Positions 1-64,000 of a stretch of DNA of 64,000 bases are shown piece by piece. A model generated the notes under the pieces. It had not been told where the DNA came from, did no database searches, and saw only the letters and a program-made list of their open reading frames with translations. Position 1 is the first letter of the stretch; every line of letters begins with the position of its first letter. Origin of the DNA: Druceiella hillmani (taxonomy: Eukaryota > Arthropoda > Insecta > Lepidoptera > Hepialidae); contig JAYKKI010000004.1 of NCBI GenBank assembly GCA_039881145.1, forward strand, positions 44,957,001-45,021,000. Reading direction: 5' to 3'. A program made the position numbers and the translations under genes.

Positions 1-3000
1 AATAAATAACTCCCGTTTGACTTGTAAAATCATTCCGTTAATAAGGAATTCAAATGAAAATGCTTGGACACAAGCGTGACATCTTCTTAAAACTAATCAA
101 AATTACACAGGTGCACTTTCGGCGATATTCTCTTTCTTTATTTTTCAATTTGCACAATTACTAAATAGTACTGTCAGCAGAAAACACTTGATATCTGTAA
201 TGAATTTGAAGCAAGAACATTCGATTTTATTTGATTTACAATTTAGTTGGATATCAAAATATTTCCTTGCTATCGATAATTTGAATGCTTGTTCTAAAAT
301 TGTCTGAACTATTTGTTAAATTATAGTTAGAATATATTAAATTCTTAAATAAAGCTTAAATGTGTTACATTCATCTGCTGAAATATTTTTATAAGAAATA
401 AACATTCTTAAAAATAGCGACGGAAGAAAATATTCCGTTAATTTCAGAATTTTTACTTATATGCAAATAAAAAAAAACTTGTCAAATACATACACTTCAA
501 AGATTCCGCTTAGATTTTGCTGCATATAAAAGTTAAACTTTAGGGTGTGTCTAATATTTGTATTAAACCATTTACATACATTATTTTAACAGATATACAT
601 CATAGTTTTCAGGTTAGGCGTAACAAAAATATTGAGAAACAATATATTAGATATATCAAAACACAAAAAAAATATTTGTTATTGTTTAGTCTAATATACC
701 ATATATTTTGCCACATAACGTACATTTCCATCAGGTTTTTACTTGATGTATTTTAGCAGATAGGGAAATATTTTTCAACCCTCTATGAAACGCCTTTTTC
801 AACGATCCATCGCGCGCGTAAAGAATTATTGTTTTGCTGAAATTAAATTCGGTTCAGGATTTTGATTACCATTTAATACAATCTGTGCAATTACTTTTTA
901 CTTGTTTAAAAACCATTAAATAGAACTTGAATCATTTACAATTCGTATTTGTGTTGAGTAGCAATGTTAAATTCGGTGTACAAATTGTAGAAAGTTTTAA
1001 CTTTTGTGCTTTGTCTACTAAAGTTAATAAAATTTCAATCTTGAATTTGAACACGTATCGTATATAATCTAACTGTGACTAATTTAAAATATAAACATTT
1101 TTAACAATCATACCACTTAAATAAAAAAATATTAATTTGCTCCCACTGTTTTATTTTAAATATTTTGAAATTCCAAAGAGAAACGTTAACGAAAATACAG
1201 CGTAATGACTACAATATAAAGGATTTCTCATTTTCAAATATTATAACAAAATATAAGTTATGACTGAGTCGATGTGACAATCGACACTTAAATATGTGAG
1301 TTTTATGCCATTCTTCCGGCTTGACGACATTCAATGAACTCTTTGACTAACACTGTTCGACATTGAAAAATCGAGATAATCATTTGTGATCGCCATTTAA
1401 TTTTAAGACTAAATTAGGCGTCAGATAAATTGATTTATGAATATTGATCGAATGGGTAAATGTACACCCTTTGGCAGAATTTAATTTAAAATTACCTTTT
1501 CCTGAGTTTTGTTGACAGAGAACGAATATAAAAATTGCATCTAACGGGAATCAATTAAAATTTGTTTTCATAATTTTGTAGGGTGAATATTCATTGCTTA
1601 TAAAAAATTTTAATTGTTCTAGTTTCTGCAAATAAATATTTTTTAGACCTTGTCACCAATTATTCCTTAAATTTAATGAGTTGTGCAAATTATTCCTCAG
1701 TATTTTATATAAATTTATATTTATATTTTACACAAATTTATTTCCAATTGTTTCATTATTTTGCCGTTTTCAAAAACGTATGATTTGTTGTTATTCTTAT
1801 CTTATCGAAAAAATTCAAAATAGGTTTTTGCCCGACCTTGTACACCCTTTTTTTGCCAGAACTATTGATTAACCAAAAACATAAATTATAAGCCATGAGT
1901 GTCTTGCATATTTTAATTTAAACCCGGAGACACCGGAAAAACCAGACCCGGAAAACAAATAGAATGTGTATTTCGTCTTAAACTTCCCTTCTTCAACTTC
2001 TTAAGCGCACAATACAATTGATGGTGTTCTGCTGCTTCATAAAACAAAATTTTACATTTTCCGCAATAATTATTGACAATACCTAAGTACCTATCATCTT
2101 ATTTATATTTTTAAATTATACGTCGACATCTACAAGTATACTAGGGGTAAATCTGAAAGTTTTAGAACATCGAAAGTAGAACGAACTAGTCTGTTTGTAA
2201 TTTTTTTATTGTTTTCCAAAATAGTTTTGTGGCATCATAAGCAGCCGACTATTCTTCTTTGGACGTCCCTTCCGCGGTCTTTTCAAAGTCAGTGACCGTA
2301 CTATCATTTATTCTCTATAACATATCACCTAAAATTTCTGAATCATACGTAATGAAAGATTCGACTGTTCATCTACTGAGTATGTACAGGCTCTGTCCAA
2401 CAAAGAAAGATTCTACTGCGAGGACCAAAAAAACAAGCAAACAATTACTGGTATGCCAGTTTGCGGTCACCGTTCTTTTCTTTTCCAGAGAAATCGTTAA
2501 ATAACCCGCCCGCCAAAATTTATAATTTTACGAGATATCTATTTCTCTTATTATGTGTAATTATAACTTTATTTTTTCAGTACTGAAAGTACATACTTCG
2601 GGTTGCTCTACTAGATAGTTTCCTAAGATAAAAGTGGTCTTCTCAGATGCAGAATAACGTGCATTTTGGGTATGTAGTAGGTATCATTTCATCATATGTA
2701 GTAGTGGTAGGGGTATTATTTAATTTTTCTGGTATATAATTTTAAACTTTTACGTAGGTGTGTCGACAGGCTAATGTAAGCTCTTAATGTGTTGTTAGTT
2801 GAAGGGTACAAACCTTACGTTTTGAATTTTGTAAGAAATTTTCTTCGTCGCAGAAGTCCAAACTTTGAAGCTTTTTATAGTCACCATATGGGCATTGGTA
2901 GATCCTTCCGTTCATTGTCAAAGAATTTAAATTTCGTGGAATAATGTGGATATGGATGGCTGTAGGAGTAGGGAACATGTGATATAGGAAAAAGGTTTCC

Positions 3001-5640
3001 CCATTCATTTTGGGGATTTTCATAACAAATACCATAATGTGAGTATTATCTGCATATTACAAACCTGATTCACTTTTGACATGACATATCTTAAGTTCGT
3101 TTGGTCATCATTGAATCAGTCTCCAGGTGAGCTTCGTAAGAGTTCTAATAATGTATGAAATATCATCAGATGATAATATGCTGTAATCTGTTATATTTAA
3201 ACGAAAAAAAATTGTAGCAATTTTTATATTTGTCAGGGAATTTAAAATAATCTGAATATTTATTTTTGTTACGATAAAAAGATTGTCAATTCTTACAAAA
3301 TATGAAAAACGTTATAACTTATGTGCACCTATACTATAAAGTCATTTATTTTAGAAGTGACTGAATTTTGGTTATGTTGATGTTGGTGGAGTTGAAGTTT
3401 TCGAATATTAGTTTATTTAGGCTTTTATTTAAATGCTTCATTATTTTTTTATTCATTTTAAGGTGTTATTGCTAGGATAAATTCTTCTCTATCATTTGTA
3501 TGTAAACTGCCAGTTCCACTTTTTATTATCGATTAAAAACCACCAACGAATCTTTCCTTAAATTTAAATCTATTCATTGAATAATATTTATTTTCAGTTA
3601 AATAAAACTTTTTTGATCTTCAAATTTTTGTAGATATAGCAACTGTATTGCGTATATTTATAATCACGCAGTGTTTCTCTGAGGAAAATTTGTCCTTATA
3701 GTATTAATAGGTTTTCATTTACTTCGTTCAAATTAAAAACAAATTTAATTTTTAAGTTACTTAATGCAAAGACAGTTTACCACGATTTTTAATTAAGAGT
3801 GTTAATTTGATTTTATCTGCTGCTAATAAGCTTATTGTCAGAAGTGATTTGTGATAACATTTTTATATCTTCTAAGCGATTTTTCTAAGTTTTTTATGGA
3901 ATTCTTAATTTTCACTCTCTAATGTTTTTTATTTCAAAATCTTTACTTGTTTTTCATGTCATGTATCTAGGTTTGGTTTTTCGTCCCTTTCCTTGTAACT
4001 CATGTATTTACTTATTATAACCATTCCATTTTTAACGAGAAGTTTGTATATTTTTGCATACATAGGTTTTTAGTGTCTATATATAATTTTGAAAAAAAGT
4101 ATTTTGCATGTCTGAATCAAAAGATATCTTTCATATCACTATTTACTACATCAATTTTTTCATTGCATTGTTATAGTTTTGAACTGCATAAAGCATTATT
4201 ACTGCGATAGGTGTACCCAGTTTATATTATATCACGATTATTACATGTTTCACAAGTGGGGGAATGGAAACGTTTTATTGCTCCATTTGGCTGGAGGTTG
4301 TTAATTTTAATAACATTTGTATTTAATTTTTGTAAATTTCATAACAGATATGTTTTTCAATTCAGTGCCTTTATTTACAGTTATACTGAGTATTTATAAG
4401 CTTATTTGCGATAGACAATGACTGCTCCAATTATACGTTCAATGCGCACTTCGGATTTTGGAAGAAATATATGTCTAATTTATCATAATATATGTAATAT
4501 TATAAATAACAAAAATAATAGTGATTATAACAAAAATAATAATAAAAATAATGGAATTTACCTTAGATTTCGTAACTCTTAATCAGTTTTACCGTATTTT
4601 TGAACCTCGGGAAAATCATGGGGTTGGCGTGTTGAGCTACATGCATGAAATGATTCAAAACTGTCTTGCAGTTTAATGCCCTTATAGAATTGTTTACACT
4701 CCACTCAGACTAATACCTAAATTTTCCGACATCTACTGATCGGTTACTCTCTTGCCGGTCTTTATCAGGAGCCGCTTGGTAACCATGTTATTGTCACTAA
4801 TCGCTGGTGAGAGTCCTTGCATTGTACGGTACTCAATATTGTTGCTACATTGAACGAAAATTTTCTCGTGCAAAAATTATCTTTATATGATACACACAAT
4901 TTTCACATTGCCTCCGATCTGCGGAAATAAATTACAAATCCAAACAAATTTCTAAACGTGGTAACAACGAGTATTTCTTTCAAAATTCGAATTTTTTTTA
5001 CAAATGTTCATTTATAAAAGAATTTAGTGCTGTGTCGTAGGAAAAGCAAACCTGTTAATACAATCAACAAATCGAATTTTTCTGTGAATGAACTTCCTAC
5101 ATCGACACATTTCTTTGGATACTCAACCTCATCACTTGATTGTCGTTTTAGATCCTTAGTTTGGTTTAAAGTAGCCAATTATTTCTCTAATTTGTATTTA
5201 TTAAACATTTACTTTATTAACTCAAATTACGTCAGTTTCAATTACATTGTTTTATGATCTCCAAGAATAATTTCAATTCATTATAATTAAGTAAATATTC
5301 GCTCTTAATTGATTTATATCGTTAACGACAGAAACCAACTTTACCCACTCTTCTCGTATCTTTGTAAAATAATATGTATGCAATTTGTTTTATTCAATGG
5401 AATTTTGTTGGTAAAATTATAATATTTTTTCTAAATATATTAACTCAAAATATGTACCTAATTCTTTGCAATAAATAACAAAGTTACTTATTTTTATGGC
5501 AAGTGTCAGCACTGTCGACCAACTTAAACAAATTTATAATTAAATTTTATTTATAAGGTAAACTTAAAACTTTAACTCTTAATATACTTACAATACTAAA
5601 TTGATTCATAACGGGCGTATTTAGAATATAAAAATTTACA
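1..5640. other. AT-rich non-coding stretch
   Basis: No coding region is supported here. The longest open frames are under 85 codons, of AT-driven composition, and match no family I recognise. A mildly GC-richer patch lies at about 4610-4840, and a short basic frame on the minus strand sits near 2240-2280 (RPRKGRPKK). Neither can be assigned. No microsatellite, long inverted repeat or RNA gene was seen. Confidence 0.6.
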
Positions 5641-5644
5641 GTTG

Positions 5645-6055
5645 TTCAGACTCTGACATAACATGTTGTGTAGATATTTTGCAAAGTAACAACTAGCAAA
5701 ACATTTTTAAATTACTTTCAATTTACTACCAGGATGGTTATCTTAAGGAGATCCATTGTTCACCACCAGAATTCATTAGCAGACCACGTAGTCGACCACG
5801 TAGTTGTTTTTCAAAGTAACAACTACTAGTAGCAAATATCTTTAACCACGGTTGATTTACTAATATCCGTTAAGGAGTTCCACTGTTCATATCAAGAACG
5901 TATTATCAGACACTGACCTGGTAAATGGTGTAGTTATTTTGGAAAATAACAACTACCCGTAACAAATACCTTGAATCATATGTGATTTACCGCCATTCGT
6001 TCAGAAATTCCATCGTTAGTTTCTGAACCCATCATCAGATAGTCATCATATTTAT
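5645..6055. repeat. Degenerate tandem repeat, about 130 bp unit
   Basis: Three units start at about 5671, 5801 and 5931, so the period is 130 bp. A partial unit tail lies before them (5645-5670). Each unit opens with a TAG-ATTTT-like block followed by AAGTAACAACTA or a close variant. About 100 bp later come GTTAAGGAG-like and CCACTGTTCA-like blocks, ending near an ATTATCAGAC-like block. The copies are clearly diverged, so the array is old. It has no open frame running across units and reads as a decayed satellite or minisatellite. Confidence 0.75.
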
Positions 6056-7849
6056 ATGAGATCACACCTGTAACATTATCTTTAAAAAAATAGAATCATC
6101 AAAATCAGTTTACTTGATATATAATTATTGCTGAACATAAATAAGAAAAAAGATTCCGACGAATTGAGAACCTCCTTCTTTTTTGTAGTCGGTGAATAAA
6201 TAAATAAATAGCAAAATACTTAATTAAAAAATTAAACAGGACGCCGTGCTTTAGGTACTCACCTAAAACAAAAGAGGTATCACGAAACTAGTAATCTAAT
6301 ATTTAGTAATAGAACTAAAATAAATATTTTTCGTTATATACTCCCATTGTTCTTGAAATTAATTAAAAATAATGACAGTTGTTTGAACATTAAATCAAAT
6401 AATAAGTACGCATCCACTTTTTCCAAACTATTTCTCATTACCTTGCTATGTTGAAATTAAAAATAGCCATCTGAAAGTAACGAAATAAGTGTAATACTAA
6501 CTTCATGAGATAAACTATAAACACATTTCTTCCATAAACGCCTCGTTTCTTATAACATTGACTTTCTATACGTTCAATTCAATATGTACAAATCTAAAAA
6601 TAGCCACATGGACTACCCGTCCCCCTCAACCTGATCAGGGGTTTTGCTCCCTTGCAGTGACGCTGTGATGTTTATATAGGGTTTTTAATTAGAGCGACTA
6701 ATCAAGTTAGAAAAGCAATATAAACAAGCTACCTCTTGCCCTTGTTTGCGCGTTTAGAGCTCATTAACACTGTTTCGTGTTTTACCTACTTCGCCATAAT
6801 ATATTGAATTAGGCAGTTGATAGGGTTGATAATATTGTTGAAATAATGCTAATTGGCATCCAATGTAATCCTATCCTAACTTTAACTATTTATTTTATAT
6901 CTGCGTCAATTAATCATGTGCATAGATTTTATTGCAAACTGATGATGGTTTAACTTTCATACAAACCTACTAAATAATAGTATTGCCTTATTTTTAATGA
7001 CAATATAACTTCTACTCCATCCTGATTTTTTTATCAATTTACGTACTGTTTACATCGTCGAACAAAATTCGATTTTATGTCAAATGGAATGTTCTGGTAA
7101 ATGAAGTTCACATAGTTTAACTTTTCAGTTCAATGAAATGTTTGAAATCTTAAACAAAAATATGCGAGAATCATTTGTCGGCAATTTTCATGGTGAAAAC
7201 CTGATTTCCCCGCTAAGTCTCTTTAGCTGTTTTTAGTTCTTTGCACGCAAATATCCCGCCAGCCTTAATTCGATAATAGTTGATCTATTACTTTGTGCAT
7301 GCCGGCCATAAACCATAAATACCGATCACTTCAGAATGGTCAAGGCCAGTTCTTTAGTAAACGAGTAAAATATGGAAATCCCTACTCACGAATTCCTGAG
7401 CTTCTACAAGGTAATATTCAAAGTAGGTAATACAATTTTAGGTTAACAAAATTTTAACCTGCATCTTCGTTAAATATTGAATGTTGAACGTTAGATTTGG
7501 ACGTGTCAAGAATAGGCGAAAACGCTTTATATTGTAATAATGCTAACTGTAATTATTAAGTAAAAATCTTGCTTTATCCCGCTGATTTGGTGTATCACAA
7601 TTAAAGTTGGGTTACTGATAACAGTAAATTATAAAAACACAATAATAAACTTCGCCTAAAATTAATAAATCTTTTATTTGACGTGAAATTCTGTGAGTAT
7701 ATCGACCAAATGCATGCAAACATTTAACATTTTTTATTACTGTACCTAAAAATTGAAGCAAGCCATTATTTAGCAAATAGTTTCTTGTCTAACTTTCTTA
7801 CGTGGAATATTTTTTATAAAATAATGAATAACGATATAAATAGTGAAGG
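6056..7849. other. Non-coding stretch with a weak first-exon-like signal
   Basis: No gene is supported. At 7373-7410 a short frame begins MEIPTHEFLSFYK and runs into GTAATA, a possible splice donor. An ATAAATA box lies about 55 bases upstream of the ATG. No downstream exon could be linked to it, so it is recorded only as a weak signal. A somewhat GC-richer patch lies at 6610-6670. Confidence 0.4.
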
Positions 7850-8440
7850 GTGATTAGAAAAATATTTATTGAAACAAAATGAAATATCAAATGAAAACAA
7901 CACCAACATAGATGCGGAAATTTCTATTGAGCAGGTGAACAAAGAAAACTGGGACTCAAATTCAAATTAGAGATCACAAATTTGGAGTCAGTAATTCTAA
8001 TAAAGAAACATGTGGATCATAGCAGTTCTAAGCAAAAATCTCGCCAGTTCCTTTTGTTTCAATAGCAACATCATATTACGATGTTCCACTTACAGAATTA
8101 CACACATTTATAGGAAAAAGAGGTTTTTGTCCGAATAGTTTTCGTTGGCCGTCTGAACTCACTTGGGGAGTTAGTCACCAAGAATAATGTAGTATACTAT
8201 AGTATGGGATAGACAGGCCGTAAAACCTGATTATAGAAATTGTCTGAAAGATTCAGCAATTCTATTTAATCTTTATGGACTTTTTCTCTGACGAAATGTT
8301 GAAGATTATTGACTTCAATACTAATAAAAAATATGACGAATAAATTCATAATAGGAAAACAAAATTTGTGTTAATGAGTTAAACATTGTGGAGTTGAAAA
8401 CCATTACAGGCCTATTATGTTAAACGTCAATTTTTGGTAC
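7850..8440 (+). pseudogene. Decayed piggyBac-type transposase, N-terminal part
   Basis: Several short frames, broken by stops and indels, follow the order seen at the start of piggyBac-family transposases. An acidic leader (about 7840-7968) holds ISIEQVNKENWDSNSN. At about 8270-8350 the peptide DFFSDEMLKIIDFNTNKKYD matches the family block in which a phenylalanine-rich helix leads to L..I...TN. It is followed by IHNRKTKFV and, in another frame at about 8383-8415, by VELKTITGLLC, equivalent to the ELKA.IGLL block. Nothing recognisable of the catalytic core follows. The relic is non-functional. The family call rests on motif order only; a different DDE family is possible but less likely. Confidence 0.55.
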
Positions 8441-8879
8441 ACACTGAATTGTATTCAGAATTTTTCGTTTAATATATAAGATTTTTCCTGTCTTCCAAAT
8501 ACTGCCCCACTAGTTGATCAGCTAAGTTTTTCAAAAAATACAATAATTCAAACATCACTAATCAATTTCAACTTTAGTTGGAGTAGAAATTTTTTTAATT
8601 ATCTTATCAAAGCTTGATGTGTGACACATACTATAATTTTTAACATTTGCCCCTCATTTTGGGTATGAGAGGAGATAATTTATGTATAGAAATAAATCGA
8701 AAACGCATGGACTAATTGTCTTTTCGTATTTCAAAAGAAAGGATTTCAGATAAGTCCCATGTAAATATGGTTAGGATCTAATAATGAATACCAGAAATAC
8801 CCTGAGAAACTCCTTAATGAATGAGAGTACAACACCCGTATGAGAATATTAATACCTACTTGAAACTTAATTGAAATAA
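8441..8879. other. Unassigned AT-rich stretch
   Basis: This should have held the catalytic core if the piggyBac relic at 7850-8440 had been complete. No core motif was found on either strand, so the element was truncated or has decayed beyond recognition. Confidence 0.4.
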
Positions 8880-9590
8880 CTTTATGAGCATTTTTGTCAG
8901 AGATAGTGGTCAGGGACTGATAACGGAGCTGGAAAGTGATGACACAACTCCTCAAACAAGAAGTAAATTTAGCAAAGTTGTCTCTGTTAATGGATCCGGA
9001 AGTTGTTGACAGAAACTTCTTAATGGCGAGTAGCAGATTTATCGTATTTGCACTTGTTTCACTTTTTGGTAGGTCTTTTGGTTACAAGTAGTGACTTAAA
9101 TCTGTCGAGAGAACGAAAAGATGTGACAGTACTCCTCAATGACAAGGAGTAGATTTAACGAGTTTGAGCTCAATTGACTTACTTTTGGCAAGTTTTTTTG
9201 GTATCAAATGGTAACCGAGGTCCAGTGATGAAGCTAAAAAGTGGTGACAGGAACTCTTCTTCTTCTACTTCGTCATAGTGTTTGGTCTCCTTTGACTTAT
9301 CTTGATAAGTCTTTTCGTTATAAAAATTGGACAGAATCAGTTGATAGAGTCCCTAAGTTATGATAGGAACTTCTGAATAATATACGATAGTAAAGGGTAG
9401 ATTAACCAACTTTGGACTTGTTTGTTTGATCCAACGAATTTTTTCGTCAAAAGTAGTGAAGCTAATTTGATTATAAAGTAAATATATGGTAATAAGAACT
9501 CCTCAATGGTGATGAGTAAATGATAAGAGTTTGAACTCGTTTCATTATCTGGATTGAGCAAGAAACCATTTTCCCCAATTTCCATGGAAA
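8880..9590. repeat. Degenerate tandem repeat, about 120 bp unit
   Basis: A block of the form GACAGNAACTCCTC-A recurs at about 8938, 9007, 9124, 9244, 9362 and 9490. The spacing is about 117-128 bp, apart from one short first interval of 69 bp. Between anchors the order is conserved: GTAGATTTA-CGAGTTTGA-CTCGTTT-like, then TTTTTGGCAAG-like, then a GTAGTGAC-like block. The units are strongly diverged and carry no shared open frame. This is an old satellite-like array directly downstream of the piggyBac relic. Confidence 0.7.
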
Positions 9591-10264
9591 TCATTTTGAA
9601 TGTTAACCTAGTAATATCATCTCCTTCATTGGATTATTGTATCAGGTTGCATATATTGGTTTTGGATTACGCCAAAACTGATTGCCCAACATTTTTATTT
9701 CGCATTTCATTGAAAAATTAAATTAAAAATTAAAAGAAAGTCTGATATTTATGAAATTTGAACTTAGATTGATTAGGTTCGAAATCATATTTCATAATAT
9801 CCGTAAAGTACAACAGTTTCAGTGTGTTTAAGAATCAAAATAAACTTTAATTTGCACATTTGTAACTCTTTCTGCATTTTACAAAAAAATTCTAATTAAA
9901 AATACTTTTAAAACTTATAGCGTTAATACAGGAAATAAGTCTAAATCATAATTACGAATAGAAATAAATTGATTCTATAATGTATTAACATAATCTTCTG
10001 AATTTTTCATTCATCAATTCCATGAACCGGTCTATTTTGCGCGAAAAATGTATTAATTTGCAACAGTAATTATCTGTAATTTTATATATACTTCTGCCGT
10101 ATGAAAAATTGTATCCCTTTCCAAAGTTTTTTTACCCATTTCAGGTTTGTTATTCTGTTCATTTTTTCTACACAACGTGTTTGTTTTTTTATTATTTTTA
10201 GAAACGTCATCTTATTGCCATATTTTGCATTATTTTATCGGAAGCGGCGAAGCGGCAACGCCGT

Positions 10265-10287
10265 GTTTGTGCCCAAGTATCAGAGGG
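10265..10287. repeat. Possible piggyBac-type terminal end with TTAA
   Basis: The sequence GAGGGGCTAAGGG is followed by TTAA. Read on the minus strand this is TTAA then CCCTTAGCCCCTC, the usual layout of a piggyBac terminus (TTAA target, C-rich start). It lies about 1.8 kb beyond the piggyBac relic and on the side where that element's 3' end should be. No matching left end was found near 7400-7850, so the link is an inference. Confidence 0.3.
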
Positions 10288-10555
10288 GCTAAGGGTTAAA
10301 ATTTATCAGATTCTTCCAATCGATATTATGAACTTGAAGTATTTGTTCATTTTAAAAGACGTTTCATAACTTTATGCATACGTATTCAAATATTTATTAA
10401 AATTATGTTAATAATAATATACTTCCCTAAAGTAAATAATTGAAGAAGGTTCTTAATTTATTTGTGTGTATAATCCATGCAATAGTTTGATAGGATGTGA
10501 AAAACCTTTGAACAAACCTTTGAATAAATAACAAAACAAAATTTTGCTCTGAACA

Positions 10556-10960
10556 CTTTTTTTTTGTTTTTACATCATTCACTTTGTCGGTAGGGGAAGC
10601 TTTTTCTAAAACGTGGTCGATAATTAGACGAAGATGTTCGAAAACTTCTTAATCTCAGCTCTTTTTAATGTTCGGTTTTTAAAATGTTGGTGACCAAACA
10701 CCGTTTTTACTTTTTATTAGCTACGATATAAATAAGACCAAAATTTTACTTCAAATACTTTTGTTTGCATACTACATTATTTATTTTGTCGGTGGCGGTA
10801 ACTTTAATCAAAAATATGGTCAACATATAGACATGTGTTGGAAAAATTCATTACTCTCGACTCTCTTAATTTGTAATTTTTTAAGCCAAAAACACCCTTC
10901 AAGGATCAAAACACCCTTTTACTTTTTATTAGCTATGTTAAAGTAAACCTAAATAAAATT
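10556..10960. repeat. Two-copy direct repeat, about 200-210 bp unit
   Basis: Two diverged copies lie side by side. Both start with TTTTTGTTT-CAT, contain TTTGTCGGT (10583 and 10785), continue through AAATATGGTC-like or AACGTGGTCG-like blocks, and end with ACTTTTTATTAGCTA (10709 and 10921) and a related AT-rich tail. The spacing grows from 202 to 212 bp because of indels. No coding content is seen. Confidence 0.7.
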
Positions 10961-11149
10961 TGATTGCCCTCAGTGTCACATTTATCCTTCAACTCTGCAA
11001 AAAAATATGTTAGTTTCAATCTTCTCTTAGAGTTTAACATATTTTTGGGTTGTTTACGTCATAGTGGTATCAAAATTTACATCAACACCAAAGTGAATAA
11101 AAGTAAATTAAAGGTCATTATTATAAATGTGATCACATGCTTGTCTTGT

Positions 11150-11242
11150 ATTTATTACGGAAATTATGGATTTATTAAGGAGATTTATTATGGATTTATT
11201 ATTTATTATGGATTTATTTATTTATGGATTTATTGTTATGGA
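11150..11242. repeat. Short-period repeat of TTATTATGGATTTA-type units
   Basis: The block GGATTTATT recurs five times within about 90 bp, with TTATTATG spacers of variable length. It is a simple sequence repeat with imperfect units. Confidence 0.75.
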
Positions 11243-12009
11243 GTTTAAATGTTTTCTTTCCATTTCAGTCGAAATTTGTGAATTAAAAATCAAAATTGTA
11301 ATTGATTTTGAAACATGTTATAATAAAAACTTCAATATGATGAACCTGAAATATGTAATGTAACCTAATAAAAAGCTAAAAGAAATCACAACCTTATGAA
11401 AAAGGTATTATACCTTCAGACATCCTTTAAAAACTTATAAGGTTTCTCTTTTCCATTTTGAATAGGGAATCCAAGGGAATAACAAACAAATTTTAAAAGT
11501 AAGCAAATATAATTTTATTGATTTTAAAATTGTCTTATACGCATGAATAGGTCAACTAATATATTTCTGGATATTCTTAAACAATCAAAATTACAGGAGT
11601 AGCAATGTAGTTGGTATATTTAATATTAGGGTGTATAAATTGGTTATTCCTAACTCAATTGTCGATACATGTAATAAAATTATAGACGATCATTCTACAA
11701 GTTAAAGGTATTTTGGAAGAAATTATTTAGGGGAATATAAAAAAATCACGAAAATATGGTTCCACTGTTGTGTGTTTATTCGGAATGCATTTCAGATATA
11801 TATAAGTATCAACTAGAAGTAACATCTAATTTTTATTTCATCAGGATCGGTATATTTTTCAAAAGTTGTAATAATTTAATATTTTAAAAATTAGTTTAAA
11901 CTACAACAACAAAAAAGTGTCTAGCTTCCCAATATGTAATAATAAGAGAAATATGTTGTTTACCTTTGTCTGACAATAGATGGCGCAAAATATATTTTAA
12001 ATCATACAT
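11243..12009. other. AT-rich non-coding stretch
   Basis: No open frame, repeat or RNA gene is supported here. Confidence 0.5.
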
Positions 12010-12540
12010 TCATCATGAGTGTGGCAAGAGGTGAAGATTAGAGTGATACAGAAAGCGTAGGTGCTCGAATAAGTAAACTGAGAGAAGCCAATGAATGCAA
12101 TGACTCAGGTGGCAGTAGCAAAAATCGCCATTTCATCTCGCCACTGAGAGAGCACAATCCAGGCGTTTCTCCAGCGAATTAATTCAATGCACCTCCATGG
12201 TCGCACACAATATCCATTGGGCCAATTTGAACGAAAGGATGCGAGCTGTAGTCAATTATACAATCGTATTGAAATGCTACTCGATTCAAATCAACGCTTG
12301 AAGCATTTCTTCTTGCGCGTCGATGATTATTACGTTGTTGATCTGTGCGATAATCTCAACGATTTCTCGTTGCCAACTGAGCTGTTTGTCTTGTTCTTGA
12401 GTCGGGCCATACTTACGCGGCGCTCTTCCCGTGCAATTTCTTGTTCATCTGCAGTGGATTGATTCGCAATATTCCTAAGTCTAATTGCATTACGGTTTCG
12501 TTGTGAAATATTAGACTCTTAGCATTATAAATAACATTTT
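12010..12540 (-). pseudogene. Helitron-type protein fragment (region before the Rep/helicase core)
   Basis: Read from 12540 downward, the minus strand first gives a basic, arginine-rich stretch with QRNRNAIRLRNIANQ and EIAREERRVSMARLKN. This resembles the repeated E..R..R..RMAR segments at the start of arthropod Helitron or PIF1-like proteins. After a stop and frame change comes LNRVAFQYDCIIDYSSHPF, then VQIGPMDIVCDHGGALN. After one in-frame stop come FAGETPGLCSLSGEMK and LLLPPESLHSL. The order (HPFVQIG-M, C..HCGAL, F-GE-PG-C, then LPPEPL) is characteristic of the Helitron protein upstream of the helitron-like N domain. At least two stops show it is dead. The 91-codon plus-strand frame here is an antisense shadow. 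Confidence 0.72.
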
Positions 12541-13705
12541 AAAATTAATCACACAAAAATTAATCAGGTAAATTACATAATGAAGCAATTATCGATGCCC
12601 GCACAATCACAAATATCATAACCTCACAAAGTGAACATCTATTGAAATCACTCTTCGCTAATGAATTTCATAAAAAATTGTTTAAAGAGAATTAATTTAA
12701 TCAAATTCAAATGAAATAACGGTCGAAAAACGAATAAGATTTATTAAAAACCAATTATCATTTTCGTTCGGGTCTGTCATTTATGACTCACTTTTTCGTT
12801 TTTTTTCTGTCATTTATCATATATTACGTTTTATACGCAATTAAATTATTTGTGATTTTTTTACTTTTCTAATGCGCAAGGAAGCTCCTCAAAGCCGAGA
12901 TAAAAATATATTCAATAAATGTATAATAATCATATAAATTTTCAATGACAAAAAAAATTTCAGTCAATCCGTTCTCCGTATATCATCAACAAAGCCATTC
13001 CATGCAAAATGTATGGGAAAATAAATTTTCTTAATAATTTTTTTTTTATTTTTCCAATGTTTTAATACTTATTATTCTATTCCCGACGAAGACAAATTGG
13101 TCTTACATATATAGATACATATATAGACTTATATATATAGATGTATTAACCTTGTAGTTCCCTCAATAACATATCTGTAAGTCCACATGCGAACAAAGTC
13201 AAGGCCACAGCTAACAATATATAATATCGTGTAGGTGTGTTCGTATAATGTAGCGCTCGGTTCTCTCTATTGGCATGAGACAATTTTAAGATGTAAATGT
13301 CTAAAATATTGTATCAAATCACATTTTTGTAAATTAAACAATATTAGGTAAATATAACCATTTTTACATATAGTTTAGCGAAGAATTAAGTTTTCGTAAT
13401 TAATTAAACCATCAATTTCATTGTCCTGGTCATGTCCGTCCTGTCATCCATTTACCGTAGCTTCACACCTTTTACTGTTTAGACAAGTATGGGTAAAATA
13501 TTGCTAGTAGTAAATAAAATGTATGCAGAAAAATGTAAAACTTAATGATTTTTTTTCTGACACTATATTAAATGGGGTGTCATTGGAAACTTTTTGAGAA
13601 TGAAATATAATTTTCATTTACTAAATGACTCAAAATGACGTGTATTATTTATATTTTCGACCATGATTTTGGAAAAGCAAGATATACTTTAAATTCTAGC
13701 ATTTA
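12541..13705. other. Non-coding stretch with a short ATATATAG repeat
   Basis: No gene is supported. A short imperfect repeat of ACATATATAG-like units lies at 13105-13142. A slightly GC-richer patch at about 13180-13275 could not be assigned. It lies on the upstream side of the minus-strand Helitron fragment, so part of it may belong to that element. Confidence 0.4.
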
Positions 13706-13832
13706 ATTTCAGTTCCAATGAGGCAGCATGGAGGCGTCAGGTTCAGGCACCTATCCAAAGTGTCAAACCACCATGTTTTCATACACGCGTGATTCAATTC
13801 TACTGAATTCTTTATAAAAATGCTCCAATATT

Positions 13833-14024
13833 GTGCAGAGCTCGTGTGTTCGGACTAAGGACGAAATACATTTGAGGCAATGGCTTGTAGCTATTTGTAG
13901 GGATCGGTTTATGCCTATAAACAATAGTCTGGTTTGCAAAGACCACTTCAATAAAGATGGCTATGAACTACCGAAAGGTTCAGTGTTAGAAAAACGTAAG
14001 TATTTTAAGGCTTTCCATGAATAA
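13833..14024 (+). pseudogene. THAP-type zinc finger fragment
   Basis: The frame contains RTKDEIHLRQWLVAICRDRF, then NNSLVCKDHF, GYELP and a lysine-rich run. This matches the second half of a THAP DNA-binding domain: a tryptophan helix, a basic residue, then C-x2-H-F followed by a hydrophobic proline-containing tail. THAP domains occur in P-element-type transposases and in host proteins derived from them. The first half with the N-terminal C-x2-4-C pair is not seen in frame, and the frame ends at 14024. Further weak frames at 14166-14360 and 14572-14805 lie downstream but match nothing I know. It is probably a transposon relic. Confidence 0.5.
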
Positions 14025-15239
14025 ATTAGGCCCCCTGTCTCTGTCTCACGGTAGTGCCTAACTCAACCCAAGTTCAAGTTTTACATAGCATTAGGCTTTT
14101 TTAGTATTTTCCCATATTTTATTACTTAGAAAGTATTAAAACAGAAGCTAATACCCTAACTAGTATTGTCTTCTCTAAGATTACTCAACTATTCTACTGA
14201 ACCATTTAATGAGCACATATACATTTCGTTAGGCAGGCTAATGGTGAAAAAATTTTGCTGGAATAATGTAGCCAATAATTTATTAAGTCAAATAAGAAAA
14301 GCGCGACATCAGAGCTGTTTGGAACGCAATATCAGGAAGAAAGAAATAGAGAAAACATAAGAAAATGTATAAGATAGTACAAGTGGTATGCTTCCTTTGA
14401 TTGTGATGAAGAGCAAATCGTATCTCTGAATATTTTCCTCATCAAATCGCAGTATGTTGTTGGAGTTCAGTGTAACATATGTGAATGATATACGAATTTA
14501 CCTAAGGACTTTAAAATAGCGTGTCTAGGTTTTAAAAGCTATAAGAAGAAAAAAAGTTTGTAATTGAATGCGTGATAGATGTAAATAATATAGGAGAAGT
14601 GAACTTTTATAGTAGATTCCAGAATTTTGAGCTTCTCAAATTTATATTTAATCTTTTTAAGGATGAAATGAACTATTTAAAATACTATACTCATATGAAA
14701 ACTTTAAACGAACGCATCTCAAGACCATGTGATAAATTTCTAATAACAGTCATAAAATTGGTACGGAACACATGGCTTTTCCTTTTAATACAAATAAAGC
14801 ATTAATAAACAAAATTTTTATAACATGAGTCAATTACTTCTATTATAAATTTAAGATTCTATATGTTTGGGTACCTAAACATTTGATTGATAAAACCATG
14901 AGATATATGGGCAAAGTTAATATATGTACTGTAATCATTGATTGCACAAAAATCAAAATAGAAAAGCTCAAAAATTCACTCATACACCACCATGCATATT
15001 CTATGTATAAATAGTGTAATATTTTATAAGTTTTAGTAGACGTTTCTGCATCAGAGTGTGTCAGATGACCATGGTGGATCCATAAATTATCGTGAGTTGT
15101 TTGAAAAAAGGTGTTATTTAAACGGTCTGGGAAATGTTCTTATTTTTGTGAACAGAAAAATGTATTCGGCCAGCCAAAATGGCTAGTTGGTTAGTAATTT
15201 ATAGTCAACAAACATTTCTAAATCAGTCAGCAATTAATG

Positions 15240-15241
<2 letters not shown>
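14025..15241. other. Unassigned stretch downstream of the THAP fragment
   Basis: Two short plus-strand frames (14166-14360, 14572-14805) have a more protein-like composition than the AT-rich background, with lysine/arginine-rich runs such as RKARHQSC. They may be further remains of the THAP-bearing element, but no motif supports this. The rest is AT-rich. Confidence 0.3.
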
Positions 15242-15329
<88 letters not shown>

Positions 15330-15340
15330 GTGTGCATATA
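15242..15340. repeat. (TA)n microsatellite
   Basis: This is a nearly pure TA tract of about 90 bp, interrupted by CA and TG steps, ending in TGTGTGCATATA. Open frames encoding alternating Tyr-Ile here are artefacts of the repeat. Confidence 0.97.
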
Positions 15341-15521
15341 CAAGTTTCGTTGAGTGACCCACGTTTAATAAAATTTTTGGTAAGCAAAATACTTAATTTT
15401 TTCATTCACAAAATGGTCGTATCTCTTCGTCTCCGTCGATCACTCAAGTTATTGCTGAAGTTCACAATTAAATGAAACTACGTGATGTAGTATTATTTCT
15501 ACTATCTTTTTAATTTCTTTA

Positions 15522-15562
15522 CCACGACCTAGGTTTCGTTGTATTACAACATCTTCAGGTGG
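15522..15562 (-). ncRNA. Hammerhead ribozyme-like motif, copy A
   Basis: Read on the minus strand: CCAC (stem I), CUGAAGA core, then U, GUUG-UAAUA-CAAC (4 bp stem II and loop), GAAA, CCUAGG (stem III plus tiny loop), UC, then GUGG closing stem I. Every conserved core element is in the right order and cleavage is predicted 3' of the C in GUC. One U between the core A and stem II is unpaired, a departure from the textbook fold. Activity is untested. Confidence 0.7.
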
Positions 15563-15578
15563 GATATTAGCAAAGATA

Positions 15579-15606
15579 ATGTAATACAACGAAACCTAGG
15601 TCGTGG
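15579..15606 (+). ncRNA. Truncated hammerhead-like motif, copy A right arm
   Basis: The right arm keeps the loop and 3' half of stem II, then GAAA, CCUAGG, UC and GUGG. It lacks the CUGAAGA core and the 5' strand of stem I, because the inversion junction falls inside stem II. It cannot fold alone as a hammerhead. Confidence 0.65.
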
Positions 15607-15716
15607 TAAAGAAATTAAAAAGATAGTAGAAATAATACTACATCACGTAGTTTCATTTAATTGTGAATAATGGATTTCTACAAAATTAACGCCAAATATA
15701 TTCAATTATTACTGAA

Positions 15717-18214
15717 TACTAACTGAATTATTTCGGGGACATTAATATTTCACATTATTGGGAGATTTTGCATTTTTTACTTTTTAAATCAAACATTTTA
15801 TTAATTTCACTCTTCACTGTATCAATCAAGCCATACAACGAAATACAGTCTTTTTTTCTTTATGGTCATGATCAGCATTAGTCTTGAACATTAACACAAA
15901 ATCTGAAGTGTTTTTAAATAATAAATAAATTCTTCCAGAGCGTTGTGGGCCACGTCTTTTCAACTTATTACACCTATATCATCTTTCCGTCTTCAGTTTC
16001 ATAACGATATTGTCATGACAAAATACCTTCAGATCTAATAGCTTGATTACAGTCATAAAACATTTGAATTAACTTGCAACTAAAAAACAACTTTGGTTTC
16101 TTGATCATTGGTGTTTCATTGTCACTGCTGCGGTCTGTACTCTGGAATTAGTCGTATATTATCTTCATCGTTTTTATTATTATTATTATCTATTTTACAC
16201 CTCTAATGTTCGCAAAATACCAAAACGAATAAAAATAACTGTCAAACACGTTAATAATTCTGCAACTTACAATATAGAATAATTTATTCTAAGCACTGCT
16301 ACTGATCACCGAATGACACTCACACGATCGGCTGCTCATATCGCCCGAACTGCTTTTGCTCCACCCATAATAACGAACTCTGCACATTTTTCAAAACAAA
16401 CGTTTTCTAATGATTTATATTGATAACCATTCTTTTAATATGCATGCCTCTCAAATAAACTGCGTATAGGCATGTCTTCTCTACTACAAGACATCAATTG
16501 TGAAATCCTGCCGACAAACTAATTATTTCGCAGATCGACTCTTTATTAAACAGACACGTAACAATGCAAGCGCACTGATATTGATTCAATTGTTGACAGT
16601 TTTTAACATTGTTTGCGGAACATGGGTTGCAACCTGATTTTTATTTTTTATAAGCAAAATCTTTGTATGCTGTCCAAATGATTTAACGGTTTAATTTGTT
16701 GCGAATCAATTTTAATAACGGCAAACAATTTAATTACTCTCCTTTGAAAAATGTGTACTTATTGATAAATTACAACCTAATTACATTATTCTTAGTTATT
16801 TAGCTCTTCTTAAATTGTAATGTTATGTGTGTACAATATAATGTTTATCTATCTATCATATCTTTACAAAAGGTATATATTTGGCATAATAAAAAACAAT
16901 ATAAATTCGAATAACAGTTTTTTATTTACTTTAGTAATTTCTTTAGACTTGTCCCACTCTTATGCTGTTGTTTTGCATATTAATGACTACGCATATTTTT
17001 CTTGGTCCTGTTTATCTATAAATTTAAAAATTTCTCCATTATCGGAGGTACTCAATCTAAATAATCTTTCAGCATACCAGAGTTTATTTTTTTGTCTGGC
17101 TTTTAATTTTGTGTTCGATTTGTTTTACTGAATTAGATGATACCAAGTAGACATAATTTCATTACATTTGAAGTAGGCAGAAGATAACCAAAGTTGTTAT
17201 TAATATTTATTATTGACAAACAGGTTAAACAAATTTGTAACTTGGTGTAAATATGTATGGGATTTACGGTTATTTTATTGAGGATGGTTTGGTGATGCAG
17301 AGACAATCAGGACCACAAATCACATTATTCATAATTGCACTATCTGAAATTACACATATACCCAGTCTTTCATTGTATAAGGAAGAAGAGTTAAAAACTT
17401 GGTTTCGGACTGAATCTACCCATTCCTTTTTTCAATTAGTTGAAGGCTGGTCTTGGGTTTATAATATGATTCTCTTTTTTCTTTTATATACATTGAATTC
17501 TAATATTGCAGTCTGCCGCTTTTTTTGGTGAAACGTCTAATTTATGTTATAGGTGCATGCCATACTTGTTTCTTCTGTGTTGATGTTTGTTTAAAAAACC
17601 ATATACTTTGTTAATGGAATTTTAGTCACGCATAGCGAAAAAGAACTTACACTTCCAAACAGCTTATGGCCCTTTACCGGCGACACATTCACAAACAGAA
17701 TAAAAAATAGATCCACTTTCAGAACATAAAGCAAGGAACGTGAAACAGATAAGGGATTAAAATTTTCAGAAGAAACTTGGCCTTTAAAAAATAAACATGT
17801 ACTGCTGTTCGTTGTTAATAATGCTAATAAATAATTATTTTGAAGCAAGTTAAAGCCTGTGTACTGTTAACTGTAAAGTGTGTACTGCTGAATACTCAGA
17901 TGAACCAATACTATCTTTGTAGAATTCTAGAAAATATATATTAATGTTAACAATGTCAAAATTTGACATCACTCTTTTTGAGTTAGTACTTTTGTAATAT
18001 TTCTCTTCTGGCCATTCTTTTGAGTATTGTGTATCAATATAACTTTGTAGGTTCTTATTATTTGCATTATATTTGAAATTATTGTTTTTATCGTAGTCAG
18101 TTATCCTGAAACATCAAAACACGTTTATTATTAACATTCTGTTCCACACAATTTACAGTGAACTAAAAACATGTGGGTACATAAAGTACGTAAATAATAC
18201 CTCTCAATTAGTTT
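15717..18214. other. Non-coding stretch
   Basis: No gene is supported. A region of more balanced composition lies at about 16080-16640, with CACCGAATGACACTCACACG near 16310. It may be the end of an unrecognised element, but no protein motif was found on either strand. The open frames at 16820-17531 and 17591-17848 are hydrophobic, AT-driven and match no known family. Confidence 0.4.
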
Positions 18215-18239
18215 TATATATATATATATATATATATAT
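18215..18239. repeat. Short (TA)n tract
   Basis: About 12 TA units lie just beyond the 3' end of the minus-strand LINE fragment. Confidence 0.9.
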
Positions 18240-18595
18240 CTAAAAATTGATTTGGATGAAGTTAGTAAAATAATTTAAATCTTTTAATGTTGCTGGAACC
18301 CAATTCGGGTATAGGGTCTGTTTTATCTTCTCTTGTGCCTTTGACAGCATTACTATTATAGTCCATTTGGCATCGAAAATCCTAGCAGCGTAACCTGTCC
18401 ATCGTGTAGTTCCATCCGTGTAATTCATCTATTACTTTTAACTTCCCTCTTATTTTTACATCTCCATGAATTTTTATGGTCTGGCTTTTTTTCTTTTGTA
18501 AATTGGACTCCTCCATAGCGTCACTATTTTGGATCATTTGGCTTCGTGCATCGTAGCAACGCGACTTGCTCCCTTCCATTTCTGGTTCATGCAGT
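18240..18595 (-). pseudogene. LINE reverse transcriptase C-terminal fragment
   Basis: Read from about 18595 downward in one frame, the minus strand gives KWKGASRVATMHEAK, a stop, SKIVTLWRSPIYKRKKARP, a stop, KFMEM, further stops, then MNYTDGTTRWTGYAARIFDA and KWTIIVML. This follows the C-terminal end common to many insect LINE polymerases: W-GHVARM-D-KW...V..WRP...KR..GRP..RW.D-I, then GT-W...A.DR..W. Several stops interrupt it. The catalytic polymerase region is absent. The clade cannot be fixed, and only the C-terminal tail survives. Confidence 0.5.
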
Positions 18596-18760
18596 GATCT
18601 TGTGTACTTTTGTTCTCCAAACTTATCGGACTGGGCGAGTAGGCGCGATAGACGAATATACACTATTTCAGGCGGCGCCCTTTCCACGAGCTCACCCGTG
18701 ACACTGCCCCCTGCTATTAGTCGCCCGGCGGTCTCTGCGCCGCGCCTAGTGAACATCGTA
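18596..18760 (-). other. GC-rich island with a minus-strand open frame
   Basis: This is the most GC- and CpG-rich stretch of the window. The minus strand has an open frame from an ATG at 18756 beginning MFTRRGAETAGRLIAGG and continuing through APPEIVYIRLSRLLAQ. It then runs into the LINE fragment in a different frame from the one that matches LINE polymerases. I do not recognise the protein. It could be a host coding exon, part of a TE, or a chance open frame in a GC-rich patch; the plus strand is also open across it. Confidence 0.25.
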
Positions 18761-21700
18761 ATTAAACAGTGGCAATTTGGCAGTCTTGTTACCAGTTGTT
18801 TAGGTTTCTGTCATCATATCGAACTGTCCTCCCGTAGTCATATTTTTCAATTTAGAAAATTCTTTACAATACTAGTTATCATATTAGTAAATTTATGCGA
18901 GTAGTATTTAGTAGGGTTACATTATCAGTTAATAGAAACAAAAAGATAAACGCTGGGGTAACTCAAATGAAGAAATTGTATTACCTATTATTAAATGGTT
19001 TGAACAATCATTTCCTACACTAGTATATCATTATGCGGCTTGCTACATCTATGATTTCACAAATCGTGCCACATCACACTCATTTGCTTTTCTGTTGCTG
19101 CTTTTGTGTGGTATAATGACCATTTAAGAATGTGGAAGTATCGTGCATGCAGATTACACCTTGCTTATGGATGGAAGAACAAACCCGCTGATAAATAGAA
19201 AATCTGCTAGCAGACTATTTCGCTCGGTTACATGATTGGAGCATAATACACAAACTAAATTTTGCCCCTCAAAATTTCGGGGCTGTCCTTTTATTTGCAT
19301 GGTTTTAGTAAATTTAACAATTAATTAAATACACGTGTTTGTATTAAATTGGATGCTGAGTAAATTAAGAAATAATGATAATGATAAAATAATGATGAAA
19401 TAATGAAATTAAATTTAACTTAATTACTTTAATAAATAATAATAATGATATATTAAATGATAATGATTGTAATTCTAGACAAAAGGTCTAATTTAGTATG
19501 AAAAAATTTAAAAAAGTTGAAGTACTAAAATTAGGAAACGGTCTGGCAGATGTCGAGCCTACAATTTAAAGCCTCCTGAAAAGTAAAATGGTGGACAAAT
19601 CATCTTTCAAATAAAATACTTCCAGTTATGAAAAAAATTGAAACACATTTAAGTTACACATTTATTTAATATAGTAATAAAATAAGTAAATGATATATGT
19701 GTTTTTTTTAACAACTTATTTTTTGGTAATTTAATCATTAAATTCTAATTTATTATTGATAATTATTTATTAGTTTCAGTCAGAAAACTCACCAATTAAA
19801 ACTGGTTAGTAAATTTTTAACTGGTTAGGAAAACACATTTTGTTAACTCTTACCTTCAATACGTGTACTAAAAAGGAAACTTCCAATATAAGCCAATATA
19901 TTTATTCGTCATGCTTTTATTCAAATACAAGCAGCACCTACAACCATTTGGACCCAAACGAAACAAATCCTCGTCCTTTCCAATCTTATACATCTCACCT
20001 ACAGATATTTATACTGGATATTTCTTTCATTTTATTTTGTAAATATAATAGTAAACACCTACCGGCAAGTACGGATTAAAATGCTATTTGCAAGAATAAG
20101 AGGGTCCCTTATAAGTTTTTGTCCAATTGTTCCCCGTTTTAAGGTTGAGCCTTAAAACCTGTTTCATTTCTAAATATACACAATGTTTACTCTGGAGGAA
20201 AATTGCTATTATAGATCTACTTCAAAGCCTGTATTTTTCACGACTCTTTAATCTATCTAAACTGGCTTAGTAATAAAGGATCATTGAGGAAAAAGAAAAG
20301 GTTTTGGATTCAAATAATTGCTAGATGATGTAAACTAATTTTTTCAAAACACAGAATGGATTTTATTAGATACTTCTATTTTACGTTATTTAACATACTT
20401 ACCATACTCATAATAATAAAAATCAAAATATTCCATTAAAATCCCATTCCCAAATTATATCCCATTTAAATACGTACATTTGTCTCTCAGCGACCAAAAT
20501 AATGAATGTTTTTTTTTTCAAAGGGCGATGATCGATGAGATTGCTACTTAGACTTATATAAATATGAAATGGTATGCAACCAAATTTATGGGCGCAAAAA
20601 AGTACGCAAATCTAAGTATTATGTTTGATATTGTCTTCATACTAACCTATTGTAAAGAATTATACAAAGAAAAGTATTAAATAACAAAACATGTGAAGAT
20701 TTTTTTGTAGCTAAGCCAGTCCTTTTGCGTAGCATTAAATATTATGGTCGTGATTCTTGAAATCATACCAAGTCAGTTAAGGTGTGATCATAGAGGCATA
20801 ATACAAAATTTTACTGATACATGAGTCGAGAAATCTCTCGATTTTCTTCCAAAATAAATCAGCCCTTTTTAAAATACTCTGCAAGTTCCAAAAGGCATTA
20901 GCGTAAGTAGCGTAACAGATTATGCCGAATAATTGATGATTAACTTCTCATCAATAAAATAAATTCTCTAACGATTAAAACTTTGCCTCTTCTTTTCCTG
21001 TGTAATATTATCCTTACTTCAGAAAAATAGAATCGGTTAATAAAAACTCTTGTACTATGTTGCTTCGAAATTATAGATTATTGTAAGGACAATTTAAACC
21101 TATCCAAATTTACGATGTCTCAGTAATGAATTTTTTGAAACTTGGAAAGTGTGCTCGACTTTGCTTTCGTGGAAGGGCTAACTGTCGATACGAGCATTTT
21201 GTTTAGAATATTAGCCGAAATACAATGAGATCGCTCTTATATTTCACTGAATTTCTTCCGTCATGAATGCAATCGACTGGCTTTACCTCTTTCTAATCTA
21301 TCTCTAAAGCCACGCTGTTTGAATTGTTAATAACAGATGACAAGACTGTAGCAAAAGTCAGAAATTAATCCACTAGCATCTTTAATGTATGATGCAAAAC
21401 AAATATATCGCTAGCAAGATTCAATTCACTATAAGACAAGTTTCAGATTTTTGAAAACAGTCTATGGACTCTTCAGCTATGGATTAAAATGATCTATAAT
21501 TTTAGGTCGATTATAAGCCAAAGTATAAATAAACGTTATTCGATAACGAATATTATTTATTTGAAAAAGCGCAAAACGAAATTTAAATACTCTATAACAT
21601 ACGGACCCATATTCATATTCAGAGTACTATTACACTACTAAATTTTAACGACTAGAATAACTACCCATGGCACTTTAACAGTGATGCTAGAAACGATTAA

Positions 21701-22600
21701 AGATGAGTAATTGATAAAAAATGTAGAGTCAATTCTGCATCATTAGTATATCAAATTCACATTTGGTCAAAATAAACTTTCTTATAAATGCTTTTTTCTT
21801 AATTCCATCACTTTAAAATATATTAAGAACGACTTCGGTTTCCGAATACAGTATAAAGATTATTCATTTTCCCAGTATTTCCTCGTTATTTTATGTGTCG
21901 AATAATGCTAGAAACTAATTGAAAATAATATTAAATAATTTAATTCTATTGAAACCTAGTCGTGTTTTTGTTGTTACAGTGATGCTCCGCCGACTACCTA
22001 TAAATTGAACTATTGAAGTATTTGTACACCAGCCCCATCGAGTCACCCGGATTGGAGGACTGAGATATATAATTTATCCGGTGCAAAAAGCGTCACACAA
22101 GGAAAAGTTATCTATAAAAACAATCATCATGTAAGAGGAAGATATCTTCATGCTGTTGGAATTAAAATAGATTTGGCGTCGATAAAGACTCAATTTCGAT
22201 TTGTTTACGATATAATAATTTTCGACCTTTCGATTTTTAACATGACCTTGGCATGGCTCTCATAGATCGCTACAGAGTTCTCAACATCAACAAAAATCTT
22301 AAAATGAACACGGGTCTCTCTAAAGGCGGGCCTACGTCGGTATTTTGTTGAGAATACCTCCCTAAAATTAACCAATCAATATTTAAATAGGTACCTTTAT
22401 CAAAGTTTCCGTTCACTTAATTCAACTTCGAGAAATAAGTCAATGGTCGAACCCAAATCGGCTGGGAACTTTCGAACAACTTTAATATATCTCTACATCC
22501 AAAAGAACCCTAGTGTTTGAAAATGAAAGTCTATTACCAATGAGTGTTTTCGGTGATGACATATGAAAGTTAAACCTCGCCCTTCTTAACTGACCCCCTA
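18761..22600. other. AT-rich non-coding stretch
   Basis: No gene is supported. A short hairpin with GCCCCTC and a GGGGC partner lies near 19265-19285. The open frame at 19840-20079 has AT-driven composition. A somewhat GC-richer stretch at 21980-22600 shows no recognisable motif on either strand. Confidence 0.45.
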
Positions 22601-22967
22601 GAAAGGCTATAAGGTACTCAAAGGATTATGACAAGGACTATGCTTGGAGTTTTTCTGCAAAATATTACCTTTAATGAGGTGACCCATAAGGAAACTGAAG
22701 TTTTCAACATAGCTAGTTTGATTGACAGTTTGAAGTGTAAATGAATAGATTATACAACGCTCAAAACTGATATGCATAAGGGAAGAAAGGTTCTTGAATA
22801 GCAACTCCATATCAGAAAATGCAGAGAAACACAACTTCCTGGTAAGTGAGTCAATGACCTAGTAATGTTCCCAGGAAACTTATTCGGGGTAGGATAAAAC
22901 TTTATTTGATCTACGGAAAAGGCCTACGTTTAGTAGTGGACATCTTTTAGCTGAGAATATGATGATG
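22601..22967 (+). mobile_element. LINE 3'-end remnant
   Basis: At 22918-22967 lies AAAGGCCTACGTTTAGTAGT followed by GGACATCTTTTAGCTGA and a degenerate GATGATG tail. This is a decayed form of the GGCCTACGTCCAGCAGTGGA tag followed by GGCTGATGATG, which closes the 3' end of a widespread group of insect LINEs. The upstream 300 bp have balanced composition and are probably the rest of the fragment, but carry no recognisable protein motif. The left limit is arbitrary. Confidence 0.6.
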
Positions 22968-23659
22968 CATTTCTACAAGGTCTGTGAAGATGTGTCATTT
23001 TCCAAAAAAAAAAATTTGAATGAAATTACATTTAAGTATAAAACTGAGTTAGCTAAATTGACTTAAAATGGAACAAGAGAGATAGCAACATGACTTTAAA
23101 TGGCGTTACAGACGTCAGAGATATGCAAACTTTTATTTATAAATAGACAATTGCGGTTTTTTCTATACAGTTTTAATTTTGGCCACAATTCAAAGTAATT
23201 ATGGAAAAAGTAAAAAAGGCAGGAGGCATTGCATATGGTTTTAGAGCTTTATAATTAACAAAACGGAACATAAAATCTTCAATTGAATCGACTAGAAGTC
23301 TCACTATAATGATTGCACATTTTATTTTTCACTAAGTAAATGTAATGCGTTATAAATCTTACATCGTTGTAATAAATCTTACATTTTACAGCGTTGTCTT
23401 TTACTTTCTTTTCTATAAAATTTAATAATTAGATTTATTTCAGTTTATTTGCAATATATTTTTTAATAAATCAAAAAATCAAATGTTGCTTTTAATATAA
23501 TTGAAAGACTAAATTTTAACACGTTGCTAATTATTTTTAGTTTAAATCCAGCGTATGAGAAATACTAAAAGTTTTCTAGATAAATGTGAAAGGAAAATAA
23601 AAGTACAAAATATAAATTTTTATAACTCATTAAATGTATATTTCAATTAAATTTACACT

Positions 23660-23746
23660 CAGAGTTTACATGCCAATACAGAACAAATACATTTATATCT
23701 ACAATCAGAGTTTACATGTCCACACAGAACAAATACGTTTATATCT
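23660..23746. repeat. Two-copy 46 bp direct repeat
   Basis: CAGAGTTTACATG, a CCA-ACAGAACAAATAC-like block and TTTATATCT occur at 23660-23700 and again at 23706-23746. The period is 46 bp, with only a few differences between copies. Confidence 0.85.
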
Positions 23747-23980
23747 TTCCTTATGTATTCTTAAGACTTTAAAATACAATATCAACTTATTTCAAAAACC
23801 ATTTATTATTTTGAACTACGGAACTCAGAATTGCATGTAAAATTTAAGCCTGCGTCTTATTTCAATTAGAACTAAAATGCTTCTTTCAAACGAATGAAAA
23901 AAAGGGAAGGAAGGGAAAAAGTACCCCAACAACATAAATCAGTTTTGACGCTTCAGTGAAGGGAAAATATTATTGACAAT

Positions 23981-24034
23981 AAATACGAAAATATTATTGA
24001 CTTACACGAGTAAGTCAATAATAATTTCGTATTT
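23981..24034. repeat. Short-loop inverted repeat, 25 bp arms
   Basis: The arms at 23981-24005 and 24010-24034 are complementary with one mismatch and a 4-base loop (ACGA). A 15 bp piece of the left arm (GAAAATATTATTGAC) also occurs just upstream at 23963, so the locus has both direct and inverted duplication. Confidence 0.85.
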
Positions 24035-26823
24035 AATGCAAGCACTACTGACCAGTATTAATATTAATGTGTCATATTCTAGCCATCCTCTAGTATTATT
24101 GAGGTCATATAAACTTAAAAATAAATCAAAGAATTCTGCCTTTTTACAATTATAAAATAAATTCACGAAAAGAGCATCATTCCTTAGCAAGCAAACTTAC
24201 CTAATAAAATATCGAAATCGATTGAAATGAAACATTACCGTAAATTCGTAAAAGACGACAATTTCGATAACGTTAAAAATATTTTTCTCTCATGTCATAA
24301 AATCTGAATCATTTTACAATTTCACTGTACTAAATTTAGTTTTGTACCTTCAAATTCAGTTATCAGAAATAATTACACGCGTATTGGCATTGAGGGAATA
24401 TGGTCTGTGAAATCGAATATCACTTTCAAAGCATAGAGCTTGTAGAGAAAAAATGATTGCTTCTAGATTATCTGTTATTCGAAGACATTTCAACATTTTT
24501 GTGTTTTCCAACTACAGTTGTAGAAACAAAGTTGGGCTTAATTACAGAAAATGATTTTTAAAAAAATGGAAAACCGTTACAGTTATGTTTAATATTAAAC
24601 GAGATGAGACTAACAACGGAATGACTAGTGTAAGAAAATGAAGAAGAAAAAAGAAGAATGTGCGTGTGTGTAGGTTCCCTCTTTTATCCTCTCCTAGAAC
24701 AAAAACACTTACACGTTTGATTTGATGGATTTATTGTTAATAACAATAAAGCCTATTTTATACTTATTTCCATAAAATATTATGCAACTTAAAATCAAAG
24801 AATTTATACAGACATGCCAATTCCTCAAACAGAACCATTTTTTTAATAAATTTAAAATAAAATAAAAATAAATTTAAAATCAAATAATTAAAATCAAACA
24901 TAAATTAGGTTTTGTGTATCTCCTAACACTAGAATTAAGAAACTCTAGCAAACAACAAAATATTTTTAGATAGATATTTAACAAAAAACGTATCCATTCT
25001 TGTTTATTTTATGAACTCCAACCGAATTCCCGTGGACAAATTTGTAGTATATAAAATCTCTAAAATAATAAGGTCTAAAAATTTGTTCCAATTCGTCGCA
25101 AATCAAGATAATGTATTCGTATTTGAAAAATGTTTTAAAATATACGCAATAGCAAATTGAATAACATCCGCAGTCTTTAAATTTTCTGCCAAAATAATTA
25201 ATTATCTTACCTGGAAACTTTTAAGGGAAATTGAAATAACAAAGAGATTCCGTCATTTTCTTTTTCTTACCTTGCAGTGATCAATATCACACTATAAAAG
25301 ACAAATATATTCAACTAAACAATTTTACATTAGGAAAATAAGCTCTGAATTTAAAGTCAATTTTATGCTCGGAAATAATTGCAAATATCGTTTAAATATC
25401 TCATTACGTTATCTTCGGTTCACTACTTAGACAGCTTTGGGGGAATCATAAACAATAGTGACAAAACCTTTCAAACATTGTTGTCTTCATATTCACCATA
25501 TATTTGGCAAAAATTATCGTTATTTTTATGATTTAGAATCTAAGTAAAATCGATCAAAGTAAAATTCCGGTGTTTATATTTATCAATTTTATTGGCTGTT
25601 TTTTAAATCAAATTTACATATAGAATTAACTTAACCCATTAAAAATCAGAAACCTCTTTCTACAATTGACATTAGTTCAGAAAGTTTTTTTTATATGTCG
25701 TGTATTGGATATGCGCGAGTATGTATATATAAAAACCTACTAATCATATAGATACAAAACATTATGGTGGATTCGCTATATTTGCAATTTGTATGTAGAG
25801 GAAAAACGTGGTAACTTTCAACCCGTGTCTTGTAGCAACTTTTCTACTTAAATATAAATCGGTGGTATCAATATCAAAACACAATAAAAGTTAATAAAAG
25901 TGCATTGTTAGATTAGATGCGCCTGAAGTAGGATGTTTAATATTTTAAGCCGAGTATATTATGGCAATAAAATGTTCAAGACCTATAGGTTTAAATTATC
26001 TTAGGTTTGAAAACTATCCATTATAACAAAGTTATGATACAACAATTTTCAAGTCTAAGATTGAGAAAAAATTTCAAAGTTAGAAATTGGAAATTCTTTA
26101 ACACAGAAAAACAAAACATTAAAACCACAATTTTAAATTTACTTGAATTATACTATAAAAATAATTTTAATATGATTGACTTACGATAGCAATATAAGTT
26201 ACCGGAAATAGAAAAAAATCTAAAAACATATACCATTACAAAAAAAAATACAATCATATATCTCTTGTTGTTACAAAAAGCAAAAAACAGATGTTCTACA
26301 AAATCCCAAGAAGCTTAAATTTATAACTATATTTCATAATTAGACTTATGTTTTGATGTCTATCTCACATTTACTGCAATCTAAACTAAACAAATTTAGT
26401 TTTAAAAATGAATGCGTAAAAGGGTATTGGATCAAGATAATTCGTGTAGTAATGATGTCCGGTGGATTCCTGCGGATAGTAACTTTTAAGCTTGTTTCGT
26501 CAATGGATTACAGACCAGTTTAACGAATTTAGTTTACCAAAGGAGACGGAAAAAACGAGAAAAGGCGGTCGAAATTATCACATTCAGCGAAAGTATTTTC
26601 AATTTATTGGTTTGCCTCCCGCGAATACCGCCCGTAAATGTAAAGAAAAGGGCTAGAGGGCTGATTGCTAACAAGATAAGTTAGTTTGTTGCGAATATAT
26701 TTTGTGTGTTTATGTTTTGTGTCGTCCTATTTCTAAAAAAAGAAAAAACCACATAAAACACAAAAGAAATATTTTAAGAGAATCGTTACGACCTGTCAGA
26801 ATGTGATATCGTCTCGTGATGCG
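24035..26823. other. AT-rich non-coding stretch
   Basis: No gene is supported. A GC-richer patch at about 26440-26680 lies upstream of the hAT-like gene relic. It may include that element's 5' flank, but no terminal repeat or promoter could be defined. Confidence 0.4.
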
Positions 26824-26865
26824 CACAAACACACACACACACATGTGTGTGTGTGTGTGTGTGTG
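26824..26865. repeat. (CA)n-(TG)n palindromic microsatellite
   Basis: A run of CA units is followed at once by a run of TG units, with CATG at the switch point. The tract can therefore fold back on itself. Confidence 0.95.
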
Positions 26866-27007
26866 GATCACGACAACCCGTACCGACTTGCATCGAAACT
26901 TGTCTGTACTTGCACGGTATGGCGAGACGGAAATCTCGCACTGATTGCTTGTTATTACTTATTTATTTTATTAGTAAACGCATTACTTTTGAGTCGTCAA
27001 TATTTCT

Positions 27008-29349
27008 GTGGATTTACGAAGTTCCAGAAAGGATATATTCTTATTAGGGGACGTAAAACATCAAATAACCGATTCGAAACTTCCCTCTAATGGACAAGTA
27101 CTGGCAGTTCTGTTCTATAATATTCGTAAAGTGAATTTAAGTGTCAATGAAAGTGCAAATCTTACTATTCGTGAGTGCTTTATTTACTGGGAAAAGGCAC
27201 GTATACCGACTAAATCAATATCTAACTGTGTTAAGAAACTAGTTGCACTATATCAAGTTTGGAGAGATTTGCAAAGAAATACGAAAAAAACACAAGAAGT
27301 GTTTGAACAGCATCGACAAGAGTTTCTTTCCAACTTAAACAATTTGTTTAACATTGCTCATGCAAATCATCAAAGCGCATCGGCTTTAGCTAATTAAACT
27401 AAATGAAGACAGGATCTTCTTGCAGCGCCAAAGAGAACCAGTTGCCCTGGTCACTTAGCCGGAGTGGACAAAAATCCAACAGAAAAAGAAGAAAAGGCGC
27501 GCCTTAGAAACATTGAGGAGGAAAAGCGACGTGCTAAATATATTTCATCGTTAGCTCCATCGACATCAGCTTATGAACCACCTCTAGAAAACTCATCTTC
27601 TGATTTTTAAATAATAGTGAATCTATTACATAATAGATTTACAAGAAAATAGGTCCAGCTCAAGTGGTGCTTCCTCTCGGCTCGATAAAATTTGTATGCG
27701 GAACAATTTCATAACTCCGAAGTTAGTTGCCGCCTTAGATAGGTGCCAGTTAAGTGTGAGAGATTCCGTATTTATAATTGAAGCTACTATTGAGGCACTA
27801 GGGCATAACACGGATGAATTTCCTATAAGTAAGTCCTCAATCCATAGAATTCGTACAGAAATGCGAAGAGAGCGGGCTGAAGCTATAAAAGTTAATTTCC
27901 AAAACAAGGTCCCGGATACTGTAACTGTCCACTGAGATGAAAAATTTCTGCCGGCTCTAGATTCACGTAAATCCAAAGAAGAACGTCTACCGATAGTTAT
28001 TTCATATGATAATAACGAATAACTTATCGCAGTGCCAAAATTGAACAGCTCATCAGGAAGCGAACAGGCATAATCAGTTTCGACTGCCATTATCAACTGG
28101 AATCTTGAGGACAGAGTGTAGATTCTGTGTTGTGATACTACAGCTTCAAACACAGGCCGTATTAATGGTGCATGTGTGCTTCTCGAACAAAAACTGGATA
28201 GAGAAATGCTCATTTTTGCTTGCTGTCATCACGTCTACGAATTGGTATTGAAAAGTGTGTTTCAAACAAAAGTCAGCCAAGTAACTACAAGCCCAGACAT
28301 TCCGTTGTTCAAAAAATTCCGAGAAAACTAGAAAAATGTCGATGCTGAGAAAATTCAAATCTGTAGAGAAAAACTATCTTGTTTAAATGTTTCAGAAATT
28401 GATAAACTGCTACAATTCTACCGATGTGAATTGACTAAAGAGATAGCTAGAGATGACTATCGCGAGTTAATTGAGCTTTCAATAATATTTCTTGGTAGAG
28501 ATACAGAGAAGAAATTTAAGATTCGGCCTCCAGGTGCCATGCACCAAGCTTGGTGGATGGCGAGAGCCTTTTATTCATTAAAAATATTATTACTAAGCTT
28601 CCAATTCAGACTTTCAAACAAGAATAAGACAGCACTGTTAGATGTCTGTCTGATTATTGTGACATCTTACATGAAACCATGGCTCCAATGCATTTTAGCA
28701 GTAAAAGCACCTTATCAAGATTTGTGCTTTTTGAAGACCATAAAAGCTTACGAAACAATAGACAAAAGCATTTCCAGAGCAGCTTTACAGAAGTTTTGCC
28801 AGCATTTATGGTATTTGACAGATGAAGTATCAGTTTTGTCTTTATATGACGACAATGTCGATCAAGAAACTAAAGTAAAAGTGGTTGCTAACTTAGCTAA
28901 AGAAAACCCATCAGCCCACGATAAACGTTACATCGCATCCAAAGATGAATTTTGTGGCCCACTTTTTGATATGCATCACATGTAAATTATGCTTTGATTT
29001 TCTTTTTTAGTTTACTATATGATTGATAACCGTTCCCTATATTTTAATTTCAGAGAAAAACATCGATGACTTCGTCTTTGTCTAAAGCAAGTTCTTATTT
29101 AATCGACTTAAAATTGATGACAATTTTCTGAACAAGAGCCCTTCTTCATGGTCAAATGATGATTCTTTCCAACAAGCTAAAATGAAGCTGCTGACACTGA
29201 GAACAGTTAATGATACGGCAGAAAGAGCGGTTAAATTAATGCAAGACTTTCATGGCTTAATCACTGTTGAAGAGGAGCAAAAGCAATTTTATTACGTTGC
29301 GTCCAAGAACACAGAAAAGTATATCCTGACTGTAAAAAGCCAACTTTGA
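27008..29349 (+). pseudogene. hAT-like transposase gene relic, nearly full length
   Basis: Successive frames give one collinear protein of a multi-copy invertebrate family with hAT-like features. In order: an N-terminal segment from ATG at 27008 (MDLRSSRKDIFLLGD, ending LFNIAHAN); a charged linker (EKEEKARLRNIEEEKRRAK, in a shifted frame); FITPKLVAALDRCQLSVRD at 27708; CCDTTASNTGRINGACVLLE, with the D-T-x2-N of the catalytic region; ACCHHVYELVL; GAMHQAWWMARAFYSLKI at 28536; a HLWYL block; and a C-terminal VNDTAERAVKLMQDFHG, equivalent to the hAT dimerisation end. Stops near 27933, 28021, 28070 and 28330 and at least two frameshifts kill it. A 72 bp GT-AG stretch (28982-29053) looks like an intron, but the frames on its two sides do not join. 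Function is inferred from the family only. Confidence 0.7.
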
Positions 29350-29615
29350 AAAGAACATTTAATGATTAATTTGTCTTTTATAATAAATACATATTAAACA
29401 TATGTATTATTTTTACTGAAAATAAACAAACTTTACAATTGTCCTACAGCTTCCATACTAACTTTTATAAAATTAAACTTTAATGTCAAGTCGGCACGGG
29501 TTATTGTTATCCGATGGCAATATTATTTAATATTTATGTTTTTAGAGTCAAATGTAAGAAAAAGAGCTTTTCGAAATTCGAAAAAAACATTTCCACCTTT
29601 GTAGCCTGGGACACC

Positions 29616-29617
<2 letters not shown>
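29350..29617. other. AT-rich flank of the hAT-like relic
   Basis: An AATAAA-type signal occurs soon after the coding relic (near 29382 and 29421). No other feature is seen. Confidence 0.35.
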
Positions 29618-29661
<44 letters not shown>

Positions 29662-29684
29662 TACATACACACACACACACACAT

Positions 29685-29740
<56 letters not shown>
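29618..29740. repeat. Compound (TA)n-(CA)n-(TA)n microsatellite
   Basis: A TA tract, a short GCATACA and CA tract, and a second longer TA tract follow one another. The open frames across it on both strands are repeat artefacts. Confidence 0.97.
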
Positions 29741-29741
<1 letters not shown>

Positions 29742-32700
29742 AGTTTAATTTGAGATACAGGAATAATAAAAAAAGGTATATTTTTCGGCAATTTATTACT
29801 TTTTAGAGCGTTAAAAATTTTGATTATCAATCAAAATTAAAAATTACCATTTCTTCATCTATCTGAATATTTCGTTAAAAACTGTATAGTAATTCGCGTA
29901 TAGGTTGTAACCACAGACTCTTGTTATATTAGTATTCTATAATAGTGGTCGTGACATATTATTGTTTGTTTTGAACCATCCTAATATTTATTCCTTCACC
30001 GATTTCATAGATGCAATGCAACTATCCCTTATACGTTTAATTGTTCATTTATGGTGGCTATACTATTTTACACTTTTTACTTTTATTTCTCCATTTTACT
30101 CCTCAAATTTTAGGAATGTTCTCAAATTATTTCATAATGATATATATTAATAAAATTATTAAGAATAAAACAAAATAAATAATATTGATAAAAGAGGAAG
30201 ACAAAAAAAACTATTTCGAGAACAGTTTTTAACTCTTCTTGGATATATACTAACATAATAAAAGCGACTTAGTTGAATGTTCATACAACAAAGGGGAACG
30301 ATACCAGGCAAAATGAAATAAGTTAACAACGTTTGATAGTGATGAAATGAAAAATAAAAAATAGGTATGATAAGAAAATTGTAATTAATCTGAGTCGCAA
30401 ATGCGTTAGTAAATTCGCTATTGAAACAAAAAAATTATATGTTTATATATAATACAAAAATAAAAATATTTCATCATAATAAAATACTGTTAATTAGAAG
30501 ATATGAAAACATAATAAAGGCAATGAAGTGATCTGAGCAACACCTTTTAATTAAACAAAACTTGAGTAATACGTGAACAGTATTGCATGATTTAATTTTG
30601 GTATCAGTTAATATATGGGTAAACTTTCGAGCGATACAAATAAAAGATTTTAGAATCATCCACTTATTATCATTTTAGCACTGATAGCTGACTTTCTCAT
30701 CACCATCCTTAACTTCTACTAAATCAGTTTCACAATTCTTTTTTTCTTGAAAACAACGACATGAGTTTGAAAACAGTGATGAGAGGTTATGAGTATCGTG
30801 GCGCACATGGAATGCTAAATACACACGCTTAAACGAGTACAGCTGTCTATACTGTGATAATATACCTATGCATTGAAATACGCTTGTAAACCGCAAAAGT
30901 ATATACTGTTGCAAAACCGTCGATCAATTTTTATTTGTTAGTCACTTTTTTTGGGACAACTCACTTTTGTGGGCCAACGTGTGAAAAGGAACTTGATTCC
31001 AAAAACTCACATTTTATATCCTGAAAAGTAAATAAATATTACAGAAAAGTTTTTCAAGTGGCATGATTTTGAACGAATAAATAACATGTATCAGAAATAC
31101 AAATTACTTAAAAACAAAGTGTGACACAAACAACCAAGTGAATGAAAAATTTAAAAAAAAATTAATTTGATATTAGTAATTTAACATTATATTATTCTAA
31201 ATATCGTTCAATCAGATACTACTAAATGACCCCATAATCATGTTCCTGAAGTGGTCAATGGCATAGAAATAACATCCAGACTATGTCTACTTCACAATAC
31301 TACGTTGATTAATCTGAATCCACGAGAGATGATGTTAACCATATTTCAAAATATTCGGACGCGCTCTATGTTCGTGAAATAAACTATGACTTGGTCCCTT
31401 CATATAAAATCAAGACCAAGGAATTATCAATACAATGATTTGAAAATTAAATAAAACCATGACTTAAATGGATAACATCCGATTATTCTTATTAGAAAAC
31501 CTGAAGAGTCCATTTTTTAAATCATGTCCAATGTATAAATCAAATTTTATTAATATATTTGATTTTGAAAATATATTTATTTATATAATCTGAATTTGTT
31601 ACTTCAGAAATTATTGCAAAATTATATTTCATATTATCAGAATTATATTTTCAATCGATTCATAAATACCTAGAATCATTGACAGCGAAAATATTTATTA
31701 GCGTGTATATAATTTCTAGAACTGTTTCCAAGGGTTCAAGAGGTGGAAACAGTGCTGAATATAAAGTAAAGCGAAAGAGTCGGTAGGTTAAAATAGTATC
31801 AATCTTTTTTTAAACAAGAAAGGTTATTTTAAGTTTAAAAATTCGAGCAACATTTTAACATAACTCAAATAGATATACGAAGACATAAATTCATATATGA
31901 GGAAAAAAATATTTAAAATAAACTTTGTGCATTAATTTTTAAATTTCTTACGATGAAAGCAAAATATAAGAATTATATTTCCAATACAACAAAAACAAAA
32001 TATATTCAATAACTATCACTATTCGTTAATTGTTTCGATTAAAACAAAATACAAAGCGCGCTCAACAAGTGTCAATTTTATTTATTTTATTTCATTATTT
32101 CCTTTCATTTGAACGCTCACTTCAAAATTTAAATATGAAATTCTTTAAATTTCTGAAATTTTTAAGTACTTGTGATAAGCCAATATTTCAAAACCTAGTT
32201 TCATAAAATCGTTCATAGATATATAGTCACTGGATATCCATAATATTGGCGTGATAACAATCGAATACCTTGTAGGCTTCCCATCGTCGTGGTAAAAAAT
32301 AGATGCTTACTGCGTACTTAGTATTACGACATTTGAATAAATTATTAACACTAGGTCGACTCGTAACTCACCATATAAATGTCTTGAATTTTTACAGGCT
32401 CCCGTTTTCATTATCCTGTAAAAATAAATCATGATGTCCACATTATTAATTTATCACACTTGTAAACAGTCTATTTATTCTACACTCATAAATGTTATTT
32501 ATTCGAATAAATGGAGCGGGTGCAAAAATTACAAATAATATATCTTCCATATAAGGAGATTACAGAAACATGCACAATGTTTTTGCCTATCAATTGGTGT
32601 TCGTTAGTTCCGTATAGCAATATAACATGAAGCAATTTTGACAAAATATTGACGTCCCAATGATAGAACACTGTTTTGATAGAACTCTATATATAGCAAA

Positions 32701-35700
32701 TTTTTTTGAATACCTTGCGGAAACTGCCTTACGTTTTCGTTTACATAATTATTAGGCTTTAGATGCATAAAGAGTTTCAAGGTTGTTAGCTAAGTGCAGG
32801 TAAGGGTTTGAATGCTAAGTGCATTTTTTAAGATGTAGAATAAGTTTAATATAATATCTTTGAGGCAATATTTGCCTTAGATTAATAATTAAATTGTACA
32901 GTTATCATCACTTAAATATAAAGGTTAAAATATTTGTCTTTTTTTATGTGACGGAGATTAATAAAGCGATGTTTGCATTTTTTAATCTATATTTCTTGTA
33001 TTATAAATAGATTATTCAAACAAGAAATATGTTTTGCTATGGTTGAATTCATAATAATTTCTTCGATTTCAAGGCTTTTGCCGTCTATTTGCCACCTTTC
33101 AATATATCCCGAGCCCATGTCTATATACGACTACATTGTTAAACTTTGGGTCTACTATATCTGTTAATAGTTATGTCTTAACCAGCATAATAATCACTCA
33201 GTTTGATTGAATTCTTTACAACTTATCTCAATTATATAAATAGATATTTTACCCAAGTCCTAGTTGTAACTATTTAAAACAACTATCAACTATATCATAT
33301 TAATAATTAAAGAATTGATAGCATTAAAAAATAGAATATGCAAAGGTGGTCTTCAGTTTTAACGAATGCTTTCAATTATTATAAAGGTATATGGCAAATA
33401 TATCGAAACAGATTAAAAAACTATCATTATTATAAAAGATATTAAATAATACTTAATGACTGCAGAGTACACAAATCCTAAATTGCTCTATTTCACAAAA
33501 CGCATAAGAAGTGGTATATATTCTAGAAATAATGTAAAGATTTGAGCCAATCATATAGATAAAATTATTAAAAATGACTAAATTGGTTTATTAAGCATTG
33601 AAGAGTCACTTTTTAATTATATTTTTAGAATATATAATTATTTGTAAGTAAGAAATTCACGCGTAATGTTTTGCATGCGAAAATTTTGTAATTTTTGGAG
33701 CACACGAATTCCTATTTTGAGAAATATTTTCTAATTTTAACCGACTTTCGCCGATACATCTATTCCGGTGATTTCCTTTTGAATTTAAAAGTGATTTCAC
33801 TATATTTTCACCGAATATGGTGTCCAGCACCAAATCCGAGGTCACCTTAGATATGCGAACATATATGTAAAGAAGCAAGTTTCATTGTGATAATAAAACT
33901 TGATATATGTAAACTTTATTGAAAACAAAACATAATTAAGTCTCTATCAAAATCAACTAGGTGATTCTATGTAACGTCGCAAAAAAAGGGTTTACTATTT
34001 ATATCATTTTGATGATATTTTTTTCGCTAAACAAAAAGCCAATTCAAAATTGGAACTTAACTTAAATTAAGTTATAGCTGTATTTATCCTTTGTGCATTG
34101 TTTTGAATTATTACATATTAATTAACAATATCAAAAATAAGGTTAATAAAAAACTTTCGAAAATTCAATTTTCCGACTGGCGCTTGACATCTCTCCTATT
34201 TTTCTATGGTATTTTGTTATGTAATTTGATGTGGATAGGTTTTCGTCATTGTATATAAGATTTGTGGAAGTTCAGAGATGATATCATATAGAAGATGACA
34301 TCTTGATAATGTCATCCTATGGCTTAATTTAAAATCTAAAAAGAAACGCACGAACACGAATACTATGCGCCAAGCGCAATTGTCCCGTCGAAACCGATAC
34401 TTTTATAACCACCGGATTAAACATGATGTTAAAAATGTTTGCACTTTTACCTTCTTCGTAAATTTCACAATTATATTATTCTCATCCCAATACTAAGTTT
34501 TAACGACATCACTTTGTTCAAATTAAAATTAAACAATTTAAACTGCTTCTTCTAACTAAATATGTCAATTTTAAGAATCTCAAACTTTGAATTTATCCAT
34601 AATGAGTAAATTTATAATGGCTTTCAAGACAATTACTTTTGCTCCGATATCAGAATAAGGATTTATTTCGAACTGGTTAACAGCATGACTCAGCTTCGTA
34701 ACTAGGAATTGCCAGTTCTTCATTAACAAATCCGTAACATATAGCGGAGCGCACGCGCCGATATTAAATCGCACATAACCGTGAGTTTACAAACTGCCGA
34801 TTAGATTGATTTACGACTCTAGTTTTCGATCATGGCGTCTTGTAAATTTCGTTAGAAGCAAATGACGTTTTTAATATGTACTGCGGAATTATAGATGTAA
34901 TTAGAGAGAAAGTAACTAATAAAATAGGATAGCAAATCAAGCCATTATGAACGAAATATAATCGGTCCCTCAATAACGCACTCTAGAGCTCTGCTCATAA
35001 ATTTGAAAATCCCGAAATTTTTTCTATTATTACCATAGGAAAAAAAACAAGAAGTTTATCTTAGATGTAATGTCTCTTTAAAGAGAATAATGTGAAAATC
35101 ATATTTAACTTACCAACATTGTCGGATAAATCAACTGTATATTGTTCAAGCTTTTATAGTACTAATTTTTTTACATCATTTTTTGGGCACCAAACATATA
35201 TAGTTCGACTTTGTTGAAGCTGGTTACTACACTGATACTCCTTACGATCAGTTATCAGTTTTTTTAGCATTACTTCATTTTTGGTAAATTTTTCTCAAAC
35301 CTAACCGTAACTTAAAAATTCTGCCAATATCTTCCTATTAACTTGCTTATGCCTATATGCAGATGTTTCCTATTTTCAATATCTTTCAGTGTTTTAAAAA
35401 TATTTTCATGTATACATTAAATCCCACTCATTTTTGAGAATAAGGGTTTGTATAAATATATTTTTTCATGATTTCCTAATTTTATATAATTATTATAATT
35501 TTATATATTTAAATATATTTATGTACTATATGAAGACTCAACAATATAATAATAAAATAATAATATATGTTTAATACTATAACGGAACAAATAAATAGTA
35601 TATGTGTTTCTTTTTATCAATTTACTTCATCAATAAATTATAGGTTTGTTATTATTTATAAGAAATTTCCATAAACACATACATATTGTCATGAAACTGG

Positions 35701-36516
35701 TATAATTTTGCTTACTACTAACGTCACCACTAATAATTATTTTAATAATGAAGCGCTTTGTTTTATCAGAATTAACTAGACCCGGATTGCATAGAAAAAT
35801 TTTCTCCACCACATCCTTTCATCCTTTTAAATATGGAATAAGAATAATTATTATTCGTTAGTGATTCGCTCAAATTTTTTCTCAATTTGGTCTTAAATGC
35901 CAGATACAAAAAAGTAATCGATTTTATTCCGGAAATGGTAATCTGTGAAATTACTCCTTGGCGTATGAAGACTTCCATAAATATGAAATAGGACGTAATC
36001 AAAGTCTATCAAAAAAAGTTTTAAAATTCCCGAATATAAATTTAACGATTATTTTTCTGAAAATAAAAGGTGTCTTTAATTTTCATCGGCTCGAAATATC
36101 ACTTTGCTCTAAAGTATTATGTCAACACTTACAACAAACGATCTGGGCAGCCGACGGTGTAACATTCATCTGTGTATCATTCATTGGCAGATTAATGTCA
36201 TTTGACTCGTGTTATCTTAGTCGGCATACATTCACCACGGCATAACTAAAATAGTATTTATTTACGGAGCCAGATAAATCTTGACTGTATTCTGGCTTAA
36301 CAGGTTTTATTGCTTCAGAAAATAGACGTCAATATCATCTCGTTCGGCCGAAAATAACTCTAATCTCACTGATTGAGAGGAGCTTCGTGAAGAAAAGAAA
36401 TTGCCACCTTGTTGACCTTAACTTTTGAAATATTTTACAAGGACTTCATATCTTATATTTTATAACCATTTATATGTGAAGAAGTTTGTGACGCTATATT
36501 CTGCTTACATTTTTGA
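29741..36516. other. AT-rich non-coding stretch
   Basis: No gene, TE motif, RNA gene or microsatellite is supported on either strand. Open frames stay below 96 codons and have AT-driven composition. Slightly GC-richer patches at 33660-33870, 34330-34420 and 36130-36240 could not be assigned. Confidence 0.5.
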
Positions 36517-36552
36517 CGTAATATTATCTTTTCTTTAAAAGATGATATTACG
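36517..36552. repeat. Short-loop inverted repeat, 16 bp arms
   Basis: CGTAATATTATCTTTT pairs with AAAAGATGATATTACG across a CTTT loop, with one mismatch. Confidence 0.8.
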
Positions 36553-38849
36553 CTAATAAAAAACTGTTACATTGAGATCTATTTAAATTACTGATCGAGT
36601 ACTTGCACCATGTTTCCTGTTTCATATTTTTTAAATTTTTTTTTATGATTTTTTTTTCATCACATATCATTCATCGCAATTTTATGAACTCCAAATCAAA
36701 CCTAACTTTTATTTTTAACCTTAAAACTAGCGTCATAAATTAAATTTATATGTAATATTCAAGGACAATTTATAGACAACTTGTTATAGGATCGCTGTAC
36801 ATAATTTTCCACAAATGAAAATACTAGGTTTTGTATTATGAGCCAGATCAGATTTTGGTTAACTTCTCACTATCTATTTAATATTTGAACATTACTGTTG
36901 CATGAAATTATCTTCATTTTATTAACTTCTGAAAATTAACTTCCTAATTTTATAAATTAAATACATAAGTAGTCTTAACAAAATCAAGGCTATGCGCATA
37001 TTTTTCTCATAAAGGAAAATTAATAGAAATATTGTAATTTTGTGTTGTTCAAGAACTGAAATCACGTCGTAACAAAGTTGCTCTGAAAGTATATACTACC
37101 ATACACGAATATAGCCATCTATTGCCAACTTAACAGTAACGAATTTTCCGTTTCATGTGTAAAATTATTTCATCATTATATTAACCAGATAGTTTCAAGC
37201 AGTCTACGACTTTTTATGAATGAGGTTGAAGTATCTGTAGTTTAATAATTATTAATGTAATCAAATGACAATATTTTCTGGTAAATATTTTCATGCAACT
37301 AAATTATAAGGACTGTAATATCTACAAACTATACTCTAATAGTTAAGCTAGAAACGATCACTCGTGATTTATTTGAAACAAAATAAAGTTATAGCTTTTG
37401 TCTATTTGCGTCCGTATTGCAGTTTTATTGCAACAATCTTGAATTCGGGCACAACGTAGACTCTCGACAAAATGTATATTTTACTTAACTTCATCGTCTT
37501 TATAAAGCCGATAAGGAGATAATTTAATGAGGATCGAATTTGAAAAATATTTCATTAAATTCAAGTCAAAAACAACTGGAATGAAATGGATTCATTTTCG
37601 AATAGTGTATCTACGTTTCTTACGAAATGTAGAGATATTAATAATTTTGCCATCTAATTGGTAGTACATTAAGGCTGATAGTCGTTCATGGATTAGATGT
37701 AGAGATGATTTTTTATTTTTCCAATATTTTATAGTATAGTCATATTTTTTAGTATATTCATAAAACATCGTTAGGAAATAAATAATTTTTTTTTAAGTTC
37801 GACTCATTTCCTTCTGCGTAATGGAAATTAGTGGAATCTATTTTTTTAATTTAAATTATAGATTTAACATTTCATTTATTTTAAGACTATATCATTATTA
37901 AATTTTTATAAATATTAAATAAGTAAATGAACGTTTCTATGCATTTATTAGGGTTAATTATTTAAAGAAAAATATTGTACTTAATTTTTTTTTTGACTAA
38001 TTCATTTCTCTATTTATAAAGAGGTTCCATATATTTTTCGTGCTTCTGTAACTCTCATAAATCATATTGACAGAATAATTTTGATCCAACCATCCGTCAG
38101 ATACAATTTCATAATGCCTAATTATTCCCAATTGTATACATCTATATGTATCGAATGCAGAAAAAGATATCTTTTTCCTTTTATAACTTGAGTAATATAA
38201 AAGCATGAATAAATTTTCTTGTGGCGCATATATTTTTTACAAATTTCGCTTTATTGAGTTACGTGGGATCAACGTAATTACTGAATGTAAAGTATCAAAT
38301 TACATTCATTATGATTGCAAAATTTAGCAATAAATTAAAGAACATAATATACATAATTAACATATAAAATATAACACCATTGAACTAAACATATATCTAA
38401 TTAAATATATTCCTTTTACAGATTAACATAAATTTCGATGATTTACTTTAGTGCGACTGGAACAAAAATTTTCTTTCCCCAAATTAATGTTTTTTTAAAC
38501 TATTTTTCAATTGCATAAATATTTTGAAAAAATAACGCTTACTGTTAATATTTTATTTAAATATTTTACCTTATGCAAATCATTTCCGAACGCTATCAAG
38601 TAAAAATGTGAAAAAAAAAATAATTGATCCGATGCCAATTATTTGAAAGGGTAAAATGAAATGGAATGCATCACCCCAGTCTTTAAAACCTACCAAAAAT
38701 GCCCAAATGACGTTACCGAATAAGTTTATGTATTAATTTCATGTTACATTTATTTCTGAAACAAACAAATTCTGCGTAAAGAAAAGAAGCTTGTTATTGC
38801 ATTTGCAAATTTTTGGTTGTAAAACTTTTTACCCATTGTAGCCAAGGTA
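36553..38849. other. AT-rich non-coding stretch
   Basis: Nothing beyond AT-rich sequence and homopolymer runs is seen. Confidence 0.5.
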
Positions 38850-38850
38850 C

Positions 38851-38894
<44 letters not shown>

Positions 38895-38918
38895 TTGTGT
38901 GTGTGTGTGTGTGTATGA

Positions 38919-38998
<80 letters not shown>
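38850..38998. repeat. Compound (TA)n-(TG)n-(TA)n microsatellite
   Basis: TA tracts flank a central TGTGTTTGTGTGTGTG stretch, about 150 bp in all. Overlapping minus-strand frames rich in Tyr, Ile and Thr-His are artefacts of this repeat. Confidence 0.97.
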
Positions 38999-38999
<1 letters not shown>

Positions 39000-40348
39000 G
39001 CGATCGAAAATACACGCTACGGGCGATAACAGTACCATGAACTGAGAGAACTGACAGAGAGCACATGAAATACCATCATGTATTCCATCGCAGATTGGAC
39101 TAAAGAAAGCTATGCTTTCTTCAAACTTGGTGTATCGGTAGATACATTTGGAGCAGTTATGGCCCCATCGTTCTGGCCCCGCAATACCTCAGTAAATGGA
39201 TTAGAATTCGTAATCGAATTTTGTATGATATAAGTTTAATGATAACCTAGTAAAAGTTTTGTTTGTGTTTTCTTCTGAGCTAATTTATAAGGTTTAGTAC
39301 AAGAACAGTTCAACTGATTGTCAAGGAACTATCACAATTGTATAGCAAGAACGAGTTAAAATTATGACTTTCGAAGTATTAAAAAAAATAATATTCAAAA
39401 TAGCATACGATGAAATAACAGAGTCGAAAATCGAACGGAAAACTTCTTGTATTTAATTTATTCCATAAGTAATTTTATTCCCAACCATTATCCAAATACT
39501 TACAATTATCAATAAAATCAAAGAGAATATTCAAAAGGATGTCTATTTCAAAAAAATATTTGTTTTTATTCGGGAGGTTAAGAAAGAAAATTTATTTAAT
39601 TTTTATTCACAGATTGCTGAACATCAAAATAATTTTATTTTTATGCTGAATGCATTTAATTCGGTTATTGGTTTTGAATAGAGTATCACAATTTATGAAA
39701 TTTCACTACTTTTTTAAAGTGCTTTGAAATAAAAAAATCTTTAAAATCATTTTTGTTTTACTTAAATTTTCAATAAATCGAAGTGTCTCTAAGACTCTTC
39801 CCCTCTCTTGTTCCATTGGTCCTTTCCATTCCTCTCTATTTTTATATTACTTTTTCAATATTTCAATTAGATTTCTTTATATTTCTTACATAGCTAGTTA
39901 AAAAAATAACAAAGGGAAAAGGACATACCGCCAAACGGTTTTTATGGTCATTTTGCAGCACCAAAAAATTTTGCTTGATGTTTTTATCGCATTTTCATAT
40001 CAAAAATTTATTCGATTGCACCCCACTCGAAAAGATCCGTTAATAAGGGCGACCGCAAGTTTTATATATAAGAAGATATTTCAAATAAGCATTTCTTCTT
40101 TCTACATGTTCACCTAACTCACCGACGTCTTACTCCTAAATATTACCACAATCGATTGATAAATGAAAATAGCTATTTCGTTTTCAGCATTTGATTACTA
40201 TACCCGAAATCAAACTGAATTAGTGTGCGACAAATGATTATAACTCTTTATCTTCCTCAAAGATATTCTCGGTGTCCTAGTAGCATAAGCAAATAAACTG
40301 AGCCGAAAATATTTAAAATTAGAATTTCGCTCAGTTCATGAGAAAGTT
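38999..40348. other. Non-coding stretch
   Basis: No gene is supported. A patch of more balanced composition at 39000-39200 directly follows the microsatellite and may be part of an unrecognised element. Confidence 0.4.
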
Positions 40349-40609
40349 ATGTTTGTAATCATAATTTATAATTTGAAAAGAATAAGAAGCAACGCGTTGA
40401 ATATCCGTTTATTTGTACAATTGTGCGACGAAAATTATGAAGACTTCCATCGATTGCTTTTACATACTGAAGTACGCTGGTTGTCGAAAAGAGCACGTTT
40501 AATAAGATTTCACTCACTTTTTGAATTAGTTTTAGAGTTTCTGGAAAGTAAAGATCCAGATTTAAAAGAAAACCTGATCAAATTGAAAACAGTACCGCAA
40601 ACATTGTAG
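40349..40609 (+). pseudogene. hAT transposase fragment (ZBED/Buster-like)
   Basis: The 86-codon frame holds IRSNALNIRLFVQLCDENYE, then DFHRLLLHTEVRWLSKRARL and FELVLEFLE. The block in which N-R-F--LC leads to LL-HTEVRWLS-G--L-R-F-L is a hallmark of hAT transposases related to ZBED5- and SCAND3-type proteins. Only this internal piece remains; zinc finger, catalytic residues and dimerisation end are absent. The match is to the catalytic-core region just after the first catalytic motifs. Hammerhead-bearing copy B was inserted about 60 bp downstream. Confidence 0.7.
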
Positions 40610-40660
40610 TACTGCAAATCCCACAACACGCCGCTTCTTCGCTTTTACGTGGGAGGTATT

Positions 40661-40847
40661 ATAAATAGATTGTTTTGCGTTAGAGTTATTCCAAACATAT
40701 ATTAACAAATTGTCTACCTGAAGATGTCATACAATGAAACCTAGGTTGTACCCATAGCCACATCACGTAGTTTCATTTAGTTGTGAAAAATTAAATTGAT
40801 AAATTTCCACAGAATTAATGCCAAATATATTCAATAAACAGATTGTT
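40661..40847 (+). mobile_element. Hammerhead-bearing retroelement insertion, copy B
   Basis: This is a single-orientation copy at 40675-40833, flanked by a 14 bp target duplication with one mismatch (ATAAATAGATTGTT at 40661, ATAAACAGATTGTT at 40834). It shares CACATCACGTAGTTTCATTTA and the tail GCCAAATATATTCAAT (here TGCCAAATATATTCAAT) with copies A, C and D, but has no inverted arm. It is more diverged than A and C, so it is an older insertion. Confidence 0.7.
40714..40751 (+). ncRNA. Decayed hammerhead ribozyme-like motif, copy B
   Basis: CUAC, CUGAAGA, a mutated stem II, GAAAC, CUAGG, UU and GUA follow in hammerhead order. The 3-base stem I (UAC with GUA) and weakened stem II suggest it no longer folds well. 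The cleavage triplet would be GUU. Confidence 0.5.
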
Positions 40848-41589
40848 CCAGAAAAATAATTTGTAGCGTACTAATTCATTTGTAAGTTAATAAAAATAGA
40901 AAGATTGTGGTAATCTTTCTTTCATCTCGTACATCTGGGTGTTAATAAATGAAGCAAGCGTAACTAAATTCAAATGTTGAATGTTTCTACAAAAAAAAAC
41001 TCTTTGCATGCAAGTCATTTAAAGTTCAAGAAATTATAAGTCACATTTACAATACAAAGTAGATTTCGCACGAAGCATGCGATATAAATATTAAAAAGAT
41101 CCCACGAACTTTATTACTTTGGTCTTCTTCGTTATCTTTTTAAACAACATTTTGGAGTTGCGGAAAATAACGGCCTTCATAATAAGAACTATAACAATAA
41201 CAATGACAAATAGTTTTGTCTGCATCTTATATCACAAACTAAATTTTAAAATTTAGGTTCAAGACCAGCTAGTAGTGCGCCTTGTTTAGTGTTTCGTATT
41301 CTCTCGGTTCGGAATTAAACAACACTACTGCTGACATCTAGCATCGTGCATTTGAAATCACATTTAATACGCATTGAGTTGGAATGCGAAGACATCATGC
41401 TACGCAAGTGGCGTCGGCCAGCATATGAAAGAGCATTAACACCGAGAATTCAAATGAACAATCACAGACAGCGATGACGAAATGTCATACTCCTACAGTC
41501 AATGAAACCCATCTGCTTTAATCAAATAATATATACTTCGCTGAAAATACGCGAAGGACACACAACGAGCAACAACTTTATTTTACTCG
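40848..41589. other. Non-coding stretch before the LINE
   Basis: No coding frame is supported. The part from about 41270 has more balanced composition and is probably the 5' untranslated region of the Jockey-clade element, whose exact start cannot be set. Confidence 0.4.
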
Positions 41590-42246
41590 GTGCCAAGTCA
41601 GACAGAATGATGAGAATATAAAGAAAAATATCTTTGATCTTCAGGAACAAGTGAAAGCAATGAAATTAGAAATCGAAAAATTAAAACTAAATCGGAACTT
41701 GAGTGACATGAAGTCACAAGGAACAGATGAGTTAAACAATGATGACCTCGCAGTCGATACAGAATTGATACGAGTTATACGAATAGAATTGATACGAAAA
41801 TAACAAGGAAAAATGAAAGTTGGCTAATGGAAAAACAACGAAACGTGACCGTCAAATGATAAGCAAAGAACGTTATAATACCAAACCTGATATGCAGTCA
41901 CCACCAAAACACATGCATAAACCACCGCCTATTATGGTAACCGACGTTGAAACTATTAATGAATTAATTGCGTTAATAAACCAAACAATTGGTAATGATC
42001 ATTTCCAAACTAAATTGATAAACAATAACGTTAGAAAAATAAATGTTTCAAATGATAATGTATAGAGCCTTGACTAACGAACTGAAAAAAAAACATGAAA
42101 GTTCATGGCATTCCTACGAAAACAAACAAAATAAGGATATCAGAGTAATGATCAAAAATATGCATCATTCTTTAAGCCCAACAGATATCCACAATTAAAT
42201 GAAACTACGTGATGTAGTATTATTTCTACTATCTATAATTTCTTTA

Positions 42247-42287
42247 CCACGACCAAGGTTTCGTTGTATTACAACATCTTCAGGTGG
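42247..42287 (-). ncRNA. Hammerhead ribozyme-like motif, copy C left arm
   Basis: On the minus strand: CCAC, CUGAAGA, U, GUUG-UAAUA-CAAC, GAAA, CCUUGG, UC, GUGG. All core elements are present. It differs from its partner only in the stem III loop (UU instead of UA). Confidence 0.7.
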
Positions 42288-42317
42288 GATATTAGCAAAG
42301 ATATCTTTGCTAATATC

Positions 42318-42358
42318 CCACCTGAAGATGTTGTAATACAACGAAACCTAGGTCGTGG
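42318..42358 (+). ncRNA. Hammerhead ribozyme-like motif, copy C right arm
   Basis: CCAC at 42318, CUGAAGA at 42322-42328, stem-loop II at 42329-42342, GAAA at 42343-42346, stem III with its loop, GUC ending at 42354 (predicted cleavage 3' of this C), and GUGG closing stem I. One U before stem II is unpaired. In the full inverted transcript the two arms would compete by pairing with each other. Confidence 0.72.
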
Positions 42359-43090
42359 TAAAGAAATTATAGATAGTAGAAATAATACTACATCACGTAG
42401 TTTCATTTAATTGTGAATAATGAATTTCTACAAAATTAACGCCAAATATATTCAATATTCCCAACAGATATTATAAGTCATCTAAAAGCTCAGAGATTGG
42501 AAGCAGTGAATGTTAGAGCTAAATTTTAATGGAAAACGAAGGAACCGTTAGATATGTTTTTTGTTGAGTTTAAAAAGAATAAAAATGTTAATAAAATATA
42601 CAGCATTAAAAAAGTTTGTAATGCGGTCTTTACTTTCGAACCAATTAAAATCAATAAATTAATACCGCAGTGTAAAACCTTTCAATTATTAGGTCGTACT
42701 AAAAACTATTGTAACAAGGCACCTAGATGTGTTAAATGCGCTGGACATCATCTAAGGATTGACTGTGATAAATCATAAAGTGATATACAGCCAAAATGCT
42801 GTCACTGTAAGAAAAATCATACTGCCAACTATCGAGGATGTGAAGTGATTAAAGAACTTCAAAAACTGAGAGATAGCAAAAATAAAACTAAATTGGTAAA
42901 AACCAATAAATTGGTAAGAATATCCACTCAGAATAAGACCATGCAGATAGCGGCCACAAAACAACACAATTGCAGAAGAACACACAGCTTAGCTGTTTCT
43001 GATAATATCCGTGTAACTAAGCAAATGCTAAAAGATCAAAACCTACAACTCAATAAAATTGGGGGTAAACTTAAAGTCTCTGGAAACTAA

Positions 43091-43425
43091 CAATGACCAC
43101 CCTACGAAACATGAAATGGAATGCCAATGGATTGTTACAGCAATAACATGAACTGCAAGCAATCCTGTGCAAAGAAAACATTGACATATGTCTTATATCA
43201 GAAACACATTTTACTAAAGGGTCGTTTATTAGATTCGATGACTACTCAACCTATCAATAAAACTATCGTGCTAACATGGCTTGTGAAAGTAGTGATGTTA
43301 TTTTAAAAAACTGTACCAAACACTTGAAAAAGATAAATATGTAACTTGCTATATCCAAGCAACGATTGTAACGGTTGAGACAGCTGAACAAAAACTCAGA
43401 GTAAATGCAATCTGAGAGTAAATGT
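43091..43425 (+). pseudogene. LINE endonuclease N-terminal fragment
   Basis: The start of an APE-type endonuclease is visible: TLRNMKWNANGLLQQ, then HELQAILCKENIDICLISET and HFTKGSF. This contains the asparagine of the WNANGL block and the catalytic glutamate of the SET-H block. Stops follow, with YVTCYIQATIVTVETAEQKL in another frame and then VNAI. The remaining catalytic region (conserved D/N and the terminal SDH block) has been deleted. It cannot nick DNA. Confidence 0.8.
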
Positions 43426-43432
43426 CCTAATC

Positions 43433-43500
43433 CCAGTTTTGTATTTGCTATACATTAATGATGTTCCAACAACATTAATGTATAGCAAATACAAAACTGG
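43433..43500. repeat. Perfect inverted duplication, 28 bp arms
   Basis: The arm at 43433-43460 is the exact reverse complement of 43473-43500, with a 12 bp centre. The left arm is genuine RT coding sequence. The right arm is foreign to the LINE reading frame, so it is a later inverted copy. Confidence 0.9.
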
Positions 43501-43517
43501 TCGTTGTACAAACAATC

Positions 43518-43553
43518 AAGTGGCTGTTGTACTATGTAGTACAACAGCCACTT
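43518..43553. repeat. Perfect inverted duplication, 15 bp arms
   Basis: The arms at 43518-43532 and 43539-43553 pair exactly around the 6-base centre TATGTA. Here the right arm is the RT coding sequence leading into TATFADD, and the left arm is the inverted extra copy. Confidence 0.88.
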
Positions 43554-44132
43554 TTGCAGATGATACGGAAATAATGGCAGTGCGAGAAATTGTGTAGGGT
43601 TCAACTAGAAAATTGCGATCTGATCTCAACAAAATAGCCATCTAAACAAAAAAATGGCGCATTAAATTGAACAAATCCAACAAATTAAATTATTACAAAA
43701 CAAGCTTATTTTATATTGACAAGTTCTACGCTCAGTTTGGAGTTATGGACGCCCAGTTTGGAGTTATGTGGGATTACTCCAGTAAGTCTAATGTCAAAAT
43801 GATGCCAAGATTCTAAAACAAATTATTTAAGTGTGTAGTTAACCCGCATTGGTACGTCCATAAATGTGATCTCCATCGCGATCTTGAGATTAAGATGGTA
43901 GGCGATATTATTAGCAGATTTGCTAGTTCTCATCAAAAGAGATTTGAAAATCATATTAATTTAGAAGCGTAGACTTTCAAATGTACAAAATATTATTAGA
44001 TGACTCAAAATAATAAAACCTTTTAAGCTTGCTAGACATTTGAACACTAAGTGATACGAGGGAAAATTCTTAGTCCATACTATGTGCATTAATATCGAAA
44101 CAAATTGATCGTTAGTTATGTAATTAGTTTTA

Positions 44133-44205
44133 ATGAAAATTGTAAATAAAAAAAATTAGTTTGAACTTTATATTCAAACTAATTTTTTTTATTTACAATT
44201 TTCAT
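44133..44205. repeat. Inverted duplication, 33 bp arms, just beyond the LINE
   Basis: The arms at 44133-44165 and 44173-44205 are complementary without mismatch around CTTTATA. The left arm includes GTAAATAAAAAAAATTAG, which could be the A-rich 3' end of the LINE. Confidence 0.88.
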
Positions 44206-45607
44206 CAAAAAAAATTTTTATAGATTCATTTAGACTCCAGAATGCATATCAAGTAACCAACCTATATACTCTTAAATTAGGCAACAGATGTATTTTTTGA
44301 CCTTTTGAAAGGGCCTAGCAAGATTTTTCTCTTAAAAGTGAGACTAGCAAGCCGAGACTATCCAACTACTTCGTTTTATTAGAAAATTATACTAAGTAAT
44401 TTTTTTAAATTTTTTTTTCATATAGGTCTCCTACAGGTTGAAGAAAATAATACTCAACCAAGTGCTTCTCAATTATTTCAAATTTTACCAGACAAACTTA
44501 CATTTTCATTCACGGAATGTCCGTTGGTATATCTTTCGGTTTATCTTAAAAGAACGAAAAAATTACAACCTAATTGTGAGAACAAAAGAAATGTTTGCTC
44601 TCACCCAAACCTTCTCTCCGAAGCATATTGATGCAATTAAACATGGTAAAATAAAGAAAAACAGCACAAATGCAAGTCGTACGTATGCGTTTAATGTTTC
44701 GTACAACGGATAACAATGAAAATATCGGAGCCAATTTAATTATGATAATTTTCTACAATAAACACCTAATTTTTTTCATGACTTCTTTTTATTTGCTTGA
44801 CCAAATAATAATTTTCGAAATGATGTACTTTTCTCACTTTAAACATTTTAAGCATCGTAGCCAAAAATCTTACCTTAGTAATCTTATCTTATCTTAGTAA
44901 TTAGGACAATAGTTACGATAAATATGCAAGAAACTATACAAATTAGTTCAAATACTTTTCGAAAAATACGTGTAACACTATAGTAGGCAGCAATCACTCA
45001 TCATCTCTAAATATCTAAATTCTAAAAAAAACTAAAATATTTCTTGAGTACTTAAGCCCTAAAACAAAGAACAATCGTATAGAGGAGTATCACTTAAAAC
45101 CTGAACGGATGAAAGTTTAATACAACAAGAAAACCTTCTGACATACGAAATCATTGATTTTTTACGTCAAAATCTCTGTCTTAGCATAAACCTTAGTTAT
45201 TTAAAATTTCACACAATGAAAATATTGGTACAAATAGTTCAGTATCATGTTTAAAATGATAAGAGTAAAAGATTAACATTCAAGTTTATACCCTGTGGAA
45301 TAAAAAAAAACATCAACTAATCCAGGGAGAGTCACCGATTTAAGCAACCGTATTTTAAGCAAATTTTCCTCTGGAAGACTATGAATCCTACTCATAGAAC
45401 TATGAAATTTTAAATCGTTGTACTTAATTAGTCATATGTTTTTTTGACACCCAAGTGCTGTACGCGGTGGAACGAGTGAATAGGCCATAAAAGTGTGGAA
45501 GTATATTTGAGACCAACATTAGTTTCTGTTTAGTATTACAAATTATTTGGTAGCACGCTTTATTGCCCTCTTTCGCAATTTTAAACAAATTTCATGATAA
45601 CTACAAT
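44206..45607. other. AT-rich non-coding stretch
   Basis: No feature is supported. The two open frames at 44438-44897 have AT-driven composition and no family match. Confidence 0.45.

Positions 45608-45679
<72 letters not shown>
45608..45679. repeat. (TA)n microsatellite
   Basis: A pure TA tract of about 72 bp. Confidence 0.97.
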
Positions 45680-45681
<2 letters not shown>

Positions 45682-45823
45682 CCGACTTCCATACATTTGT
45701 GAACATGATAAACTTTAGATTAATAGATGGACCACCAAACAATTAGGCGTTAATTTAATGTAAAGTACTCCCGGTAACGCACTACGATGTAAATAAATGT
45801 ATTAACGTAAAGTTCAAATAAAG

Positions 45824-45876
45824 AAATATATATATATAAATATAAAAAAAAAATATATAAAAAATATATATATATT
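45824..45876. repeat. Imperfect TA/A-rich simple repeat
   Basis: Short TA runs are broken by A runs. Confidence 0.8.
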
Positions 45877-48800
45877 CCTATGAAAAGTAGCAGCAAATGA
45901 TCTAAAAATGTTTTTCATGAGATTTTAGAAACCGAAGCAATTACGATGGAAGTGGAGAATCAATGAAAAATTAAAGGACAATTAAACAAATGGAAAAAAT
46001 AAATTTTAGGATCGTAAAATTGAAAACACGCGTAGCGTAATTTTGCTGCAGCGATGTTGTTTTGTTGTGTCTTATTTGGCATTACGGTCACATTGTTCGC
46101 GTTATCGTTGAACAGTTCAAAGAACGAAGCGATCCACCGCTCTGCAATCATGATCAAAGGCGAGATCTTAATTAAAAAATTAAATTATTTTAAGGTAAAT
46201 ATATTTCATAATACAATGAGTGTTTTATATTAATTGGTGTAGAATATTATTTTGTTGAAAATAAATTTAAATAGTGAGTTTATATTATTTTAGAGAATGT
46301 TGTTTTATTGATTAATATACTTGAACACATAATTACTTTTTTAAGTATATTGAACGTCCGGATTGGCGATTTGGAATGCACCGACAATTCATACAATTTT
46401 AAAGGCAGATTTTTTACTAAATATTTCAATACTTCTGTTATTCTTTAATTATAATACTAGAGGTAACATTAAACATTATGAGAATATGAAAACTGGAACC
46501 TAAGACCAAGTTTTTTCATTTTATTTATTGTCTTTCCAAATAGTCTCGCGGCACGCCACGCCTCACTTCATTCAATGTAACCAAGGGAATCGTATTCCTT
46601 GCAGTTTGACTTTATTTCTTAGAAATAAATAGAAATCGCGTGATGCGAGTACGCAGCTGTATAGCGACATAGCCTAATATGCATCAGAGTGAGCATATGC
46701 GTTGTCACTGATCGCGATGAGTCCTCTCGGTCGCGATTTTTATACTAAAAAACGATTCTCATATCAACGCCTAAGAATGGCGCAATAAAATTTTAATCTG
46801 TGCGGTACGTCCATATGAGTTTTATTGTGGAAAAGTTATTTAATGTTGACTGATTTGGTTTTAATAACTAGGAAATAAACTATTCCGCCCAATTCCATTC
46901 AAATGGTTATGTTTAAATTTTATATTTTTGGACTGTACAACAAAGTCTTTTTAACGGCCGTACAAACTGAATAAACTTTTTTTCTCTAAGTTCAATTGAT
47001 GTAATGACAGTAAGTACAGTGATCTTAGTTTCATTTGCATTCAAATGTAACTTTAATGGTATGAAGAATTTTAATAGCCATATGAAAGTAAATTAACCTG
47101 TCTAAAACATTAAGAATTATCAATAGATGAAAAATACAAGGAGAAATTTCCATGCGTTGATACTGCATTACTTGTTGCATTTTCTTGTGATCAGAAAATA
47201 CCTAAACTATTCAACGGACACAATTGTTAAACAAAGCGGTAAACCAAACAGACTTCGCTTCGGTAATTTGAAGAAGGCAATTTTAATTTTTCCTGACACT
47301 GATGTAGTCTCATTGTTAGATATTAACATATTTTGCCGCTTCGGAATTATCAATGCAAAAAATTAGCTACAATATTTGTTAACATGACACATAGTATTTA
47401 AAATTTTTCAGTCAGTAGTCACGTCAACGTTGAACGAAGTGCTCGGAAAATAAAGGCAGAAATTATTTCTTAACTTCAATGCAAATATAGTAAATATTTG
47501 CTGGGAATGTTATATAAAATTACTTTAAAATTTTCACTGTTTATCATTTTGTAAAACTAGTAAAATGTATTAATACAAACATTCACAATTTCAATACATT
47601 TCTAGGAGTAAATTAAAATAATCAACTTTTAAATGGTGCTTGTTTCTTTGTTAATGGAAATAGTTGATATTTCGTCTACCGTCACGACCTTATTTCGGAT
47701 GATATTTTTTTGTCCAATCATCCAGCCAGTTACGATAAAGTAAACCGAGACCGATATAAATAGATCACATTTGTATCAAGATTTGGCACGTAGGTACAGA
47801 CTGGTAGAAGTAGATTTTTTTATATATTAATGTATGGCAATTATCAGGCGTCATTCGTTTAAAAAAACTGGTTACCGATAAGCTCCTGTCAATCGACAAT
47901 AACAAGGGCAATTTATAAAAAGTCCACCAGGGTTTTATTGATAAATTTTTATTAATAATATAAGTTGTGGATTCAAAGGCGGCAAATAGTTCTATGGTTC
48001 ATAATATGAACCACTATTATTAGAGAGTGTATAAATTATTTAAGAATACCACCATTGCACACATAATAGGTCATTTGCACGTAACTTCTGAATTAAAAAA
48101 AATAATACAAAATGTTTTGGTATTAAGTAGTTGTGAAAAGATCTCGACATTTTCTAGGTATGGAACAAAATGAACTTAATCCCAAATAAACTTTCTTTTT
48201 TACTTTTTTCTCATTTGAAACAATTGAACGTCACTATTCCATCGACTTTTTAAGACTTTATCGATGTAATGACACGTGCATATGATAAATAAACATTTTA
48301 TACTGATAAATCACGTTACGAGTAGGTTCTAAAAATATAGTGCACTATTTAAAGAGAGGACTAAAAGTTTCAAATATTGGTTTCTTTAAACGCAAGAAAA
48401 AAGAAATCTACATTCGATTAAAATAATCGGGTCGAGTAAGGATATTCACTTTGAAATCGAATAAATAGGAATATTCTGACCTCGTCGAATAGATGCAAAA
48501 TATATTTTTGCATCACCTCTTATACAGTATTGGATTAATAAACACATAATTTATTAAAGATGAGCATCTTTTATATTTTATTATAAACAATTTTATTTTA
48601 CGCAAACAACACATTAATTGCATATTTTTGCTTAAAATCATGCAATTAAATGTACTAATTGAGATCTGCTGGTTGAACAAATTAATATTTTTCCCAACCT
48701 CCGTAGACGGCATATCTGTCGTCTTTTTTATATTTCTAGACATCATCTAAACGTCTAAGAATACAGAGAAGGCAAGCATTTTGCTCCAAACAATAGAACA

Positions 48801-49289
48801 TATCTCGCTGTAAATGAATTTGCTTAATATGTAGATTTCTTTGAATCTCATAAATTGATCACCTGGATTCACAGATTGATTTAAAATAGAATTGCCAATT
48901 GTTTATTATATATTTCATATTCGTTATTATTAACGACCATTTTCATTACCTCAGTTTCAAGTCTAATATATTACAGTTAATCTTAACTATTCTTAGTATC
49001 CAATTGTTTCTTTAATTCATTATGATTATGTCAACATTTAATGAAAAATTATTCACATTTATGATAACATGAACATACTGTACACGTAGTTACTAAGTGC
49101 ATGGCATATATATGCCTTAGGTTTAGTCATAAGGCAAATAATATATTTTGTTTTAGTGTGTAGAATTGTTAGGTGCAGACATGGACAATGTGTGAAATTG
49201 TTTATTCATGATTTCATGTTATTGTATATACTGACTTGTCTGTTTATTTTGTTACTTTCTTGGTTATCTCAGTAGAGCTTAAAATAATC
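45877..49289. other. Non-coding stretch with unassigned GC-richer patches
   Basis: No gene is supported. A patch at 46020-46160 has a minus-strand frame beginning MIMIAERWIASFFELFND that I do not recognise. A patch at 46535-46760, with several CG-rich palindromic bits such as TCGCGA-like sequence, shows no RNA polymerase III promoter boxes and no coding frame. Confidence 0.4.
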
Positions 49290-49336
49290 CAAACTCGATG
49301 AGTTTACTCATTATCACTAAAAAGTCTTATCACCAT
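49290..49336. repeat. Dispersed repeat, copy 1
   Basis: AAACTCGATGAGTTTACTC and ATTATCACTAAAAAGT recur in slightly changed form at 60186-60233 in the same orientation. The identical spacing over about 45 bp is unlikely by chance. The parent element is unknown. Confidence 0.6.
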
Positions 49337-49375
49337 TTTCCCTCTTCGTCATTTTTTCCTGATTTTGTTAAAGAT

Positions 49376-49400
49376 GTATATATGTATGTAAGTATATATA

Positions 49401-49490
<90 letters not shown>
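49376..49490. repeat. Compound (TA)n-(TG)n microsatellite
   Basis: TA tracts with a short TGTGTG centre, about 115 bp. Confidence 0.97.
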
Positions 49491-49492
<2 letters not shown>

Positions 49493-51484
49493 ACTCTCAG
49501 TTGTGTCAAAATTCAAAGATTTTATTATTTGATTATTATTAGACCAATACCATCGAAATTCGATGAAAGCTTATGTGTATATATAATGTCCACCATCAAA
49601 TTCTAATAAAAGTTTAATAAAACCATACTGTGCACTCTAAATAATGAAAAATCCTCCTGATCGACAGATAACTGCCGGATACGTGAGGTTAAAATTCCCA
49701 AGAAAATTATAACGTAATGTAGTTTAAATTTCCGTTTTTTTTTCATTATTAAATTCTTTATCATTTTCTCTATTTCTATTTTCCAGTGACTAAAAAGGCA
49801 AATTAAAACATGTAACTGCTGATTTTCTAATAATTTGTTGAACATCGTACTGAAATATTCAAATTCTTAAGTCTCTCAATGATTGAACCAGGTTAAATAA
49901 TATATTTACTTCTTTCAAAGTTGCAATAACGTAAAAACGACTACGAAAAAAATTATAAGTTAACATGAAAAACATTTTTCTGAATTTATAATGTTTAACC
50001 TCTGAAGTTAGTTACATTTTAGATTTTATTTCGTATTATATTAAATAATAGCATCCTCACAATTTTTAATAAGAAAATTCAAGTTTTGATCGAAAAACTG
50101 ATTTTTGATAAGTAAAACTAAAGTTTTGATCTGAAAACAAGTTTTATCGATAAGTGTAGCACTGTAATTATACGCGTGTATTATATTTTACTTCAATATT
50201 TCTATATTTTTATTGATAATATAAATTTTAATTAAATAATAAAAGAGTACGCCGCAAATTGTTTCCCGGAAGAACCTGTTTAGGATACCTCTCAAACAAA
50301 AGAATGGAAGTGGCGTGTTGCTGGACCCCAATGATTAGTGCTTTATTAGCCCAATATAAATATATAAAAGCAATAACAACAAAAGAAATAAAACATACAA
50401 AACTCTTCTTACTTTGAAAAAAAAAACTTATACACAGGTTTGCGTTTCGCGAGAATTGATGTGCATATTGCACATCAATATATTTGTATCTTTTATCAAA
50501 CAGGTAATGAATAAATTGAATTTAATAAAAATACTGATAAATTTTATTATCTAAGTCTGGTACTCGATAGTATTTAAGAATATCCTTATTGAGCATTATA
50601 CTTTATCAGTATTACATCTAAATATAAAATGTTGTTGTTCCAAAGTTTGCCGGGAAATTGACTTTGCATTGGTCTTTCGGTTAGTTAAGAAAATCAAGAT
50701 GAACAATATTACTCTTTTGCAAATTTTATTAATATCAGAATAATATGGAAAATACCGAAATCTGATCCGTACTCGTTATGCGTGCCCTTTGGTATACTTG
50801 TTTATTTTGGCTGCTATCGTATTTTTACTGATTTTTTAAATTCCATATTTCAAGCAAAAAAACGGAACTTATGGAAACACTCATGTATCCATTCAACTAT
50901 CAACCAACCGTTTTTCATGGAAAATGTTTGACATGAAAATTCAAAATTTTACTACATTATAAAGCTTACTTACTCATACATATGTTAATAGATAAGACAA
51001 AAATATTTATATAAATCATGCACACGGCAAATGATATATTGATCTTCTCTTTTTTATATCCGTGAGATAATAAACAAAACACCAATTTAAAAGTATTACA
51101 AAACTTTCATAGTAATATTTACTTTTGTAAAATTTGATGTAATATATTTTTAAATTAAAATTATGAAAGAAATAGCTTCATCCCAAGTATTTCTAAATTT
51201 TGACACTTTTAATTACTTAAATAAAAACACTGTGTACCTTTTGATACTCATGTGGGCTTAAGTATTACCTTTTTAATGCGAATTGTATTCGTACATATAA
51301 TATTTTATTTTATTTGCGATGATAAATAGTAACGGTAAATAAGTAAATAGGAAAATTCACCAAGATAATATAAAAATATTTTAGTCCAATATTGAAATGA
51401 AAATGTGTGATTGCAAATATGGCCACTTCCATTGATTGTAAACATATATTTTATCAATCATTGTTCTTATAATTAGCAATATAG

Positions 51485-51485
<1 letters not shown>
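49491..51485. other. AT-rich non-coding stretch
   Basis: Nothing recognisable was found on either strand. Confidence 0.5.
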
Positions 51486-51532
<47 letters not shown>

Positions 51533-51533
51533 T
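51486..51533. repeat. (TA)n microsatellite
   Basis: A TA tract of about 48 bp with one G interruption. Confidence 0.95.
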
Positions 51534-52539
51534 TGTACTTTGTGCATGTGTCAGGAATAAAAAAAGATTATCAGTTAATATTGTCCTGTTATTACTTCAT
51601 TCGTTACTGTCATTTTCAATATTCATCTGTAGACGCAGGAGAAATTTTCATTATAAGGATATTGTATTCGACCATGCGACATCCTCTTTTTTGTTTGTTT
51701 TTTTTTCTATGTTCGTTTTACGTATCCGCGTACCGTAGTCCGCACCGTGTGATGGATTAAAAGATAAAACCTCAAAATTTCAAATATTCTTATGATGCAG
51801 ATATATAGATACAGTTAAATTAGGAAATTTTAAAGTTTTCATGAAATATTTATTATTTTCAACATACAATTTCGGAGGGTACTCGGTTTTAATTAGTTTA
51901 CACGTAGTTTAGGCAACATCGTCCTGTAATTTATTTCTAATTTTCTAACTCTCATTGAAATGAGTTATTCTCCCTAGTGCGAAAAGGACTTGATGCATTT
52001 CAACTGCAGTCTGATGCATTCAGCCGTCCTATTTCGCCACATATTCCGCTATCGATTCTTGGATTTCCTGTGAATTATACTGTACAGTTGCTAGACATAA
52101 TGTAGTTCCTGATGATGGTAATATTTATATTATGGGGTCCTTTTAATTTAGATCATTGAAATGTTGGCGGGCATGTAATGATAGAAGGTAAAAATATAAA
52201 ATAGATTTATAAATTAGGAACATATAGATACCTGAACCAATCTCTGTTATATCTATTTAGTCTCATTGCCAATTATTATGTGGTAATGTGGCATGTTTCC
52301 TGAGAAGTAAAAAAAATAACAGAGGTTTCTTGAATGGTTACCGTTATTGATCGAATTCGGCTCGTATACTATTATTTAAATCTAATGGACCAAAATATAA
52401 TTAGTAATAACGCAAAATTGTTGCTCTGCCCGCATTACCGGACATATTTTTACACTGTTATTATGTTTTTACTAACGTTTAGTTGTTTTTTATTAAGTTT
52501 AACCTAGTCACCATATCTAATTAGTTTTCCAACTTTAGT
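51534..52539. other. Non-coding stretch
   Basis: No gene is supported. The block TGATGCATT occurs twice at about 51992-52020 within a slightly GC-richer patch that I could not assign. Confidence 0.4.
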
Positions 52540-52710
52540 TTTTCCTCTAGTTTTATTTTAGCGTTAACGTTATCTAGCTATTGTCAATGTAAATAATAAC
52601 TAATAGGACTTACACCATTTCAGTCTACAAACTTTATTTTTTATTATAGCGTTAGTGTTATTTAGCTATTGTCTATGTAAATAAGAACTAATAGGACGTA
52701 AATCATTTTA
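52540..52710. repeat. Two-copy 88 bp direct repeat
   Basis: AGCGTTA-GTTAT-TAGCTATTGTC-like sequence, then ATGTAAATAA-AACTAATAGGAC, occurs at about 52560-52620 and 52648-52710. The period is 88 bp with about 10% difference in the best-matching part. Confidence 0.85.
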
Positions 52711-53208
52711 TTAGTTATATCTTACTTTCAATATAAGCGATAATTTTGAAAATATTGCATGTACGACCATCTGTAATCTCTTGGAATAATTTATTTTGGT
52801 AGGCTTTTATTTGATCTTAAACTGTATTTTGAGAATTTCTTGAACTAATATTGGATACTCTTACGGATTTGTTTATCTAATAGTAATTTATTCCGTGTGG
52901 AAAATTTGTATTTGCTTCCTTGATCATTGCGACTTGTATATTGATACTTGCGTACAAATATAATATTTTGAAATTTTATTCTGTGTCTAATAGATTTAAA
53001 TTTGGGTTCAAAATACTTCTTTGTGTCACACTTCATCTTTTTGTTTTCTTATCAAAACACCTTTGTGAATGGATATTATTAATGCGAAAAAATTATGGTT
53101 GTACTGTTTTCTTTTCTTTCTGTTGCCCAAAAGATTATGTTGGTATATTTGGCAGTATCCATTCAAACATTTTTTTAATTAAAATATTAAAACTTACTTA
53201 TCTTTATG
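52711..53208. other. AT-rich non-coding stretch
   Basis: The open frame at 52920-53228 is hydrophobic and AT-driven; no family match is seen. Confidence 0.4.
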
Positions 53209-53276
53209 AAAATAAAGTTCACACTTAAATGAAACTACGTGATGTAGTATTATTTCTACTTTCTTTAAGTTCTTTA

Positions 53277-53317
53277 CCACAACCTGGATTTCGTTGTATT
53301 ACAACATCTTCAGGTGG
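53277..53317 (-). ncRNA. Hammerhead ribozyme-like motif, copy D unit 1
   Basis: CCAC, CUGAAGA, the same stem-loop II as in copy A, GAAA, UCCAGG, UU, GUGG on the minus strand. Stem III is altered and the cleavage triplet is GUU, which still fits the UH rule. Confidence 0.6.
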
Positions 53318-53354
53318 GCTATTAGCAAAGATCTTATCTTTGCTGATAGCCCAA

Positions 53355-53383
53355 TTTCGTTGTATTACAACATCTTCAGGTGA
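53355..53383 (-). ncRNA. Truncated hammerhead-like motif, copy D unit 2
   Basis: The CUGAAGA core, stem-loop II and GAAA are kept. The sequence then passes directly into the start of the neighbouring unit, so stem III, the cleavage site and the 3' strand of stem I are lost. Confidence 0.6.
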
Positions 53384-53416
53384 ACTATTAGCAAAGATAC
53401 AATCTTTGCTAATAGT

Positions 53417-53455
53417 TCACCTGAAGATGTTGTTATACAACGAAACCTATGTCAT
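53417..53455 (+). ncRNA. Hammerhead-like motif with damaged stem I, copy D unit 3
   Basis: UCAC, CUGAAGA, U, GUUG-UUAUA-CAAC, GAAA, CCUAUG, UC, AUGG. The core is intact, but the base next to the core on each side of stem I no longer pairs (C with A), so activity is doubtful. Confidence 0.5.
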
Positions 53456-53570
53456 GGTAAAGAACTTAAAGAAAGTAGAAATGATGCTACATCACGTAGT
53501 TCATTTAATTATGAATAATGAATTCCTACAAAATTAAAGCCAAATATATTCAATATTTCAAAATAAAGTT

Positions 53571-56500
53571 GTATGCCCATTGGTTAACAAACAGTAATAT
53601 TATGAAATATTTTTTAACGCTCTGTCCAAGATTTCATTTTTATTAGCAAGTATCATATAAATCAACTTGGAAGTAATAAATTGTAGTATTTTATGGATGT
53701 CTAGTTTACCTGTGTTTTGTAATACAAGGTCTTGAAAAAAATCGTAAATATTTTTTTGGTTTCATTGTATTTTTCCTAACACACAACTATAGGCCAATTT
53801 TTCTGCGGAATTATCGTATTTTTCTATTAGTAACGAATGGGCAGGCCTTGTACTTTTACTGTCTTTTCTTTTATCTATTTATTTTTAGTAATGTAGTCTA
53901 TATTTAAATAGGCTGGTTGAAAGTATCAAAAAATTCCTGAATCTCTTACCCTCGAGATTACTGTTCCGTCTATCTTTTAGTTTAATCATCCTTAGAGATT
54001 ATTTTCAGTAAGTCGTTGAATTTAATGAAAATATCATTTTAATGATAAATCTAATTACAATATCTACTTAGAAGACCTGATTAACTTATTATCTATTAAA
54101 GACCAACAATATTACTTTAATCAATAAGCGTCCACTCTGGTATTTAAAAGGGAATGAAGTAGATGATCGGGTAAACAGGCATATATATGTATATATAAGG
54201 TCGAGATATAATGATTCTGAAGCTAGATTTTGCAAAATATTACCAAAAGTCCTTTTTATAGATATTGCTACAAAGGACCAAAAAATATATCGACACAAGC
54301 CTCCATTTCCCAAAACAACATTTAAAATCATATGGAGACAAAGTGTACTTAATTCTAATCAAAAAGCTATACCAGTATTTAGAGACCTCACAGATTATGA
54401 CAAATTCATGACAACTTTGCCTCATATGGGACATACACTCGACAATAGAATTGTATGCTGAAAAATTTTGCACATATGAAATTGTGCTTGCTGCAATTTT
54501 TAACTCTTGTATGTAGGCAGGTATATGCGGAACTCATGTAGGCTAATTTTACTTCAAATTAACGTAATTTTTCAAGACACATGGATGCGATTAGTTATAA
54601 ATATCTTGATGTGTTTGGACTCTGCAAAATTTCTAATTGCCAAAGGGTAATTTTATTTAGTGAAATTAAAGTTTGTATAAAAAAAATATCAAAAATAAGT
54701 TATAATTGGTTTCAATATATCACATATTGATTTTTCCATTACTAATTTCCATATCGTTGATATATTGCAAATAAATGAGGGAGTAATGAGTAATGATTAG
54801 GCGATTAAGGATGAATTTGGAATATTTCCTATTTATGCCAGAAATAAGAATGTTAAGTTTGTCAGTCATTGTCAGTACATTGCCACAAAAATTTAATTCG
54901 GTATAACACAGACAGATTGTGGCGAACTATGTTCACAATATGCAACATAATGCAAGTTACGGGAATAATTGAAATGTTAGAAAATCACATAACAAACCTC
55001 AAAATATTATGGAAATAAAACTAGTTGAGACCTTTGATAGTTTTTGCAAAACAGAATCTAAAATTTAATTTGGCAATATCATAATACATTTTGCTGTTTT
55101 GAAAATGTAGAGATGACAGTTAGATGAATTATAAGCTTTGACAATAAATACTATAACTTCCCACAATAATCTTGAATCAGTCGAGTTTGTAACTTTTTTT
55201 GTTGATAATTTTATTGCTTGGGAATTTTCCAATTGGTATTTTTTTAAATTTATGTATTGTGCTTTTCACACATTGATTATTTTAGAATGAATTTTAGCTT
55301 TTTTCATTTTCGACTTGATTTTTTGTCATTTTTATATAGTGGAAAGTCGGACCATTTGCAAAACAAGCGGCATAATTCAAGTTATAGAAAAAAGGCTAGG
55401 ATTTAATAAGTAAAATTACTTTTTCAATTATACTTTCTCAACATTTTTTTTTAAATGCGGTTAAAATGATAGCTGCCTTCCGTGATCACATTTACAATAC
55501 ATCTCTTGCAGGTCTCAGTTTTATTTCATCGGGCATTCCGTGACCACTGTTGCCGCAGCAATTATAATCTGATGATAGACTGATTCGCAGTTCTGAAGTT
55601 TCACTCTAAGTTTGGCAGTACAGAAAGTAAAATTAATAATTTCGTCATATCTGTTCATCTGTACATTGGTCCTTTATCATAACCTCATAGTTTCCGTAGT
55701 ATTAGACCTATTTGCATGAAATTACCCTAAATTCTTCATATAGAAATGTCAAAGCAAAAAATTAAAAAATAAATATTACCCATCTAATTGAGTGAAGTTG
55801 AATGGATCCTTCAAATAAAAATATGAGTCTACTTATAATTTCCCCATTTTAAGCTTTGCTTATGAAGAACTAAATAAAGTGCAAGGCGGAGCCCATAATT
55901 TTCTAATCACCGATGTGCAAAAATGATGAATATATGTTAACACTGGCAATGATTAGATCTCCAATAAAAATTTATTTCAGTTAACTTTCTTTAATAATTC
56001 AAAAAGATAGAGTCAACTACGTGACTATACAGATGTTTCAATAAGCACTTCAATTATTTTTATTTAATTAAAATTAGATATATTAAAGTACAGAAATAAA
56101 TAAATATATTTTAAAGACTTAATTACCTTGAATGTCTATTTTCTTTTTTTAAGCTAGCCGCTGATGGATGAGCAATTCGGAGAGCATCAAATCAATGCAG
56201 ATCCCCGATATCTTTGCTCGCTTAAAAACAGCGAATATGGGAATACAAGGATAAAACAATATCACTTGCACCATAGCTTACATTGACCATTCGTTTAGTA
56301 GATGATCTGTGTTCCATACGCCGATGGTGCCATTTGTCGCGGAGCGGTGGAGTTTTGCACGACTATGGAATCGACCATCCTGCGCTACTCGACCAAAATT
56401 GTAGGTGATTTTGACATCATGGGCATTTGGCGATCGTGCCATTCGAAGTGTTGAACAATTCAAACTGGCTAATTTGAACAATTTTAAAATTTAACACGCC

Positions 56501-57120
56501 GCACTACTTTATTAAAATTATAGACACTTTTTGTATGAACAAACATTTATATGAAAAACAAATTTCGGCTTGAAAATGCGACATTTGGTGTGTCAGACTG
56601 TTCCATTGTTAACCTATAAAGTCCGCGTATAATGTTACTTAGGACCTCTGTTTCTTTGCTCGTAAGATTATAATATGTCACTTTAAGATAACAGTCTGAG
56701 TATTTTGTTTAATGCCTTAACGATTATAACTTTAAGTAATGCAAAAATAAAAATTTTAGGGCTCCGTGCTTCAAACTGTGTTTTGACGATAGGGTATATA
56801 GCGATTTAAATAATTTCATAGTATAAATTGTGCATTTCTATACCACAATCCATTTTTTCTCTTTACATTTTGGTTTCTTTCTTTGTGTGTCAATAAATGA
56901 TACATCATATACCATGTTATGTAAATACTATGTGAAGTTAAGTGACATTAATCTAAATGCTTCAAAAACATAGATCAAATACAAAAGTTGTAGCTGTCTT
57001 TTGAATATCTACCAAAACACAAAAAGTACAATTTTAACTAAGATAATGTATACTTATGAGTAATTTTTAAAACATTTCAAATTAAGTAATTCTGTTTAGA
57101 AACAAACTTATTATAAATAG
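53571..57120. other. Non-coding stretch with one unassigned GC-richer patch
   Basis: No gene can be named. At 56278-56481 the minus strand has a 67-codon frame (MFKLASLNCSTLRMARSPNA...) in an island of clearly higher GC (about 56150-56480). It matches no family I know, and its neighbourhood offers no splice or promoter evidence. A smaller GC-richer patch is at 55470-55620. Confidence 0.35.
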
Positions 57121-57232
57121 TGAACTATCAGCAAGAAAATATGTCAAGATTAAGCGTATCTTGCAATAGTCTCGCAATAGTTATTATCAATATTGAACTA
57201 TCAGCAAGTAAATATGTCAAGATTAGGAGTAT
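57121..57232. repeat. Two-copy 73 bp direct repeat
   Basis: TGAACTATCAGCAAG-AAATATGTCAAGATTA-G-GTATC occurs at 57121-57160 and 57194-57232. About 40 bp are nearly identical in each 73 bp period. Confidence 0.88.
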
Positions 57233-58693
57233 CAAAACAACTGCGTGAAATAAGTGAGCATTTCAAGATGTTCGTGTGTGCTCCGGACAGACAAAATGAA
57301 CTTTGACTTCATCTGTAAGTAATTGTCAAGAACTCAAGCCAAACTGAGCAGTAACGGTTTATCAACCCAAAACTGAGAGGTAAGAGTTTATATACGTAAT
57401 TACCGACTAATTACAAAAATGCAAACCTTGGCAGTGCAAATCAAAAGCAATTCATGTCCTGCTCATTATAAAATCTGACGGAAACAATTGAGTTTCTATC
57501 CTCATGAAGGGTTTCAATCAGCCGACTAAAACTACGAACAGTACTGGCAATAAGTCATTAAATATAATTAAAATCATGAAAGGGACTAAGTCATTACATT
57601 TGACATCACGCCAGATTGAGTAATGCAAGGCCATGATTTTAAATTTTCAAATTGGACATATTATTTTCGGGCGGAACGTCACATTTGGACCTGTTATCAA
57701 ATAGATATCTCTCAGAAAATGTTCCAAACGAATGCATAAATTTCAGAAATTGGAAATAATTATGCCAATACTAATTTATAACATTAAATTGGTAATACTT
57801 TTATTATCCTCAAAGTAGTAATAAGTGAGTAATTTTGTAAAGACTGAAATTATGGTTTCGATCTGAATTTTAAATTATTTCCTTGAAATAAGGAAATACG
57901 CGGTAAAAGAAAAATATAAATATCCCAGTACGGGAACTAAATAGAAACATTTTGTAAGTGAATGAGACTTGCTGACTTATAAATGCGAAATATTTAATAT
58001 ACAGAGGATGTGACTAACTTTAAGATTATTATTGTCTGTTGATACAAGGCATACAAACCAAATGTATATACTCATAAGATTTTTATCGGAACAATAGTAG
58101 TTTTTAAATGTATATGATTGGCGCATTACTGATAAAGTACCACTTTAATATCGACTTTGCAAGCAAATTTGTTGAAATTATTGCCCCGTTCCTTTTTTTT
58201 TTATTCTGACGCCTTCATTCAGTGCTTGGCCGAAGCCATTTTGTTAAACGTAATAAAATCAGTCCAAGCAAGAACATTGCTTCTGCTCACACTATCAATT
58301 GCCGACAGGTTCAAATCTTCTGCCACTTATAAAATCATATCAGCCCGTGCGACAACATTTCTCTTTCATTATTCTCGTAAATATGAAACGTACTACGTAT
58401 ATATAAAATGTTCCATAAATTTTATATTTTCTCCCATTATAAACCTCTTCCATTACAATTTAATTTCCAAAAATATCCATATTATCGTTACATTCAATCT
58501 ATCGACGTTCTTAATTCTTTATTTATTTAGCCACCCCGATTCTCTGTGTTCTTACTGTCTAGTGTTCCAGTTATTATTTGTTATACTTATGACATTCTGA
58601 TACATTTTGGGAGCATTCACTTTTTTTTTCAAATCCAATCATTTTAACACCAATTGAAATATCATAAAATTATTTCAAATTCCAAAAAATAAA
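57233..58693. other. Non-coding stretch with a 147-codon open frame
   Basis: The plus-strand frame 58157-58600 is one of the longest unexplained open frames in the window. It is pyrimidine-rich and hydrophobic (FFFYSD, TLLLLTLSIAD, IIVTFNLSTFLILYLF), has no recognised domain and is most likely fortuitous. Nothing else is supported. Confidence 0.35.
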
Positions 58694-58768
58694 TCGACCA
58701 AATAATTAAAATAGACATTGTTTTAAATTACAAATTTAAAACAATACCTATTTTAATTATTTGATCGA
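58694..58768. repeat. Inverted duplication, 36 bp arms
   Basis: The arms at 58694-58729 and 58733-58768 are complementary with three mismatches, all transitions, around a 3-base centre. It is the longest arm pair outside the hammerhead-bearing insertions. Confidence 0.88.
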
Positions 58769-61700
58769 CTATTTAATTGGATGGTGGTCATCACAGTTTT
58801 TGTCGGTATTCTTCTCAACCAATCTTTATTTCTTGCGTTTTGAGCTCGTTCTATGATGAAAATAATTGGGCACCAATTTCGCAAAATAACTCTATCTAGT
58901 TGGGAATCGGCGGCGTGATTATTTGCCTTTTATTCACCTTTTAATTATCAATTATTCCATCAAGTTTCGTATCAGCAATCGCTGAAGCCTTTATTTTATT
59001 CAAAGTGATTTAATATTTAAGCTTTGTTACGACGTACAGTAAAGTTTATGATCTAGCACTATATTTCCATTAGTTAATCATCACGAACATCAGCAATGTG
59101 GTCCCTTAGTTAATTTATTAGAGAAATTAAGTATTTTGTTATGGAAAATTCTATATATATTTAAATAGTCTACTATTTGTAATTAGTTGGGGCAATATTG
59201 CTTGCAAATAATCTCATCTATGCATTTATAATCTCAATAAAATAGACATTTTTCATGATACCATTATACATAAAACCTCACTAACTTTTCCAACGAGCAT
59301 CTATGTCGAATTACATACAACTGTGTTTTAAAAAAATCGGTTCAGAACGCCTTGTGACAAAAGGAAATTATTTTATTAAAAATATTGATACCGTAAATAT
59401 TGTCAGTCATTGCATAGATATTATTTTAATTGGTAGTGAAGTTTAACAAACGAATATGTGGTTGGGAATTTATCTACAGATTTGTATCAACGACAGTTAC
59501 AAAAATTTACATTGTTTTATCATAGCGAAAATTAAATGGACTCACTCCATCCAATATTTAAATTTCTTATCAAGGCATTTAAACAATTCATAAGACCAAA
59601 TACATCTAAGTATAATTTATTGCTCACAAAATGTACTTCATAAACATTTGATTGAATCTACTTCATAATTAATTTCATGTTAGATGATAAATGATTAGTC
59701 AGAGTAGCTACTTACGTACACTTTCCTTGATGTAGATTTGTATTGCATTAAAAATCAATTTATTTTTTACCGAATTAAGAAAAAAAATACATGGATAACA
59801 TTTTTTGTTGAGAAATATTTTAGGAATGTACAGCGTATAATAATTATAAAATCATATATCTTTAGAATAAATGCGTACTATTTACTTTTGTCAGCAACAG
59901 GATGAATACAGAAAACACCATTATATAGTTAGTAAAGTAATTTAATGATATTTTAAAATTAATATTTGTACTATTGTTTCTGCGGTTTCATTGAACAGAT
60001 AAATAATTGCTCGATATATAATTTCATCAGTTGATGGGTGAAAAAATTAATTCCCCTTTTACATTTTACTTTGCTTTAGAATTTTATAAACAATTAGCTT
60101 TACGTCTTTGTATGTACCTGAATATACTTACACACCAATTTATTTCGTTATTCTCTTGCTAAAGTCAAGAAAAGTTAAACGAATGCAAACTCGATGAGTT
60201 TGCTCCTTATCACTGAAAAGTTCCTCTCGCCACCAACCGGTTCAATCACTGTAGTATGATTTTGCTAAAAAGCAAGTTTAAGTTTTCTTGCGCCATTAGA
60301 TTATTACGAAACTATATAGGTTTAACTCCTAACTCGACCACTACTATTCAATATTAAAGAATTCTATGGTGTCTCTTAAGTTTCCATGATCAAATTCCAA
60401 CTAAGGACTAACCTAAGGGTAATAAGATAACATACTACACACATAAAATTTCCTCCTTTTTTGAGGTTGCTTGAAAACAAATTAACGGGACCTACCTCCT
60501 TGTACATTCAGCATGATGAAAATATTTTTAGTCATTATTTCGTTCACATATTTTTAATTTTAAAGGTAATTGACTATAGAACCCTGCATGGTTTATATTG
60601 TTTCCTGGTTTAACTATTACGAATAATAAAAAATATTTTTTCTTCGAATTTATTTCAACTTTTCGTCTGGAATAATTAAGAACAACAACCACATCGTAAG
60701 CATTTTGGTAACAATGGTTTCAATCTGTTCATGTCTCGACAGTATCGATTGATTTTGAATAGATATTACGTTTAATCTGATCCTATCGGTAATAGGACGT
60801 TTTTCAATTACACGTGGTTAATCCTCCCGGGAATTAGAATTCACTGATTTATATGTACACTTATTGATTATACAAGTCAATGATAGGCGAGGCCAAAAAT
60901 CTTTTAATAAATTTTACTAAGCATCGTAACAAAATAATACAAATTAATAAATTTATTTAAAGAATGAACCCAAGTAACGCCAAATTATTTTAGTGACCAA
61001 GTATACAATTTTATTAAATACAACTTGTTAATGAACTTACATTTACAGGTGTATAATAATATTTGTAATTTTATATTTATTGGTGTACATTCATTCTAAT
61101 AAATTAAATTTTGAAAACAATCCAAATGGCTCTCGCGATACGCGAAAAATAGGATTTCCTATCTATTAAACAAAATACACTTGTAATATAATGTGTCTAA
61201 AAATATTTTATATGAATTTGCTCACAAATCACTATTTTACATTTCTTTTTAAATTTTATTTATATCATTTCAAAAATTACACACAAGAAAAGTGGAAGAG
61301 GGACACGTCATAAACACATTTGAAGAATATTATTTTGCAAAGAAGGTTTTTTATTGAAAAAACCGGCCAAATATGAATGAAACTTACAATTTGATAATTT
61401 CGTACATTATTAGGTATACACAAAAAAGTTTAGACATTCAAAATTTATTTGAAAATCCATTAACCTACTTACTAATATGTACATATTACTTCGTTTAACC
61501 TTACTTGTATTGTACAGATCACTTTCATAAGCGTAGAGACACGTCATGAAATAGTAAAAAGTTGGAAAATGTAATATCATCGCTATAGTTTTCTTACAGA
61601 TTTTAAGTATCTTTTAATTTTAAGTACCATTTAGATATTTTTATTTGAAGGTTCTATAGATTTCAAGAATCATTGTTATTTTCATAATTTTAGCTTTAGT

Positions 61701-62182
61701 AGCTTTGGAAATAGAACTTGGGACTTGTAGTGTGATTTCTTGGCATATCTCAGTAGACAGGATACTTAAAATTAGGGAAAAAAATGTTTCTTTAAGTTCT
61801 TTAGGACATACCTTCACAAAATATACTCCCATACAACATTTAAAAAAAATACAAACCAACGGACACGTAAGTGATTATATTGGGGGTGATTTTTTAAGTT
61901 ACGCTTATTTTAAATCCTAAGTCCATAATAAAGAAGCTATCCGATATTTCCTACTCCGCGCCACATCCAGTGGCTTCTAACTTTATACGTAAAGAGCAAG
62001 AGAACCAGATATTCCGTTAATTTGTTGTTATTAATTTAACCTCTATTATTTATAATCCCTATTTAAATTATTCACATTAAACATTTCTGGTCAATTGGTA
62101 TGCAATTCTAGAAACCGTGGAATATGTGACACACTGACGGCATTATTAGGGTTCTATCTTGGTTGCGCAATTTTAAGTCCTT
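58769..62182. other. AT-rich non-coding stretch
   Basis: No gene is supported. Apart from the dispersed repeat copy at 60186-60233, only AT-rich sequence is seen. The overlapping opposite frames at 61641-61920 are mutual shadows with no family match. Confidence 0.5.
60186..60233. repeat. Dispersed repeat, copy 2
   Basis: AAACTCGATGAGTTTGCTC and CTTATCACTGAAAAGT match the copy at 49290-49336 with a handful of substitutions. Confidence 0.6.
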
Positions 62183-62226
62183 TTAACCTTCCGTGAACCA
62201 CGTGGATAAAAGTTGCGTCCAGCACT

Positions 62227-62252
62227 ATGTGGGGTTTAGCATACCCCAACAT
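62227..62252. repeat. Subterminal hairpin of the piggyBac element
   Basis: ATGTGGGGT and ACCCCAACAT pair around TTAGCAT with one extra base. Such G/C-run hairpins are often seen near piggyBac-like ends; a role in transposase binding is only a possibility. Confidence 0.55.
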
Positions 62253-62518
62253 AATTTTATATTTTGTAGGGAAAATCTTTTTAAAGTTTATTTTTTATAT
62301 AATAACATTGTTTTTGAACTATTAGGAAATAAAAATAAAATTAATTTGTTAAAAATAATAAACATTTTAAATATCTTTAGGCATAGTAACAAAAATAGTA
62401 CTTTTTTACTATCTAGCTTATAGAAAAAAAAACTTAATTAATAAATTCTGATTGACCTTCATTTCAGGCCCTAATGAGATAAGAAACAAAAATAATAAAA
62501 AAAAATAATTAAACAAAA

Positions 62519-63969
62519 TTAGTCTTCTTGAGATTCCAGTTGGTTCAAATCTGTACAATGTTTACAAAAAAAATATGCGTGCTCTAAACATATAGGTACT
62601 TCGCATCGCTCGCAACCGTATTTTGTCTTTCGATCTCTTCGCCTATCGCATTCCGAATATCTTGTTATACGTCTTGGCATCTTCTTTGGTGTTTCCACAC
62701 TTGATTCACCGAGTAAAACATTTATGCGCTTACGAGAATCCCTTGGAATTCGTGGATTATCTTTGCGGTTTCTCAGGTGCTCTTCAATCAAAGCCATTCC
62801 CAAATCACGAATAAACTTCCTCCTTTTGTTATATTTCCCTGCATCAATGGCATTATTGAACATATGTAAAATCATATCGTTGATTCCTGCATGATTGAGA
62901 ATCGAGAATAATATAGCGAGAGGCCAGCGTTTGCTGTTGTGAGAAACGTCGTATGTTCTGGCGAGTTTGTCGACCACATCTACTCCACTTTTAGTTTTAT
63001 TATAGAAAGTTATTATTATTGGTTTCTGCTTGATTCCAGTTTCATGGCCGATTTCTTTATCCTGGTGAACGGATGACATCATATGAACGTACTTTCGAGG
63101 CTTTGGAACATAACTAACGAGATTGACATCTTTTTGAAAGCCAAACCGTGATGAATATAACTCTCGCGATTGTTTGAAGCATGGCGGAATGCAAGCTTTA
63201 TTAGCTCTCAAAGTACCAACTACCGTTAATTTATGTTTCTGTAACAAGTTTTTAGCAGTTTCATGACTGGTAAAGAAATTGTCCATGGTAACATTTCTTG
63301 ACGAGCCGGACACGCAATTCACCATACGATCTACAAAGTCAAATGGCTTATTGCTCAACATAAACGGACTGTTATCTGGCTGTTTACCGCAGTAAATTTC
63401 TAAATTTAGAGTATAAAATGTTTTAGCGTCTACTAAGGCATATATTTTTATTCCATACTTTGCGGGTTTGATGGCATATACTGCCAAAATCCACATCTCC
63501 CTCGAAAGGCAAACAATTCTTCAAGTGTTAGGAGTTCGGATGGTGTATATGCGTTTTGACAAAGCTGAACAAAGATGTCAAATATGTCTCGGATTGGTGC
63601 TAAACGATCAGTCTTCATTCTCTCTTCTCTAGTCGTAGCATCATCGAATCTCATATTATTGAGTAGGTATGAGAATCGATTTTTAGACATCGTGCACCGA
63701 AATATTTCGATTCTAGTACCATCTGAAGCCAAGAGGTCATTGAGGTTTTGTCTTCCAGAACGGTATAATCCAGCTAAAAATAAAAGCCCAAAAACTACTT
63801 TCATCTCATATGCAGTTGTTTCTTTATAGAGAACATTTAGCGGTTCACGGTCTGGTGGCTGTGGTCTCGAAAGACATATCTTTGCATTCGTATGTTTTAT
63901 AATCGTTTCAAGTATCTCATTGGAAACAAATACTTCAAAGCATTCTAAACTAGTTTTCTTGTCTTTGTA
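62519..63969 (-). pseudogene. piggyBac-type transposase (DDE_Tnp_1_7), frameshifted
   Basis: The protein cuts and pastes piggyBac elements at TTAA sites. From the 5' side it shows ILETIIKHTNAKI; then MKVVFGLLFLAGLYRSGRQN, EIFRCTMSKNRFSYLL, RFDDATT and LAPIRDIFDIFVQ; then, across a single-base frameshift near 63485, KPAKYGIKIYALVD (first catalytic Asp), VTMDNFFTS (second), VVGTLR, GFQKDVNLVSYVPK and ITFYNKTKSGVDVVDKL (third). A C-terminal cysteine-rich finger (YGCERCEVPICLEHAYFFC, then KHC) follows. All three catalytic aspartates and the finger are kept. One residue seems missing in the LTLEELFAFRGRC block. An in-frame stop lies at 63970-63972, so the N-terminus is broken, spliced or outside. 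Overall the copy is young but dead as it stands. Confidence 0.9.
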
Positions 63970-64000
63970 TTAACTTTTCACTCCCTGCAAATGTGTAATT

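Follow-up and report, generated by a model that had tools for sequence, protein, structure and literature searches.

We found that the insert at positions 42189–42459 of the window (the whole 64,000-nt stretch of Druceiella hillmani DNA analysed here) is a hairpin-shaped inverted dimer. Its repeated unit most likely represents the leader at the 5′ end of a Penelope-like element (PLE) mRNA and comprises 117 nt of leader followed by the first 13 codons of the open reading frame (ORF). The insert is probably a double-primed, target-primed reverse-transcription product of this leader RNA, and dimers of this kind appear to be dead products that an autonomous element leaves on insertion. The observations behind this mechanism are the target-site duplications, the two different outer ends, the independent inner ends and, at one locus, a link to a PLE with a GIY-YIG domain.

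The two arms form an inverted repeat (42186–42302 and 42303–42419) of 117 nt that is 98% complementary and has a 0-nt spacer, in keeping with the head-to-head arms described in an initial annotation of this DNA. The 12-bp target duplication described there, CCCAACAGATAT, is indeed perfect at both edges of the insert (Table 1). The first base of the left arm, 42189, is an additional C. We number the unit along the sense strand, such that unit 1 is 42303 and unit 157 is 42459; the tail would be the stretch that separates two start sites of reverse transcription. The annotated nesting within a LINE also holds as far as it was examined: a decayed remnant, which we take to be Jockey-like, occupies 42530–43087, where CCHC knuckles can be recognized by eye in the translation. 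As the annotation had stated, no reverse transcriptase (RT) or endonuclease partner for this element was seen in the window (Pfam search of five of the six ORFs of at least 120 aa). Elsewhere in the window, a 325-aa ORF at 62519–63496 (−) matches DDE_Tnp_1_7 (Pfam, 109.6 bits) and is presumably a piggyBac-type transposase.

Table 1. Coordinates of the insert, its parts and its further copies in the window
Feature	Position	Strand	Remarks
Left target-site duplication	42177..42188	.	CCCAACAGATAT
Insert, hairpin-shaped inverted dimer	42189-42459		Between perfect 12-bp target duplications
Left arm	42189..42302	-	Antisense, from about unit 113 down to unit 1; tail-less
Putative minimal type I hammerhead, left arm	42247..42287	-	Stem III ACCUUGGU; CTGA at 42283
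Predicted cleavage, left-arm hammerhead	between 42251 and 42250	-	
Right arm	42303..42459	+	Unit 1-157 (5′ leader and tail)
Putative minimal type I hammerhead, right arm	42318..42358	+	Descriptor match; Rfam 16.6 bits, below cut-off
Predicted cleavage, right-arm hammerhead	after C42354 (unit 52)	+	
Tail, 40 nt	42420..42459	+	Read as first 13 PLE ORF codons (MNFYKINAKYIQY)
Right target-site duplication	42460..42471	.	CCCAACAGATAT
Second copy, E2	15461..15706	+	Full antisense arm, 5′-truncated sense arm, tail; flanks TTATTGCTGAA / TTATTACTGAA
Third copy, E3	53218..53557	+	Four alternating units (-,+,-,+), the two inner ones truncated; AAAATAAAGTT at both flanks
Fourth copy, E4	40692..40836	+	Diverged; single sense unit, hammerhead-like core and tail

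A BLAST search with the unit located three more copies in the window (E2, E3 and E4), which are absent from the initial annotation. The pattern of E3 (53218–53557) is what one might expect had the template been switched, or priming repeated, within one insertion.

Across the genome (2.586 Gb in 181 contigs), the unit is present in very large numbers. An exact 16-mer from the tail has 43,159 copies (21,526 + 21,633; reversed control, 2, as 0 + 2) and an exact 23-mer from the arm has 65,224 (32,666 + 32,558; control, 0), where one dimer may hold two arm 23-mers and exact matching misses diverged copies. When 1513 candidates were ranked by their likeness to the whole dimer, all 40 places that were scored match in both orientations; the 20 copies chosen by whole-dimer likeness were kept out of all statistics. 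The statistics on dimers are drawn from 90 tail-sampled copies (the first 90 of 100 places listed, of 43,159), all of them from the first 2.9 Mb of contig C1 and, given how they were sampled, all with an intact tail. Dimers without a tail cannot appear in such a set, and they were looked for by eye in 42 arm-sampled loci (L061–L090 and L153–L164), which cover 100 listed places of the arm 23-mer.

Insertion as inverted dimers, as the annotation had proposed, is the rule in this sample: BLAST found an inverted left arm within 450 bp in 71 of the 90 tail-sampled copies and none in the remaining 19. A second same-strand piece of the unit lies within 450 bp at 4/90 loci, showing that head-to-tail tandems, the arrangement by which a retrozyme is recognized, are rare, while the arrangement is head to head in 71/90.

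The sequence surrounding some copies points to the origin of the unit. Seven of the 19 copies with no left arm are long copies (L099, L107, L117, L118, L119, L121 and L150; 7/90 overall) that have about 300 bp upstream of unit 1 in common, and this upstream sequence is also found at L159, L160 and L164 (207–223 nt compared). In five of the seven long copies, it includes ATATAAATGC with a TATAAA that starts 31 nt before unit 1; the exceptions are L117, with a change in ATATAAATGC, and L099, which lacks it. The location of the TATAAA therefore suggests, from sequence, that unit 1 is the transcription start. As a separate observation, L159 and L160 (C1:1113670–1116730) hold tail-less and tailed ends of apparently one element of roughly 3 kb, with inverted repeats longer than 300 bp.

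A relative with an endonuclease domain is located at C73:10396000–10412900 (L091 and L092), while the copies in the window are leader only. Here, a 121-residue ORF has a GIY-YIG domain (PF01541; Pfam 34.5 bits, compared to a cut-off of 22.6), with an inverted unit 5′ of it and a direct, tailed unit 3′ of it. Between the ORF and the tailed unit is upstream sequence with 77–83% identity to that of the long copies. This layout matches the Penelope plan as outlined in PMC3846280, namely an inverted pLTR, an ORF and a pLTR with a tail, and the sampled copies likewise have a pLTR-type layout: often inverted, with a 30–40-nt tail on one end and a target-site duplication. A GIY-YIG search of the genome, in which 150 of 1572 candidates were scored, found two places, both outside the window, and a search with the endonuclease protein found one relative at 50% identity (P0001). 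The second GIY-YIG match (L059, C78:6988204–6988353, −) looks, we presume, like a host SLX1-type nuclease.

The Penelope-type origin put forward in the initial annotation is backed by a GIY-YIG relative that is flanked by inverted and direct units. The annotation had expected the tail to lead to full-length relatives that encode both enzymatic domains; the endonuclease at C73 came from the GIY-YIG search, and neither an RT domain nor an intact PLE was found, the C73 copy being 5′-truncated with no RT there. The link to PLEs is based on this one truncated locus together with the common upstream sequence. The coding potential of the tail was also compared across copies. The ATG is in place in 75/90 tails and all 75 are open for 12 codons. 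Past the tail, L102 and L107 have similar sequence (84% over 63 nt), where L107 reads MTFYKINAKYIQYLKTADLTTLAILYRRLRIKFRKTIQSI and then a stop and L102 is similar by eye, giving a possible N-terminal frame. By its position, and not by a domain match, this frame may be the start of the PLE ORF. The unit has the appearance of a 5′ leader from the PLE's own mRNA, lacking the promoter, and the independent, short non-autonomous element proposed in the annotation is unsupported.

Each arm contains CCAC, CUGAAGA, a 5-bp stem II, GAAA, a short stem III, GUC and GUGG in hammerhead order, as annotated, and an additional U follows A9, ahead of stem II. A chrysanthemum viroid hammerhead also has an extra nucleotide here. 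A descriptor that allows for it (CUGANGA, an optional 1-nt bulge, a stem II of at least 4 bp, GAAA, A15.1–U16.1 plus at least two stem III pairs, UH and a stem I of at least 4 bp) has four matches in the window, all of them to this family (starting at 42322, 42283, 15558 and 53313), against a background of two matches in 300 first-order Markov windows. A stricter, bulge-free descriptor has no match in the window, because of the additional U. Of the covariance models named in the annotation, Hammerhead_1 stays below its cut-off when the right arm is searched by itself (16.6 bits, E = 0.11, compared to 34 bits). No Rfam family reaches its gathering score anywhere in the window, and Rfam found no hammerhead at 10 further loci with long or single-unit copies. 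Matches to the entire palindrome (microRNA and others) are all below cut-off and are probably an effect of its hairpin shape.

The best fold (−14.6 kcal/mol) is favored over the hammerhead fold (−4.8 kcal/mol) by 9.8 kcal/mol. Neither this nor the low Rfam score is decisive, because the PLE hammerhead described in PMC11167929 cleaves only in the presence of its protein. Among the sampled copies, the identity of the hammerhead core is 0.958, compared to 0.966 at other positions, and all 12 core bases are kept in 54 of the 94 arms that span the motif. A core that is no better conserved than the rest is as expected for dead copies, and the functional ribozyme or hairpin RNA that the annotation had anticipated from this locus is unsupported. 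The 8-mer of stem III, ACCUAGGU, is self-complementary (duplex, −11.4 kcal/mol); according to work cited by PMC7761336, PLE hammerheads cleave as dimers.

In 58/71 dimers, the outer ends of the left and right arms are offset by about 40 nt. Left arms end at unit 110–125 in these 58, though the query reached unit 157; they end below unit 110 in nine dimers and at or beyond 132 in four. By eye, two of the latter (L148 and L151; 2/71) are truly double-tailed, whereas in L048 (157, at 78% identity) and L143 (132) the alignment runs on past the true left-arm end. On the right side, where a query with the window unit cannot show ends past 154–157, we compared the copies to L107 instead. Similarity to L107 ends 0–11 nt from the tail 16-mer in 88/90 copies, and L107 and L102 alone continue beyond the tail.

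Duplications of at least 8 bp flank 49/71 dimers, compared to 24 of 600 mismatched flank pairs, and range from 8 to 15 bp among these 49 clear cases, a rough measure since tail bases may be included in the count. The other 22 dimers have flank matches of only 4–7 bp, which is chance level. Across the 47 duplications of at least 9 bp, A+T content is 79%. Of the 19 copies that lack a left arm, four (L055, L056, L058 and L138) are single arms with matching flanks of 10–13 bp, as expected for a one-sided insertion, and the arm-sampled loci contain lone tail-less arms (L074, L155 and L158). Therefore, double priming would be common, but not universal. Among the arm-sampled loci, L069 and L072 (the latter in a second copy that is rearranged) may hold dimers without any tail.

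To locate the inner ends, we used the long copy L119 as a query, starting it 120 nt upstream of unit 1; it finds 70 dimers. No dimer arm passes −7, and 65 of the 140 arms stop between −7 and 2 (28/70 on the right and 37/70 on the left). The unit query itself begins at unit 1, and its count of 73/161 arms at unit 1 includes the seven long copies. With the window-unit query, and calling an arm full when its inner end is at unit 5 or less, 51/90 right arms and 39/71 left arms are full. Within the 71 dimers, both arms are full in 22, only the right in 16, only the left in 17 and neither in 16, and the positions of the two inner ends show no correlation (Spearman 0.16, P = 0.18). In 25/71 dimers, the left arm outreaches the right in the 5′ direction by more than 5 nt; in 13 dimers it stops at 1–2 while the right arm starts past 10, and the reverse is found in 12. 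Some unequal inner ends could come from central deletions of an original palindrome, but the deletion would need to halt at the centre every time.

The junctions between the arms include overlapping arm matches (microhomology) in 19 of the 71 dimers, abutting arms in 4, filler of 1–20 nt in 31 and filler of more than 20 nt in 17, a spectrum that resembles end joining. One dimer, found at L044 and L080 (C1 near 507,400), has both arms stopping at unit 26 and a long (TA)n central filler, with the repeated TTACAACAT adjoining it. The arms of one copy were also compared at the three positions with two common alleles (14, 64 and 72). They are discordant in 9/106 comparisons, compared to 41% for random pairs; elsewhere in the unit, mismatches run at 6.4%, which corresponds to about 2% for any one specific change. 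Therefore, both arms usually come from the same source, and the excess of disagreement is at most modest and does no more than hint at two templates in some events.

We also considered whether inner ends record a footprint of hammerhead run-off. Among the 67 inner ends that are cut short in the 90-copy sample, six are located exactly at unit 53, the first base past the predicted cleavage site (binomial P = 4.5 × 10−5; 0.00015 with a smoothed null; 0.005 for such a peak anywhere). These six ends stem from just four copies, and position 15 has five ends. Genome-wide, a full left arm is joined to a right arm starting at 45–53 in 249 places. The right-arm starts in 44 of these are at 53 (11), 52 (13), 51 (6), 50 (2), 48 (8), 47 (2) and 46 (1), with one unclear. 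The symmetric junction pattern is found at 106 loci, with every locus counted on both strands against a control of 1 per strand, and gap lengths are scattered over 0–8 in the 50 loci considered. The genome-wide junctions have no sharp peak at 53 and do not confirm the small sample peak as such a footprint.

In the mechanism that we favor, transcription of a PLE would start at unit 1 and produce an mRNA with a 117-nt leader, containing the putative minimal hammerhead, and an ORF from the ATG at 118. The PLE endonuclease would make a staggered cut in the target, and the 3′ end of each target strand would prime reverse transcription inside the leader region. A distal start at about unit 155–157 would give the tailed arm, and a proximal start at about unit 110–120 the tail-less arm. 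Each cDNA would either reach the 5′ end of the RNA or stop early, and the two cDNA ends would be joined via microhomology or filler, creating a head-to-head dimer between short duplications. We infer three of these elements, namely unit 1 as the RNA start, priming by both strands in one event and the end joining. The product would be dead on arrival because the promoter and most of the ORF are missing. The leader-only yield of a single-copy transcript would explain why leader-only copies outnumber long ones (7/90). Free choice between the two start sites would not suffice, since double-tailed dimers are nearly absent (2/71); a further rule is needed.

In a more far-reaching reading, PLE integration normally uses two templates and two starts, with the ACCUAGGU of stem III acting as an RNA-dimer signal for integration. 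The leaders of two mRNAs would be held together, perhaps by pairing through ACCUAGGU as a dimeric hammerhead, and one target strand would prime at the distal site and the other at the proximal site. We regard this extension as unlikely.

Dimers could also arise if a cDNA or antisense template snapped back and copied itself, generating a palindrome with a central loop. Such self-priming has been proposed for the Penelope elements of Adineta vaga (in the account of PMC3846280), and it would fit the perfect central palindrome of the window copy, the head-to-head orientation and the finding that the arms of one copy usually carry the same variants. However, the inner ends of the two arms are independent, and in the 25/71 dimers whose tail-less arm holds more than 5 nt absent from the tailed arm, the left arm cannot be a snap-back copy of the right because it contains sequence that the right arm lacks. 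Reversing the order does not help, as a tail-less arm made first could not give the tail, and the outer ends lie about 40 nt apart in 58/71 dimers. We consider self-priming quite unlikely. Instead, arms that end independently, and at different outer sites, favor priming from both target strands.

The very high copy number and a short unit with a hammerhead would agree with a separate non-autonomous retrozyme or SINE-like family that relies on PLE enzymes in trans, perhaps through a circular RNA; animal retrozymes of 170–400 nt are described in PMC7229834. This is a very doubtful origin for the unit, since its dimer arms begin at the inferred transcription start without the upstream TATA region, head-to-tail tandems are rare and longer, PLE-related copies contain the unit. 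Inverted arms between target duplications are also the hallmarks of a foldback or MITE-type DNA transposon with long terminal inverted repeats. Here, however, the duplications vary in length and are not of fixed size (8–15 bp among 49), a 40-nt tail is present on one end, truncation of the arms proceeds from the centre and a GIY-YIG endonuclease is present in a longer relative, making a DNA transposon extremely improbable.

Double priming from the leader fits the in vitro behavior reported for PAc, a Poseidon element (Penelope/Poseidon clade) of Anolis carolinensis (PMC11167929). According to that report, its protein cuts and extends both target strands at AT-rich targets, like those here, and reverse transcription starts internally at two nearby sites, with the tail being the sequence between them; its hammerhead is likewise near the ORF start. 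The two systems differ in that the PAc ORF starts at stem II and its reverse transcription starts 111–118 nt into the ORF, whereas here the ATG follows the predicted cleavage site at a distance of 65 nt, with one inferred start close to that ATG and the other some 40 nt beyond it. The report describes no apparent start-site difference between strands, unlike the asymmetric use of the sites by the dimer arms here. In Adineta vaga, Pen2a_Av and other Penelope elements have head-to-head inverted pLTRs with palindromes at their junctions, an optional 31-bp tail on one inverted pLTR and 8–10-bp target-site duplications, all similar to what we observe; as described in PMC3846280, they enclose ORFs or captured DNA and are present at low copy number, whereas leader-only dimers dominate among tens of thousands of copies here. 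Inverted pLTRs and short 3′ extensions in PLEs are also mentioned in PMC8969392. Animal retrozymes, as presented in PMC7229834, have short type I hammerhead repeats, like the putative ones here, and share low GC content and larger target-site duplications with the present family, but their units are in head-to-tail tandems and not head to head. The hammerheads that PMC7761336 describes, in PLEs and dispersed, are of type I, with a minimal helix III and a location in PLE pLTRs, as are the putative ones here; such minimal motifs are dispersed by thousands in animal genomes, whereas the dispersed copies of this one genome go back to PLE insertions that hold only the leader.

Inverted pLTRs, tails, minimal hammerheads and extension of both strands have all been published. 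In a literature search mainly at the level of titles and abstracts, we found no report in which inverted dimers limited to the leader are the chief product of a PLE family, none that tests self-priming quantitatively and none of a pattern with one proximal and one distal start.

How PLEs integrate, and why their inverted repeats carry an optional tail, is an open question in the field. Its tens of thousands of copies, most of them leader-only dimers among those sampled, make this family suited to a statistical test of the self-priming proposal. It is apparently a fossil record of insertion in a poorly understood class of mobile elements, and it provides a concrete source for the minimal hammerheads that have been reported dispersed by thousands in animal genomes.
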